A program made the translations under genes and the position numbers. Below, in pieces: positions 1 to 64,000 of a DNA stretch of 64,000 nt. The stretch's first letter is position 1. The number at the start of each line of letters is the position of its first letter. Source of the DNA: Hexactinellida sp. DTS-2022 (lineage: Eukaryota; Porifera; Hexactinellida); assembly GCA_028753945.1 (NCBI GenBank), contig JAPNXP010000004.1, forward strand, positions 1,984,001-2,048,000, given 5' to 3'. Under the pieces are notes generated by a model. That model did no database searches. It was not told the DNA's origin and worked only from the letters and a program-made list of their open reading frames with translations.

Positions 1-2240
1 TTTTTAGAGCCTTTTCTAATTTGAATTTCTTATTTAAATTATAAGTTATTATGTGCATGATGAGCCGAGCAGAGATGGAGGACTGTTATAATATTATCAC
101 CTAAGTTCTCATTATTAGCTCTAAATTCCCAACAATATCAGAGATAATTTAAGATAGATGTTAAAAGCTAAACATAGACTGTGTATCATAGGCCAACTAA
201 ATCAATCTCAACTTTCTTAATTTGTAACTCCAATGTGTCAAATATGTTACACTTATTCACCATTATTTCAGGAATGTGAGATCTCAGCGATGCTATGATC
301 GCTACTTATCATTTCAGCAAATGGAATGGGACTGGTGGAAATTTCTGGGTGTTATATTGTAAGGGCTTAGTAAATATTTTCTGAGAACAGGAAGGGGTTT
401 AGATATAAGACCAGTAGCATCTAAATTCAAGACAATATATTTACTATTCATTAGTTTTAGAATTTCCAGGTGCTTATAAGAATATATATCATGTACGAAA
501 TACTGAACATAGCCTGGAAGGGGGATTCAGGAAGTAGATAACGGAAATACTGCTGGATTGCTGTTACATCTTGTTAGGACCCGAACTCAAGAAGAGAATA
601 TAATGAGTGTATAATAGGTTGTAGGAAATACTACAATTAACTAGATAAGAATGAATAAGTCTATATATAGTAAAAGCCTAAATACCGCGTGGGTGGTATT
701 CCTAGCGAAGTGCTACTATGTTCTAAAGCTACTAGCATTTATGACACGACAATCTTACATATATAAATTAGAAAACTGCTCCTTAGATTTCAATACAGCT
801 TTAACTTTCCGCAAACAATCTTGTGTGTAAGAGAACTAAATTTTCCCAAACAGAAATCCTGATTACTTGAATTATTAAACAGTTTATTATAAATTTACTA
901 ATCGAATTATTCACTAATAATTCTCCCATTTTACCACGCCTACTGCAAGATAGATAGCGACTAGATGCACTCTCCCCTTCAATGTGTTGAATTGAGATAT
1001 ATCCTTCTGAGTAAATCTTGACAAGTATGTCATTATCTACCAAATTTAGTCCATTATAAATATCAACTATATAAGATCCACAGTTTTCAAACTTACAATA
1101 CGCTCTAGCTCTGAAGAAAGGACTATAAACCTTGCGACTTTCAGATTTACCAATAATTACAAATCTTTACAACACACATTGCGGCTAATCTTTAAATTTA
1201 TGAGCAAAAACCTTAGCCTAATCACTAACCAATTAAGTAGAATTGGTAATATATATATATTATCCCACTCACTCAGATCGAGATATAACTCCCCACAGGT
1301 CAACTAATGTTAGTTAGAACTTCATTCGGGAAACTTTATATAGCCATTTGTGTTTCAAAGTTCTCAGTTTTAATATTAGGAACATCTTGAGTTTGAGGAA
1401 GGGGAAGTTCGCTATATTCACTTTCAACTCCGACACAAAATCTGTATATTTATTTTCTAATCTCTATAAACACATTAGTATTGTTCTCATCTCTTAACAC
1501 CTTTGACAGAGTAATAAAAAGACTCAAGTCATCTCCACTGAAAAAACACATATTTCTTACGAAACATTTGATGCAAGAAACTACATTCAATTTGTACTTC
1601 AGACAACCACAAACCGTTAAAGGAGTGCATTCCACAAAACCTTTCAATAAGTACTTACAATCGTGGGAATAAAATAAAAAACTCATCAAAATAACAAATT
1701 TCCTCGAATTGCAAAAAGCCAGAAACATTTTGTGGGCAAGTTGATCCATATAAATAGAACCATCAACCCAATCCATAGCTTACATTAAGTTTTATTGAAC
1801 ATGTAATACACATCGTGACCTTCACTATTTAGAGAATTAAGATCTGTATTCTGAGAATCTCTCTTCAACCGGTCATACATAGTTTGGTCGGTGCAGAAGA
1901 TGCCCACACAATAAGAAGTTTATCGCCAACTAAATCAAATTCAAGTTTTCTAAATCTAGGTTATCGAATGACGAAAATATATCAAAACACGTAGCCACAC
2001 AGACTTACTACCGTAAGAATAGTGGAATTTACTAATGATGCTCTCCTCTGAATAGTTAAGTTTGTAAGGCTACATCTCACGTGAAATTGTTCCTCCGAAC
2101 TAGGGGCCTTATAAAGGTTTAACGCATCCCCCAACAGGGATCTTATCTTATGAGTTCTTTCTCCATTTAAGTACAAGCTGTGTCTCTTAACAGGCTTGTT
2201 ACATGAGTAAACCTTCTTCCAGATGGAACCCCTAATAGAT
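1..2240 (-). pseudogene. MULE-like/OTU transposon protein, copy B, partial and broken
   Basis: This is a diverged reverse-strand copy of the element at 28983-35860. Matching blocks on the minus strand are 1982-2240 (region with the PSSEEQFHV motif), 1450-1776 (FVECTPL and SGDDLS motifs), 801-1043 (VDNDILVKIYSEGY and KMGELLVNNS motifs) and 1-130 (the CxxH block before the late coding region). Frames are interrupted repeatedly, so it is dead. The window edge removes the C-terminal part with the OTU domain. Homology at the 5' side of the gene stops near 2240, and the leader exon with the 2A-like motif is absent. It serves as a control: it lacks the hAT insertion found in copy A (single target at 514-521) and has a Tyr codon where copy A has a stop at 30070-30072. 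The second catalytic block still reads as Asp plus a 1-nt deletion, while copy A has Gly there. Confidence 0.75.
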
Positions 2241-2388
2241 ATTTTCGACATATCCTCAACGCCTCAAGGTCTCAACACCCATTTGCAAAGTGTTGACGAG
2301 CAACAAGGAATGATCAATTAATTTAAAGTTTATTGTTATTTTGAAACATATTTGAAATTAATGACATTTATTTAATATGTATTATCAA

Positions 2389-3009
2389 CAGGGTTGGGTT
2401 CAAGTACATTTGAAAGTACTTAAGTACAAGTACTACTACTTTTCATATATTCAAGTACAATACAAGTACAAGTACAGGTAAACTTGAAGTACTTAAGTAC
2501 AAGTACAAGTACAATGAAAAAATTAGGAAAATACTTAAGTACAAGTACAAGTACTTCCCAAGCTCTTATGATAAATCTCTCGTAATAATAGTAGAAATTG
2601 CTAAATAGTCTAAATACATAGTTTATATAGTATCATCCAAATCTATTTAATTGATTTAGCAGTAGTCCTTGACACGAACACAATTCCTAATATACTAAGT
2701 AGGAATTGTGTTCGTGTCAAGTAATATACTAAGTATACTAAGTATTAATTAAGTAACACTACTTTATTTGAGATGGGATTTGAGGAACATCAATGATGTG
2801 TGTTGGAAATATATTGAATGATAAAAAAGTCACGAGTAACAAGTACTCAAGTACAAGTGCAAGTACTTTAGAAAAATGAGGAAAGTAATTAAGTACAAGT
2901 ACAAGTACAACGGATAAATGGTGAAAGTACTTAAGTACAAGTACAAGTACTCAAAAAATGTACTTAATTACAGAAGTACTTAAGTAAATTGTACTTGAAC
3001 CCAACCCTG
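2389..3009. mobile_element. hAT-type MITE, 621 bp, exact 8-bp TSD
   Basis: Terminal inverted repeats start CAGGGTTGGGTTCAAGTAC on the left and read as its reverse complement on the right. The target duplication ATTATCAA is perfect at 2381-2388 and 3010-3017. The interior is dominated by AAGTACTTAAGTACAAGTAC blocks repeated in both orientations. No coding potential. The 8-bp TSD and CAGGG end fit hAT non-autonomous elements. Confidence 0.85.
2668..2721. repeat. Perfect 22-bp inverted repeat inside the MITE
   Basis: Arms 2668-2689 and 2700-2721 are exact reverse complements starting CTTGACACGAACAC, separated by 10 bp. The perfect match inside an otherwise degenerate element suggests a recent inversion duplication. 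Confidence 0.8.
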
Positions 3010-3029
3010 ATTATCAATTATGTCTAAAA

Positions 3030-3223
3030 CAGGATTTTTTAAGGTTGAGACCTTGGTGTAACTCAGCGCGGCCTTGGTGTAACTCAACACTGCAGTGGCC
3101 GCGGTCGATCCGAATCGTGGTGCAACTCAACACTACAGCAGCCGCGGCAGACCTGAATTGTGGTGTAACTCCCAAAAATCTTGGTGCAAATTTTAACCAA
3201 CATCAGCCTTAAAAAAAACCCTG
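3030..3223. mobile_element. hAT-like MITE with internal repeats, about 194 bp
   Basis: Ends are CAGGATTTTTTAAGG and the reverse complement of CAGGGTTTTTTTTAAGG. Flanking 8-mers GTCTAAAA and GACTATAA match at 6 of 8 positions, a plausible aged TSD. The interior has GC-rich direct repeats around CTCAACACTGCAG and CTTGGTGTAACTC. The same end type, CAGTGTTTTTTTTTAAGG, bounds the element at 27790-27975. Confidence 0.6.
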
Positions 3224-3309
3224 GACTATAAAATATGTAATTATTTTCTAAATATTATACACAGCGAATTTAGTTGTCAAAGAAACTTAATTATATTTTA
3301 CTACTGTTC

Positions 3310-3840
3310 CGACTATAGTATAGTATAGTGGCCCAGTATTGAAATCACTGCCTTTATTATTTTTATTATTACTGTGCCGACTATACTATAGGCTCTATAG
3401 CATAGTAGCCCAGAATTGAAATCACTGCCTTTTATTTATATTATTATTTCTCCATAGACGGTGCCCTGGCCACACCTTTATACATTGAGGGCTGAAACTT
3501 GGCATGTAGGTTCGGAGTGACCGTCTAATTTGCAACTGGGGTTTCGATTTTTGATCAAATAATTTTAACACCTATTTAACCTAATTATGGCTCTTAACAT
3601 GAACTAATTAATAGTGAACTTTGATAATATTTACATATTTGGATAGATAATTAATTTCTATACCTTTTGGCAAATCACAAAAGTTCAATTTGGCCTAGGG
3701 TTGTGTCCATAATCGGGGTACCAATCTCCTGTATTTCCTCACACTTCAGATTCAGAAAACTGTTAAATCTAATTCTATTGTATCAACTTGTAATACATTT
3801 ATTGATTTAACATAATGGGACAATTTCAACTCCATGATAT
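3310..3840 (+). repeat. Repeat family R2, copy 1
   Basis: Non-coding repeat that starts with a palindromic CTATACTATAGTATAG-type block followed by GGCCCAGTATTGAAATCACT. It continues through a conserved segment (GGCTGAAACTTGGCATG, GACGGTCACT on the complement). The reverse complement of the same sequence is at 18885-19475. Partial relatives lie at 17395-17660, 46015-46235, 52295-52500 and 54440-54870. Confidence 0.75.
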
Positions 3841-4050
3841 ACGTAGGTTTGGCCCAAGATAAACTTTTAGAATAATTGGTTAGAAGTACCCCAAAGTTTA
3901 TAGATCTCATTATTTGAACATGTTATGTGCTACCAATAAAATTAATTGACAAGTAAAATATTCCCAGATATTATTTAACGAAATACATTGATAAACGTGG
4001 AATAATGGGACAAAGTCGCCCCAGTTTACGGTATTACATATATATATATA

Positions 4051-4191
4051 CAGTGGAGTTGCTTTATTAGCAACCGCTTTTAAGATCCCAAGCGTGAAAA
4101 CTGTTAATTTCATTCCCCAATTAGCAACATTCGCCTATTAGCAACCACATTTAGTGACAAACACGGGTTGCTATTAAGCGAACTACCACTA
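4051..4191. mobile_element. Tc1/mariner-type MITE, 141 bp, TA target
   Basis: Left end CAGTGGAGTTGCTTTATTAG and right end complementary to TAGTGGTAGTTCGCTTAATA, flanked by TA on both sides. A second copy of the family is at 63577-63733. Confidence 0.7.
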
Positions 4192-4446
4192 TACATTTCT
4201 TTCTTAGTTTGTTAACAATTTTGTTGAGATTGTACTAAGGTTATATGCGAATAGAAAGAGCAATTATAATTGGAATATAGAATAAATTTCAAATTGTTAC
4301 AATATGTAAACATATTGAGATTTATTGTCTATTGAAAAAAGATAAACCGCGTAGTGGTTGACCGTGGCGAATCGACCGAGACCGAAAGGCTCGTTGACAT
4401 TAATATTATATTTCATCAATTCAATTTCCGGTCGCAGTACTCGTAT

Positions 4447-5427
4447 TTAAGAATAATATAAGAGAATGCTAATATAGATTAACGAACCTAAACCGATGAG
4501 ATCAAACGACTGGATATAAGTTTCGGATCCTTTAATGATGTTGTTGAAGATGTTATCCTTGTTTCTCCTCCTCCAACAACCCTCAGCCAGATGTGTTTCC
4601 AACAGTTCATCAGGATTAGTAGTTGATCCTCTTCTCATTCTTTTCTTAACAATGTTCCAGCTACCTTCAATTCCTTGAGTATGCACACCAGTAGTTGGAT
4701 TCACGAAATTCTCACTATGGTTGACAGTGTGATGCGTGTACTGGGGTGTATGAGCCAAGATATTGTATGCAGCCCACTCATCTGAGTATACAACGGAGCC
4801 AGGTAGGACGTAGTGCTGGATAAGGGGTAGCAGAGTTGCTCTATCTGGTACACATAACATAACCATTCGGACTGTATCTCTCTCGACTATTCCAAAATCC
4901 CATGTACCCACTACTAATCTCCCGAGGTTGTATTTACGTTTGCCGAACTTGGATTCATCAATCTCCACGATAATCCCGGGACCACCTAAGGGTTCAGCAT
5001 CTTGTATGATCTCTTCAACACAGATATCCCTCATAAAGTTCTTCCAATCAACAACAGTAGCTGGTGCCCACTGCAACTGCTTCTCCATAATAGCGTGTGA
5101 CTGAATGTCCTCACACCAGAAATACATGGATTGGAGAAGCGAAGTAAGCGATAGTTTGGAAGGATGAAAGAAGGAACCAAAATGGATTGAACAGGAACTC
5201 TTGCATGCGCGACATTTCCACTTGTAACCATCCTGGGAGTTGGCGTAGGTACCCTCATACATTTCCTCACCACATTTGCATAGCATTGCACGAGCTAAAA
5301 GGCCATAATCCCGTAACCAGTTAATCGTGTGTAGATAGTTTGATGTTAGAGAATACAGGTGAGGGAGAAGAAAGTCAGTTGGGATGTCGGGAATGATAGT
5401 TGGGATTTGCAACGGTATGTAATCCAT
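4447..5427 (-). CDS. Merlin (ISXO2/IS1016-type) DDE transposase, apparently intact
   Basis: A 326-residue uninterrupted ORF. An N-terminal zinc ribbon is visible as CKC near residues 50-52 and CRAC near 72-75. The ISXO2-like DDE core follows, with Asp157 in EIDESKFGKR, Asp216 in VVYSDEWAAY and Glu254 in GIEGSWNIVK. The HTQG motif before the Glu is typical. Merlin elements transpose by DNA cut-and-paste. Length fits the family. This is the only transposase in the window with no visible lesion and all three acidic residues. I could not find its terminal inverted repeats: the inverted repeat just upstream (5476) points away from it and belongs to the neighbouring element. The ATG at 5427 is the first in frame; an intron was not needed. 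Confidence 0.9.
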   Translation of the reverse strand: MDYIPLQIPTIIPDIPTDFLLPHLYSLTSNYLHTINWLRDYGLLARAMLCKCGEEMYEGTYANSQDGYKWKCRACKSSCSIHFGSFFHPSKLSLTSLLQSMYFWCEDIQSHAIMEKQLQWAPATVVDWKNFMRDICVEEIIQDAEPLGGPGIIVEIDESKFGKRKYNLGRLVVGTWDFGIVERDTVRMVMLCVPDRATLLPLIQHYVLPGSVVYSDEWAAYNILAHTPQYTHHTVNHSENFVNPTTGVHTQGIEGSWNIVKKRMRRGSTTNPDELLETHLAEGCWRRRNKDNIFNNIIKGSETYIQSFDLIGLGSLIYISILLYYS

Positions 5428-6179
5428 TTAAAGTTTAGAATAAAATTAATATGTGTTTATATACCTTTTTTCCCTAACGGTGTCCCTTATAGGAAACTGA
5501 TAAATCACTATAGAACATCTCTATAGATTCTCTGAATACTTCTAAGTAACCTCAGAACTTTGCCTGGATAAAAATAGCGAAGAATTTATTCATTCAAGTG
5601 CTTATTGAATTGTTTTGTCTAGGTATGGATTCTTTTAATATACAGTTATGTGCGTCTATTCAATATAACATAGGCAGTGTCAAGCATCTACTTAGTTTCT
5701 AATTGTTCTAGAATGTTCTCTAGCTCAATTTAACTATATAAAGGCCTAATCTTTCCAACCAATGTCCAATAACATGTGATTTCGAAATTCCATCAACGAA
5801 TATGAAGGGGAGAGCGTCTAAAGGTAAGGATTTTTGATTATATATTTTATTTTGAGATTGTTTCTCTAATATTAGTAGAAGTTTGGTGTTTTTTGCTTAT
5901 TCAATCACTCGTAGCTAAATGTTAGTGGTATAGAACCTGTAGAAAAAATTTCAGCACAAAACCTATCTTGATTTCGTCACACTCCGTGACATTAGCCCCC
6001 TATCTCCGCCTGATAATTTTATTGAGATATCCTCGATCAAAGTTTACCCCCCCGGACGAAAAATCGATGGAATATATGACATTTTCCGGACGCATGTTTC
6101 GATTGGAAATTGGCAACCAGGGATATCATAGAGTTTCAAAATGTGTTGAATGGTAAATTTTATTTTGGAAAAGGACACT

Positions 6180-6730
6180 TTGAGACCTTGGAACAATAAA
6201 TTGCACATGCCCATATATGGCGCATGGTAATATGACGAATTGTGGGCGAAAATGGTTATTTTCAGAGTTACAGTGTTTTGATGTATTAGTTGTGTATAGT
6301 ATATCATGGATTGCATACAAAATGCCGTTGAGAGCTAAGCTCTAGCTCAACGGAATCAAAAGTTAGCAAACAGTTTTTAGTTTCTGTTATGACCATATAT
6401 GGGAGACAAACGCGCATATTGTCAATTTTGGAGATACAACATTTTTGAGTATTATTGGGGTATAGTAATTCGATAATTTATATTCTAAAACTGTCGAGAT
6501 CTGAACTCTAGCACTTCCGCTTCGCCGCGTAATTGATGTCGAAAAATACAATTTCGAGGATTTCCATATATGGTATTTGTGGTTATAAGTCAGCGGGATG
6601 TTGTGATTCATAACTCAAAATTTTTATTTATTGTCTACGTAACATTTGCTTTCCAAAACTTTGAAAAGCTAAGCTCTAGGACAAGAATTCAAAATGACCA
6701 TATACGGAAAACTACACGAAATAAGCGTTT
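6180..6730. repeat. Degenerate tandem array, about 130-180 bp period, CATATATGG marker
   Basis: The marker CATATATGG (or CATATACGG) recurs near 6211, 6392, 6567 and 6696, each followed by similar sequence with a GCTAAGCTCTAG block. Similar organisation (168-bp spacing) occurs in the long TIRs at 46320-46690 and 62990-63490, so the two may share ancestry or function as subterminal binding sites. Confidence 0.5.
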
Positions 6731-7003
6731 TTGAAGACATTTTGAATTAGCGACTCATATGAAATCATATGTTCTAATTATTTTCATAATATAGTTCTAG
6801 ACGATAAAAACTTATATTTCTCTTGAAACAATGGATATTTATAAATTTTGTCGCATAATTGGCCTTTTTCGAACTTTCTAAGAGTTTGAATGGAATTATA
6901 AGATTAGGAAGTTGTCTAGAATTATGTTTTTGGTATGTGGGATCTATCAGGGTCCATATTTACCTCCTATTTTTCATTATAGGTCAGTTTTACTATACAT
7001 ACA

Positions 7004-9385
7004 TCAATTTATAGACTCGCACTCATTGCAGAAAAAATATTCTGGCAATTTCCGGTTGTTCTTGATGCCTTCGCAGCTGGAGTGGAACCAGTCTTCACAC
7101 ATGTGGCAACAGACCCAGCGATCAAACTCTCGCGTAGTACGAATAGGGCAATCCCTCAGGTTACATTCGCAGCAGACACTTTCACTTTCGTCGCCACTAG
7201 ACTGTACCTCGGAGCCGAACTTCCCTGAGGAATAGACGGCCTTGTTGAGACGTTTTCCGGTGGAGGAGACCGGCTTATCGCGACGCTTTCTTGAGGTTTC
7301 AGCCAATTTTGTCTGTGTTACTATTTGCCTTCTACGGCGCTTATGTGTTTCTCTTATACGACGCACTCTAGCTTGGTTTCTTCGGCGATCGCGACGATAC
7401 AAGTAATGAAGTGTATCATAACTAGGCGTGAGTCTGAGTTCCTTCATGAGGACAGAATAGGACAACGACCCTTCATTGAAGTCCAGGACCGCCGTTGCCG
7501 TACTGGCTACAAGGGACTTGTGCCCCACTCTCTGGACCTTGGGTGCGTTGTGCCACAACATATTGTGTAAACTTTCATTGCTATTCTGTGTCTTCCCTAG
7601 GGTGATAGTTTTACAAAAGGAAAGACTGGCGAAGATCAGAAATATCTCCGCGGTCCGACTGGACTCCGCCGGGGTTAGAAATGGTTCTCTGGTAACTGGG
7701 AATGGTAAGGAACTGTCCTCCAGATGCTTTGCGACTAATTTTCTGAAGTAGCACCATGAAGTTGAACCCTCCGGGCAATTATCGTGCTTTTCATTCGTGT
7801 GTAGGAGAAGGACCTGCAGGGCTTCATGGATTTCCAGAGGACTTTCACCCCGGTGCTGGACTATTACCAGAGCGTAGAGGTGAGCTATTCTATCAGCTTT
7901 CCCTTCTGGTAAGCCTTTGAAGGTTTTAGACTTTTACGCAAGTTCTTTTTAACGCGCTTCTGAACGTGTCCTAAACACTCTTCTTTCCTAACCGTTGTTA
8001 GGCCATTATAGGGATCTGATTTTACCAAATTCTTATAGGACGAAGAATCTCCATCACCGATATAAGTATCGTACACCAAACTATGACTGGATACTGACCT
8101 CTTCCAAATTTCGACAGCGGCCGAGCTCTCCATGGATTGAGAGGAACCAGAGTAATTCGCGGTACAGAGAGGTTTATGAGTACTCCAATATTCCTCAATA
8201 CTCTTCTGGGTTATTCTCCTTTCTCTCTTCAGGCCATTTGGAGCAAAGATAACATACTCTGTCGTAAAGTTGATAATCGAGTACTTTGCCGAATTCGGAA
8301 TCAATAGCAGCTGCGAATCCTTGATTCGAAATATGCCCTCTACGATGCCACGATGCGTCGAAGCTTACAGTACAAGCCCGAAGTTTTTCTGGCAGAAGAT
8401 CGGTTGCATGGGAAGAAGAATGGACCTGGTTTGCTGCTAATTCCATTGACTTCGATACAACTCGTGTGTTTTAGTCAACGAAGTTTTTTAGGTGTCGTTT
8501 GGAGATCGTACTGGCTGGAACTTTGAGATCCAGGAGACTGCACGTTAGCCGAAAGTCTTCGCAGCTTTGTGATGTCGTGTGTACTGCCAACAGCGAACGT
8601 AAGTTTAGGTCGCTTTGGCCTCGTTTACGAATTTGCTTGTTGTTTACACACTTATCTGCAGTAACTCCAATTGGCAGAGACGCTGGGAATTCCGCGACAA
8701 CATTATGACAGTAGTCACATTTTATAAGTAAGAATTTTTGGAGGCCGTCCTCTAAAAGTTGCTCATATAACTTTATCTTTCCGCTACAGGTCTTATCCAC
8801 GCAGCTCAGAAGAGAAAACACGTGAGTGAGTATGGATAGATTCACAATCTGGTTACTGGTTGCAAGTGAAAGATTTCTCGAATATTCCAGGCCTTCCGAA
8901 CAAAGTTTGATATTGCTCACCCTTGTCTCCCTTTCAAAATGCATATCTTTGTATAGGGACGAAGCTGGGCGAACGACTTTGACAGCCTCTCTTCCAGGAT
9001 CAATAGAGCTGCGCAACACGGAAGGTGTGACTCCTTTCTTGAAACCGTATACCTTACGTTTCATTATTCTCTTCCTCTTAGGTTTAGGCGTGGTAAATGA
9101 CTGATCGTCTGAGGTTTGTGACGACAAGCCGACGTAGGAGAAAGCAGCCCCCAATGACGTCGCTGGACTAGCCGGAGTTGTTGGTGTTGAGGGACCTGTC
9201 GGAGATTCGGTGTACTCAGATTCGCTGAGCTCAGATACGCTTGACGACGAGGTGTCAGAATCAAATGGAGTAGGGTTCAATATGATGGGTAGGTCTGCTG
9301 GCCTAAAGGACTCTGTTGGTTCGGGAATATCTTCGTCCGAAAAATTCTCATGATCAATATCTAATGATGCCATTATATCAAACAA
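7004..9385 (-). pseudogene. Mutator-like transposase with C-terminal PHD finger, broken
   Basis: The protein starts at 9385 with an acidic, Ser-rich N-terminus. Then come a KPKRKRIMKRK basic patch, a Cys-rich segment (CDYCHN) and the Mutator-like transposase domain: SFDASWHRRGH (first Asp) and TYIGDGDSSSY (second Asp region), then the EECLGHVQKR block. Further on are NESLHNMLWH and VQRVGHKSLVAS. The last 60 residues form a C4-H-C3 PHD finger (CCECNLRDC, WVCCHMCEDWFHSSC, FFCNEC) ending at 7004. Lesions: an in-frame TAA at 8471-8473, a frameshift near 8200-8240 and another near 7930-7945. Everything else aligns as one long protein without introns. PHD-tailed Mutator-like transposases are a known invertebrate TE type. 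The few lesions mean either a young pseudogene or assembly errors. Confidence 0.8.
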
Positions 9386-9479
9386 GGAACGTTTTCTTTC
9401 AGTTGTCCAATTTTATTAGTGGTGTACTTTAGAACACTATTTATACTTTCCAATTATCAAGTGTAGTTTCACATATATT

Positions 9480-9860
9480 ATTATGGCATGCATTCAAATA
9501 TCATTACTGTAGATTCGTTGCTCAGTTCAAATTTCAAAGTGGTTCAAATATCATTATTACAAAGTGGCTGCTTAGTTCAAATTTCAAAGTGGAATCAAAT
9601 ATCTTTGTTGTATAGTGGTTGGTTATTTCAAATTGAAAAGTGGTTCAAATATCATTATTAGTTAGTGTTTGCAAAGTGATTTCATAGCATTATTGTATAG
9701 CAGTTGAAAATATAGAATTTCTGAAATAGTTTCAAATAACACTATAGTTTTGTGGTTTCTAAAATAGATTTTCTAAAGTGTTTTCAAATATCATTTAGTT
9801 TTGTGGTTACTAGGTTGTGAATTCAAAACGATTGCAAAGATTGTTCGTATAAAACTGTTG
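9480..9860. repeat. Imperfect repeats upstream of the PHD-Mutator transposase
   Basis: The motif TTCAAATTTCAAAGTGG and variants, with CAAATATCATTATT, recur at roughly 50-70 bp intervals. No ORF. They are probably subterminal repeats of the enclosing transposon. Confidence 0.5.
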
Positions 9861-10295
9861 TATTTTCTAAATATATTTTTTATTGACAAAGAATACATTC
9901 ATATTATTCAGACAACATTCTGTGAAATTTTTGAACTAATCGGAATGTAATATTATTTTATCCTTATAAGGAGGTGTCAAAAGGTCATAAAAATGGTGAT
10001 TGAAGGGTGTAAACCGAAATTTCGGATGGGGGCAATGAAACTGGGCTTATTTTGCTCATATTTTTATATAAAAAGTTTTTAACGGGGAAATTTATATTTC
10101 GGCGATTTTCTTATAAGGGACACCCTTAGCTAAGGTAGTGACAATATTAATGTTTGGAATGCATTGTGGTTTACTTGGTGGTTGCTAGAAGAAACAATAT
10201 CTAGTTAGTAACGACAATTAGGCACATTACAATGCATACACATTCTTTACGCACAGACTCGTATTAGTCCAGCGACATAGACATAAAGTTTCAAT

Positions 10296-11178
10296 AGATT
10301 GTTCATTTTTTTGATAAAAGCACCAAAATTTGTACACATGTACTTTGATGTAGTGCGAACATTTTTGGATATTGAGGCAATTGAAAGAGTGTCTATATCG
10401 GCCATGACATCTCGTCAAAGTTAACACGTCCGATAGTGTTCGCCGGACATGTTCCCATAAAAACTTGTTCAAATTAAGTTATATCGTATTTTTATTGTTG
10501 AATTCGGTTTCCAAGTAAAATTTCCGATAATTTGATATATCACATGCCATATTTGGAAGGATTTTTCCATAGCAACGCTGGAATGTACCAGGAATGTGTC
10601 AAAAATTCCATTCTCCAATTGTGTCTACCCAATCGAGTGACCCCTCTTTCCACTCCAATCAACTCCCTGAGTATAATTATACACATCCGACTCTGTAACA
10701 CGTGATTTGATAAAATTATTCGATATTTATGGTAAATCACGGTGAATCTCGAATAATTCTATAAAATTACGTGTTACAGGGTCGGTATGTGTATAATTAT
10801 ACTCAGGTAGTTGATTGGAGTGGAAAGGGGTCACTCGATTGGGTAAAGACACAATTGGAGAATGGAATCTTTGACACATTCCTGGTACATTCCAGCGTTG
10901 CTATGGAAAATCCTTCCAAATATGGTCATGTGATTTATCAAATTATCGGAAATTTTACTTGGAAACCGAATTCAACAATAAGAAGACGATATAACTTAAT
11001 TTGAACAAGTTTTTATGGGAAACAAGTCACGCGAACACTATCGGACGTGTTAACTTTGACGAGCTGTCATGGCCGATATAGACACTCTTTCAATTGCCTC
11101 AATATCCTCAAATGTTCGCACTACATCAAAGTACATGTGTAGAAATTTTGGTGCTTTTATCAAAAAAATGAACAATTG
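10296..11178. repeat. Foldback palindrome with arms of about 430 bp
   Basis: The sequence from about 10298 to 10725 reappears as its reverse complement from about 10750 to 11176, around a centre near 10737. Matching anchors are TTGTTCATTTTTTTGATAAAA / its complement at the far ends, ACACGTCCGATAGTGTTCG (both arms), CATAGCAACGCTGGAATG and GAGTATAATTATACACAT near the centre. Differences are few. ORFs inside are palindrome by-products. Confidence 0.9.
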
Positions 11179-11408
11179 ATGATTGTGCCGCTGCACTATA
11201 TCTAAAGTCGATTATTTAGACAATAATCTGTTTAAATTATTTTATTTTACATTATTAAAGTAATACTGTGTTAATTAATAAGGTCAGGTAAAATAAATAA
11301 ATTGTTTATCAATCAGATTTTTTCAGAAAATACCGATGCGGGTGGGATTTTATTTTTATTTTGTATTTCAGTAATATGGAAATATCATTATCCTATTCTA
11401 ACAATATA

Positions 11409-12013
11409 GTCTGGTCGTTGGAAGGTTGAACCTAGAAAAAATTCATACAAAGCGTATTTTAGTATCATTAGAAGCGGAATTTTTCGTAGAATAACATATC
11501 CAAAATCCGCAAAAATCCATTATGGGGATTTTTTTTACACGGGTGGCAGTGTCGGCCATTTCATAGTAAATCGCCGACATTTTCGTAACTAACTTTCTCA
11601 AATCAATTCTAATCAAATTATAATCATCATATTTGTACTCAGCGTAAAATTTCCAGCAATTTGATATATCACATGACAACATTTGGAGGAATTTTTCCAT
11701 AGCAACGCTGGAATGTATCAAAAATATGTCAGGAATGTGCGAACATTCCATTCTCAAATTGTGTGCCTATCCAATCTAGTGACCCCTCGTTCAACTCCAC
11801 TAGTATAATTATACACATATCGACCCTCTAAAATAGGATTTGACGAGATTAATCGAGATAAATCTAAAATTGAAGATTTTTGGCTAAATCTCGTCAAATC
11901 CTATTTTGGATATGTTATTCTACGAAAAATTCCGCTTCTAATGATACTAAAATACGCTATGTATGAATTTTTTCTAGGTACGACCCATTATGGGATTTCA
12001 ACGACCAGATTAA
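11409..12013. repeat. Second foldback element sharing its core with the first
   Basis: Arms of about 100 bp (11409-11507 and 11904-12013) are near-perfect inverted repeats beginning TCTGGTCGTTG. The interior, about 11640-11830, is a single-orientation copy of the inner arm of the palindrome at 10296-11178 (CATAGCAACGCTGGAATGTA and CACTAGTATAATTATACACAT blocks). Flanking TAAT-like bases are too AT-rich to call a TSD. Confidence 0.8.
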
Positions 12014-12135
12014 TATTAATTTAAATTTAATTAGAAATCACATAAAAATGCCAAATAATTAACGTAAGGCCCTAAATACAAGACTTATTAAAATTGATAC
12101 ATTTGGAGTACTTTACACAAGTTTATAGCTAATAG

Positions 12136-12403
12136 CAGGGGCGTAAACTTGGGGTGTGCGGCGGGTGCCTGCACCCTGGCGGCTGTGATGCCATGGTGCC
12201 AATGGTGCCTGGAACCCTAACATTTCCAAACCGAAATTAGCCCCACAAACTTACTTTAGCAGATGGCGGCTAAATACTTTTTTCTAAACAAAAAATTAAG
12301 ACACATCTATACAAAATGAGATATTTATTCAGAAAAATATATAATAAAGAGAAGAACAAAGTGTCGTGGCACCATGGGTGTTTTGACGAAGTTTACGCCC
12401 ATG
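12136..12403. mobile_element. hAT-type MITE, 268 bp, exact 8-bp TSD
   Basis: Ends CAGGGGCGTAAACTT and AAGTTTACGCCCATG are inverted. TSD GCTAATAG is exact at 12128-12135 and 12404-12411. Confidence 0.85.
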
Positions 12404-12411
12404 GCTAATAG

Positions 12412-13186
12412 TATTTGTATGTACAATTAGGTCCAGAAGATACTAATAAAAAATATCCGGATGGGGGTGAAATTTGGGACGGACGGGGATGATAAATAAG
12501 TTATTTTATAATGGCCTAATATAATACTTTAAAAGAAATAGTGCTCTACGCTTTTTAAATGATTACACTAAGCAGGGGTTTCAGAAAAGTGTTATTGCAC
12601 ATTAAAGTGGTTCATCTTAGTATAATTTTGAGTTATTATTAAAATTAAGGAGACGTTGTCAATTAACTGTAATAGATTATTCTACTCCTGCAAATAATTG
12701 TTGCATAATTTATCATATGGATGGAGTGTAGCTTTACCAAATAATACAGTTACATGAAAGATATTAGCTGTGGAGCGGATTAAATAGTATAATAAATCAT
12801 TATAGAATATGATACCACTCAAATAATTATGTTCAATTTATACTCTGGTAGAATTTGGACTTGGATACTAGGACAATAAATAGTATAATAACTGGCAGCG
12901 ACCCCTGTTATCAACATTACCTTATATATCGTCTCGTCCTTGTATTAGAATTTCAACCTATTTAGAGAATAATAAAATCCTTAAAGAATCTTAAATTATA
13001 GGATAAAGCATCTAGATTTGATGACCGATTGAAGCAAGTGCAGGAGCAGTTGCTTCACTGTTTGTAGATACAGTAGTGTCCGCCTAATATTAATGTCTAT
13101 AAAAAGGAATGTTTCATTAGTATCAACATATTTTCTATATAATTATTACTTCCAAACGGTCATTTATTGTTATAATATAAGGTACA
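12412..13186. other. No gene seen; contains repeat fragment R4
   Basis: AT-rich, all frames closed. The segment about 12440-12530 (GGGACGGACGGGGATGATAA and following) matches the reverse complement of 42690-42770, so it is a dispersed repeat. Confidence 0.5.
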
Positions 13187-13373
13187 CAGTAGAGCCTCTG
13201 AACAACGGACACCTTGGGACCGGAACCGTTGTCCGTTATTTAGAGGTTGTCCGCTATTTAAAGGTTGCTTTTCGATTAGACATATGCTCTTTAAATAAAT
13301 CCGTGCCACGAGGGTTGTCCGTTATTTAGAGGTTGTCCGCTATTTGGAGGGTCCGTTATGGGAGGCTCCACTG
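13187..13373. mobile_element. Tc1/mariner-type MITE, 187 bp
   Basis: Left end CAGTAGAGCCTCTG and right end complementary to CAGTGGAGCCTCCCATAACG, TA on the right. The left has two extra bases (TACA) before the end. Interior has repeated GTTGTCCG-TTATTTAGAGG units. A shorter sibling is at 20298-20398 and a relative at 36591-36782. Confidence 0.75.
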
Positions 13374-13785
13374 TATATGTGGAAAATAGCAAGTTTGCAG
13401 AGTCAAGTAGTAAATTGTAGCAAAATAGAATTGATAAATTTGTGATTGCGTAATGAACAGTGTGATTGGAATTCACATGAAACCTCAAATTCATCACTAG
13501 TAAACGAATAGAGCTGTGTAGTCATTAGGAATTGCTTGTATGCATAAGTGTAACTACTGTAATAGCATTGTTTACAGTATAAAAGGCTTCTGTGATGTCA
13601 TCAATTTTCTCCATAGGGTTTGGCTTATAACAGATTTTGGCCGTAACTTTGTCAATTATTGTCCGATTTTGGGTTTCTTTTAGTCTATCTTCATCATTTA
13701 GCGAGTTCTAGACGTGTGGAAACAGAGTTTTAGCCTATCTCCACGAAATCTTGGAGGAGTTTATTACTGAAGTTGCACCCAGAAC

Positions 13786-16700
13786 TGTTCTGCCCCTGGT
13801 TGTAGGGGTAATTATACCCCAGAAGAGCGCGTCCCAGTTTTTTAACTTCCAAATGGTCCACCTGAGTTACGACATGTCTGGATACATGCTCTCCATCGTG
13901 AGGATATTTCTGACCTCAAAATGTTGTATGTGTGTGCTAAGCATTTTCGAAGGAAGATATTCAATATTTTCACACGGTACCCAGAGGAGATGGCACATCC
14001 TATGAGGTCCCGCGCGGAAGACCCAAATTAAATCCTGGCGCTGTCCCCTCTCTCCTTCTTGGTTGTCCGTCTTATTATTCCTCCATCCCTTCAATTAGAA
14101 TTAAACGAACTCGGTTCTCTTACGACTCCAAAGAGGAAGATTTATTGAACCAAGCAACTAATCTCAGCTTGAGATCAGAGAATCCAGAAATGGAGAAGTT
14201 TCGTGTTGGTTGTATACAAGAAATACGAGATAAGTTAGCTTTGATAACAATCCCAACTGACTGGTTATTTTGGATTCAAACAGATAATTGTGTGAGATTT
14301 TTTGCCTAAGATGGAAAATCATAATATTTGTACAGATGTTTCTCTTGAAATAAATTATTTTTATCTGTGAACGGATATATAATATTATACATATGGGAGG
14401 AGTCCATTTCTCTCTCACTTATCTCTATCACTGATATCCGACAAATTGAAACGCTGTTTACAGAGATTACTCTGAAAATTAGCTCTTCCCCTCAGAAGAA
14501 ACATCCTCACCATATCTCTAAAGCAAAAGAACATATTGAGGAGGCCATATGTAATCTATTAGATAGTGATGAAACAGAATCCAATTGTTCCGATTTGCCA
14601 AGATTACAATTCATTCTTGGCCTACTAGCGAATGTGGGTATTTACAAGAAGAGAAGGTGATATAATGTTTATACACAAATTCTGGCCATAAAAACGCATC
14701 TGGTTTCTCCTGCCAGTTACAAATTCTCCAAAGTTCAGAATGCATTTCTTTTCCACATGTTCACACATTAGAAAAGTTGTCTCTTCTTTTGGGCTGGAAA
14801 ACGACTCTTGTACTTACCTTAGGCAGGTAACTTCTTCTTTTAATTCTCAAGAGAAGAATGTAATTAATCAGATGGATGAGATCCAAGTTAAGTCTGATAT
14901 CTCATATAAGGGTGGAAAAATATTTGGTCCTAACTTATCCCCTGAAAACCCCACAAAAACTGTATTTGCTATCATGGTTTCTAGTTTACACAAAAAATGG
15001 CCCTGTATCTCTCGTTTGATACCTTGCGCATCTATATCTGCTGAAAACCTTTTTCCTATAATTAAGTCTTGTATTTTGGATATCGAATCTTCCGGTTTGA
15101 AAGTACAGATTATTTCTACCGACAATTACCCTTTAAACGTGAACTTATTCAAGATATTTTCTCCAACTCAACAGTTAGAGACTAGTGTACCACACCCTTC
15201 TGATAATGAAAGAAAACTCTATGTTACTTTTGACTTTGTGCACATTTTGAAAAGTATTCGAAACAACTGGTTGAATCAGAAAGATATTCTGAAAACCTTT
15301 CACTTTCCCAACTTTAGAACATTAAGCTGGATTACTGTGTGTATCCTGTTCAAGTTTACTAAGCATCTTTTAGTGATGTGCGTCTCCTCTATAATTTAGA
15401 GAAATAATCCTTAGCTAAGTTAACTCCTAGCTTGACTATCAAAGCTTGTTATCCTTCTGCTATTGAGCGCCAAAATGTGAAACTTGTTTTGAAAGTATTC
15501 AACGATTTAACTGTTGCAGCTCTGAAGTTACAGAATGAACTCCGTAACCAAGAAGACCGAAACAATACACACGACTTTGTTGAAATGCTTCTTCAAATTT
15601 GGAAACTGTTCAACAAAAATTCTCCACTAAAGGTAAACGTTTGAATGATGATATCTCAAGACATCTAACATACCAGGATGAACGATTTTCATTCTTAGCT
15701 TGTGTTGTTATTTGGTTAGAGACTTGGCTGGCCTTGCCAGGAAATGTAGGAAAGTTAAGTAAACAAACGTTTACTAGTTTTAAACATGCTTGTACTGTAT
15801 TGCCTCAGATAACTAACCATTAACTGGATTTTGTGATTTAACTATCTTTTGACATCCTTTTTACAGACAGATCCATTGGAACATCACTTTGGCCTGCATC
15901 GTATGATGTCAGGTTAAAACTATCATATCTCGTATCTTCAAATCCTTGAAACTGAACGCCGTCTCAACTTATCCAACATATTAAGATGTTTGCTTCACAA
16001 CAAGATTGTGGCTTATATTCAATTCAGACATTTACATACCTACCAATCTATTTGAGACATATTCCAGTACGAGGCTCCTATTTCCCCCTGTACGTTGGCC
16101 AAAATCCCTGTACACCCCAAAAAATCTTTCTTGTAAAGGTGAAAACATTAGTTTATACAGACTGTACAGGGAATCCCTGTATGCTCGAATAGGGACAGAT
16201 TATTTACACAAAACAAAATGTTATATTTAGATGGTGTAGACATGTTTAGGTATTAATAGACTCACAATCAATAATTTTTCCCTAGCTAAAAATCCCTGTA
16301 CGATCCAGCCAAAATGGTCAAAACCCCTGTAATGTACAGGAAATCCCTGCACGGTTGGCAGGTATGATTTATTGATTCATACTCATCCCTTGATACGAAT
16401 AATGGCGATGAAATCGATGTCCAGCTAGTTTGGGATGAAATTGATGAACTAACTTCCATTGAATGTAGTTTACAGACTCTTCACTCATTAGCTTTTATTG
16501 CTGGTTATGCAGTACATAAATATATTTAATACCTCAGCCATGTCATGATTGCATTGATCTTTTGAGCATTTACAAAGACTTTATCTTTGATGAAGATTCA
16601 CAACCCGAGTTCAGGCTTTTGCAATTAACTGACCGTGGTGGCCTAAAGTATCCATCTGAGTTTATCCTCGAACCTATAGTAACTTTATGGAAGACGTTAA

Positions 16701-16971
16701 TTGCAATTGAAAGCAAAGAAAACTTGTTGGCGATATTGAGGAAGGATCATCCAGAAAAATTATTGTGAAAGTAACCTTGATATCCTTTGAAGAGACTGAT
16801 GCGATTGCTAAATTGAGTTGCATTTCTTGTGGTGTATCTATTTTGACTATCCTAAAAAATCTTATTTTCACTTGCGCCAACTGTTTACTAGCTAACAAGG
16901 TTAAAAATTATAACTCCGCTGTTGCATCTAAAGGTATAGAAAAGCGAAAACTGAAGAAGTTCTCACATTAA
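13786..16971 (+). pseudogene. THAP-type P-element transposase (THAP9-like), broken
   Basis: A THAP zinc finger starts at 13786: CSAPGCRGNYTPEERVPVF, LPNGPPELRHVW, then CAKHF near 13940, giving the C-x4-C ... C-x2-H pattern and the usual Pro/Trp positions. A central region at 14450-14660 leads into the P-element RNase-H-like core at 14740-15400 (DEIQVKSDISYKGGK, STDNYPLN, FDFVHILKSIRNNW). Next comes the GTP-binding-type insertion (SAIERQNVKLVLKVF near 15450), then DPLEHHFGLHRMMSG (15875) and a C-terminal part with AFIAGYAVHKYI and GGLKYPSEFI (16490-16680). Stop at 16969-16971; AATAAA at 17078-17083. Several stops and frameshifts plus a 332-bp MITE (16035-16366) inactivate it. Domain order is full length, so this was an autonomous P-like element. 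Confidence 0.85.
16035..16366. mobile_element. MITE inserted into the P-type transposase, ATTTA TSD
   Basis: Ends CATACCTACCAA and complementary CATACCTGCCAA are inverted with one mismatch. ATTTA is duplicated at 16030-16034 and 16367-16371. The interior repeats AATCCCTGTAC-like units. The superfamily is not clear from the 5-bp TSD alone. Confidence 0.75.
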
Positions 16972-17394
16972 TGGAATACACCAGAAGGCTATTCTTCTAT
17001 TATTATTATTGTTATCATTATTGTTATTTGAACCCAGATTATTCTTTATGGAATCTTATCATTGTTGTTAAGTAAGCAATAAAGACTCAATAGAGAAAAT
17101 CTATTAATTTACTAGAATTATTTATTATAACAGATTAATTTCTAAATTAAGTTGAAAACATTGAACTGTGTTTATATAACACTTTCTCATCGTACACTAC
17201 TTCATCCATGGTACATTTGATGGTAGGCATTATATAAAGTAAGCTATGGTCTGGTCCATTACTCAAAAAATGTTATAATAAACCCCCAATTTATATTTCA
17301 CAATTGGATTCATCACAAAATTCTGCGTATGATGGGAGAAGAAAATTTTGATAAACGGTTTAATTCATGCCAGGAAAAGTGGTTGAAATTTATT
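16972..17394. other. 3' flank of the P-like element, no gene seen
   Basis: A short TTATTATT-rich stretch and the polyadenylation hexamer at 17078-17083, then AT-rich sequence without ORFs. The right terminus of the P-like element was not identified. Confidence 0.4.
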
Positions 17395-17660
17395 TGTTTA
17401 CTCGCATTTCAGTTTCAGTTAAACTGTGAAATCTAATTCTATTGTTTCAACTTGTAATAATTTTATTGATTTAACTTGTTAAATCTTACTCTATTGTTTC
17501 AACTTGCGATAATTATATTGATTCTACCTGTGAATTCGAGCTGGCGTCTATTTAATTGTAGTATAATTATATCCAATGGATAAAATAAAATATGGAATTT
17601 GCTTGTTGACTAAAACTCAACTCACCGTGGATAACATTGCTAAAATAATTGACTAATTTA
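17395..17660 (+). repeat. Repeat family R2, partial copy
   Basis: Contains the R2 marker TCTAATTCTATTGTTTCAAC twice in variant form and the distal GAGCTGGCGTCTATTTAATT block. It faces the inverted full copy at 18885-19475, with a hAT element between them. Confidence 0.65.
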
Positions 17661-17753
17661 AAATTTATTATCAATACATAATTAATTAATGGCATTAAAC
17701 GCAAGATGTTTAAGATATAAACTAACTTCACATTACCAATCGTTCCTTGTGGC

Positions 17754-18674
17754 CAGTGTTTGCATGCGCTGTGTCCAGCGCAGCGCTACATTGACTTCCA
17801 GCGAAGCGCAGCGCAGCGCTATCTTGATTTCCAGCGCAGCGCATTTCAGGATTTATGCCCTTAAACAGTTCTTTAAAACACGAGGGGCAAATACCTATCA
17901 ATTATTTAATTCAGCAATTAATGAGAATATCCAAAATCTTCAATAGTTTTAATGTTGCACTCAGTAAATAAAAGTAATATATTCATATCTATTTCGTAAC
18001 AACGTCATTTTTAATTAGATATTTGTCTTTGCTTGATTATTACATAATGAGAAAAACCAAATGAAAACATGTTTAACTTAAGACTATTTAATTTGAATAC
18101 GAAATACTGGTGGAAGGCCGAAGGAATAGTATGTACGTTCAAAGTTTACGAAATAATCTACTAACACTAGTGAATTCGTAATAAATTACTTATATTAACT
18201 AGAGTTATTGATAGATATACAAATTTACATGATTATGACTACAGTCAAAATCGGTTTTTTTTGCCCCCAAAATGCACGACAAAAGGAGGAAAAAAAACCC
18301 AATAAGCAAAAAAACCCGATGGTAAACACATTAAGATATGACATTTTTGCACGACAAAAGGAGGCAAAAAAACCCAATAAGCAAAAAAACCCGTGGCAAA
18401 AAACCCCGATTTCGACTGTATAGACACAAGAAGTATATTAGTTAGGGAAAATTTGTTACTTTGCGCTAGCCCGCCCACCCCGTAGGCACAGTAGTCATAT
18501 GATATTATATAATATGATATATATATGACATATATATATATATGATATGATAACCTAATATGAAATTGGAGCGCAGCGCAGCGGGGATCCAAAAAAATTA
18601 ACAACGCAGCGCAGCGCAGCGGGCACCCAAAAATTAGAAGCAAAATTGAATAGAACCAGCGCTTGCAAACACTG
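17754..18674. mobile_element. hAT-like non-autonomous element with GCGCAGCGCA repeats, 921 bp
   Basis: Ends CAGTGTTTGCATGCGCTG and complementary CAGTGTTTGCAAGCGCTG. TSD CTTGTGGC/CTTGTGGT (7 of 8) at 17746-17753 and 18675-18682. Subterminal GCGCAGCGCA tandem blocks occur at 17775-17850 and 18570-18620. A TA-inserting MITE (18242-18418) is nested inside. Confidence 0.8.
18242..18418. mobile_element. Nested Tc1/mariner-type MITE with internal duplication
   Basis: Ends CAGTCAAAATCGGTTTTTTT and complementary CAGTCGAAATCGGGGTTTTT, TA on both sides (18240-18241, 18419-18420). A unit of about 45 bp beginning GCACGACAAAAGGAGG is present twice. ORFs across it are low-complexity Lys/Asn artefacts. Confidence 0.8.
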
Positions 18675-18736
18675 CTTGTGGTTCGTTACCACTTGTCAAA
18701 GGTATCCTAACACCTTGAGGCGATGATGACATGGCG

Positions 18737-18862
18737 AAAAAATCCAAAATTGCAGCTGTGCAGACAGCATGTTCCTTTGGAGGCACTATCAATTAACCAA
18801 ACACCAAAATATAGTGCCACCAAAGGAACATGTGTCGGCACAGTTGCAATTTGGATTTTTTT
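18737..18862. repeat. Short hairpin element, arms about 50 bp
   Basis: AAAATCCAAAATTGCAGCTG ... GGAGGCACTAT is mirrored by ATAGTGCCACC ... GTTGCAATTTGGATTTTT. Probably a MITE; the TSD is unclear. Confidence 0.7.
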
Positions 18863-18884
18863 ATCTAATTAAAATACATTTAAT

Positions 18885-19475
18885 TTGCTTTAATCCATTC
18901 TATATTAATACTACTATTAAATAGAAGCCAGTCGAACTCACAAGTAGTAGAATTAATATAATTATCACACTTTGAAACAATAGAGTAAGATTTAACAAGT
19001 TAAATCAATATATTTAGTACATTTTGATACAATAGAATTAGATTCAATATAATTATTACAAGTTGAAACAATGGAAATTGATTTAACAGTTTCACTGAAT
19101 CTGAAATGCGAGGAAATAGAGGAGATTGGCGCCCCAATTATTGCACAAACCTAGGCTAAATGAACATTTGTGATTTGCCAAAAGGTGTAGAATTTAATTC
19201 TCTATCCAAATATGTAAATCTTATCAAGTTCACTATTAATTAGTAATGTTAAGAGCCATAATTAGCTTAAATAGGTGTTAAAAGTATTTGATCAAAAATC
19301 GCAACCCCAGGTGCAAATTAGACGGTCACTCCGAACCTGCATGCCAAGTTTCAGCCCTCAATGTATAAAGGTGTGGACAGGGCACCGTCTACGGAAAAAT
19401 AATAATATATTATATAAATAAAGGCAGTGATTTCAATATTGGGCCACTATACTATAGTATAGTCGGCATCACAAA
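18885..19475 (-). repeat. Repeat family R2, most complete copy
   Basis: Reverse complement of 3310-3840, with an additional distal part (AGAAGCCAG block). It ends at the CTATACTATAGTATAG palindrome. Non-coding. Confidence 0.75.
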
Positions 19476-19529
19476 GGGGCCAAATCCCTACGGAATTAGA
19501 GATATATGGTAAATCCCATTCTCATTCTG

Positions 19530-19900
19530 AGGGGGCCTGGGAATTAATCTGAAAATCTCAAAATTCAAGGAATGGGAATGAGACATAATTCCTTTGCCAG
19601 GGAATGGGAATGAGACTTAATTCCTTTGCAGGGAATGGGAATGAGACTTAAATCTTGAAATCTCTAAATCAAGGAATTGAAATGGGACTGGGAATTTAAG
19701 TCCTTAGAGAGTTAGAATGGGACTTAAATCTCAAAAAAAGGAATGGGAATGGGACTTGAATCTTGAAATTTCAGAATCAAGGAATGGGACTGGGACTTAA
19801 ATCCTCAGCCAGGGAATGGGACTTAAATCTTAAAATCTCAGAATCAAGGAATGAGACTGGGATTTAATTCCTTTATCAGGGACAGGGAATTAGACTTGAA
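19530..19900. repeat. Minisatellite-like array, GGAATGGGAATGAGACTTAA motif
   Basis: At least eight imperfect repeats of a 30-45 bp unit built on GGGAATGGGAATGAGACTTA and AATCTTGAAATCTC. It ends where the Phantom A terminal array begins. Confidence 0.75.
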
Positions 19901-20094
19901 ACTTATAACTAATGAATTAATTCGTTGTCGGAAAATTCGTCTCTGGTCGACGGAAGATTCGTTGCAGAAGATTTCTCGGAATCTAATAGCACATCCAAAT
20001 GAAAACATAAGATATATTTTTCTTATACCGATCTGGTGAGCATGAGACACCGTAAATGTATCTCACACCCACCGGGATACTACATGTGGTGGAA

Positions 20095-20144
20095 GTGGTT
20101 TCGTCCTATCACAAGGACTCATCAGGAGGGTAACCCTTGACCAC
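20095..20144 (-). ncRNA. Hammerhead ribozyme, type III topology (HHR-2)
   Basis: Read on the minus strand from 20144. Stem III is GTGGT pairing with ACCAC at the 3' end. The cleavage triplet is GTC. The stem I hairpin is AAGGG-TTA-CCCTC, with an A:C mismatch next to the core. The CTGATGA box follows, then stem II GTCCT/AGGAC with a 6-nt loop, then GAAA. Every invariant core nucleotide is present, including the 15.1 A : 16.1 U and 15.2 C : 16.2 G pairs. It lies in a GC-richer island (about 20040-20290) in AT-rich DNA, inside Phantom element A and antisense to its transposase. Established: this core defines hammerhead self-cleaving RNAs. Inferred: it is expressed and active; the A:C mismatch could weaken it. 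Confidence 0.85.
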
Positions 20145-20297
20145 ACTACAACTGGTCTACACCAGTTCTAGTTACCAGTGAGCCATGCCGTTCTCCTACC
20201 ACAGGTACTAAGCATAACCCACCTACACTAGGACCTCTCTAGTGCACTCCTGTCAGCCCGTCATCACACCACCATTGGGCATTGTCTATCACGTATA

Positions 20298-20398
20298 CAG
20301 TGGAGCCTCCCATAACGGACACTCCAAATAGCGGACAACCTCTAAATAACGGACAACGGTTCCGGTCCCAAGGTGTCCGTTGTTCAGAGGCTCTACTG
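20298..20398. mobile_element. Short Tc1/mariner-type MITE, 101 bp
   Basis: Ends CAGTGGAGCCTCCCATAACG and CAGAGGCTCTACTG, TA on both sides. Nearly the reverse complement of the ends of 13187-13373 with the middle deleted. Confidence 0.85.
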
Positions 20399-20470
20399 TA
20401 ATATAAAGGCTGCCTTTTATATCATTGATTTGCTGTTTATTAAAAGTGTCAAGTGATGTGGTTTTAAGGG

Positions 20471-20478
20471 TATAAATA
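20471..20478 (+). promoter_or_regulatory. TATA-like box before Phantom A transposase
   Basis: TATAAATA, 38 bp before the ATG at 20516. Element C has a TATATAAAT at 58626-58634 before its own ATG, so the placement is conserved between relatives. Confidence 0.4.
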
Positions 20479-20515
20479 CAACTTATCTAAAATAGCTATA
20501 TATAACTACTGTTAA

Positions 20516-21922
20516 ATGGCTAAACATTTTCCCGAAATTATTGACAAAATTAAGAGCGAAAGAAATAAGGATAAAGCAAGTACACAAGGATTTCTTTATA
20601 CTCTAAATCGGTCCGTGAATGGCAGATAATATTGGGTTTGTGAAAAGCGTGGAATTTGCAAAGCACGGTTACAAACTATGAATGACAACATTATTAAACC
20701 AGCAAACCCCTCAGATATACAAAGTCAACATTCTCACGTTCCTGACATAGCTAGGGTTGAAATGTTGAAAGGTTACAATGATCTTAAAATTGCAGCTCGA
20801 AATTCTGAAGTAAGCACAAGGAATCTTCTTTCCATTTGAGTTGTAAATTTTACTACTGAAAGTATTAACAAGTTGCCCAAACTAGATTCTGTAAAGAGAA
20901 CGATAAGGAATTACAAAAGCATACACGAAGAAATGTATGTAATCCGTCCTCTTGCGCTGATATTATAATCCTAAATATGTGTAAGTCAACTTTGAGAGGG
21001 GAGAGTTTCTTGCTATCTGATTCAGGAGTGGGTGATACAAATAGACTCATACTTTTTGCAACTGCAAACTTTTTATCTATACTAAAAGAAAGTCCCAAAT
21101 GGTATTGCGATGGAAATTTTAAAGTATGTCCAGAACAATTCTTCCAAATATACACTATTCACGCAGAGAAAGATGGAAACGTTTTCCCTTGTGTCTATAG
21201 TATGCTCAGATCTAAGAATGAGCTAACTTATGATCGAATGTTTAACAAACTGGTGAACTAGAGCCAGAATTGAATCCATCATCAATTATGGTTAACTTTG
21301 AAAAGCAGCCATTAATTCATTAGAGAAGAATTTCATTGCTTGTGTTTCAGGTTGTTTTTTCCCATTTATCCCAAAGCATTTACAGGAGAATACAAGTAAG
21401 TGGATTGACAACAGATTACCAACAAGATAGGGACTTTGCTCTGAAACTGAAAATGTTACCCTGTCTAGCTTTTGTTCCAGAAATTGATGTCATCGACTGT
21501 TTCAATATTTTAATAGAAGAATACCCTCATTCAGCTTTTAGGGTTGCTAAATACTTTGAAGATACTTATATTGCAAAAAGACCACCAGACCATAGCCGAC
21601 GATTACCTCCATATCCAATCGGAATGTGGAACATGCACACGAGGGTAATTAACAGAATGGCTCGCACAAATAACTCAGTAGAGGGATGGCATAATGCCTT
21701 TAATTCTGGAATAGGTCATCCGCATCCAACCTTTGTCAAATTAGTAAATACATACAGAGAGAACAATCACTTCAGGAAGGAAAGTATGCAAAGTGGGAAG
21801 GAGGCTCAAATACAGCAACTTCAAAAATGACCATCGAACGGGATAAAAGAATTTACATCGTTGTGGACTATGAAAATCGGGATACTCTCGAATACTTAAT
21901 AGCCTATAATATTAACTACTAA
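20516..21922 (+). pseudogene. FLYWCH + MULE transposase of Phantom A, broken
   Basis: The ATG at 20516 starts a FLYWCH zinc finger: GFLYTLNRS, YWVCEKRGICKAR, then a His-x-His (QHSH) about 90 residues in. After a linker (TESINKLPKLDSVKRTIR) comes the MULE core: WYCDGNFK (first Asp) and, at 21346-21830, the LSQSIYRRIQ block and RTNNSVEGWHNAF (catalytic Glu). The second Asp region near 21290 reads MVNFEK in one frame, so that Asp appears lost. Stops at about 20626 and 20838 and frameshifts around 20940 and 21260-21340 kill it. The C-terminal tail (YENRDTLEYL) matches that of element C. Confidence 0.85.
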
Positions 21923-22199
21923 TTTCAAGATAAAGTCAATATTTTCCATTTATCCCAGTACTTAATCTTCACAATCATAGTTTTATTTTCTATTAATCCC
22001 AGTACTTAATCTTCACATTCATAATTGTATTTTCTATTAATTTGTGTTCTCCAGTAAAAAACATGTATCCTTTTGGAATTATGAATGATAATTTAGGGTA
22101 ATTTGATGTCCTACTTGTATAACTATCTTCCAAGCGACTAATTTTCCGCGACGAATTTTTCAGCGACGAATTTTCCGCCATTAGAATTAATTAATCAAT

Positions 22200-23260
22200 A
22201 GTTAATTGTAGAAGAAAATCAAAATTCAAGAAATAGGGAAAGAAATAGAAATACAGTCAACTTCGCTTAATAGAGCCACCGGTTAATCGGTATGTCCGCT
22301 TAACTCGGGTCAAAATTTCACAGGATTTATAGGACGGAATTACAGTTTGGCTTACAATATTTTCGGGTAATCAGTTTCTCCGCTTAATCGGGTCAAAACA
22401 ACCTGGTCCCGAGGTGGCTCTATTAAGCGGAGTCGACTGTAGAAGAAAAGTGAAAATATTGATAAAGATAAAAACAATGAAAGTAAATAGTGTAAAGTTG
22501 GATAACTATTTCTATTCAGAGTAAAATAAAATATTCTAATAGCCTAGATGCGCAACAGGTAAATCAATCTAAAAATGCGAAAGTGGAACTAACGGTTGTG
22601 TGACGCAAATTCGAATTATGAGACATTACTGTTTATAGGATAAGTGTATAGTTATTACTGAGCTTGCCGCTTACAACTTGTAGTATGAAAATTTAGTTAA
22701 TTAACGTTTTCCACGGTAGAAAATCTTAAAGAAATGACTGGCGACCACATGCTTTTTATGGGAGATTGAATTATAATATATCAGAGAAAGTAATTGTAAG
22801 TTTAATTCGATTCTGATTATTTAGTATCTGGGCAATTGAGCTCAAAGTTTGAAAAGAGAACAATAAAACTGAGATTGATGCCATTTTTACCCAACTTCAA
22901 GTTTGAATGTTTATAACTCCAAAGTTTTCTTGGAAATTAAAAAAATAAGAATTCACATAAACCTCCATTTCTCCAAAGTATCATACAAATTTTCAGATGT
23001 GTAAACAATTTTTGAGATAGTGATTTTTGATGAAATACCAACCCTACAATACATGATAAAAATAATCAACTCCGAAAGTTATTTTTCTATAGATGAATCA
23101 TACTACGGTAAACCCCCGTATCTCCTCTGTCGAATGATATTAAATTAATTCAAATCTGATAACTAAAAGTCATTAAAAAATCTGACTGAAGTGACCCTGG
23201 TCGAATACTAAGCCAACTTCACACTCATATAACTTGATGGTTATTTATTTTTTAAGATTA
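22200..23260 (+). repeat. Repeat family R1, solo copy
   Basis: Homologous to the two arms that flank the OTU element (28010-28960 inverted, 37190-38205 direct). Anchors are AGTGGAACTAACG..GTGTGACGCAAATT, GAAATGACTGGCGACC, CCAACTTCAAGTTTGAATG and GACTGAAGTGACCCTGGTCG. A TA MITE (22254-22439) splits it. No coding capacity. It could be a solo terminal repeat. Confidence 0.75.
22254..22439. mobile_element. Tc1/mariner-type MITE, 186 bp
   Basis: Ends CAGTCAACTTCGCTTAATAG and complementary CAGTCGACTCCGCTTAATAG, TA on both sides. An older sibling is at 51298-51483. Confidence 0.85.
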
Positions 23261-23562
23261 ATAGCTAACTACAGAACTTGCGTTTTCAAAAATATATTGT
23301 GACCTTCGAGAAGTCCGTTGCTCTGCGGGTGTTAGGCAGTGGTTACTCGAATGTCGACATCTAATTTCTTGTGGAAATCCGGAAATACCTGAAGGAAAAA
23401 TATTTTGAGATGAATTTAAGTCAGCTACTCCAGTATAACCACCACTCTCACAAATCTAATGAAATTGTACTTATGTCGAGGTTTTTGTATGCATTTGTAA
23501 ATAAACACATTATTTGCTCATGAAGGTAGATATAGTACATAGTCATTCATTTATATATTATG
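23261..23562. other. No gene or repeat recognised
   Basis: AT-rich interval between R1 and the Helitron end; all frames closed. Confidence 0.4.
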
Positions 23563-24011
23563 CTAGGTCGCTTCGCGGCAGAACACAACCACACACCAAC
23601 CGCTTCGCGGTTGGTATATATATTTATACTTCTAACATTGATAATAAAGCGTAAATAGGCCTAAATAGTCAAATTTAACAATGTTAAATTTTATTGATTA
23701 CGTCATCATGCGATAATGAGTAAGCATATTAGCAATCTGGTGTGACCACCATGCCCCCATGATTAATGTGCATGTTATATTAAATTTCAGATTTTACCAC
23801 CTAGAGAAGTTTCATGGTCCTCAAAATGTGACAATGACGTCATAACTTGTCGATGTGTGAAAATGTTGAGTGAAAATCTCAAATTGTTGGCGGGTGCCAA
23901 AAATCACATTTGGAAACCGTCCAGTTTCTTCAATCAACTCGGAACATACAAACAAATATATACACACTTACATATACGTACACATAAAGGTTTCTGTTTC
24001 AATAGTATAGA
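23563..24011 (-). mobile_element. Non-autonomous Helitron-like element, copy 1
   Basis: Read on the minus strand it begins TCTATACTATTGAAACAG, a classic Helitron 5' start. It ends with a 21-bp hairpin (ACCAACCGC-gaa-GCGGTTGGT at 23595-23615), then about 28 nt and CTAG at 23563-23566. A second sequence GCGAAGC lies between hairpin and end. Flanking bases are not the canonical A|T at both ends, so the exact boundary is uncertain. Confidence 0.7.
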
Positions 24012-25354
24012 ATATTAGTAGAGACTTGGGAGTATATTAATTGAATTAGTAATTGGCAATTAATTGAATTAATTGACAACTTATTGACAACTAATTGACA
24101 ATTATTATTTGAGAAAATAATAATTGTCTGTCAAAAAATCTAGAAACAATAATAAAATTGTCAATTAGTGTAATGAAAATACTAGAAAGTAGCTTTTATA
24201 AAAGTACCAAGATACTAGGGATAGAAGACAGATTCGACAAAAATGAAATTTCGACTTGCGGGTCAGAAATCTATGCAAGTCCTTTAGTTTTTGTCACTTG
24301 AAATTTAGTCTGCCAACATAGGTCTTGGCAGATAAGGAATAACCCTAAATTTTAAATGTACAAGATCAAGTTTATTCCTATTTAAATATGGCCGCCACAA
24401 TTTCGGTTTAGGCGGTTTAAATCGTTGAAGATATGTCTTGATGTTGATTAATATATCAACTTGATATTGGGTCTAAACTAGTTTACACCCTAATATAAAT
24501 TAAGTTTACAACAATCGATATAATTTGTTCCATGTATTAAATCAATTGACATGCTAAAGGTATTTTCTGTATAGTAGGATAAGAGCCTCTATTCTACACA
24601 TCATAGCTATTATATACGATCAGCCTTGTATTACTATATTGATAATTTCCTTGAGCTTTAACTATCTAGAACTAGGCCTACACAAACTCTTCATTTAAAT
24701 AGAGCATTGTATTATGCACTAATTTTGGCTTTTGAAACTCCAATGAGTTTGATGCGAATTGGAGGAAGTATGGTCCGATGCAAGAGAATTTCCCCCAAAA
24801 CTTCCAAAGTTTCTAAGAGTCATATTACACGAGATAATTTAATTACTAGTAAACATCTCCCATTGTTACATTGCAATTTAAATTATTTCTCGGAATGTTT
24901 CTAGTCATTATTTAAACCAATTTGGAAAATATGATCACTAAATATGGTTGGTAATACAAGATATTTAAAGAACCAATAGTTGAAATAAGTGAATCAACAT
25001 CGATCCTCCAAAAATATACACAAGATACTTGTAGGAATTTGATGATGGCATTTAATTACTAACAGTAAAAGCCTATATGTGAATAAAACTTCACCAGTGG
25101 ACAATTGCTAAAAAAATTCCTATTCCATACCAACAGCCATTATAAGCAACTGCACGGATAACAGGGAATAAGGTTAATCGGAACCAAGTTTCGGCAACGA
25201 AATATCCAATAGAAAATAAATCGGTTAATTGGGATAATTCGGTAACGGCGCGCAGGATAATTCGATAAAGCGCAGTGCTTGCACCTTATTACTACTTTAA
25301 GCAAAGATTATTGCAATATATTAATAAACTACACAAGATACGGTCAATAGTATA
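24012..25354. other. 3' flank of the GCP gene; no gene recognised
   Basis: Long AT-rich interval with only short ORFs. Repetitive AATTGACAACTTATTGACAA near 24060-24130. No match to the repeat families in this window. Confidence 0.4.
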
Positions 25355-27598
25355 TTAACAAATAATATTTAATGAAATATAGTCATTATAATTTAAACAA
25401 AGTCTAAGAAATTCAAAATTATGGTCCATAGTAGAAATTCTGAGGACTGTAAAGAGACGTTTAATTGTAATACGCAATTCTCTCTTGACATTATCAAAGG
25501 AAATATGATTAGAAAAATCATCAATAAGCAAAATGCAAAATTTTGAACAGGTGAAAAAGAGTTGATTAAACAGCTTTATAAATTTGTTATGGTTAACATC
25601 AAGAAAACACTTGGAAAAAATCGAATTTATAAAATTTTGGTGTTCAATAACAAGTATGTCAGTATCGATCTTTTCAGATTCTATCTTAATAATGAACTTC
25701 CTAAATTCTACCAAAATGATTTGTTGAAAAAAATACTGAGAAATTATAGACATGTAAAAGTTCATTTCACTAATAATGAAAAATGTTTGCATATGCACTT
25801 GATGGAGTCTTTTTAAAAAAAAATTTGCACGATGAAGAATCCATTCTATCCATCTAATATTAAGAAGAAAAGAAAACAAATGTTGATATTGTTGAATAAT
25901 TGGAGGAGTAATCACAATTGATGATAAAGTATCAATAATATAATGAATTTTAATATCACTTAAATTTCCCAAATATTTATTTGTAACAAAGATCTTCTCA
26001 TTATAGTTCATTTTGGGATAGGAATATGAAAGAGATTGATGCAAGTTACTAGTTAAAGAGAGAGAATCTTGAAGACATACAAAATTTTCAAAAGTTTCAA
26101 ATATAGTTTCAGTAAATGTTCGCATTGTTAAAGTATCTCCAAATAGATATAAATTATACAACATTTTCAGTTGTATATTAATGTTAACTACGCTATTAGA
26201 ATGTAAATGAAACGCAAGACAACTAGAAGAAATTTCATAGAAAGGCATTATGATCTTATTCAAAGTCTGTTTAAAAATTAAAAATAAAGGAGATGAAAAC
26301 TGATTTTGAAGTGAATTTTGGAATTTTCTCCAAATAATATCTTGAATTCGAATGCTTTGAAATGATAATAAATATGGAATTTGAACACAATCGCTCTTGT
26401 ATACTGCTTGTACAAGGAATGGTTCATCATAATTTTGTGAAAGAAAGGAATTGTATTTAATAACGGGAAGGTCATCTAAAAAAATAATATTATTTTGAAG
26501 AATAAATTCGTTTTCCATTTCTTTAAAGAATAGAACAATGAAATCAGAGTAGAGAGAATTAATCGGTTTTTCAGTTAATGGAATTCCTATGTAAGCGAGA
26601 GAGCTTATCGCTTTCCCAACAGATAAAATTTTTGATTCTAATTCATGGAAAACTAATGGGATATGAGTCAATCCATTTTTCTCAAACTGTGTACAACAAT
26701 CTCTCCATAGCAAATAAAGTTCATCGCGATTCCTTAAGTACATTATGGGTTGGATATAAAATTCCCTATGCTTATCATGGATAATCCCATCTGTAAACCA
26801 TTGATTGATAAAGTTAAAAATAGGAGCGATTGTAAATAAAAATACAACAATTACAATAGTTGAGCAATTAGGATTATACATCATTTGTAAATCACATTGA
26901 ATAACTCTTTTCCACAAATAATCTAATAAATACAGTACAGCATCTTTTCTAGATAGAGGTGTTTCATTCTTAGGTAACAAAATAGATTCTGAATACATAG
27001 TATAAAAATATGATATTCTCTTCGTCAGAATAATGAGAGAATGAAAAAGAGACAAAATTGAACCATATTCGTGAGTTTGTACACTTTTTTCCATTACAAG
27101 CAATTCAGAATGTACACCATGTATAAAAAAACGAACAGCTGTAGCAAATGCTTGGTATGTAAGTGTAGAATGGTATTCATTTAATGCATCGTAATGAAGA
27201 TTACTTGATCTCTGTTTTAAATTTGAAGATCTTAATGAATTTACTTGATCAATCAAAACAGAAAAACAAAAAGATTTCAGATAAAACATTTGATTTGCTG
27301 TATTACAGATATTTGTTAAAATAGTATAAAATTGTGGAGGTACATTTTCTGTAAGTAGATAACCTGCCTTCCCTAAATTAAAGAATACTAATTTCTCACT
27401 TCCCATGAGCATCCAAATTGTTTCTCTACAAAGCATAAATTCAGAGAATGGATGTAAAAAGCAAGATGAAATCTGGCTCTGTAACAAAATTAAATTAGAA
27501 GAAAGACTATTATTGTTCGAAAAATCATATAACAAATCATCACAGGTTGAACTAGACATATGAGATGCATCTGAAAATGTTTCACTTCTCATGTCATC
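25355..27598 (-). CDS. TUBGCP5: Gamma-tubulin complex component, GCP5-like, large 3' exon
   Basis: One open frame of about 747 codons. It shows the Spc97/Spc98 (GRIP) pattern: CRETIWMLMGSEKLVFFNL near the start, YQAFATAVRFFIHGVHSEL, then NQWFTDGIIHDKHREFYIQ followed by a WRDC block. The GRIP2 part has GDTLTMRTFTETIFE, a YP-x-MNYNEK segment and RWIEWILHRANFF. The order and spacing follow GCP5, which helps build the gamma-tubulin ring complex that nucleates microtubules. The protein is very rich in Phe, Ile, Leu and Asn. The first ATG is at 27592. A good acceptor (pyrimidine-rich tract then TATAG|G) lies just upstream, leaving GAT GAC ATG in frame, so an earlier exon probably supplies the roughly 200 N-terminal residues missing relative to vertebrate GCP5. 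No introns or lesions in this exon. GCP6 is a less likely alternative. Confidence 0.72.
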   Translation of the reverse strand, partial: DDMRSETFSDASHMSSSTCDDLLYDFSNNNSLSSNLILLQSQISSCFLHPFSEFMLCRETIWMLMGSEKLVFFNLGKAGYLLTENVPPQFYTILTNICNTANQMFYLKSFCFSVLIDQVNSLRSSNLKQRSSNLHYDALNEYHSTLTYQAFATAVRFFIHGVHSELLVMEKSVQTHEYGSILSLFHSLIILTKRISYFYTMYSESILLPKNETPLSRKDAVLYLLDYLWKRVIQCDLQMMYNPNCSTIVIVVFLFTIAPIFNFINQWFTDGIIHDKHREFYIQPIMYLRNRDELYLLWRDCCTQFEKNGLTHIPLVFHELESKILSVGKAISSLAYIGIPLTEKPINSLYSDFIVLFFKEMENEFILQNNIIFLDDLPVIKYNSFLSQNYDEPFLVQAVYKSDCVQIPYLLSFQSIRIQDIIWRKFQNSLQNQFSSPLFLIFKQTLNKIIMPFYEISSSCLAFHLHSNSVVNINIQLKMLYNLYLFGDTLTMRTFTETIFETFENFVCLQDSLSLTSNLHQSLSYSYPKMNYNEKIFVTNKYLGNLSDIKIHYIIDTLSSIVITPPIIQQYQHLFSFLLNIRWIEWILHRANFFLKRLHQVHMQTFFIISEMNFYMSIISQYFFQQIILVEFRKFIIKIESEKIDTDILVIEHQNFINSIFSKCFLDVNHNKFIKLFNQLFFTCSKFCILLIDDFSNHISFDNVKRELRITIKRLFTVLRISTMDHNFEFLRLCLNYNDYISLNIIC

Positions 27599-27789
27599 CT
27601 ATACATTGAAAATAACATTAAAAATAAGAATAAATAAGTTGTATAATACGACTACTACATATTTTACAAATATATAGAATAAACATAATTATATGTCCGT
27701 TTTTAATATATTTGTGTATAGAATAGATTTATTGTATAACTAAATTTATTGTACGAATCCTTTTCCTGCAATTCAAAGGTGCATGCATG
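27599..27789 (-). other. Putative intron upstream of the GCP5-like exon
   Basis: The acceptor AG is at 27599-27600 on the minus strand after a T-rich run. No upstream exon could be identified before the MITE at 27790. Confidence 0.45.
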
Positions 27790-27975
27790 CAGTGTTTTTT
27801 TTTAAGGATTTGCTTAGAGGGCCCTACCAAGAATTAGAGGCCCTCATCCCAACAATTAGAGGCCCTCACTCTACATTTCATGATATTGAGTACTTAGCAC
27901 GTTAAAAATTAGAGGCCCATTGAGAAAAATTAGAAGCCCATTTTGGGCCTCTAATTTGCCTTAAAAAAAACACTG
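27790..27975. mobile_element. hAT-type MITE, 186 bp, exact 8-bp TSD
   Basis: Ends CAGTGTTTTTTTTTAAGG and CCTTAAAAAAAACACTG. TSD CATGCATG exact at 27782-27789 and 27976-27983. The interior repeats AATTAGAGGCCC several times in both orientations. Confidence 0.85.
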
Positions 27976-28009
27976 CATGCATGCATGCATGCATATATAT
28001 ATACACAGT

Positions 28010-28960
28010 GGCCCGAAAGGTAGAATTAGGGAAAATCTTTATGTTTGAATTTACAAGAAAATTCAATCTATTCTGTTTCTGTATATATAGTTAGGGAATT
28101 TTACCTCAAATTATAGGTAAAGCTTGAAAAAAATTGTTACCAAACAATTTCTACACTAGAGTCTTCTTCTGGACCCAAATAAATATAGAAAAAAAGTTGC
28201 AAGCCCAGACCCGTGAGGAAAAAATTTTACACGGGTTGTGGTTTCTGATTTACTATGGAAAATCAGAAGCTGCAACCCATGTAATTTTTTTTCATTTTGA
28301 AACGTCCATTGAGTATGGTTAGTCCAAAGTGTCAATTCCTAACCAATATCAACCTGAATCTAATTTATTTTGATATCATTCGTTAGAGGAGACACGGAGG
28401 TTTACCTCAATGCCATTAGATTCTCGAATATTCCCTTTATAACAGATAAATAACTCCTTTAAAAATGGCGTAAATCTCTGTTTTTATTGTTTTATCTTTT
28501 CAAACTTTGAGCTCAATTTTACGAGATAAAAATCATAAAATTGAACCAGAATCGATTCAAACTTTACAGGTACTTTCTCTGATATATTATTATTCTATCC
28601 CCAGAAAAAAAAACAGGGGTCGCTAGTCATTTCTTTCAGAATTTTTTAATTTCTTGGACAGAAATAGCTAATTGTTAAATTTTTCAATATTCATACTTTA
28701 GTATATAATAGCTCAGTATACAAGTAAACACCTATAGCCCTAAATGGTATTTCCCACAAGTCTAATTTGCGTCACACAATCGTTAGTTCCACTTACAAAT
28801 TTAGCTGTCGCGCATTTAGCCTATTCATAGAATATTTAAGCCTCGAAAAGGAGGAGATTTCGAACTTAACATTCATTGATTTTTTTCATCACTCTTTCAA
28901 ACTTTACCTTGATTCTTCTACAATTATTTCTTGAACTTTAGTTCTTTTCTACAATTATTT
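28010..28960 (-). repeat. R1 arm, left (inverted relative to 37190-38205)
   Basis: Reverse complement matches 37190-38205 and 22535-23260. It preserves GAAATGACTAGCGACCC, the TA target empty of the MITE found in the right arm (28588-28589), and CTTTACAGGTACTTTCTCTG. It ends outward at CACAGTGGCCCGAAAGG and inward just before the transposon start codon. Confidence 0.8.
28218..28292. repeat. Near-perfect hairpin within the left R1 arm
   Basis: TTTTACACGGGTTGTGGTTT ... centre ACTATGG ... the matching complement ending at CCCATGTAATTTTTT. It replaces sequence present in the right arm, so it is probably a small inserted palindromic element. Confidence 0.65.
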
Positions 28961-29141
28961 ATTGATTCATTATTCTCTCTCAATGATTTCTATTGAATTG
29001 TGGCGTGCTCACATCGGATTGCATTGCAGCCGTAGATGCAATAGTACCCATCATCGTCATCAATCAACAGACCAAACTGATTCATCTGTTTCGATCATCT
29101 CGGCTTTTATTGCATGTATAGTAGCCATTCTACTCGTCTTT

Positions 29142-29168
29142 GGTGGCATCGAGATCAATCCTGGCCCT
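29142..29168 (+). other. 2A-like motif GGIEINPGP in the transposon leader
   Basis: Encoded GGIEINPGP follows a hydrophobic stretch. The consensus of 2A-like peptides is D-x-E-x-N-P-G-P; the leading Asp is Gly here, while E, N, P, G and P are kept. 2A-like leaders are known at the N-termini of invertebrate non-LTR retrotransposons. The element here is a DNA transposon. Ribosome skipping would release a 60-70 residue leader, or the hydrophobic part could act as a signal sequence; neither is shown. Confidence 0.7.
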
Positions 29169-29202
29169 ATCACCCCAACTAAAGATAATCATCACGAACG
29201 AG

Positions 29203-29260
29203 GTAATTTTGACTTATATATGTTATGGATAAGAATAACCTTTATTGTTATTTTTTTTAG
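29203..29260 (+). other. Predicted 58-bp intron
   Basis: Donor CGAG|GTAATTTT and acceptor TTTTTTTTAG|AACC. Removing it joins the two frames (HHE-R and EPPAEIK) exactly, and the unspliced frame would otherwise run into an unrelated hydrophobic tail. Confidence 0.75.
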
Positions 29261-30930
29261 AACCACCAGCTGAGATCAAATCTTTTGTCGACGCACTCCT
29301 CTCCACAACACTATCATTCGAACAATTGATCCAGTCCCTGTCTGCAAGCTACAGTTCGCCCAGTTCCATTTGGGGTTCCATTTGTAAGAAAGTCTACTTG
29401 CGTAACAAGCCTGATAAGAGACATAGCTTGTACTTGAAGTGGAAAAATAATTCTTATGACGTAAGAACCCTGGTGAGGGATGCTTTGAGCGAAGTTAAGC
29501 CTTCAGTAAGTCCCCCTAGTTCGGAGGAGCAATTTCACGTGAGTTATAGTCTTAGTAAATTAACTATTCAGAGCAGAGCATCATTGGTAACTTCCACAAT
29601 TCTTAAGGAAGTAAGTTTAAGTATAGCTGCTTGTTTCGATTTATTTTCGTCATTCGATAACTTAGATTTAAACAAACTTGAATTGAATGTAGTTGACGAT
29701 AAACTTCTTATTGTGTGGGCATCTTCTGCATCCGACCAAGCTGTGTATGACCAGTTAAAGATAGATTCTAAGAATACAAATCTTAGTTCTCTGAATAGTG
29801 AAGGTCACGACGCGTATTACATGTTCAATACAACTGAATGCCAGTTATGGGTAGACGGTGCTATGCTTTATGGATTAATTAATCCACAAAATGTTTCTGG
29901 CTTTTTACAATTCGAGGAAATGTGCTATTTTGAGGAGTGTTTTGATTTTATTACCACGATTGTAAATACTTATTGTAAAAGCTTTGTGGAATGTACTCCT
30001 TTATTGTTTTTGTGGTTGTCTGAAGTACAGCTTGAATGTAGTTTCTTGTATCAAATGTTTGGTAAGAAATAAGTGTTTTTAAGTGGAGATGACTTGAGTT
30101 TTTTTATAACTTGGGTAAAGGTGTTGAGAGATGAGTACAATGCTAATGGTGTTAAGTGCTTAGAAAGTAAGTGTACTGATTTTAGTGTTAGAGTTGAAAG
30201 TGAATTTAGTGAACCACTTCCTCGTTCTCACGATATGCTTGATATTAAAACTGACAACTTTGAAACACAAATGGTGATAGAAAGTTCTGAGATTGAAGTT
30301 CTAAGTAGTACGAGTAGTAGTGACTGTGGGGAGTTTTATCTCGAACTGAGTGAGTGGGATAATATTTGTATTACCAATTCTACTGGTAAAACTTCATTGG
30401 TTAGTAATTGGACTAATGTTTTTGCTGAAATTTTTTAGCCCCAATGTGTGTTTTGAAGTTTGTAAATTATTGGTTGAAGAAACCTGATAGTCGCAAGGGT
30501 AATAGTCCTTTCTTCAGAGCTAGAGCGTATTGTAAGTTTGAAAATTGTCGATCTTATATCTTCTATATTGATGATGCACTAAATTGGTAGATAATGACAT
30601 ACTTGTCAAGATTTACTCAGAAGGATATTTGTCACTTCAACACACAGATGGACAGAGTGAACATAGTCGCCATCTATCTTGAGTGAGCGTAGTAAAATGG
30701 GAGAATTATTAGTTAATAATTCGGTTAGTAAATTTATAATAAACAGTTTAATAATTCAAGTAATCCTGGTCTCTGTTATGGTAATTTTACTTCTCTTAAA
30801 TCACAAGATTGTTTGCGGAAAGTTAAAGCTGAATTGAAATCTAAGGAGCGATTTTCTAATTTATATATGGAAGATATAACAGCAACCCAGCAGTATTTCC
30901 GTTATCTACTTCCTGAATCCCCCCTACCAG

Positions 30931-31961
30931 CAGGGGCGTAACTAGAGCGTTGGCCAGGGGGGGGGGGGGCAGGTGGCACAAGGGGGGGCCCAGAAAAAAA
31001 GACGATTTTAGTAGTATAAAACCTGATGTAAAATATGTATTTATAGTAGTATAAATCTGTAATACGCTGTATTCTATATTCTCGGGCGACCGAAATAGGT
31101 TTCAAAAATTAGCTACCACCGATGCTGGCTACATAATAATTTCAGAAATATAGTTCGCTATTTTCTTGTAGAGTTAGTAGTACGCGTGCATTCATGTCCA
31201 GCAACAAGCGCCCTCGCACTGAGAGTGTGTCCTCCGGGGATGAAGAGATGCCTGAGCCTGGAATTCCTAGTTTCCGCTCTGAGTCTGAGTCTGAGTCTGA
31301 CTCTGGGTCTGTAGCTCTCTGCACAACATCCTCTCACTTCCTGTCATTGGAGAGGTTGCGTGACTTCGCTCTGCACTACCTCATCGACATGGACATCCTG
31401 CGAGATGATATCGCTACGTACCGGATCATGACTGCAGGCTTCGTAGCCAGGGATCCTGAGTTCGTCCACCTCAAGTGTTTGAGCGACCTCATCAACATGG
31501 TAACGCCCTACCGCATGGCAGTTCCTGCTCTGTTGGAAATCGCAACCATTGCCATCACGATCCCTGTAGGCACGGCAGGTTGCGAGAGGGTGTTCTCTGT
31601 GATGAGAAGGGTGAAGACATGGCTTCGCTGCCAGACCACGGGCGATCGGCTCTCGGACCTCGCAATACTTGCGGTGCACCGGAAGCGAGCGAAGGAGCTT
31701 GGGGCCGTGTGGTGCAAAGGTTTAAGGAGGATTGGCATAGGGTGGACATATTACTATAATTATATAATTTTAGTTGTTTTCATGTTTGCAGTTGTTAGCC
31801 GACAAATCCGGTCCAAAGGGATCTCTGTTAAACTTAAGAGAGTAAATTATAAATCTGGCCCCCCCGGCAGCCACCGTTGGCGGGGGGGGGCAGAGGGGGG
31901 GCCAGAAGCCCTGAGTGGGGGGGCCATGGCCCCCTCTGGCCCCCCCTTAGTTACGCCAGTG
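30931..31961. mobile_element. hAT element, internally deleted, 1031 bp, exact TSD
   Basis: Ends CAGGGGCGTAACTAGAG and complementary CACTGGCGTAACTAAGG. TSD CCTACCAG exact at 30923-30930 and 31962-31969. The related copy B has one uninterrupted target (514-521, complement CCTTCCAG). Much more GC-rich than the surroundings, with poly-G/C runs near both ends. Confidence 0.95.
31194..31759 (+). pseudogene. hAT transposase remnant: N-terminus fused to C-terminal dimerisation domain
   Basis: The ORF starts MSSNKRPRTESVSSGDEE (Ser/Glu-rich N-terminus). It continues into a hAT C-terminal dimerisation region: ALLEIATIAITIPVGTAGCERVFSVM then a DRLSDLAILAVH block. The RNase-H core and BED finger are missing, so this 189-residue product is an internal-deletion derivative unable to transpose itself. 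The reading frame stays open and GC-rich, unlike its host, suggesting a recent insertion. Confidence 0.85.
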
Positions 31962-33789
31962 CCTACCAGGCTATGTCCAGTATTTCGTACAGGATCCTTT
32001 CATTATTCATATGTATTCTTATAAGCAGCTGGAAATTCTAAAACTAATGAATAGTAAAGATTTTGTCTTGAATTTAGATGCGACTGGTTCTCTTATTTCT
32101 AAACCCCCTTCCTGTTCTAAGAAAATATATTACTATGCCCTTACAATACAACACCCGGAGTTTTCCACTAGTCCCATCCCATTAGCTGAAATGATTAGTA
32201 GCGATCATAGCACGGCTGAGATCTCACACTTCCTGAATAAATGGTGTTTGAGTGTAAAATTATTTAACACAATGGAGTTAAAAATTAAGAAGGTTTTAGT
32301 TGGGCTATGATGCACAGTACATGTTTAGCGTCTAACAAATTTACTATTTTTCATTATCTCCAATATTGTTGGGAATATATAGCTAATAGTGAGAACTGAG
32401 GTGATAATAATATAACAGTCCTCCATCTCTGCTCGGCTCATATCATGCACATAATTAGTTATAATTTAAATAAGAAATTCAAATTAGAAAAGGCTTTAAA
32501 AAGATTAATATTGAATGTATTAGGTCGTATGGTTAATTGTAAACAAATGGATGAAATTAATCAACTTTTCGGGTTAATTTGTTATATTTTGTGTAGTAAG
32601 AAGCAAACTAGTGTTTATTGCACTAAATTAAACAAACAAGAAGAATGTATTGGGCGTAGATTAATGTTAGTTATGATGAATGAATCCAATGAATTCGAGG
32701 ATGAGACTGAAGTTAAAAGTAATGCTGTAACTTACAGAGATAAATCCCCTTTTGGCAGACATTTTGAAATGATTTATCGTAATACCTTAGTCTCAATAAG
32801 CGAATTCGACAATAATTCGCAACTTGATCCTAGTGTATCTTATAACCCCCAGATAGTGGAATTTCTTCTAACGTATTATATGCCATTGTTACCGTTGTGG
32901 AGTGGGATAATTTTATGTACAGTTAATTCGTCAGAGAATGCAACAAACAGTAATGCGATTGTTGAGAATTGGTTCAGAATTGTTAAACACAGCATATTTA
33001 ATTCAGAGACCGGGATACGAACTGCTGATTTCATCAGAACAGTTTATAATAACATAGACGATATGATCGCGGCGTTTAAATTTGCTTTCACTCCACTGGC
33101 TCATAAAGTGTTTAGAAAGGTTAAGAAGAGATTACGCTTGGAGAATGAGGAGGAGTGCAAAGAGGAGTGGTCTAGAAGTAAGAAGAGTAAATTTAGTTAT
33201 ACTAAACCAACTGTTGATAAAGTTAGTACGATATTTAAAAATTTCAAGTCTAAAAGTTTAAGTACTAAAAATAAAAGTTTTAATGTAGAAAGTATAAGTA
33301 AACGTTCAACAGACAGAGAGGAAGCTACTATTTGTGAAGAAAATCCAGTAGATGTTACTACAGTTATTAATGATATAGTGCGTGCAAGTGTAGTTGAAAT
33401 AATTGGTGATTTAGATTTAGTAGAAATGGCTACCATGGAATATAAGTTACCGGCATTCCAACCACTTACATATCGGGGACAGAAGAAGTTGTGTGAAGAT
33501 TTACATTTACAGTTGTCGGGTTCTACAAATTCCATAAGAGATAATATCCCAGGCAATTCTAATTTAAAAGAATATGTTCCTTCGAAGTGTTTGCGAATTC
33601 CTGGAGATGGAAATTGTTTATTCGCATCATTGTCGTACTGGTTGACAGGAAATATTGATGGTTTTAATTTAGTACGGTTGAAAGTTGTAGAGAATATGGT
33701 TGGTAAGCTGAAGGATGCATGCAATAAGTTTATTGCCAATAAATTTCCTAGGAGTGTTATTAACTATCGTAACGTGGCGGACTATGTAG

Positions 33790-35595
33790 CACAGTGGTCC
33801 AGAATGGCGATTATCTTCGAATAGGCATTTTTACACATCCTAGGTACATAGAATGTATTATTTGGGTATGGGTTATCGACCCTAAGAAAGCGATTGGTGT
33901 AATCAGAATTACTGTATGGCTTCAATTTATATAATTATGACGTCATTATATTCAAACAAAATGTCATTTCGTCTCTATAATTGGCTCTAAATGGACAATA
34001 TACACATATAATGTATTATTTGGGTATGGGTTATCAATCCTAAGGAAGAAATTGGTATAATCAGAATTCTTGTATGGCCTCAATATCTGTAATTATGACG
34101 TCATCAAATTTGAAAAAATTGTCTTTCATATCTAAAATGTTATTTATCTTGATAATACAGTACCGAAATATATTAATTAGGTATATGATGACATTTCCTT
34201 GGATATCGATTGGGATTATTTATTATTCTAAAATATTTATAAGTTATTAAACTATCCAATAACTAGACATTATTATCTTTCTGAGCTTCAACAGTTTACA
34301 TAAATTTCCTAGATTTTAGGACTTTCTCTTCAATGAAGATTTTTGTCAGTGTCTATTATTTACCGGAGATAATTGAACATTTAAACCATTCTAGGTCATC
34401 GATAAGTAATTCGCTTTGGGATTGAAAGGGAGTATCATTCCAGCTGTACATATTTACCATTTTAAAGCATTTTACGAAATCGCACTCGCTCTGAAATTAA
34501 GTCCCTAAAACGGTAGCGAAAATGTTCATACTCTGTTTCAGGTAGCTGGAATATCTCCAAAAATTCATTTGTGGCATCATTTACATTTTCATTATGTCCT
34601 TTTAAGAGGTTGTATGCTCCTAGATTATTCATTATCTTGTCTCTTTGATTACTGTACGTGCAAAATTGATAGTTTTATGTGCAAATGTATTGATTTATTA
34701 TGTATTCTATTTATATCCTCATTAAACGAATGCACTTATTATTATATGGTTATCTTATGGCTTTGAAGATTTACAGTACAATTTTGTTTCAATGAATCTT
34801 CACTGGCTTTATTCACGATCTTATTAAACTTCAATTATTAATCATTAATTATTAAAAGCGTATCAAGTTCATGGTTTCAATAATGGAATTGAAACATTTA
34901 AATAATGAATTGAAATATTTCTTCTATGAGTTCGTTTACAAATTAATACAAGCGTAGATAATCTTTCTATTCGTTACTATAATGCGTGTTATTGTGCGAG
35001 TATTTTACACTTTCTATTTAACCAAAATAAAAAAATATTTTTAGAAACTTTTTTTCTTAAAATTATGTGTACCGCACTGCCTTCCAGCTGCTAAACGACC
35101 ATCCGCGCGCCTCCGCGCTACCCTGAACCCTATATGATATCTTTTCAGAATATAATGATCTTTCAAATACAATTAATTTCTTCTAACGCTTTGAAACGCG
35201 TCAAAAGTTATGACACAATAAACTTCTATCGATTAACTAATAATATTTTTCGGTCTTCATGTACTAATATCTACTTACACACATTCTTTAGAGCTCTGAT
35301 GTTGTGTTTATCTTAAAGTAAACTTAAAATTGATTTAGAAACTTTCCTTCCAAATTTAAAATCCTCCAAATACGAATAGACACAAAAATAAGATAGAAAA
35401 ATTACAAAAAATATTTTTATTAAATTCTGTTTGCAGGTCAAGGTTTACCAGAGCATAGTCCAAATATATTAACGTTTGATCATCAAAAAATTACGGATTC
35501 TAGGAATTTCGACTCCGCTGAAATCGATTATAATAGTTTCGAAACGATTTGACGTGGTTAATTTTTCGCCTATTCGAAGATGCTGGACCACTGTG
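33790..35595. mobile_element. Transib-like non-autonomous element, 1806 bp, 5-bp TSD
   Basis: Ends CACAGTGGTCCAG on the left and its exact complement on the right; similarity resumes inside (ATCTTCGAATAGGC on both ends). TGTAG is duplicated at 33785-33789 and 35596-35600. Removing the element and one TSD rejoins the OTU frame exactly (ADYVVNSN...). Transib elements have CAC-starting TIRs and 5-bp TSDs, so that superfamily is the best fit; no transposase is present. A segment of about 95 bp is duplicated inside (33853 and 34009, offset 157), including ATTATGACGTCAT. Confidence 0.8.
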
Positions 35596-36119
35596 TGTAG
35601 TGAACTCTAATATGAAGAGGAATTCTACGTGGGGTACTGATGTGGAGTTATTTGCAACAGCCTTATTATTGCATACGGATATTTGGGTATTTAGTTCAGA
35701 CATGGGTAACAAGTGGATGGTATTCTCAGGTAGAGGGGCTAAACTAATTGATACTTTGGAGTCTCCTCCAGGAAATAATGCAGGCTCTATCTATATTAAT
35801 CATAATGGAGTACATTATGAACCAATATTACGGGTGGATTTAATATCTACGGGCAATTAATGAATTCACTGATTACCTCGTAGTCGTAGATATTAATTAA
35901 TTAAAACTATATACGTAATTAGAAAACCAAAGGACTCCCTTTATTAGTTAATGATTAATTGTCTTATGCGGAATGTTATCCAGGTTTAGAAGTGATCCTA
36001 TTAATTACATCAATTGAAGCAAAGAAGAATAAAATTATTTCGGGCTCTTATAGCGCAAAAATTGCGATTCTCATGTCTACAGCCACCTTCTCTACTTAAA
36101 TAGTAAAGATTTTCAACAA

Positions 36120-36450
36120 CTTTTATGTTGGACAGTGTGACATAGCGGTGTGTGATCCGCGAGAGCTTATGGTCAGTCACTCCCAGGAGGACTAGGCGCT
36201 GCTGGAGCTGTGTAGACAGAGAGAGAAAGCAGGCTTAGGTGTGTCGCGACGATGGAAGAAGTACCATCTGGACGAGGTCGGACACTGCGGTCTTAGTGAG
36301 CGTACCGAGGGTAGAGGACTGGACCGTCCTTCTGATGAGGCCTATGGAGGGCCGAAACCCTAGAGTGGTGGCGACACCACTTGGACCAATTGAGCTGTCA
36401 ATGGTGGCAGCTTGATACAGAAAGGTCCCAAAGCTTCTCATGACAACAGT
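36120..36450 (+). other. GC-richer structured island around HHR-1
   Basis: Composition changes abruptly relative to the AT-rich neighbours. Besides the ribozyme it holds a 7-bp hairpin with a GCGA (GNRA) tetraloop at 36364-36381, three bases after the ribozyme. The long antisense ORF here (36235-36789) is not credible coding. Resembles the island around HHR-2 in composition and content, without obvious sequence identity. Confidence 0.6.
36308..36361 (+). ncRNA. Hammerhead ribozyme, type III topology (HHR-1)
   Basis: Order on the plus strand: stem III strand AGGGT (36308-36312), cleavage triplet GTA, stem I GAGGAC/GTCCTT closed by a 6-nt loop with one G:U pair. Then come CTGATGA (36332-36338), stem II GGCC/GGCC with a 7-nt loop, GAAA (36354-36357), and the stem III partner ACCCT ending at 36361. 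All invariant core positions are present. It lies about 450 bp downstream of the OTU stop codon on the same strand, so it could cut the 3' UTR of the element's transcript. It could equally belong to a retrozyme-like insertion. Confidence 0.92.
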
Positions 36451-36590
36451 TATAAAGTGGTAAGTTATATTCTTAAATGTACATGTGGATGATTTATAAA
36501 TATTTGTGTAAAGATTTATCCTATAGTTCTTTAAAAGAAGGCAAATACAAAAAGGAATTGATCTATCCCAAAGCAGTCGGAATTGATATA

Positions 36591-36782
36591 CAGTAGTCTC
36601 CCAAAACGGACACTCCGAGAAGCGGACAACACATTTAAAACGTACAAACCTCCTGGAACGGAATGAATTTACCATGCATATAATTAATACTTCAGCCGTC
36701 TCCGAGAAGTGGACATCTCCAGAGTCCAAAGAACAAACAAAGGCCATGTCCCCAACGTGTCCGTTATTCGGAGACTCCACGG
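36591..36782. mobile_element. Tc1/mariner-type MITE, 192 bp
   Basis: Ends CAGTAGTCTCCCAAAACGG and complementary CCGTGGAGTCTCCGAATAAC, TA on both sides. Related in sequence to 13187-13373. Confidence 0.75.
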
Positions 36783-37189
36783 TAAACACACATTATTTTA
36801 ATGAGATACCTGGATGCCATTCTCTCTTCTTGGAATTGGATAAGTAAGATCAATCCAAAAAGCAGTGGGAATTGGTACAAGCACACATTGTGGATGCCAT
36901 TCTTCTTGCATTTGTTAATACGTACTAATTATATAATTAACACTACCATTATTACAACCAGAATAATTCATTGTTTACTGATTATGTCTGCATTCCAATC
37001 ATCTGATGTCTTAGTTATATAGTTGCAATTACAATTTGCTATTATTAGTTGAAACTCAATACTACAATAGGAACTAAGAGAAGCGAATGAATTGTGTTAC
37101 CTTACGTATATAGTATAAATGATATCACTAATATTGATGTTATGATGAAATAAAGATAGGCTTAGCTAAAATAATTAGATCGAAATTGG

Positions 37190-38205
37190 AACATTTTGGA
37201 GAAATTAAAAAATTCTGAAAGAAATGACTAGCGACCCTGTTTTTTTTTTCTGGGGATAGAATAATACAGTCAGGTCTGCTTATTGTGAACAAGATTTCGT
37301 CTGCTTATTATTAAGATTTATTATTCTGAACAAGCCCTACGGTCCCAATTTAACAACTTACATAGGGTTTGTATTAAGTTGAGTTCGCTTATTATGAAGT
37401 CTCTCTATTATAAACACAATTTTTGGACCCTTGAATGTTCATAATAAAAGAACCTGACTGTAATATATCAGAGAAAGTACCTGTAAAGTTTGAATCGATT
37501 CTGGTTCAATTTTATCTCGGAGAATTGAGCTCAAAGTTTGAAAAGATAAAACAATAAAAACAGAGATTTACGCCATTTTTAAAGGAGTTATTTATCTGTT
37601 ATAAAGGGAATATTCGAGAATCTAATGGCATTGAGGTAAACCTCCGAGTCTCCTCTAAAGAATGATATCAAAATAAATTAGATTCAGGTTGATATTGGAT
37701 AGGAATGGACACTTTGGACTAACCATACTCAATGGACTTTTCAAAATTCTACTTCCACTCTTTTTCCCAACTTCAAGTTTGAATGTTTATAACTCCAAAA
37801 TTTTTGGGAAATTTTAAATAAAAATTAAATCACATACACCTCCAACTGTCCAAAGTATGATAACAAATTTTCAGAATTGTAAACAAATTTTGAGAATGTG
37901 ATTTTTGATGAGATACCAGTGCGGCTTTGTATGATAAAAATAACCAACTGAAAGTTAAAATTCTTTAAAATAAATAACATCACGGGAAACCTCCGTATCT
38001 CCTCTTTCGAACTACACTAAATTTATTCAAATCTAATAACTAGAAGTGAGTCAAATATCTGACTGAAGTGAGCCTGGTCGAATACTAAGCCAACTTCACA
38101 GTCATATAAATTGTTTGGTAACAATTTTTTTCAAGGTTTTGAGCTTAAAATTCCCTAACTAATACTACTTTAATTCACTTAGATTTCAAATTTCAAACAT
38201 AAATA
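37190..38205 (+). repeat. R1 arm, right
   Basis: Matches the left arm (inverted) from AGAAATTAAAAAATTCTGAA to the TTCCCTAACTA block, with a TA MITE inserted at 37267-37460. The segment 37690-38110 aligns better with the solo copy at 22880-23240, because the left arm carries a hairpin instead. Confidence 0.8.
37267..37460. mobile_element. Tc1/mariner-type MITE, 194 bp, empty site present at 28588
   Basis: Ends CAGTCAGGTCTGCTTATT and complementary CAGTCAGGTTCTTTTATT; TA at 37265-37266 and 37461-37462. The left R1 arm retains the unoccupied site, with a single TA in identical flanks. Confidence 0.93.
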
Positions 38206-38385
38206 TGCCTATATTCAAACGACAAGAATTTGAATCCTAGAAAAAACAAATATCCGAATTCATGATTTCAAGAAAACATATTTTATCTTAGAAGCTGTTA
38301 GAAGTAATTTCATAAGAACAGATTAGATTAAATAACTTGATGTCTTGTAGTTAAAACTTTGAACTTAATATTTCGTATGGGCCGG

Positions 38386-39193
38386 CACAGTGGGCAAATA
38401 GGTAGAATTAGAGCATTTTTTTGACAAACTCAGATCTCAATTACATTGTAATAATTGAATTCCTCATACTCTAAAACCTAGGTAACTGAATTTGGGAAGT
38501 AAAAATCATCAAATATTTCAGTTATGCTGTCCTGATGGAATGTCAATTATTGGATCCAAAAATATCTTTTTAATATTTTAGTTAACCACAGGATATAATT
38601 GTAAATATTTCATTCAAAACAAGTGCTTGAAAGTACAACTCAGTTTTCAATTACGTATAGGCTTATACCATACAATCTATTTCAATTCTAGAATCGATAT
38701 TTATAGATTTAAACTAAATCTGTATCACTGGAATTAACTGCGTTCGGACAAATCTCATTTTGTTGATATAGTGCTGAAATATATCGTGGGCATTCGTGGG
38801 CAAATGTTATTAAGTTTTTAAATTGAAGCTAGCCACAAAAGCAGAATTTAAGATATTTTCAAGGGCGCGAAATGACGCGACGTGGGTCACCTAATGACTT
38901 TTAAACAAAATATATTAGGATTTTAACTATTTTTGAAAAATTATATCAGGTTCAAGAATTATAATCATTGATCATGGTTGAACAATAAATTTTTATTAAC
39001 AAACCTTAAATATAATTTATGAGTGAATTATCATTAACCGTCTAGAACTGCGCTTAGGAGACTACATATATCATTTTTGATAATGTCATTCAGTTTACAG
39101 CTACTGATAACCTATATGTCAATAATACTTCATTAGAGTCTATCTAGCATAGTTTTCCTACTTCCACTTACACCCCTGAATATGCCCACTGTG
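38386..39193. mobile_element. Candidate element with CACAGTGGGCA ends, 808 bp
   Basis: Inverted CACAGTGGGCA at both ends. Flanking 9-mers ATGGGCCGG and ATGGGTTGG agree at 7 of 9. The left end resembles the outer end of the R1 arm (CACAGTGGCCCGAAAGG). No ORF. Moderate evidence only. Confidence 0.45.
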
Positions 39194-39199
39194 ATGGGT

Positions 39200-41061
39200 T
39201 GGCTGAGTTAGTCGAGTTATGCAATAGGGAATTATTATTAGTAGAAAATAGTTAGTTACCATTACTGGAAGAGCTCGGAAACTAAGAATACCACCGAATA
39301 CCACTCTAAATTTATCATATTTACAGTTAAAGATCAATTTCAACAACATATATTATTTATAGCTCCCGGATCATATCGCAATATGGAATTTAGTTTAGCA
39401 TTTCATAGTTTATTTTAGTTGATATTGTACACTTCATACGTGAACTGTTAAGTAATTGAAGCAATAATATTATATATCTCATAAGTATATAATAATTTGT
39501 CCACAAATTGAACCTAGTAATACATACACAACTTTATTTCATACAATACATAATTCAATTTTAATGGTAATGGATCTTATGATTCGTCAAACACGACTAT
39601 ATCTAGCGGAAATCCATCGTCGCCAAGATACTGATATTTCAAAAGCGGCTCAAAAATTGAAAAGATATTGGAAATGGAAAAACGGTTAGTGCTCAACTGA
39701 CTAAAGTTAATTAGAAATTGAGAATAAGTAGGAAATCTTAGTCTACCTTGAAGGGAGAATGATGGGTTACACCGATTCCATGTAGCCCACATTTAGACCT
39801 CAGAAGAAAAGGCTGTTTAAGGATAAGCAAATTATATAAATTGACATTTCTCAAGAAATAAGAAAACCAATAAGAGAACCAACCGTAAAGTCTCTACGCA
39901 CAAGCTTATATCCCATTTGAATTAAATACATTATTTAGCAGAAAAAGAGGAAACTGATAGGATATCAATTGTCACCTATGCTTCACAATTGATTTCTCAA
40001 TAACTTCTGATAAGAAACTTCCAGTTGTTCGTAGGCAAATCATCAGCACGGGTATATTCTCAAAACCTTTACAACATATGCCAATACTTAAATCAGTTTT
40101 TATACTCAATCACGTCGAAATTGGTAAACGGAATACACAGAACTCCGAAACCTCTGCAAAACAGAAAACTTCTTTTCCCTTCCTATAATACAATTAGTGA
40201 ATATCGTGGATTCACTAATATCGTGGAAAATTGTACTAATAAATGAATTGCAATATATTAAGAATCCAAGGGATGAAATAATTGGGAGAGACATCTCATA
40301 TAGGTTCTTTTGTATCAAACTGTTTCTGGGATGTTCGAGTGTTCGATGTTCGGATGTTCGATCAGAAGATTGACAACACAATGTATCCGATAACATTAAA
40401 AATATCCGATGTATTTAACTAGATGGCTCGGGTTCTCATAAGGTTTATAACATACTACAATAAAATCCAAATTTCAATACCGAAAATTACATCTTGTTAG
40501 GAGTTTTTGTCTTTAACAGATAACGCTGGTAACTCACTTTATGTAATGAGGTTCCTAATCTCCATTTGGATTAAGGCCAGGATACTTCTGTATCAGAAGA
40601 AAAATCTAAAAAACACGAAATTCATAATGGAAGAAGTTATCAATCCAGAGGTATCAATAATTGAGCAAGAAGGAATATTATTACATGATGGTAGGTCACA
40701 GTTAGTATCAAGCGTAGTATGTTTGATGGAAAATGTGTCCATTCTATCAGGTGTAGGAGGGGCTAGCTGTCAATAGTGAACAGCTATTTTTACAGAATTG
40801 AAAGATTTGGATTTCAAAAGAGCTGGGTTCCCGAGCAAGAGAACTATATAAGCTGCCAAATCCAGTCGACAAAGAAGAAACTATATCAGCAGCCAAATTC
40901 AGTCGACAAAGAAGACTTTTTCTCATCACCAAAGAACGAGAGGTTTGGTTTGACCCATGAACCCTCATCATATATCGACATAATGTATACTTGCTTATTC
41001 AAGTGGTTCATGCTTGTAGTGTACTATTTGCATTTAGGTGAATACTAGTGCGCTACGGTTA
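39200..41061. other. No gene recognised
   Basis: AT-rich with several ORFs of 70-96 codons (for example 39577-39792 minus, 40507-40776 plus). None shows a known domain or codon-use change, and the overlapping opposite-strand ORFs make them weak. Possibly degraded exons or TE remnants. Confidence 0.35.
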
Positions 41062-41538
41062 CTAGGTCGCTTAGCTGCTGAACACAACCACCACCACACA
41101 CCAACTGCTTCGCGGTTGGTGAGTTGTTTATATACTTCTAACATTTATTATTAAAGCGTAAATGGGCGTAAATGTCAAATTTAACAATGTGAAATTCTTG
41201 TGATTACGTGATTATGCAACAATGAGTAAGCATATTGGCAATCTGGTGTGACGAACGTGTCCGTATCATTAATGTACATGTTCAATTAAATTTTCTTAGA
41301 GGGCGCGAATTATGTGCGATTAAGTGAATTTTCAGGGATCTCGAAATGTGATAATGAAGTCATAACTTGTCGAGGTGTGAGAAATTTCGAGTGAAACCTC
41401 AACTGGTTGGCGGGGGCCAAATGTTACCCCTATATGCCAAAGATCACATTTGGAAACCGTCCACTTTCTTCAATTAACTCGTAACATACTAACAAATAAG
41501 GCAGACACACATACAGGTTTGTATTTTAATAGTATACT
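41062..41538 (-). mobile_element. Non-autonomous Helitron-like element, copy 2
   Basis: On the minus strand it reads TATACTATTAAAATACAAAC (5' end, first TC replaced) through to a hairpin CCAACCGC-gaag-CAGTTGG (41101-41119) and CTAG at 41062-41065, followed by T. Homologous to 23563-24011 along most of its length (AATGAGTAAGCATATTGGCA; AAATCACATTTGGAAACCGT in the other copy). A 3'-end fragment of another copy abuts at 41541-41578. Confidence 0.7.
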
Positions 41539-41739
41539 AACGCGCTTCGCTTTGCTGGTCGCTTCGCGGCAGAACACAAAAAGTGAACTCTCGATATAAT
41601 GAAGTGGTTGGGACCTGGAAATCGTCTCAGTTATATCCGGATACTCGTTATAAGCGGAAAATAAATAATAGTGCATTGTGGGGAAATTCATTCAGGCATA
41701 AGCGGTTATATTTACAATGAATTGAGGCGAACTAATTGG

Positions 41740-43009
41740 TGTACTAATTTTGAAGCGAAAGGAAGCATTTGATCTGATGACAATAATATTCTAATAGAAC
41801 AACTCAAATGCTATAGAATACAGCCGAATGAAATAAAACTATTGCACTCTTACCTCTCAAACCAACACAATTTAGAGCATTTAATTACGAATCACGAGTT
41901 GTAAATGTCCACAGGTTCAATCTTGGGACCCTGCTCATTATTATACAAATAAACTAAATCTAGTTCATATAGCCTCAATATCGACATGTGCGCAGATGAA
42001 TCTACGACTATTGTTACTGTTAGGGATGTACCGGATCAGTTAAATTGAGTATAATTACCAAATTATTAAATAAATATAATTAGATCTACAATATATTTCA
42101 TTTAATAAATAAATTGTATCAATGACTTGTGAACATTATACAACAAATTTTAAAAATGGAGCATCAAATATGGAAACACTAGGCAGAAATTTGCCAAAAA
42201 TTAACGAATTGCCCAGGCTATGATTCATAAATGCATATTCGAAAAATATCGAAATGATTAATATAGTATAGTACACATGCTTTTAAGACTGAATACGAGA
42301 TAAAAATTGAACGATGTCACTCCTGTAAACAGTGGCATATCGGTGTTGACCTCCAACCCCCATTTACAGGGAAAATAGAAATATGAAATTAATTTTGTAA
42401 TTATTTTCCAACATTTTGGCAACTTTGTTAACTCCCCCAAATTCCCATTTTCTACGCATCTGGGTGCCACCACTGTACTTACATCTTTAATTATTAGAAG
42501 GTACAATTAGGGAAATAAATTACTAATACACGATGAAATAATTGTTACTAACATCAGTTAAGGAATATTGAGTCAGTTTAAGGTAAAGAAAAGATAACAA
42601 AATCTCAACTTTGCTTGAGAGTTCCTTATAATTATCCTAAGAACGTGGATTATAAAATTTGACTATTTAGGCCAACGTACGATATCCGTATAATTAAGGC
42701 CATATAAAAAAATAACTTGTTCATCATCCCCGTGCGTCCCAATTTTTACCCTCCGTCGGGAAATACTTTATCAATATATAATGAACATAAAGTAAATACT
42801 TTTAATGTATCAATATATAATGTATTGTAGTTTAGAGCATCATCTTAATTATTTAAGCATTGTCATGTGATTTCAAATATAATTATCAATGTATAATAAT
42901 TGTTTTAAATAGGGTAACGATATTTGTATATTAATGGAAATAATTAATAAAAATAAAATTCCGTCCGCAGTGAATATTTTCTGAAACACACTACTACAAA
43001 TAATATATT
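41740..43009. other. No gene seen; contains R4 fragment
   Basis: AT-rich with closed frames. 42690-42770 is the inverted match of 12440-12530 (CCCGTGCGTCCCAATTTTTA). Confidence 0.4.
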
Positions 43010-43092
43010 TACCGGGTCTAATGTTAGAAGTACAAACTAATCACCAACCGCGAAACGATTGGTATGTGTTTGTGTTTTCGCGAAGTAACTAG
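43010..43092 (+). mobile_element. Helitron-like 3' terminus
   Basis: Hairpin CCAACCGC-gaaa-CGATTGG, then TATGTGTTTGTGTTTTCGCG and terminal CTAG at 43089-43092. Same family as the two copies above; the 5' part could not be delimited. Confidence 0.55.
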
Positions 43093-43360
43093 CATTAATA
43101 ATTTAAGGGAAATCGATGTGGAATCTACGATTAAAGATTTCGAAGTAGAAAAGTGCGTAAAGGAGCTCAATAATGTACAAAAATATTTTAGTTACCGGAT
43201 AAATAAAATCTGTTTTGTCATGTAAAGAATTGTCAAGTATGTAGCCCCATCAAAATTATTCAGCTCAAGGCCTACTAGGCCCTAAATCTCGGATTGACGA
43301 AGTTATACGCTGTTTAAAAGGAGCTAGACACTTTTTAATTGCATTGAATAGTTTACAAGG

Positions 43361-43515
43361 CAGTGGCGTAGCCAGCCCCGAGATATTTCCCGGGCACAGA
43401 GAGAAGTTGCCCGGGCCTGGCTACGCTACTGACCCCATTGAAAAAATATCGCACGGGCACAGAGAGAAGTTGCCCGGACCTGTGCCCCTCAGGCCCGGGC
43501 CTGGCTACGCCACTG
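43361..43515. mobile_element. hAT-type MITE, 155 bp, exact 8-bp TSD
   Basis: Ends CAGTGGCGTAGCCAG and CTGGCTACGCCACTG. TSD TTACAAGG exact at 43353-43360 and 43516-43523. The GGGCACAGAGAGAAGTTGCC unit occurs twice. Confidence 0.92.
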
Positions 43516-43523
43516 TTACAAGG

Positions 43524-44572
43524 TCTATAAGCACCTGCTTTATGCCAGATGGAAAATACGCATGTGTTGCCAGGGTAATCTCAACTTTATAGGATAAAAT
43601 ATTCTTGAATGTAAGTATTTTCTCTCTAATAGTCCACCATGCACCAGTTGGCAAAATTCCGTGGGTGGACAATTATAGAACATGGACAATTAAAAAATGT
43701 ATAAAAAGTAACATCAAAGGTTAATTATACTATACATACTACCAACAAAATGTGCAAAGTTATAGTACAAACAATATTAATCGAGGTATATAAAGGAATA
43801 TTATTGAGTATGAACTTTCCCATGTGATCCCATGTGAACGCTAAATGAATGATATCAAAGCCATAAAAATATCTGGCCGAAGTACACAATATCTAAATAA
43901 ATATAACCACGATAAGCAAAGTAACCTAATACAGATTTGGACTAGTAAATAATTAGACTATTAGAAAGTGGAAAATAGATATAATCAATGAAAAACGATG
44001 AGCATAACTTGATAATTCCTAAAATGATTGAACAAGATAATTAAGCTGGACAAAATAGAATCACTATTAGAGAGAACGGACAATAATAACAAGTTACGGG
44101 CTGATTGTATAATTGTAAATTTGGACATACTATGTCACGAATAAATTGGTAGAAAGCTGAGAGAAAGAAATATAACCAATAATAAATAAATTATCATAAT
44201 AAAAAGCCCCTCACAGACGGGATGGGAGTGTGCTTCTTCTGATTGCACTTCCCCAATGTTTAATTTAACTATAATTTCAATATTCAAATTACATTTTATC
44301 CTAGTGTAATATAATTTAATTAATGTTTGAATTGTGAAGACTTCAAATGTTTAAATTAATTAAAGATTAATTATTACAAATAGAAATTAGGAATACGTGT
44401 AGTATTTACGTTACTATTTTGAATAATGGAATTGACATCATTATCAACTTTGTAAAATGTTCCAACTTCCAAGTGTTTTCATTGCACTTGTATGAAACAC
44501 ATATTCACTTACAATTCACTTAACAACAGTCATTATCTAGCAGATAGTAGGCTTATGTAATATGTTCTATAG
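43524..44572. other. No gene or repeat recognised
   Basis: AT-rich, frames closed throughout. Confidence 0.4.
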
Positions 44573-44776
44573 CAGGGGTCGGCAACCCTAGGCACGCGTG
44601 CCATTTTTGGCACGCGAAGTATTTTCAATGGCACGCCAAGTAATTTACTAAACATTTTCTGTGGTGACCATATTATGTTTTCTCTAAAAATAAATTATAT
44701 TTGGCACGCAAGGTCATAAATATGTTGAAATTAAAGGTAAACGGGCACACATCATTCAAAAGGTTGCCGGTCCCTG
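44573..44776. mobile_element. hAT-type MITE, 204 bp, exact 8-bp TSD
   Basis: Ends CAGGGGTCGGCAACCCTAG and GGTTGCCGGTCCCTG. TSD TTCTATAG exact at 44565-44572 and 44777-44784. Interior repeats TGGCACGC. Confidence 0.93.
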
Positions 44777-44784
44777 TTCTATAG

Positions 44785-45428
44785 TATCAGTATACTAGTA
44801 ATTACAATATGGAGAAGAAGGGTGATTTACATAAAAAACCGTTAATAAAACGTAGAGTTGTTTATCGAACTAAGAACTTTAATTGATATATAGGAAGAAC
44901 ATCCTTAGGAGAATAAAATCTATGTATTTTCAATAACTAATTCGAATTATTAAAGAGTCACTGGACCAGAATACAAATTTCGATATAACTGACGAACAAA
45001 AGCGAAATTGAGAAATTGGGCTTCGAGATGTTCATCTCCAGGAAATTCAATATCTCCTGTCCAAATTTTAAATGTCTATTACCAATGGTCTAGTCAGGCC
45101 AGCCGGCCGGCCGGAAGTCCGACAGAGGTAAATTCAATAATGTACACTTATAGTATAAAACTATAGTAGAACCCTACTGTACGTTTTTTACTAGAAGAAG
45201 CACACTAAAATACTAAGCTAAACATATATCAGTTTATTTCCTAAATTAAATAAACCATGGATAATGCAGATATCATAAATTCAGAATTTCATCAACAAGG
45301 TCTGCGCTTCTTTACGCACTAATCACTGTCAGTACGAATGGGATGAGTTAGATTATTTAGCTTACAAGATGTTTGTTATTGTGTCTGTGCGAACTACTAT
45401 GTAATGGGACAGTTGTAAAACCACTACC
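44785..45428. other. No gene recognised
   Basis: AT-rich; a short CCGGCCGGCCGG run at 45108-45119 is the only local feature. Confidence 0.4.
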
Positions 45429-45493
45429 TATATATATATATATATATATTAATAAGAAAGCTTGGTCCGTCCGTCCGTCCGTCCGTCCGTCCG
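45429..45493. repeat. (AT)n and (GTCC)n microsatellites
   Basis: An AT run at about 45429-45449 and roughly seven tandem GTCC units from 45465, separated by TAATAAGAAAGCTTG. Confidence 0.9.
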
Positions 45494-46014
45494 CCCCGGT
45501 AACTCTTTGCTACATTACCCAATCCTGACCAAATAAGTATCAATCGAAAGCTCTTCCAAGGGAGACCTCGGGAAATATAATGGGTTACACCAAAAGGTGT
45601 TAGTTCCATAATTACACAGCATTTGTGTTTTTTTTCCTAATGTGCAAATTTTAGGAGCAAATAATCGAACAAATACGAAATATAGTTCTCCTAACATCGA
45701 ATAACCAAAAATTTGTAGAAAACGATGAAATTTGACCATTCGTCAAGATGTGCGACACCTAGAGTTGCTTTGATTGGCCTAAGTTTTTAGAAGAGCAATA
45801 CGAACTATATATAGTAAAAATTCCCAGAGTTGTGGAAGGATAGAAGAAATTTAGATCTCTATGATTCCCCCTACTAAGTGGCTCACAACTTGATTCAATG
45901 GAGTGACATCGATAAAATTAACATGTATGGAAAGAGAATTAAATTCTACAGCTATTGGCAGATTTCGAATTATAAATTTGCTCATTGTTTCTACCAAAAT
46001 TGGGTGCTAATGTC
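45494..46014. other. No gene recognised
   Basis: AT-rich interval; short opposed ORFs lack any domain. Confidence 0.35.
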
Positions 46015-46235
46015 CTGTATTTCCTTAAGTAGACTGGTAAATCTAATTAATATATTGTGTTTCAACCTGCAAAATTAAATTGATTCTAATTGTTGAATCT
46101 TACTCTATTGTTTCAACGTGCGATAATTAAATTAATCAACTTGTGAATCCAAGCTGGCTTCTATAAAATTGTAGTATTTCTATAAATGGATTTAAAGCAA
46201 ATTTAATTTAATCAAGGAATTTGTTTGACTTAACT
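46015..46235 (+). repeat. Repeat family R2, partial copy
   Basis: TCTTACTCTATTGTTTCAAC and the CAAGCTGGCTTCTAT distal block. It ends at the long TIR of the XPG element. Confidence 0.6.
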
Positions 46236-46937
46236 TAGTGGGGCGGATTAGCTAAGATTTTAATAACAATTGTGCATTTAGTGATAAAAGTATCAAATTT
46301 GTTGTGCAACTAGAAAAATGTATATATAATGATTTAAGATCGGGAGGCACCTAGAATTCGACCTCTATGGTTCCAATTATGTCATTTTAATGCCCATATA
46401 TGGTAAATTGGTAATATGACTAATACTCAGCTAATGAACCTTATATTGCTTCCAAATGTATTATTTAGGTAAGGAAGTCGGCTATTCTGAACATTTTTAC
46501 TGTTGGAAGCTAAACTCTATCTAGTACAGAAAATGTGTTAGCCAATTGGTTCCAATTATGTCCATATATGGTCATGTGACTAATAATCCCGAATTTTTAC
46601 GAAAAATCGTTTCCAAATGTATTATTTAGGTAGGTTTAGGAAGTCGGCTATTCTCAACATTTAGTGTTGGAAGCTAAGTTATATTTAGTACAGAAATGAG
46701 TTAGCCAATTTGGTTTAATAATATAAATCACCTCAAACAAATAATAGTAACTTTTTGTGATAAAAGCTTCAAACTTGGCACAATCAAATTACATGTTCTG
46801 ATGACACATTTAAACTTAGAGTGGTACCTGAACATTTTATCTGTATTCAAAAGGCCATTATAGGTCATAAACATTATATTGTGTCTTTAATATTTATCAA
46901 AACTTTTTCCACTAACAACTTAACTAAATGTCAAATA

Positions 46938-47111
46938 TAGTAGATGTCGGATATTAGCACACCGGTTAAAAGAACATATCGGATATAAGCATACTATGTT
47001 GGAAAACGGTTGTCATATAGCCTGTATAATTTATGTCGGTTTTAAGAACATGCCGGTTATAAGCACCTTAAGTGCAGTTCCCGACGATGTGCTTATAACC
47101 GGCATCCACTG
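46938..47111. mobile_element. Tc1/mariner-type MITE, 174 bp
   Basis: Left TAGTAGATGTCGGATATTAG and right complementary CAGTGGATGCCGGTTATAAG, TA on both sides. A sibling of 150 bp lies at 53758-53907. Confidence 0.75.
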
Positions 47112-47139
47112 TATTATATTAAAAATTATGAATCCTAAA

Positions 47140-48330
47140 TTAGACCACAAAGTTGTTCAAAATATAATGGAAACAATACGATATATAGCTAGTCCTGAGC
47201 ACACTCTCCTTCACATGCACAAAGAGCAGTGCATTGCAGATTATATCTTTTGCATTTGCATTGGCCACGACAACCTTTTTGTAGCCACAAAAGATTAGTT
47301 CATAACACGCTTTCGCTGCTTCGGGGAGAGTAGTCCAGGTTGGCTCATACAGTGCATAATCATTCTTAATCCACCCCCAGTTCTCGGGTGAAGGAAGTAC
47401 ATGAGCTAATTTCTGAGTCTGTCCCCATATGTGCCCACCTTGGTAGGCTATCACACACTCTCTTGATATGTTGCTCAAGTGCAGCATATGTGGGTGGGAT
47501 GGCTCCTGGTCATCGTTTCTTGGGGAACAACTTTCTTCTGCATTCATTTATGTCAGTAAATGTGGTTGTGCGGTCATACATGAGTATAACAAATCTTTCA
47601 ATGATGCTCAAGCACTCAAATGACACATAGCTAGGAGCACAAGCTAAACTAAGCAGGGCGTAGGTAAGCTGTGGAAAGGCCTTCCATGCTGCCCAGGCTG
47701 TTTTCTTACCATGTCCAACAAAACTTGACATATTGTCACAACCAGTCAATGCGTGAAACATTGGAAGAGCACGTGAAGCTTCTTTTCCAAGAGCAGCACC
47801 TATTTTATGTGCAGCCAGAAAACGATACCGCTTTCCAGTTCCAAAGGCAACCCAGAGCTCAGATTGTGCTGGTAGTGTTTGTGAAACCATTATGGCAAGG
47901 ACTACAACGACTGTGTCTACTGTACGTATAAGTATTTTCTGGTGGTTTTCTGAGGCATGTGTTGCATGTAGCAGCAAGCGAGTATCTGCCTCTTCATGGA
48001 GGCATGGCGTCAATGTTACTAGATATTTTCTAGGAGGAAAGCACAAAACTTCCTCTCCATTAGTAACAATGATTTCTTTTTCTTGTTCCTGGATGGAGCT
48101 GTTGACTGATCTCGATAGGAACTCCAGAGTTCTTCTTTATTCTCATCTACACGCAAAAAATCCTGCCAATTTCTTGGTATAGATGCAGAGCCACTGCTCG
48201 TCTGCGCACACCTTTGCCACGTTTGGCTCTAGCAGTGCCTTTTAAGCTGTCATCAATATACCTGTCCCATACAAGATCAAGGCATTTTACTCGTTCAAGT
48301 TGTGTCCTGACACATTAGGAGCAATTCGCG
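47140..48330 (-). pseudogene. XPG/FEN-like C-terminal part of an Academ-like transposon protein
   Basis: Minus-strand coding remnants begin near 48300 (WDRYIDDSLKGTARAKRG, then an IPGNWQDFLR-like segment). They continue in frame from 48046: PCLHEEADTRLLLH, RTVDTVVVVLAI, ELWVAFGTGKRYRFLAAH, LPMFHALTGCDNMSSFVGHG. A frameshift near 47520-47547 leads into the last part (ENWGWIKND, YEPTWTTLPEAAKACYELI). The spacing of EAD, VDT and GCD motifs fits an XPG/FEN-type nuclease fold found in such transposons. From memory the family reads TVDTDVVVL here, so an Asp seems replaced by Val. Several frameshifts and a missing N-terminus make it dead. The Academ label is a family inference. Confidence 0.7.
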
Positions 48331-48703
48331 TTAATTTCCTATAATAAGGTATGTAGCCGAATTATTAGTCATATGACCATATATGGACATGATTGGAATC
48401 AAATTGGTTAACTCATTTCTGTACTAAATAGAACTTAGCTTCCAAGAGTAAAAATGTTCAGAATAGCCGACTTCTTATACCTAAATAATACATTTGGAAG
48501 CAATATAAGGTTCATTAGCTGAGTATTAGTCATATTACCAATTTACCATATATGGGCATTAAATTGACATAATTGGAACCATAGAGGTCGAATTCTAGGT
48601 GCCTCCCGATCTTAATCATTATATATACATTTTTCTAGTTGCACAACAAATTTGATGCTTTTATCACTAAATGCACAATTGTTAAGCTAATCCGCCCCAC
48701 TAA

Positions 48704-49228
48704 CTAGAGTAACTGAAGATATTAACGATAAATTTAAAGATTATTAAATTAAATGGTAATTTAATAAATTTATATATATTAAGTAAATTATAATTATCTC
48801 ATCAATGGTGCAAACTAAAAACAAAATCCAATTTATCAATAATCCCTATTGGGACTTTAACTTGCATAAATTGGTTTTAACACTTGACGTATTGATGACA
48901 TCGTCAAAAAATGTGTTTATAATTTGCCAATTCAACAATTCTAAATATTGGTTGGTATTTATTGGGATGCGATAATAGAATTGAAATTCTTAGCTTTGTT
49001 TGAAATTATGTAATAACTGTTACATTTATTCTCCAATGTTCGCATTTTACATCTAGAGATGATATAAGAAAGTTTCAGCAAGTAGATTGTTATTTGTTCA
49101 AAAACTAAAGATATTTTTTCTCGCCAAAGACATCATACACTCACTGCATTGACAAATCTGATGAACAGTTTATCCTCCAATAAAGCTTCAATAATGTCGA
49201 ATGGAATAATTAGGAGAATGCAAGGAAA
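48704..49228. other. No gene recognised
   Basis: AT-rich flank of the long-TIR element; frames closed. Confidence 0.4.
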
Positions 49229-49432
49229 TTAAATTACCTTATTATAGGAACACTCTAGAACTGCAGCAGGGGTTTGTAAGCGCACCAGATCAAGATCATT
49301 TGGCGTTTCTGAAATTGGTGTTGACTTGCGTTTCTTCTGTGGGCATCCGGGTGGTTCAGCTGAATTCCATGAAGCATCCACCCTAGAACTGGACAGTCGT
49401 GTGCGTAAATGTTTATGGCCTAGTAATGGCAT
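49229..49432 (-). other. Coding-like fragment, unidentified
   Basis: A 67-codon ORF (MPLLGHKHLRTRL..., a CPQKKRKSTPI basic patch) with higher GC than the surroundings, which suggests a genuine former coding exon. I do not recognise the family. Confidence 0.3.
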
Positions 49433-49599
49433 TTTGAATACAGATATAATGTTCAGGTACCACTCTAGGTTTAAATATCCAAACCAGAGGCGGATCCAAA
49501 CACAAATATGAGGGGGGCAGAGGCTATTTCAGGTGGGCTGTCTCCTCAAATTCCTAACTAAATTTTCAACATACTAAATTTTAAATATCTCAAATACTT

Positions 49600-49988
49600 T
49601 ATTATAGGAAATTAACGCGCCATGAAATTAACATGAATTTCTCCAAGTCGCGTTAATTTCCTTCACGATAATTTCATGGAGCGTTAATTTCCATGACCAT
49701 AATTTCCTGCTATTTAGCAAAATTATACAATGGTGGACAAACTTCCGAGCTACATATTTTCACATGTGCAACTAGGTCGAAAGATTACAACATGATGGAT
49801 TGGAAGCCTATTTGGGCACAATAAATAGTATTTAATCAGGAGATTAATAATCCTGAAATTTGTTAATAAAATTTATTCGCGTTAATTTCAAGTACGTATT
49901 TGAAAATGTTCAGCTCCAATTCGCGTTAATTTCATGGAGAGTTAATATCTTCGCCGTAATTTCATGGCGCGTTAATTTCCTATAATAT
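49600..49988. mobile_element. Inverted-repeat element with CGCGTTAATTTC tandem units
   Basis: Left TATTATAGGAAATTAACGCG and right complement ending ATTTCCTATAATA. CGCGTTAATTTCATGGAG-like units occur at both ends in inverse orientation. A fragment of the same end (CGCGTTAATTTCCTATAATA) abuts the XPG remnant at 48327. Confidence 0.65.
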
Positions 49989-50442
49989 GGTATATAGATA
50001 ATTAAATACTTAGAACCGAAATGTTAACATCAGAGTCCTCAGATGTCGCAGAATAGAAATGGGCTTTGATTTGTAGAGATTTAGAATTGTGGAGTCTTGG
50101 AGCCGTCGTTAGTTCTCGAGAGCTTGAAAGTAAGAAATCTGGTACTAGTTGGTTCTTAGTCGATAAAACGAAATGATGCTACATTACGTCAAATTGCAAA
50201 AAGTAAGTCAAAAAGTATGAAAATACACATTATTTGTTAAGATAGTTAACTATTCAAGGTAAAGCAAGACATGATATTTCAAACTGGTAAATGGCTGGGC
50301 AGTTAGTATACCATCCTTTTTGAGAAGAGATTTAATATATTCAGTCAGTAATTACATTGGCTAAAAAGCCAAAGCAAATGTCGTAATAAAAATAATATAA
50401 ATTTGACTAATCTATCTATACTATTAAAATACAAGGTCCACA

Positions 50443-50538
50443 TAAATGAACCTCCACAAACGGGGAATCGGCAGAAATGGGGAATCGGGGTGGCTAAGAC
50501 CTTGCGTCCCTGGCACCCCAATTGTGGAGGTTCCACTG
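50443..50538. mobile_element. Degenerate TA MITE next to a Helitron 5'-like start
   Basis: Right end complementary to CAGTGGAACCTCCACAATTG, TA after it; left end decayed (ATGAACCTCCACAA). Immediately before, 50413-50432 reads TCTATACTATTAAAATACAA, a Helitron-type 5' end. Confidence 0.45.
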
Positions 50539-51297
50539 TACTTAAGTACATACTTAATTAAGTACGTACTTAAGTACGAAATTGATTTATATTTATTAAA
50601 TTATATTGAATAGCATAACATATTAGATATGGATTGCCATTGTAATAGCTTGCTGCATTCTTTCAACTTTAAAAAGAATATTCTCTTTGAAGTTCCTGCG
50701 ATTTGCGTGCATGAGAAAAAACAGATACCTCTAGAAAACAACAACCAATAGTAATAAATGTTGAAAATAGAATCATAAACTTCCCATAAAGTAAATCAAG
50801 TATTACTAGAAATATAATACAATGTCTAATTAAACACCAACGTCTAAGAATCAATAAAAGAAAAAAATAGAAGTTAAGTTAACTTAGTAGGTTACTTAAG
50901 TTTTGTACTTAAGTACACACTTAAATCTTAGTGAATATCACTTAAGTACTAAGTATGCACTTAACTGCTTAGTGAATACGGGCCCTGATCTATTGGAAGC
51001 TAACTTATTCAGAAGGTCAGTGATATTACAGAACTCAATCCGATAAATCGTTAGACTTCTTGCTTCTTTTAGAATTCTTCAGAATCCTTTGTAACATTGA
51101 TTGTCATGTTTTTCTTCTCATTGTCCAATTCAAAGTATTCTTCCAATTGAGACAGCGTTTTCATGATGTTGTAACTTTTGACTCTTATGATCTTTGGCAA
51201 ATACACGCCTTGTTTTTGGGATAAACGAAAATTCAGCAATGAATGAAAAGATTCATTTTGAGGGAATAATATTTACTAAATTATACATATACAATAC
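50539..51297. other. No gene recognised
   Basis: Contains repeated TTAAGTAC motifs (50540-50580, 50890-50960), remnants of a 2389-3009-like MITE, and AT-rich DNA. Confidence 0.4.
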
Positions 51298-51483
51298 TAG
51301 TCAACTCCGCTTAATAGAGCAACCGGTTAATAGAATTCCCGCTTAATTGAGTCAAAATTTCACATGATTAATAGGAAGGAATAACAGTTTGAATTTTAAA
51401 ATATTTGCGGCAAATAGATTTCTCCGATTAATCGAGTCAAAGTAACCTGGTCCCCAGGTTAGTGTATTAAGGGGAGTAGACTG
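51298..51483. mobile_element. Tc1/mariner-type MITE, older sibling of 22254-22439
   Basis: Same sequence with many substitutions: TAGTCAACTCCGCTTAATAG on the left, GGGGAGTAGACTG before TA on the right. Confidence 0.75.
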
Positions 51484-52294
51484 TATGTTATATTCTGAAT
51501 ATATGAACAGAGTAAAGATACATAAATATCATAAAACCTCAACTATGTACACTAACCATCCAAAAGTATTGAACAACAATAATTTGCAATCTACATTCTA
51601 GCTTCTAGGAGCGTATAACATTTTAGATGCTTCAACAAAGATGTTGACAATAAACAATATGTTAACAAAAATAAAAATATCATTATTTTTGAATTCACAG
51701 ATTTTGAATGTATAGATAACACTCGTGATCGAAATTTGATATATATCCATAGAAATTTTTCGCAGAGACTGTAGAAATACGGTGAAGCAGGAGAATATAA
51801 GTTAATTAAATACTTGTATATACAGTAGAACCAAAGGGAATCAAAGGGAATTCATTGGAATATGAAATGAGAAACTTAAACAGATGCTTATCATCTTAGA
51901 AAATTCAAGCCCATATATGGAGGTGTCATATGACAATGCACCCAAAATAATAATAAAGAAAGAGCAAAGCTCTAACTTCCTAACAACTTCAGTGATTCAT
52001 TTCAATGTACAAGGACAATTTAAATTACTTGATAATTTTGATACTATATAACAGAATTACACACATTATTTTTTAACGTTTCGCTCGAAGAATATTAGGG
52101 GGAGAGATTTTCGCCAGACTAAATGCTTTGTTTTGATGGATTGATAAAATTTATCAATTTATAACTTAAGTTGATTAATACGCGTATTGAGTATAATACG
52201 TACTATTCGTAATACGCCATCCAACTGTAAGTTTATATACTAAACCTATGATCAACCAAGGATGTTTTCGAAGTAACACAATAGTAATATTTTT
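51484..52294. other. No gene recognised
   Basis: AT-rich with closed frames; a CCCATATATGG marker at 51910. Confidence 0.4.
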
Positions 52295-52500
52295 ACTGTG
52301 CCAACTATACTATAGTATAGTGGCCCAGTATTGAAATGACTGCCTTGGTTAATAATAATAATTATTATTATTCTTCTGATGCTCATCCACAGAACAGAGT
52401 TTAATTAACTAAGAGCCCAAATTTTCAGGATAGGTGTCTCATGGGTTACAGATGTGTACCTGGGGTCACGATTTTTAAATTTAGATTTGGAAAATGTTAA
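52295..52500 (+). repeat. R2-related repeat
   Basis: GCCAACTATACTATAGTATA and GGCCCAGTATTGAAATGACT followed by a TAGGTGTCTCATGGGTTAC block. A matching inverted segment lies at 54440-54870, but the sub-blocks are not in mirror order, so this is not a simple TIR pair. Confidence 0.6.
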
Positions 52501-53450
52501 CGGGTCTGTTAGCTTTAATTGTCCCATAGGTAAATAAAAGCAACAAGAAAATTAATTATTAAATCATCAGCTTCAGAAAAGTATTTTGGAGTTGATTGCT
52601 CTTTACGATTTTTTAAATTCGTCCTCGTTTTCCTGATAATTAGGCTCAAAGTTGCCACAATTCACCCTTAACTTTCTAAAATCGTAAATTCCTTAATATT
52701 CAATTATGCTAATATTTCGTGGTTTCGATGAAGATCTACTATTTATGAAGAATTCAATTAGATTCAAGGTTATTCCTCTCCAAGGTTTATTGCTCATATT
52801 ATAGTTGCAATACAGAATTCTAGTATATATTAATTAATTAATCTATTTCGATAGCTATTACTATACAAATCGATTTCTGATATCACTGTTACAATAAAGT
52901 ATTATTTGTAGATGAATAATTCAATTTGATTCAAAGCTGTTACTATATAAATCGATTTATCAAACTTACTTCCATTGAAGTTTAATACTATGTCAATATA
53001 CAATTTCCCTCAACAGTTATCAAAATTCAAAACGATTTATGAATCCAAACATGGATGAATGAGATGGAATATCTATTATATGACTCACGTGTGTTTGTTT
53101 TGTTCCAGAAATGTATTAGAGTGATAGGCGGGTTTATAACGTTATACAATGGAATATATTAATACCATATCATTATAAGTAAAAAGTAAGCTGATTTCAA
53201 TTTCAAAACGATAACTGATATATAAACAATGGATTATTGAGATGGAATTTCTAGTTTATGAATATTCGTTTGTGTGTTTGTTTGGTACCCGAATTCTACT
53301 AGTGTGACAGGGGGGGTCTAAAACGTATTTAAAAGGAAATATAAACTTAAACTCAAGATGGTTTAATATAGAAAGAAGCATTAAATTAATCAAAAGTTCA
53401 ATTGTCCCGTAACAATTTGATAAATGAGTGTAAACATAGTGAGTCTATAC

Positions 53451-54221
53451 CAGGGATCAGCAACCCCCGGCCCGCGAGGCGAAATGATCCGGCCTGCTCC
53501 TCTCTATAAACATGCTCATCATGAGCTCCAATTCGTTCATTCAAATAAATCCAAATACAGTACGCCCTCGCTATCCGGAAGAGAGGTGTTCCGATTCAAA
53601 AAAATTATGTTCTGATTTAAAAAATTATGTTCCGAATGTGAATTCGTATGGAATAGTCAACTAATTCGATTATATAAGCCTCTATAAATGAGATCCTGAT
53701 AATCCAAACCATACAAGTCCAAAATTTTTAAATCCAAACTAAACATTTAAAATGGTACGTTGGATGCCGGGTATAAGCACATCGTCGGAAACTGCACTTA
53801 ATGTGCTTATAACTGGCATGTTCTTATAACTGACATAAATTATATAGGATAAATGTCAACCGTTTTCCAAATAGTACAACCGGTGTGCTTATATTCGACA
53901 TCTAATGTACTACCCAAATACTTCTCTAAGACATTTTTTCACAATGCCTATGTAATGTTCAAAAAAATTCCAAATTTTACGAATGATAATTTTGGATCTG
54001 CTGTTCGGACTAGCGAGGTTTGGAATAGGGAGGGTGAACAATATTTATATAAATGATAGTGTGGTAACATTATTGAGATAAGTCAATTCAAATTTACTCA
54101 TGATCAAAGTTCTACAATGGAACAATTCGGAGTAAGACTAAAGGATGGTAAATCGCTTGGCCCGACTAATGCGGTGAATTAATCAATCTGGCCCGTAGGT
54201 TCAAAAGGTTGTCGACCCCTG
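53451..54221. mobile_element. hAT-like non-autonomous element, 771 bp
   Basis: Ends CAGGGATCAGCAACCCCCGG and complementary CAGGGGTCGACAACC. TSD GTCTATAC/GTCTCTAC (7 of 8). GGCCCG motifs near both ends. Contains a nested TA MITE (53758-53907) and a one-ended MITE-like sequence at 53558. Confidence 0.85.
53758..53907. mobile_element. Nested TA MITE, sibling of 46938-47111
   Basis: Shares GATGCCGG(G)TATAAGCACAT and the ACCGTTTTCCAA block in opposite orientation; TA on both sides. Confidence 0.75.
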
Positions 54222-54439
54222 GTCTCTACTATGAGTCGATTAACAATTAAAGAAAATAACGATTAATCAGAAAGTTGTTCAAAGCAAATTCCATGAACGC
54301 GATACTATAAGTAAGGTATACGTATTATATTTCTTACATTATACGTAACCAATAAAGGACTTATTAAATAACAAAACTCAACGGATTGTCAATAACATAA
54401 CTTGATCTAAAAAATTAGTACAGTCGAGTTGCTAAAATA

Positions 54440-54870
54440 GCAACTCGGCTTTTGTTTAAAAAATAGTTGATAATACTGCAGCGATTTCAATACTAGGCCA
54501 CTATTCTATAGTATTGTCTGCACAGTGAAAATTATAATTATCACATTCATTTAAAAAGAAGTTATAGTAAACAAAGGTATTCTTAAAACTCAATTGTGGC
54601 ACAAACGAAGCCCAATGTGAAAATTCGTGTACTGTGAAAAGGTCTATAATTAAATTGTATATAGAGGGCATAAATATTACCAGTGTTTCTGTTGTGTGTC
54701 GTTAAGCAGGTGTAAAAATGTGTCCAAAAAATGTATCAAAATTGTGACCCCCTGGAACACATCGGAAACCCATGAGACACCTATACTGAAAACTGGGGAA
54801 CTAAGTTAATGAAACTAAATTATGTGGAGAGGGCACAAACCAAAAATAATAATAAGAATAAGAATATACC
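54440..54870 (-). repeat. R2-related repeat blocks
   Basis: Minus-strand ACTATAGAATAGTGGCC and TAGGTGTCTCATGGGTTTCC segments match 52295-52500. Non-coding. Confidence 0.55.
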
Positions 54871-54886
54871 AATGCAGTAAGATTAG

Positions 54887-55192
54887 AACTGGGCCAATTA
54901 GAGATTCAAATCAATTAATTAATCCAAAAGCTAAAATTATTGATTTAAATCAATGAATTAATAAAAATGATTTAATCGAAAAAAAACAAAGATTATACAG
55001 TCAATGGACAACAGTTTTCGAACATTCCTATATTTTTATAATAGTTTGGGTCAAATTCCGAGTTATCACACTCTTTACTGCAATCAATTTATTGCAAATA
55101 TTTACAAATATTTACAATCTCTAATTTACAGTTTTTATATACGTAATTATTTGTTATTTTTCTGCAAATTCCCTAATTAGGCCACTGTTTGT
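54887..55192. mobile_element. Candidate MITE with CAGTGGCCTAATTAGGG-type ends
   Basis: Left AACTGGGCCAATTAGAGA and right complementary ACAGTGGCCTAATTAGGG are similar. Interior is AT-rich with AAATCAATTAATTAAT repeats. Boundaries uncertain. Confidence 0.4.
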
Positions 55193-55289
55193 TGGAATCT
55201 TGTTTCAGCTCGACCGCCCGCTTAAGATTTCACTCCCGCACGAATATTGTCATTATTTCCATTATTACACCTATATTTCAAAGTATGGC

Positions 55290-56982
55290 CACAATTCGGT
55301 ACAGGACAGTTCGGTACATGGACAATTCGGTACAAGTATACTATAGGTAATGTATTTGTCTTCAGATTATGCACAAAGGAAAGAATATCCTCTGTACAAA
55401 TTTGAAGACTGCTGCTTGAAGTTCGACAAACAAAGAATCTGTACTATTCTGTAGTGATGTTACTCATTGGCCATGTGAGAAAAAAGGTGAGTGCAAAGCA
55501 AGATTGCACACTTAGGGTGTGATTGTAGTGAAGAGAAGAAACGAGCACCTCCAAGGACCGGATATGATCGCAGTGAGTTGTCTCGAAACTTAAACAGGGG
55601 TTAAGCGGAAAGCACAGGAAACTCAGGATACCACACATCACATCATCGGTGAACATTAAATGACTGTTACTCAAGGGTCAGCGACTAAACTACCAAAAAA
55701 TTGATAGCATCAAGCGTACAATACGGCGTCAAAGACCATAGCGAACAATGTGCATCCACAACCTACAAGTCTTGGTGATCTCGTGTTACCTGTGGAATAT
55801 CAGCAAAAACCAAAAGAGATCAGTTTCTTCTTTATGATTTTGGTCAGGAACAGTCACAACGGTTTTTGATTTTCGGGACTATTCAGAATATTGAGATGCT
55901 ACGGAATTCTCAAATTTGGCTAGCTGATGGCACATTGAAATCAGCACCGGCGCTCTTTGCACAAGTGTATGTCATCAATTCAATCCGTGGCGAGCCAAAT
56001 GCTTATGAGGATGGTCATTTTATACCTTGCTTGTCTATCTTACTTCCAAGTAAGACAGAGGCTATATACTCAAGAATGTGGGAGCAGATACAGACTCTTT
56101 GTCCGGATGCTCAGCCGACACATCTAATTATTGATTTCGAGAAAGCCGCCATCAATAGTTTCCGACTCATTTGATATAACACTAACGTTAAAGGCTGCTT
56201 TTTTCACCTAACTCAAAACATATGGCGTAAAGTCCAAGCCGAAGGTCTACAAGCAGATTATAATAACGATGAAGAACTTGCTCTAAAATACGTCATTTGC
56301 CAGCTCTTGCGTTTGTCTCGCCCTTCGAAGTGCGGGAATACTTTGAGACTGCGATCGAGCATCTCCCCAATCCTGGGTTACAAGGACTCGTACAATATTT
56401 TGAACAAACATACATCGGGCGCACACTTGCAGGTGGTTTCCATAAAGAACCACTGTTTACTATCCAGATGTGGAACCAACATCATGAAGTATCTCAGGGA
56501 ATTCCAAGGACGACTAATGCAGTGGAGGCTTGGCATAGATCGTTTAATGCAACTGTAGGATGTTATCACCCTAACATCTGGCGGTTTATCGATGCACTCA
56601 AACGTGAGCAAGGGCTTGTTGAAGTCAGCAGGAGAAATTTATCGCTGGATATAAGCCAACTAAACGTCGAAAAGACAACGCCAATGAAGAGGAAGTAACT
56701 CTGTATTAAATTCTAAAAAATTTAATAAAGAGTTACTTTCATAGGCAACCTATAGAGTTTCTACAGGGTGTGGCTCATAGGATTGGAATGAACGACACAT
56801 AATTATCTATACCATTATATATAATTCTTCATATTATTAGTTATTACTCAATATTTCATTAATTAAACTGGATTATCCCTCGTTAATTACATATTAAAAG
56901 AAAAATTCGTACCTAATTGTGCGTGTACCGAACTGTCTGTACCGTACCGAAATGTCCATGTACCAAACTGTCCGTATCCCAT
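55290..56982 (+). mobile_element. Phantom-type MULE element B
   Basis: Left array at 55290-55336: three tandem units of GGACAATTCGGTACA. Right inverted array at 56903-56980: five or more decayed units (complement GGACAGTTTGGTACATGGAC). The transposase remnant lies between. Array layout matches elements A and C with a different last half of the motif. Confidence 0.8.
55440..56698 (+). pseudogene. FLYWCH + MULE transposase of Phantom B, broken
   Basis: A FLYWCH remnant is visible near 55465-55510 (HWPCEKKGECKARLHT). After stops, the MULE core opens at 55866: WLADGTLK (first Asp), LIIDFEKAAINSF (second Asp), GCFFHLTQNIWRKVQ with CxxH at 56195, and from 56297 ALAFVSPFEVREYFE and PRTTNAVEAWHRSFN carrying the Glu. 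A stop at about 56172, a frameshift near 56290 and several N-terminal lesions inactivate it. More diverged from elements A and C than they are from each other. Confidence 0.8.
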
Positions 56983-58383
56983 ATCTGACACCTTAATTAA
57001 CAGTAAACTGACTATATACAATAATTTTGACCCCATTTATTTTTGTGTTGACATATAGGTTATTGATAGCTAGGAATTGAATGGCATAATCAAGTTTAGT
57101 TCTGGGTGATTTGTTGTAAATCAATGAAATGCAAAATATTTGGCTTGTTAACAAACTTTTAATATTGACCCATTGTTAAAGTTCAAAAGACTTGAATCGT
57201 GACCTTCGATATATAAGCCCATACCAGGGATGAATCCAGCACAAAATATATATGGGGGGTGCAATGTACAGGGTTGGGCCTTAGAATTGTGGACGCCGTG
57301 GGAAGCACCCTCGGGTCAACTGTCTCAGTTTTTGGACGTTCTTTTTTTAAGAACCTCATTTGAGAAAGAAACTTTCAAGAAAGTTCAAATATATTTAATG
57401 TATACGTCAAAGAAATATATCCCAAATTCATATTTCAGTCAGAGAGAACTCAGTATATAATTTTGTTTGCTAATTAGTTCTGAATTTGGAGGATTCCTGA
57501 TATTTTATATACAACGTTCCCAAAGTATTCACAGAAGAGATAGAAAGAGAATTCTGAACTCTGATGTGCCAGGCCCTAGATGTAATTTCTGGATTATAAT
57601 ATCATATTCTTTGGGGGGAGATTACTTAGTCATTGATAAATAGGTTATTTCGTGACCTTCGTTATATAAAGGACTTACCACTGAGTAGATTTTGCTGGAC
57701 CATGGATTACTTAAAGGTCATTGATTATTAGCTTATTAGCACTTAATTTTTTATATGGTAATACACTCATTATCTCAATGATTATTGAAGTTAGGCCTAG
57801 AAAATGTATTATCAATGGATAGGAAGTTACCAATTTCGGATAGATCAGCACCAGCACAGTTTACATAAAATAAATAGTTTTTGAGTTATGGCTGATTGTA
57901 GGAAATATAAATTTCCCTGGCAACCGAGGAATGTGTCAACATTCCATTTATAATTTCGATATATTTTATTCTACCTATTCTGGGTATAACAATGTTCCAA
58001 TTTTAAACATTTATAACGAGTTTAACTATGTTAAAAGTATGCTAGAAAAACAAGATAATTCGCAACAAAAATAACCATAACGTCATCTGATGATGACATA
58101 TCACAATTTATGGTGCTATGTATACCTGGATACCATATCCCTATATAGTTATAATACACTTTTCTGCTCTATCATTGCTAATTATTCGAATAAAGATCAA
58201 TTCTCAATTTTGAAAATTAGAAACTGGCCTCTTTGTTTTATGGCCTTCTCGGCGACATATATAGCCGTATATTAAGTAGGCCATGCACAGATGCATTCTA
58301 ATTTTAACAGGGGGTAAAACTCTATGTCAAAAATTGTTCAAAAACTTTCAAAATTTAAAATCTCACGAATGCGCAAAAAAAAG
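56983..58383. other. No gene recognised
   Basis: AT-rich. The segment 57225-57350 is more GC-rich with a 76-codon ORF of no known domain; it resembles a decayed MITE (CCAGGGATGAATCC start). Confidence 0.35.
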
Positions 58384-58625
58384 CGTTGACGGACAATTCG
58401 TCGACAGACAATTCGTCGCGGACAATTCGTCGCCGGACAATTCGTCGCATGGACAATCCGTCGCATAGAAAATTAGTCTCAAAGATGTTGTTGTAGAACA
58501 TAACAACGAATGAGGTGTGAACGATAAATTGTTTATTTTCCACTCTGGAAATCTGGCTTTCTCACCTGATCGTTATATGGATTCTAGTTATATGGTTTCT
58601 AGTACAGCATAATATCAAAATTGAG

Positions 58626-58634
58626 TATATAAAT
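58626..58634 (+). promoter_or_regulatory. TATA-like box before Phantom C transposase
   Basis: TATATAAAT about 50 bp upstream of the ATG at 58684, as in element A. Confidence 0.4.
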
Positions 58635-58683
58635 AGTCAATAGTAATTACGTAATTACAATAAATCATATTTACAAGATTATA

Positions 58684-60081
58684 ATGGCTACTTCCTTAAC
58701 TTCTTTTTCGATTGAGAGTATTACGAGTGAAAAGAATAAAGATTAAGCAACTATACAAGGTTTTATTTATACTTTAAATAGGAAATCTCACGATATTGAA
58801 TACTGGGTCTGTGAAAAACGCGGGATCTGTAAAGCGAGGTTACACACAAATAATAATCAAGTAGTCAAACCTACAGATCCTTCCATAATACCAAGTGAAC
58901 ACTCCCATAGTTCCGATGTAATTAGGATCGATATGCTAAAAGGGTAACAAACCTCAAAGGCATTGCTCGAAATTCTGATTCAAGTACAAGCACTCTCCTT
59001 GCTAATTCAGTGGAAGGAATGACTGCAGAATGTATTAACAAGTTGCCTAAACTTGATTCTGTTAAGAGAACTATTAGAAGGTGTAAGAGAGGAGAAGAAG
59101 AATACTATGGGAATCCAAGTTCTTGTGCTGAAATAATAATTCCTGACAGATATAAATTCACACTCAATGGTAACAGCTTCCTACTGTTTGATTCTGGAGA
59201 AGGTGATATGTATAGAATGATGCTCTTTGGAACTACAAAGTTTCTATCGATACTTAAAGAAAGTAATAACTGGTACTGTGATGGTACATTCAAAGTGGTT
59301 CCAAAACATTTTTTCCAACTCTACACTATCCATGCACAAAGAGATGCATATATATTCCCCTGTGTGTATGCCTTGTTACAGGCTAAGACTGAAGTCACTT
59401 ACGAAAGGATGCTTTCTAAACTACTCCAGCTAGAACCAGAATTAAATCCCACATCGATAATGGTGGATTTTGAAAAGGCCGCGATTAATGCTTTGGAAAA
59501 TAAGTTCATTGGATGTGTTTATGGATGTTTCTTCCACTTATCTCAAAACATTTACCGGAGAATTCAAGCTGAAGGATTTGCTACCGCGTATCAACAAGAT
59601 GCTGATTTAGCTTTGAAGCTGAAGATGCTGCCTTGCCTGGCATTCGTACCCGAAATCGATGTAATTGATTGTTTTAGTATTTTGAATGAAGTATATCCCC
59701 AATCTGGGATGACGGTAGCGAAATATTTTGAAGACAACTATATTGGAAAACAACTCCCAAATGGTTTTCGCAGGACGCCACTATTTCCCATAAGAATGTG
59801 GAACATGCATCAAAGAGTGATGGATCAAATACCTAGAACAAATAATAGTGTAGAAGGCTGGCATAATGCATTTAGACATGGCATTGGTCTTCCACACCCA
59901 AGTATTGTAAACTTTTTTGCAAAAAGAGCAATCGCTACAGGATGCAATTTATGCAAAGTGGGAAGGAGAAACTATAAAGAAACGTTCGAAATTGAGTGTT
60001 GAACGTGAAAAAAGAATCTATAATATCGTAGGTAAATATGATAATCGCGAAACCTTGGAATATCCTCGAGGGTTAGCATAA
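58684..60081 (+). pseudogene. FLYWCH + MULE transposase of Phantom C, nearly intact
   Basis: The ATG at 58684 opens a FLYWCH finger (GFIYTLNRK, YWVCEKRGICKARLH, EHSH). Lesions are an early TAA at 58745, a frameshift near 58950 and another near 59925 in a T6 run. The main frame, 59010-60002 (330 residues), holds a full MULE core: Asp91 in WYCDGTFK, Asp153 in MVDFEKAAIN, Cys173-x-x-His176 in GCFFHL and Glu282 in TNNSVEGWH. The true C-terminus (YDNRETLEY) is in the shifted frame up to about 60081. All catalytic positions survive. FLYWCH is the DNA-binding part; Phantom is an animal branch of Mutator. Confidence 0.88.
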
Positions 60082-60122
60082 ATATAGAATTTTGATTATA
60101 GCTATTTAACTAATTTACATTA

Positions 60123-60239
60123 CGAGCCCTTCGGTCTCGGTCGCTTCGCGACGGATCACTCTCTCACAAAAGTCGCTTCGCCACTTTTGTTCGTTCGTGT
60201 TAGGCACTACGCAATACAATTAACGGCCGCTTCGCGGCC
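60123..60239 (+). other. Cluster of four mini-hairpins with TTC/GAA triloops
   Basis: 60123-60139 CGAGCCC-TTC-GGTCTCG (one mismatch), 60140-60152 GTCGC-TTC-GCGAC (perfect), 60167-60189 with CAAAAGT.GC-TTC-GC.ACTTTTG (one mismatch), and 60225-60239 GGCCGC-TTC-GCGGCC (perfect). They begin about 40 bp after the transposase reading frame. The first hairpin sequence also occurs, inverted, downstream of the Merlin gene (4375-4395). Confidence 0.85.
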
Positions 60240-60270
60240 TTTCCCTCCCCAAAAGCAATAATATTAATAA

Positions 60271-60400
60271 CAGGGTTGTTTGATTTAAATCATGATTTAA
60301 ATCAAAAATCTGATTTTAATCAAAGAAGTCTGATTTAAATCAAAAAAGTCGGACTTTTTGATTTAAATCAGACTTTTTGATTTAAATCAGATTTTTTGTC
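60271..60400. repeat. GATTTAAATCA repeat block, probable MITE
   Basis: Starts CAGGGTTGTTTGATTTAAATC and repeats (T)GATTTAAATCA at least six times in palindromic register. The right end was not identified. Confidence 0.5.
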
Positions 60401-60534
60401 TATTGTTTTTTGCGGGAAAAAAAGAAATACATTGATAATGAATCAAATTACATTGATAATGAGTCATTAACAATGTAATTAATCTATTAGCCAAATAATA
60501 TATAAATAATATATTTACCAACTCTGGATTTAAT

Positions 60535-60615
60535 CTCTGCATAATAATGGTTTAAAGATGAGAATAAGACCGCTTCGCGGTCTTATTCTCACCATTAAAC
60601 CATTATTATGCAGAG
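60535..60615. repeat. 81-bp near-perfect palindrome centred on GC-TTC-GC
   Basis: CTCTGCATAATAATGGTTTA ... GAATAAGACCGC-TTC-GCGGTCTTATTC ... CATTATTATGCAGAG, centre 60575. A few mismatches either side of GATGAGAATAAG. Confidence 0.9.
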
Positions 60616-61789
60616 GTACATTCAGGGTTGCAAAATATTTGATTTAATAGAAATAAACATTTATACATCCCTCCATAAACTATTTATTTTGCAGGAGCTG
60701 GGTTAGTGAATTATCTAATTAAATTGATAGGAATAATTAACATAATAAATCTCATCGTTAAGCAGAACCAAAATCTTAGATTACTTAACTTAATTCATTT
60801 CTAGTAGAAATCCTAGGTTCTATTGATAGTCTTATTATAGAAGCCAATATAGGTGTAATAAATATACAATGCATTAGAGACTCTAAGCGCATTCTTGTTG
60901 ACCAAACAAATCAGATTGATAGTAATATACTTATGTGATTGACGTAAGCTAAATACATCACAAATAGAATAAATTGAAGGAAGCCAAACTGGATTAATCA
61001 AGTATGCAATTTCGGAAATATTGTAGGTGAAGATTAAATCATCAAACCTCAATATGTGCAATGATGCAGCAATTGGAGGTTACATTTTTGTTATTGCCTG
61101 GCTCAGATTAAATGCGAAAATTATAAAAATTTCTAGGAACATGCAATACATTCTGTTTTATAATGTGACAAAATTATTTGTCGATTGAACGAAAAGTGTA
61201 AGAGCTGAATCCAAATTAGTTCCTACGTGACGTCACATTCCCATAAATCGGTATACGCGTGTCTGATTGTATGTTGTGTTATAATCTAAAATTGTGGGCG
61301 AATCGAATAAAAACTGAATGAGTTATCCCCAAATATGTGCGTTTATGACGTCATAATCCAGCTATTTCGCTTAGGAAACCAATAGATCGTTGTCAGCGTG
61401 TAAAATTACCCAGGCATGCCAATTTTCAGCTTTCTAGGTCTCGTAGTCTTTCCTATTAATTCTGGACAAACACACACTTGCACTTTGCTATACCTGTGTT
61501 GGTACGATACACTATTTATGGTTGATTAGTGCAGGGACTAATTAATTAACTGTGTCACAATCAGAAGTAAAATGGGAATTCGTGAACTGCTATCAGGTGT
61601 AGAAATTTAGTGTACGTCTAATGATTTGAATTTTATACAGATCGGAGCAAAATTGGGAAGCTAGTACAAAATATCTGTTTTTCGAAACTGTGACGTCATA
61701 ATCCCGTTATTTTGTTTCAAAAACCAATAGATCGTTGCAATTTCGCTTTTAATATATAGATAGATATACTTTCCATTTATTTATCTTAA
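60616..61789. other. No gene recognised
   Basis: AT-rich interior of Phantom C; frames closed. Paired ATTATGACGTCATAAT-like blocks near 61340 and 61690 indicate a decayed repeat. Confidence 0.4.
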
Positions 61790-61852
61790 TTGTTTTTCCT
61801 TCCTCATACCCTTATATTAACCACTTCATTCATTAAATATAATAATAAGGTA

Positions 61853-62606
61853 TGTATGTGGGAATGCTGCATTTTACCAACAAAATTCAGGCAAATTACC
61901 AACAAATTTGTGACAGTCATTATACCAACACATGTTGTCAATTTACCAACAATAGAACATCTATTGTGCTCTATTGTTGGTAAATGACAGTAGTCAATTT
62001 ACCAACAACTGTTGTCATTATACCAACAACTGTTGTCATTATACCAACAAGTGATTCAATTTACTAACATATTTTCCCCATTTAGTTTTATGTTTTCCGC
62101 CTACCCGTCAAATGAATAACATGTGCAATTTTTATATAAATTACAATCGCATAAATGGGAGACTGTTCAGACGACTGGGGTTTTAACTTATAGTCAATTT
62201 AAAAGGTTTGGTTTTCCACGAGACATTGTCCGGACGACTGGGGTTTTCACCGATATGCAATAAAATCAATTAAAAGTTAGCGTTTTTAGTTCGTTACTGG
62301 GGGCGTTTGTAAGACGATTAAGGGGCCTGGGAGTAGATAGAATAAATTTTCTACAATAGATTTTCTATTGTTGGTAAATTGACAACAGTTGTTTTTGTAA
62401 ATTTACAACATGGTTGGTAAATTGACATCGGTTGTTAACTAACAATAGAACCCAATATATTTTCTATTGTTGGTAAAATGACAACAGTAGTCGGTAAATG
62501 ACAACAGTTGTTGGTAAAATGACAACACTTGTTGGTATAATGACAGTCACAAATTTGTTGGTAATTTGAATGAATTTTGTTGGTAGAATGCATGCTTCCC
62601 ATGTAT
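61853..62606. mobile_element. Foldback insertion with TTACCAACAACTGTTGTCAT arrays
   Basis: Left arm 61853-62055 and right arm 62370-62606 are inverted. Outer parts read GGGAATGCTGCATTTTACC and complementary GGGAAGCATGCATTCTACC. Each arm holds tandem units of about 22 bp around ACAACTGTTGT. Confidence 0.75.
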
Positions 62607-63151
62607 GTGCGCTTTATATCTAACAACATCTTTGAGACTAATTTTCTATGCGACGAATTGTCCATGCGAAGAATTGTCCTGCGACAAATTGTCTGGCGAC
62701 GAATTGTCCGCCATTCAAAAGAAAGTACATCAAAGATGAGCGAGAAATTTTGACAGGTTTTAGATTAATGTCGTAAGAATTAATTATGGAAATCTTAGCT
62801 TCCGAAACAGTGCGCAACTTTGAATATATTAGCGAATTCCATTGTCTCTTTGTGTTGCTATGAAATGCTATAACTTATTATTCGCTACTATTCAGTAGTA
62901 TATTTTATTGGTTATTCAAAAGTATTTATTAGTGGGGCGGATTGGCTTAACAATTGTGCATTTAGTGTTAGATAAAAGCATCAAATTTGTTGTGCAACTA
63001 GAAAAATGTATATATAATCATTTAAGATCGGGAGGCAACTAGAATTCGACCTCTATGGTTCCAATTATGCCATTTCAATGCCCATATATGGTAAATTGGC
63101 AATATGACTAATACTCAGCTACTTAACCATACATTGCTTCCAAATGTATTA

Positions 63152-63305
63152 CAGTCGAAATCCGATTATTTTGTCCAATTCTTTTCATGTATAATTCGAC
63201 AAAATAATCCGATAAGACAAATAAATCCGGTGGGATATCCATGCAAAATGGTATATATATCATAATTTTCCTCGAATAAAGGACAAAATAATCCGATTTC
63301 GACTG
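63152..63305. mobile_element. Tc1/mariner-type MITE, 154 bp, empty site at 46455-46475
   Basis: 25-bp ends starting CAGTCGAAATCCGATTATTT, inverted with one mismatch; TA at 63150-63151 and 63306-63307. Copy 1 of the host repeat has ATGTATTATTTAGG with a single TA there. Confidence 0.95.
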
Positions 63306-63576
63306 TATTTAGGTATAGGAGGTCAGCTATTCTGAACATTTTATTGTTGGAAACCAAACTCTATCTAGCACAGAAATGTGTTAGCCGATTTGGTTCCAAT
63401 TATTTCCATATATGGTCATGAGACTAATAATTCGGCTATTTTATGAAACATCGTTTCCTAGTGCATTAGCTAGGTATTTGAAGGCCTTTATCATACGTAC
63501 TAAATATGACCAAAAATATTTAAACTTGTGGATGCAACACAGTTATCCACATCCCAATCTACTATATTTCAAACTA

Positions 63577-63733
63577 CAGTGGAATTGCTTTATTAGCAAC
63601 TCCCCTATTAGCAACTTATTTTAAGATTCTCAAGCGAGCATTTAATGTTATTTCTGATCCTCTATTAGCAACTTCGCCTATTAGCAACCAAATTTCATGC
63701 AAAATGCAAGTTGATAATACAACAATTCCACTG
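63577..63733. mobile_element. Tc1/mariner-type MITE, 157 bp
   Basis: Ends CAGTGGAATTGCTTTATTAG and GTTGTATTATC...CAATTCCACTG, TA on both sides; sibling of 4051-4191. Inserted just upstream of the visible coding start of the XPG-family gene. Confidence 0.85.
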
Positions 63734-63740
63734 TAACTGG

Positions 63741-64000
63741 AATCTTTGTGCTATATGTCAATATGACAAAAACGAACCATTTCAATGTCCCAGTCACTCA
63801 ACACAACTTACAAGCTGTCTGGATACAAATCACTGGCTGAAAATATAATCAGATTTGATGAACTAGGAGAAATGCCAAGAACTTTGCAGTTAGCAAGATT
63901 AGATGATGGTCATGGTGTTGAAGAGACTCTTTCAACTAACAATGCTAAGTGGCATAAAACTTGCAAACTGCAATTCAACAACACAATGCTGAAAAGAGCA
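63741..64000 (+). pseudogene. N-terminal part of the XPG-family transposon protein, truncated by the window
   Basis: Reads LCAICQYDKNEPFQCP (Cys-x2-Cys with a further Cys). After a small frameshift near 63805 it continues YKLSGYKSLAENIIRFDELG, RLDDGHGVEETL and NAKWHKTCKLQFNNTMLKRA at the window end. WHK-x-C and the preceding Leu-rich block are features I recognise from the N-terminal half of the transposon proteins whose C-terminal half carries the HEEADTR/TGCD domain seen at 47140-48330. Its position directly after the same terminal repeat supports one family. No stop is seen after the frameshift, so most of the gene may lie beyond the window. Confidence 0.65.

Follow-up and report, generated by a model that had tools for sequence, protein, structure and literature searches.

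A type III hammerhead ribozyme in a glass sponge genome and its probable place in a retrozyme-class LTR retrotransposon

Within a 64,000-nucleotide stretch of the genome of a glass sponge (Hexactinellida sp. DTS-2022, contig JAPNXP010000004.1, positions 1,984,001 to 2,048,000), referred to here as the window, a sequence with the features of a type III hammerhead ribozyme (HHR) lies downstream of an OTU transposon gene. This raises the question of whether the motif is a true ribozyme and, if so, whether it belongs to the transposon or to a mobile element of its own. The first-pass annotation of this locus remarked that animal hammerheads are predominantly type I, which agrees with the available portions of the published accounts (PMC7229834; PMC7761336). 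The analysis below makes it very likely that the HHR is part of the solo LTR of a non-autonomous, retrozyme-class LTR retrotransposon in an animal genome.

The HHR occupies positions 36308-36361 of the forward strand. The open helix is stem III, a 5-bp pairing of AGGGU with ACCCU, and the cleavage triplet is GUA with the predicted cut after A36313. Stem I has 6 bp with one G-U pair adjoining the core, the two boxes are CUGAUGA and GAAA, and stem II has 4 bp and a possible U-G pair. On re-reading of the sequence, the position, the core nucleotides and the three stems (5, 6 and 4 bp) described in the annotation all stood. The covariance-model search that it had proposed returned a match to RF00008 at 36306-36363 (33.0 bits, E=0.0032, cmscan), though this is lower than the Rfam gathering score of 48.5 bits. 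A descriptor combining the core with the three helices has a single type III match in the window, at 36308-36361. In 200 dinucleotide shuffles, loose descriptor matches averaged 0.045 with a maximum of one each, and none of the 200 was of comparable strength, in keeping with the low odds of chance that had been claimed. The two-box core alone (CTGATGA...GAAA) provides no evidence, with 2 matches in the window against 1.17 expected. The minimum-energy fold is the hammerhead, with an ordinary energy (z -0.85; 43 of 200 shuffles equal or lower). Thus, the case depends on the motif and its copies. A genome search for copies, also proposed at the outset, covered 112.4 Mb in 18 contigs and located 23 exact occurrences of the 30-nt 3′ part of the HHR, the window included. 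The shuffles rule out a chance motif, and the motif together with its copies identifies a real type III HHR.

The annotation had also placed a hairpin three bases after the ribozyme. The hairpin is present, with 7 bp and a GCGA (GNRA) loop, at 36364-36381 (forward strand); the spacing is two bases. It is conserved in family A, the group of related loci to which the window HHR belongs, being kept at eight of the nine loci examined (the window, L054, L057, L061, L062, L063, L066 and L069). L066 shows compensatory changes, and by the rule used the hairpin is absent from L067.

Both structures reside in a 310-bp segment of the forward strand at 36136-36445, TGTGACATAG...TCTCATGACA, which is identified as the solo LTR of an LTR retrozyme. 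It has TG...CA ends and is bordered by a 4-bp target-site duplication, ACAG, at 36132-36135 and again at 36446-36449. Its GC content is 0.552, compared with 0.344 for the window. A genome search with 36120-36440 gave 44 match rows. Fifteen loci, the window included (L039-L053), carry the LTR together with the transposon surroundings in whole or in part, and the stretch common to them spans 35596-38106 (forward strand). At the next fifteen loci (L054-L068) the shared segment is approximately 36136-36445, which defines the limits of the LTR; three of these loci also hold, elsewhere, an unrelated repeat piece (37263-37467). Four further copies of the transposon are without the LTR (L089, L091, L092 and L093) and run uninterrupted through a single ACAG. 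In a fifth LTR-free copy (L090), the similarity is mainly on the 3′ side. The four empty sites indicate that the HHR unit is an insertion and that the transposon multiplied afterwards.

The transposon itself is represented upstream by a frame at 32445-33824, with the OTU domain (PF02338) found in 3 of 24 rows of relatives. Among the 24 relatives of its protein, the one with a named source is from Oopsacas minuta, a hexactinellid sponge. The genome contains four TGF-beta domains that exceed the cut-off, a domain not known outside animals; a search for the Wnt family gave no match either in the genome or in the controls. The OTU-like frame ends with a stop codon at 35858-35860, and 447 bp separate it from the HHR in sense orientation, close to the approximately 450 bp first estimated. 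From this position the annotation had offered two explanations. Self-cleavage of the transposon 3′ UTR fails as an origin, as four HHR-free copies have an undisturbed site and the 15 carriers represent one insertion; the HHR is thereby ruled out as a native element of the 3′ UTR. The other, a retrozyme-like insertion, is upheld by the LTR ends, the 4-bp duplication, the empty sites and two-LTR relatives with a primer site and purine tract. By this comparison of copies, the HHR is not part of the OTU transposon; the LTR inserted into it, and both then multiplied together. The HHR may nevertheless have a secondary effect on the OTU-transposon transcripts. Its descriptor is still passed by 12 of the 15 transposon-borne copies, with L043, L044 and L053 failing.

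The insertion of family A was surveyed at 23 distinct loci (24 rows, as L068 and L084 are the same; L076 was left out). The ends could be placed at 13 of the 23, and L055, L058, L059, L060, L064, L065, L068 (= L084), L080, L081 and L083 were dropped. Two of the 13 required manual placement (the end of L067) or an altered terminal base (L062, which terminates in CT). A perfect 4-bp duplication is present at 10 of the 13 loci with placeable ends, against 2 matches in 156 cross-locus pairings of flanks, each of them between the window and L057. A strict automatic rule (TG, CA and a 4-bp duplication) is passed at 8 of the 23.

The plan of the whole element is apparent from two-LTR copies, which are short and non-coding and consist of an LTR with its HHR, a primer site, a purine tract and a second LTR with its HHR. 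The complete element L069 has two 302-bp LTRs that are 99.3% identical, with 73 bp between them and CTAT on each side. A stem III mismatch in its 5′ HHR may prevent L069 from cutting at both ends. Few two-LTR copies are complete (L069, L070 and L072), and others are partial or rearranged (L071, L096 and L098). The flanks of L070 read CTTA/CTTC, and L101 has no duplication. By eye, a purine tract lies 5′ of the 3′ LTR in L069, L070, L071, L072, L096 and L098. The inner stretch is non-coding in both L069 (73 bp) and L072 (161 bp); a search of the genome outside L072 yielded no other full-length copy of the latter.

The ribozyme is not confined to family A, in which the triplet is GUA, the LTR is approximately 300 bp and the primer site matches tRNA-Gly. 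Family B has a GUC triplet; its LTR measures 325 bp in L035-L038, where every copy has a separate 4-bp duplication, and 272 bp in L011. Family C also has a GUC triplet, with an LTR of the form TGTAGTATC...TTACTACA and a tRNA-Gly primer site. Families B and C have mainly the HHR in common. TG...CA ends around a type III HHR are likewise seen in L035-L038, L011 and L069. A genome scan with RF00008 gave 68 scored hits from 12,319 first-look candidates, of which 64 reach the gathering score, with a best score of 64.3 bits. The pattern CCTCCTGATGAG N8-20 CGAAAC has 301 genomic matches (151 and 150 by strand), and the reversed control has none. Two HHR patterns searched against viral_contigs gave no match.

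The helices of the GUC-type ribozymes also covary. The alignment contains 35 distinct HHRs (two of the 37 were excluded on length), with standard pairing in 98.5% of pair cells and changes at both partners in 5 of 15 pairs, amounting to 27 cells. Shifting the partners by 1-3 columns leaves 0-2 such pairs, and five are reached in 1 of 500 shuffles. As the alignment rows were pre-selected for the core and the ends of stem I, this covariation is informative in stems II and III only. When 30 GUC-type HHR loci were scanned with a strict pattern, an LTR-like frame with a duplication appeared in 9 rows (8 loci), compared with 6 of 300 random sites; the pattern is absent at 21 of the 30, and the frames of L010 and L025 may be chance. 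The genome contains many copies of ribozyme-in-LTR elements, a design described from plants.

The primer sites of families A and C match the genome’s own tRNA-Gly(GCC) at its 3′ end. The site following the 5′ LTR of L069 reads TTTGGTGCATTGGCCG, and the corresponding site of L071 reads TGGTGCATTGGCCGGGAA. The 15-mer TGCATTGGCCGGGAA occurs at 8 genomic places, one being a tRNA-Gly gene (anticodon GCC) and the other seven being sites in HHR elements (L071, L096, L098 twice, L100 twice and L101), with a damaged HHR at the second L100 copy. A 13-nt core of the site occurs at 13 genomic places, nine of which are HHR elements, L097 counting among them only with a damaged HHR. The four places without an HHR element are L099, L105, L106 and L107. 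L099 and L105 represent another repeat, found at two places with the 13-nt tRNA-Gly core and without an HHR.

The window contains a second type III HHR, absent from the first-pass annotation, at 20093-20146 of the reverse strand. It has a GUC triplet and scores 53.0 bits against RF00008, above the gathering score. The first pair of its stem I is an A.C mismatch, with which it failed the strict descriptor, and its fold energy is ordinary (z +0.50). A scan for an LTR frame recognised neither LTR ends nor a duplication around it. The second HHR looks weakened and probably sits in a decayed solo LTR. Elsewhere in the window, at 20318-20400 and approximately 36590-36790, motifs similar to ACGGACACTCC recur together with inverted counterparts and, by eye, resemble short DNA transposons. 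An uninterrupted frame on the reverse strand at 25355-27598 encodes a gamma-tubulin complex component (PF04130, PF17681) and is apparently a host gene.

Other origins for the window HHR were weighed against the LTR retrotransposon. It could be a functional part of the OTU transposon that processes the 3′ end of the mRNA, as its sense orientation 447 bp past the stop codon and the survival of the descriptor in 12 of the 15 transposon-borne copies might suggest. This is very improbable: the four transposon copies with an undisturbed empty site refute it as an origin, the LTR is present without this transposon at 22 or more further distinct loci of family A, and the HHR unit has LTR ends and duplications of its own. 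A similarly low probability is given to a TRIM, an ordinary miniature LTR element that would carry the HHR as a passenger with no role of its own. The LTR anatomy alone can account for mobility, but a passenger is at odds with the covariation of the helices (27 cells changed at both partners, in 5 of 15 pairs) and with families B and C having mainly the HHR in common.

An even smaller chance is attached to the window element being an animal non-LTR retrozyme of the published type, in which a LINE or Penelope-like element mobilises tandem repeats. In its favour are the animal host and the 375-nt unit, which falls within the 170-400 nt given in the available part of PMC7229834. However, the HHR is type III, not type I, and the 4-bp duplications, TG...CA ends, primer site and purine tract are present; this candidate was rejected on the ribozyme type and the LTR features. 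The least probable explanation is that the copies are integrated viroid-like or satellite RNAs. These units are small, structured and HHR-bearing, and some GUC-type HHRs have a stem II near the RF00008 consensus. Against this stand the LTR ends, the duplications and the tRNA primer site. In addition, the descriptor match in L069 and L070 is confined to a single strand, and the opposite-strand HHRs of L071-L073 are inverted copies. The viroid-like integrant was rejected on the same grounds.

For the LTR retrotransposon, the anatomy, insertion, duplications, tRNA match and covariation are legible in the sequence itself, and a cycle can be proposed around them. A two-LTR copy would be transcribed, and the HHRs in both LTRs would cleave the transcript to give an RNA of approximately 375 nt (family A, L069) or 486 nt (family B, L072). 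A host RNA ligase would then close the cleaved RNA into a circle. The predicted circles are more stable than 100 shuffles (z -3.37 for L069 and -7.41 for L072). In families A and C, tRNA-Gly would prime the circle, the enzyme of a Ty3-type element would reverse-transcribe it and the integrase of that element would insert the product. Copying of a circle could yield one or several LTR units, so that solo LTRs may be direct products or remnants of recombination. With a single HHR and lacking a primer site, the window copy cannot form a circle itself; at most, it would cut read-through transcripts.

Candidates for the helper were sought among the Ty3-type elements. The genome contains Ty3-type RT/RNase H domains, with 150 scored hits from 343 candidates. 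Among the 13 genomic places of the 13-nt core, no helper element with a tRNA-Gly primer site was found. One Ty3-type element (L110 968-1180, L111 1-101) combines TGT...ACA ends with a primer site of which 11 bases are complementary to the LTR of this element. A GTAG duplication is tentatively assigned to it, and the start of its 5′ LTR is set by one GTAGTG match, attainable by chance. As this primer site is complementary to the LTR of the same element, self-priming Ty3-type elements probably exist in the glass sponge genome. In a second Ty3 element, represented by its end pieces L108 and L109, the LTRs were not visible. At L096 and C1:9874000-9874257, a Ty3-type RT/RNase H domain directly adjoins a family C HHR element.

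Family B may be primed in another manner. In L072 the LTR (724-1048, with its end inferred from L035-L038) is followed by a hairpin, with no tRNA site. The 5′ arm of the hairpin includes the last bases of the LTR, and its fold has a z of -6.22. Such hairpins are also found in L073, L012, L003 and L102, with differing arm sequences that are each complementary to the end of their own LTR. Palindromes are centred on the hairpin in L072, L073, L102 and L003, with flanking duplications of CTAT (L072), CGTA (L073) and ATAC (L102). At L071, L072, L073, L101, L102, L003 and L088, the HHR elements are palindromic and contain at least two inverted LTRs; 4-bp duplications surround several of them, as would be expected had each integrated as a single unit.

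The family B hairpin and the palindromic integrants suggest self-priming. It is possible, though somewhat doubtful, that in family B a hairpin across the 3′ end of the LTR replaced the tRNA site and supports a self-primed, tRNA-free retrotransposition of ribozyme-made RNA. The hairpin’s own 3′ arm would prime minus-strand synthesis. Where the loop is kept, snap-back synthesis would lead to products of LTR, hairpin and inverted LTR, which would be integrated with 4-bp duplications. For family C, the fold of the primer-site stretch in L101 is not unusually stable (z +0.90), which restricts the hairpin idea to family B. Two palindromic loci, L071 (family A, with CAGG duplicated) and L101 (family C, lacking a duplication), have no such junction hairpin; another route to palindromes therefore exists. 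The retrotransposon Tf1 self-primes with the 5′ end of its own mRNA. Both systems have a self-complementary primer region, which in family B takes the form of a local hairpin at the edge of the LTR.

In this animal genome, type III HHR cores number in the hundreds and lie in LTR elements wherever the ends can be placed. This runs against the published picture of type I, non-LTR elements in animals. It bears on whether LTR retrozymes are ancient, have spread between kingdoms or had several origins, as well as on the link to viroids that has been proposed for them. With their short units and the hairpin family, the sponge elements also open the priming step of circle-based retrotransposition to testing. 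A literature search, which missed most subscription journals and preprints, found no description of LTR retrozymes in animals. To our knowledge, TRIMs carry no ribozyme. The sponge elements resemble the TRIMs named in PMC4918200, in the part available, in their small, non-coding LTR anatomy.

The animal retrozymes of Cervera and de la Peña (2020) are described, in the accessible portions of the reports, as having type I HHRs and no LTR features (PMC7229834; PMC7761336). The sponge elements resemble them as small HHR units in animals with an inferred circular RNA, and differ in combining a type III HHR with an LTR (PMC7229834). Type III HHRs have been described in flies and in the delta-like RNAs of toad and termite, with long helices I and II and a loop pseudoknot (PMC7936874). 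They share the type III topology with the sponge elements and likewise occur in animals or in RNA agents of animals; the difference lies in those long helices and the pseudoknot, and the available text of that report describes no LTR setting. An atypical type III HHR occurs in mammalian Clec2 genes (PMC6155905), and unpublished type III elements in insects are hinted at in a review (PMC7761336), both as given in the portions available.

The closest comparison is with the LTR retrozymes of plants, for which the available portions of Cervera, Urbina and de la Peña (2016) describe type III HHRs in LTRs of 300-400 bp, 4-bp duplications, a tRNA-Met primer site, a purine tract, many solo LTRs, an inner stretch of 300-600 bp and a unit of approximately 700 nt (PMC4918200). 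For animal repeats, the same portions describe no such sites, except full tRNA-Gln in schistosome repeats. The sponge elements share with those of plants a type III HHR in LTRs of approximately 300 bp, the 4-bp duplications, a primer site, a purine tract, the absence of coding, many solo LTRs and the presence of Ty3 elements in the genome. They differ in the animal host, in the inner stretch (73-161 bp) and in the unit (375-486 nt). The tRNA-Met primer site of plants was not found; tRNA-Gly(GCC) takes its place in families A and C and a hairpin in family B, the one family without a tRNA site. When the primer site is counted as defining and the kind of tRNA as a difference, the sponge element departs from the plant elements in the tRNA-Met site and the length of the inner stretch and is, by its anatomy, an LTR retrozyme.
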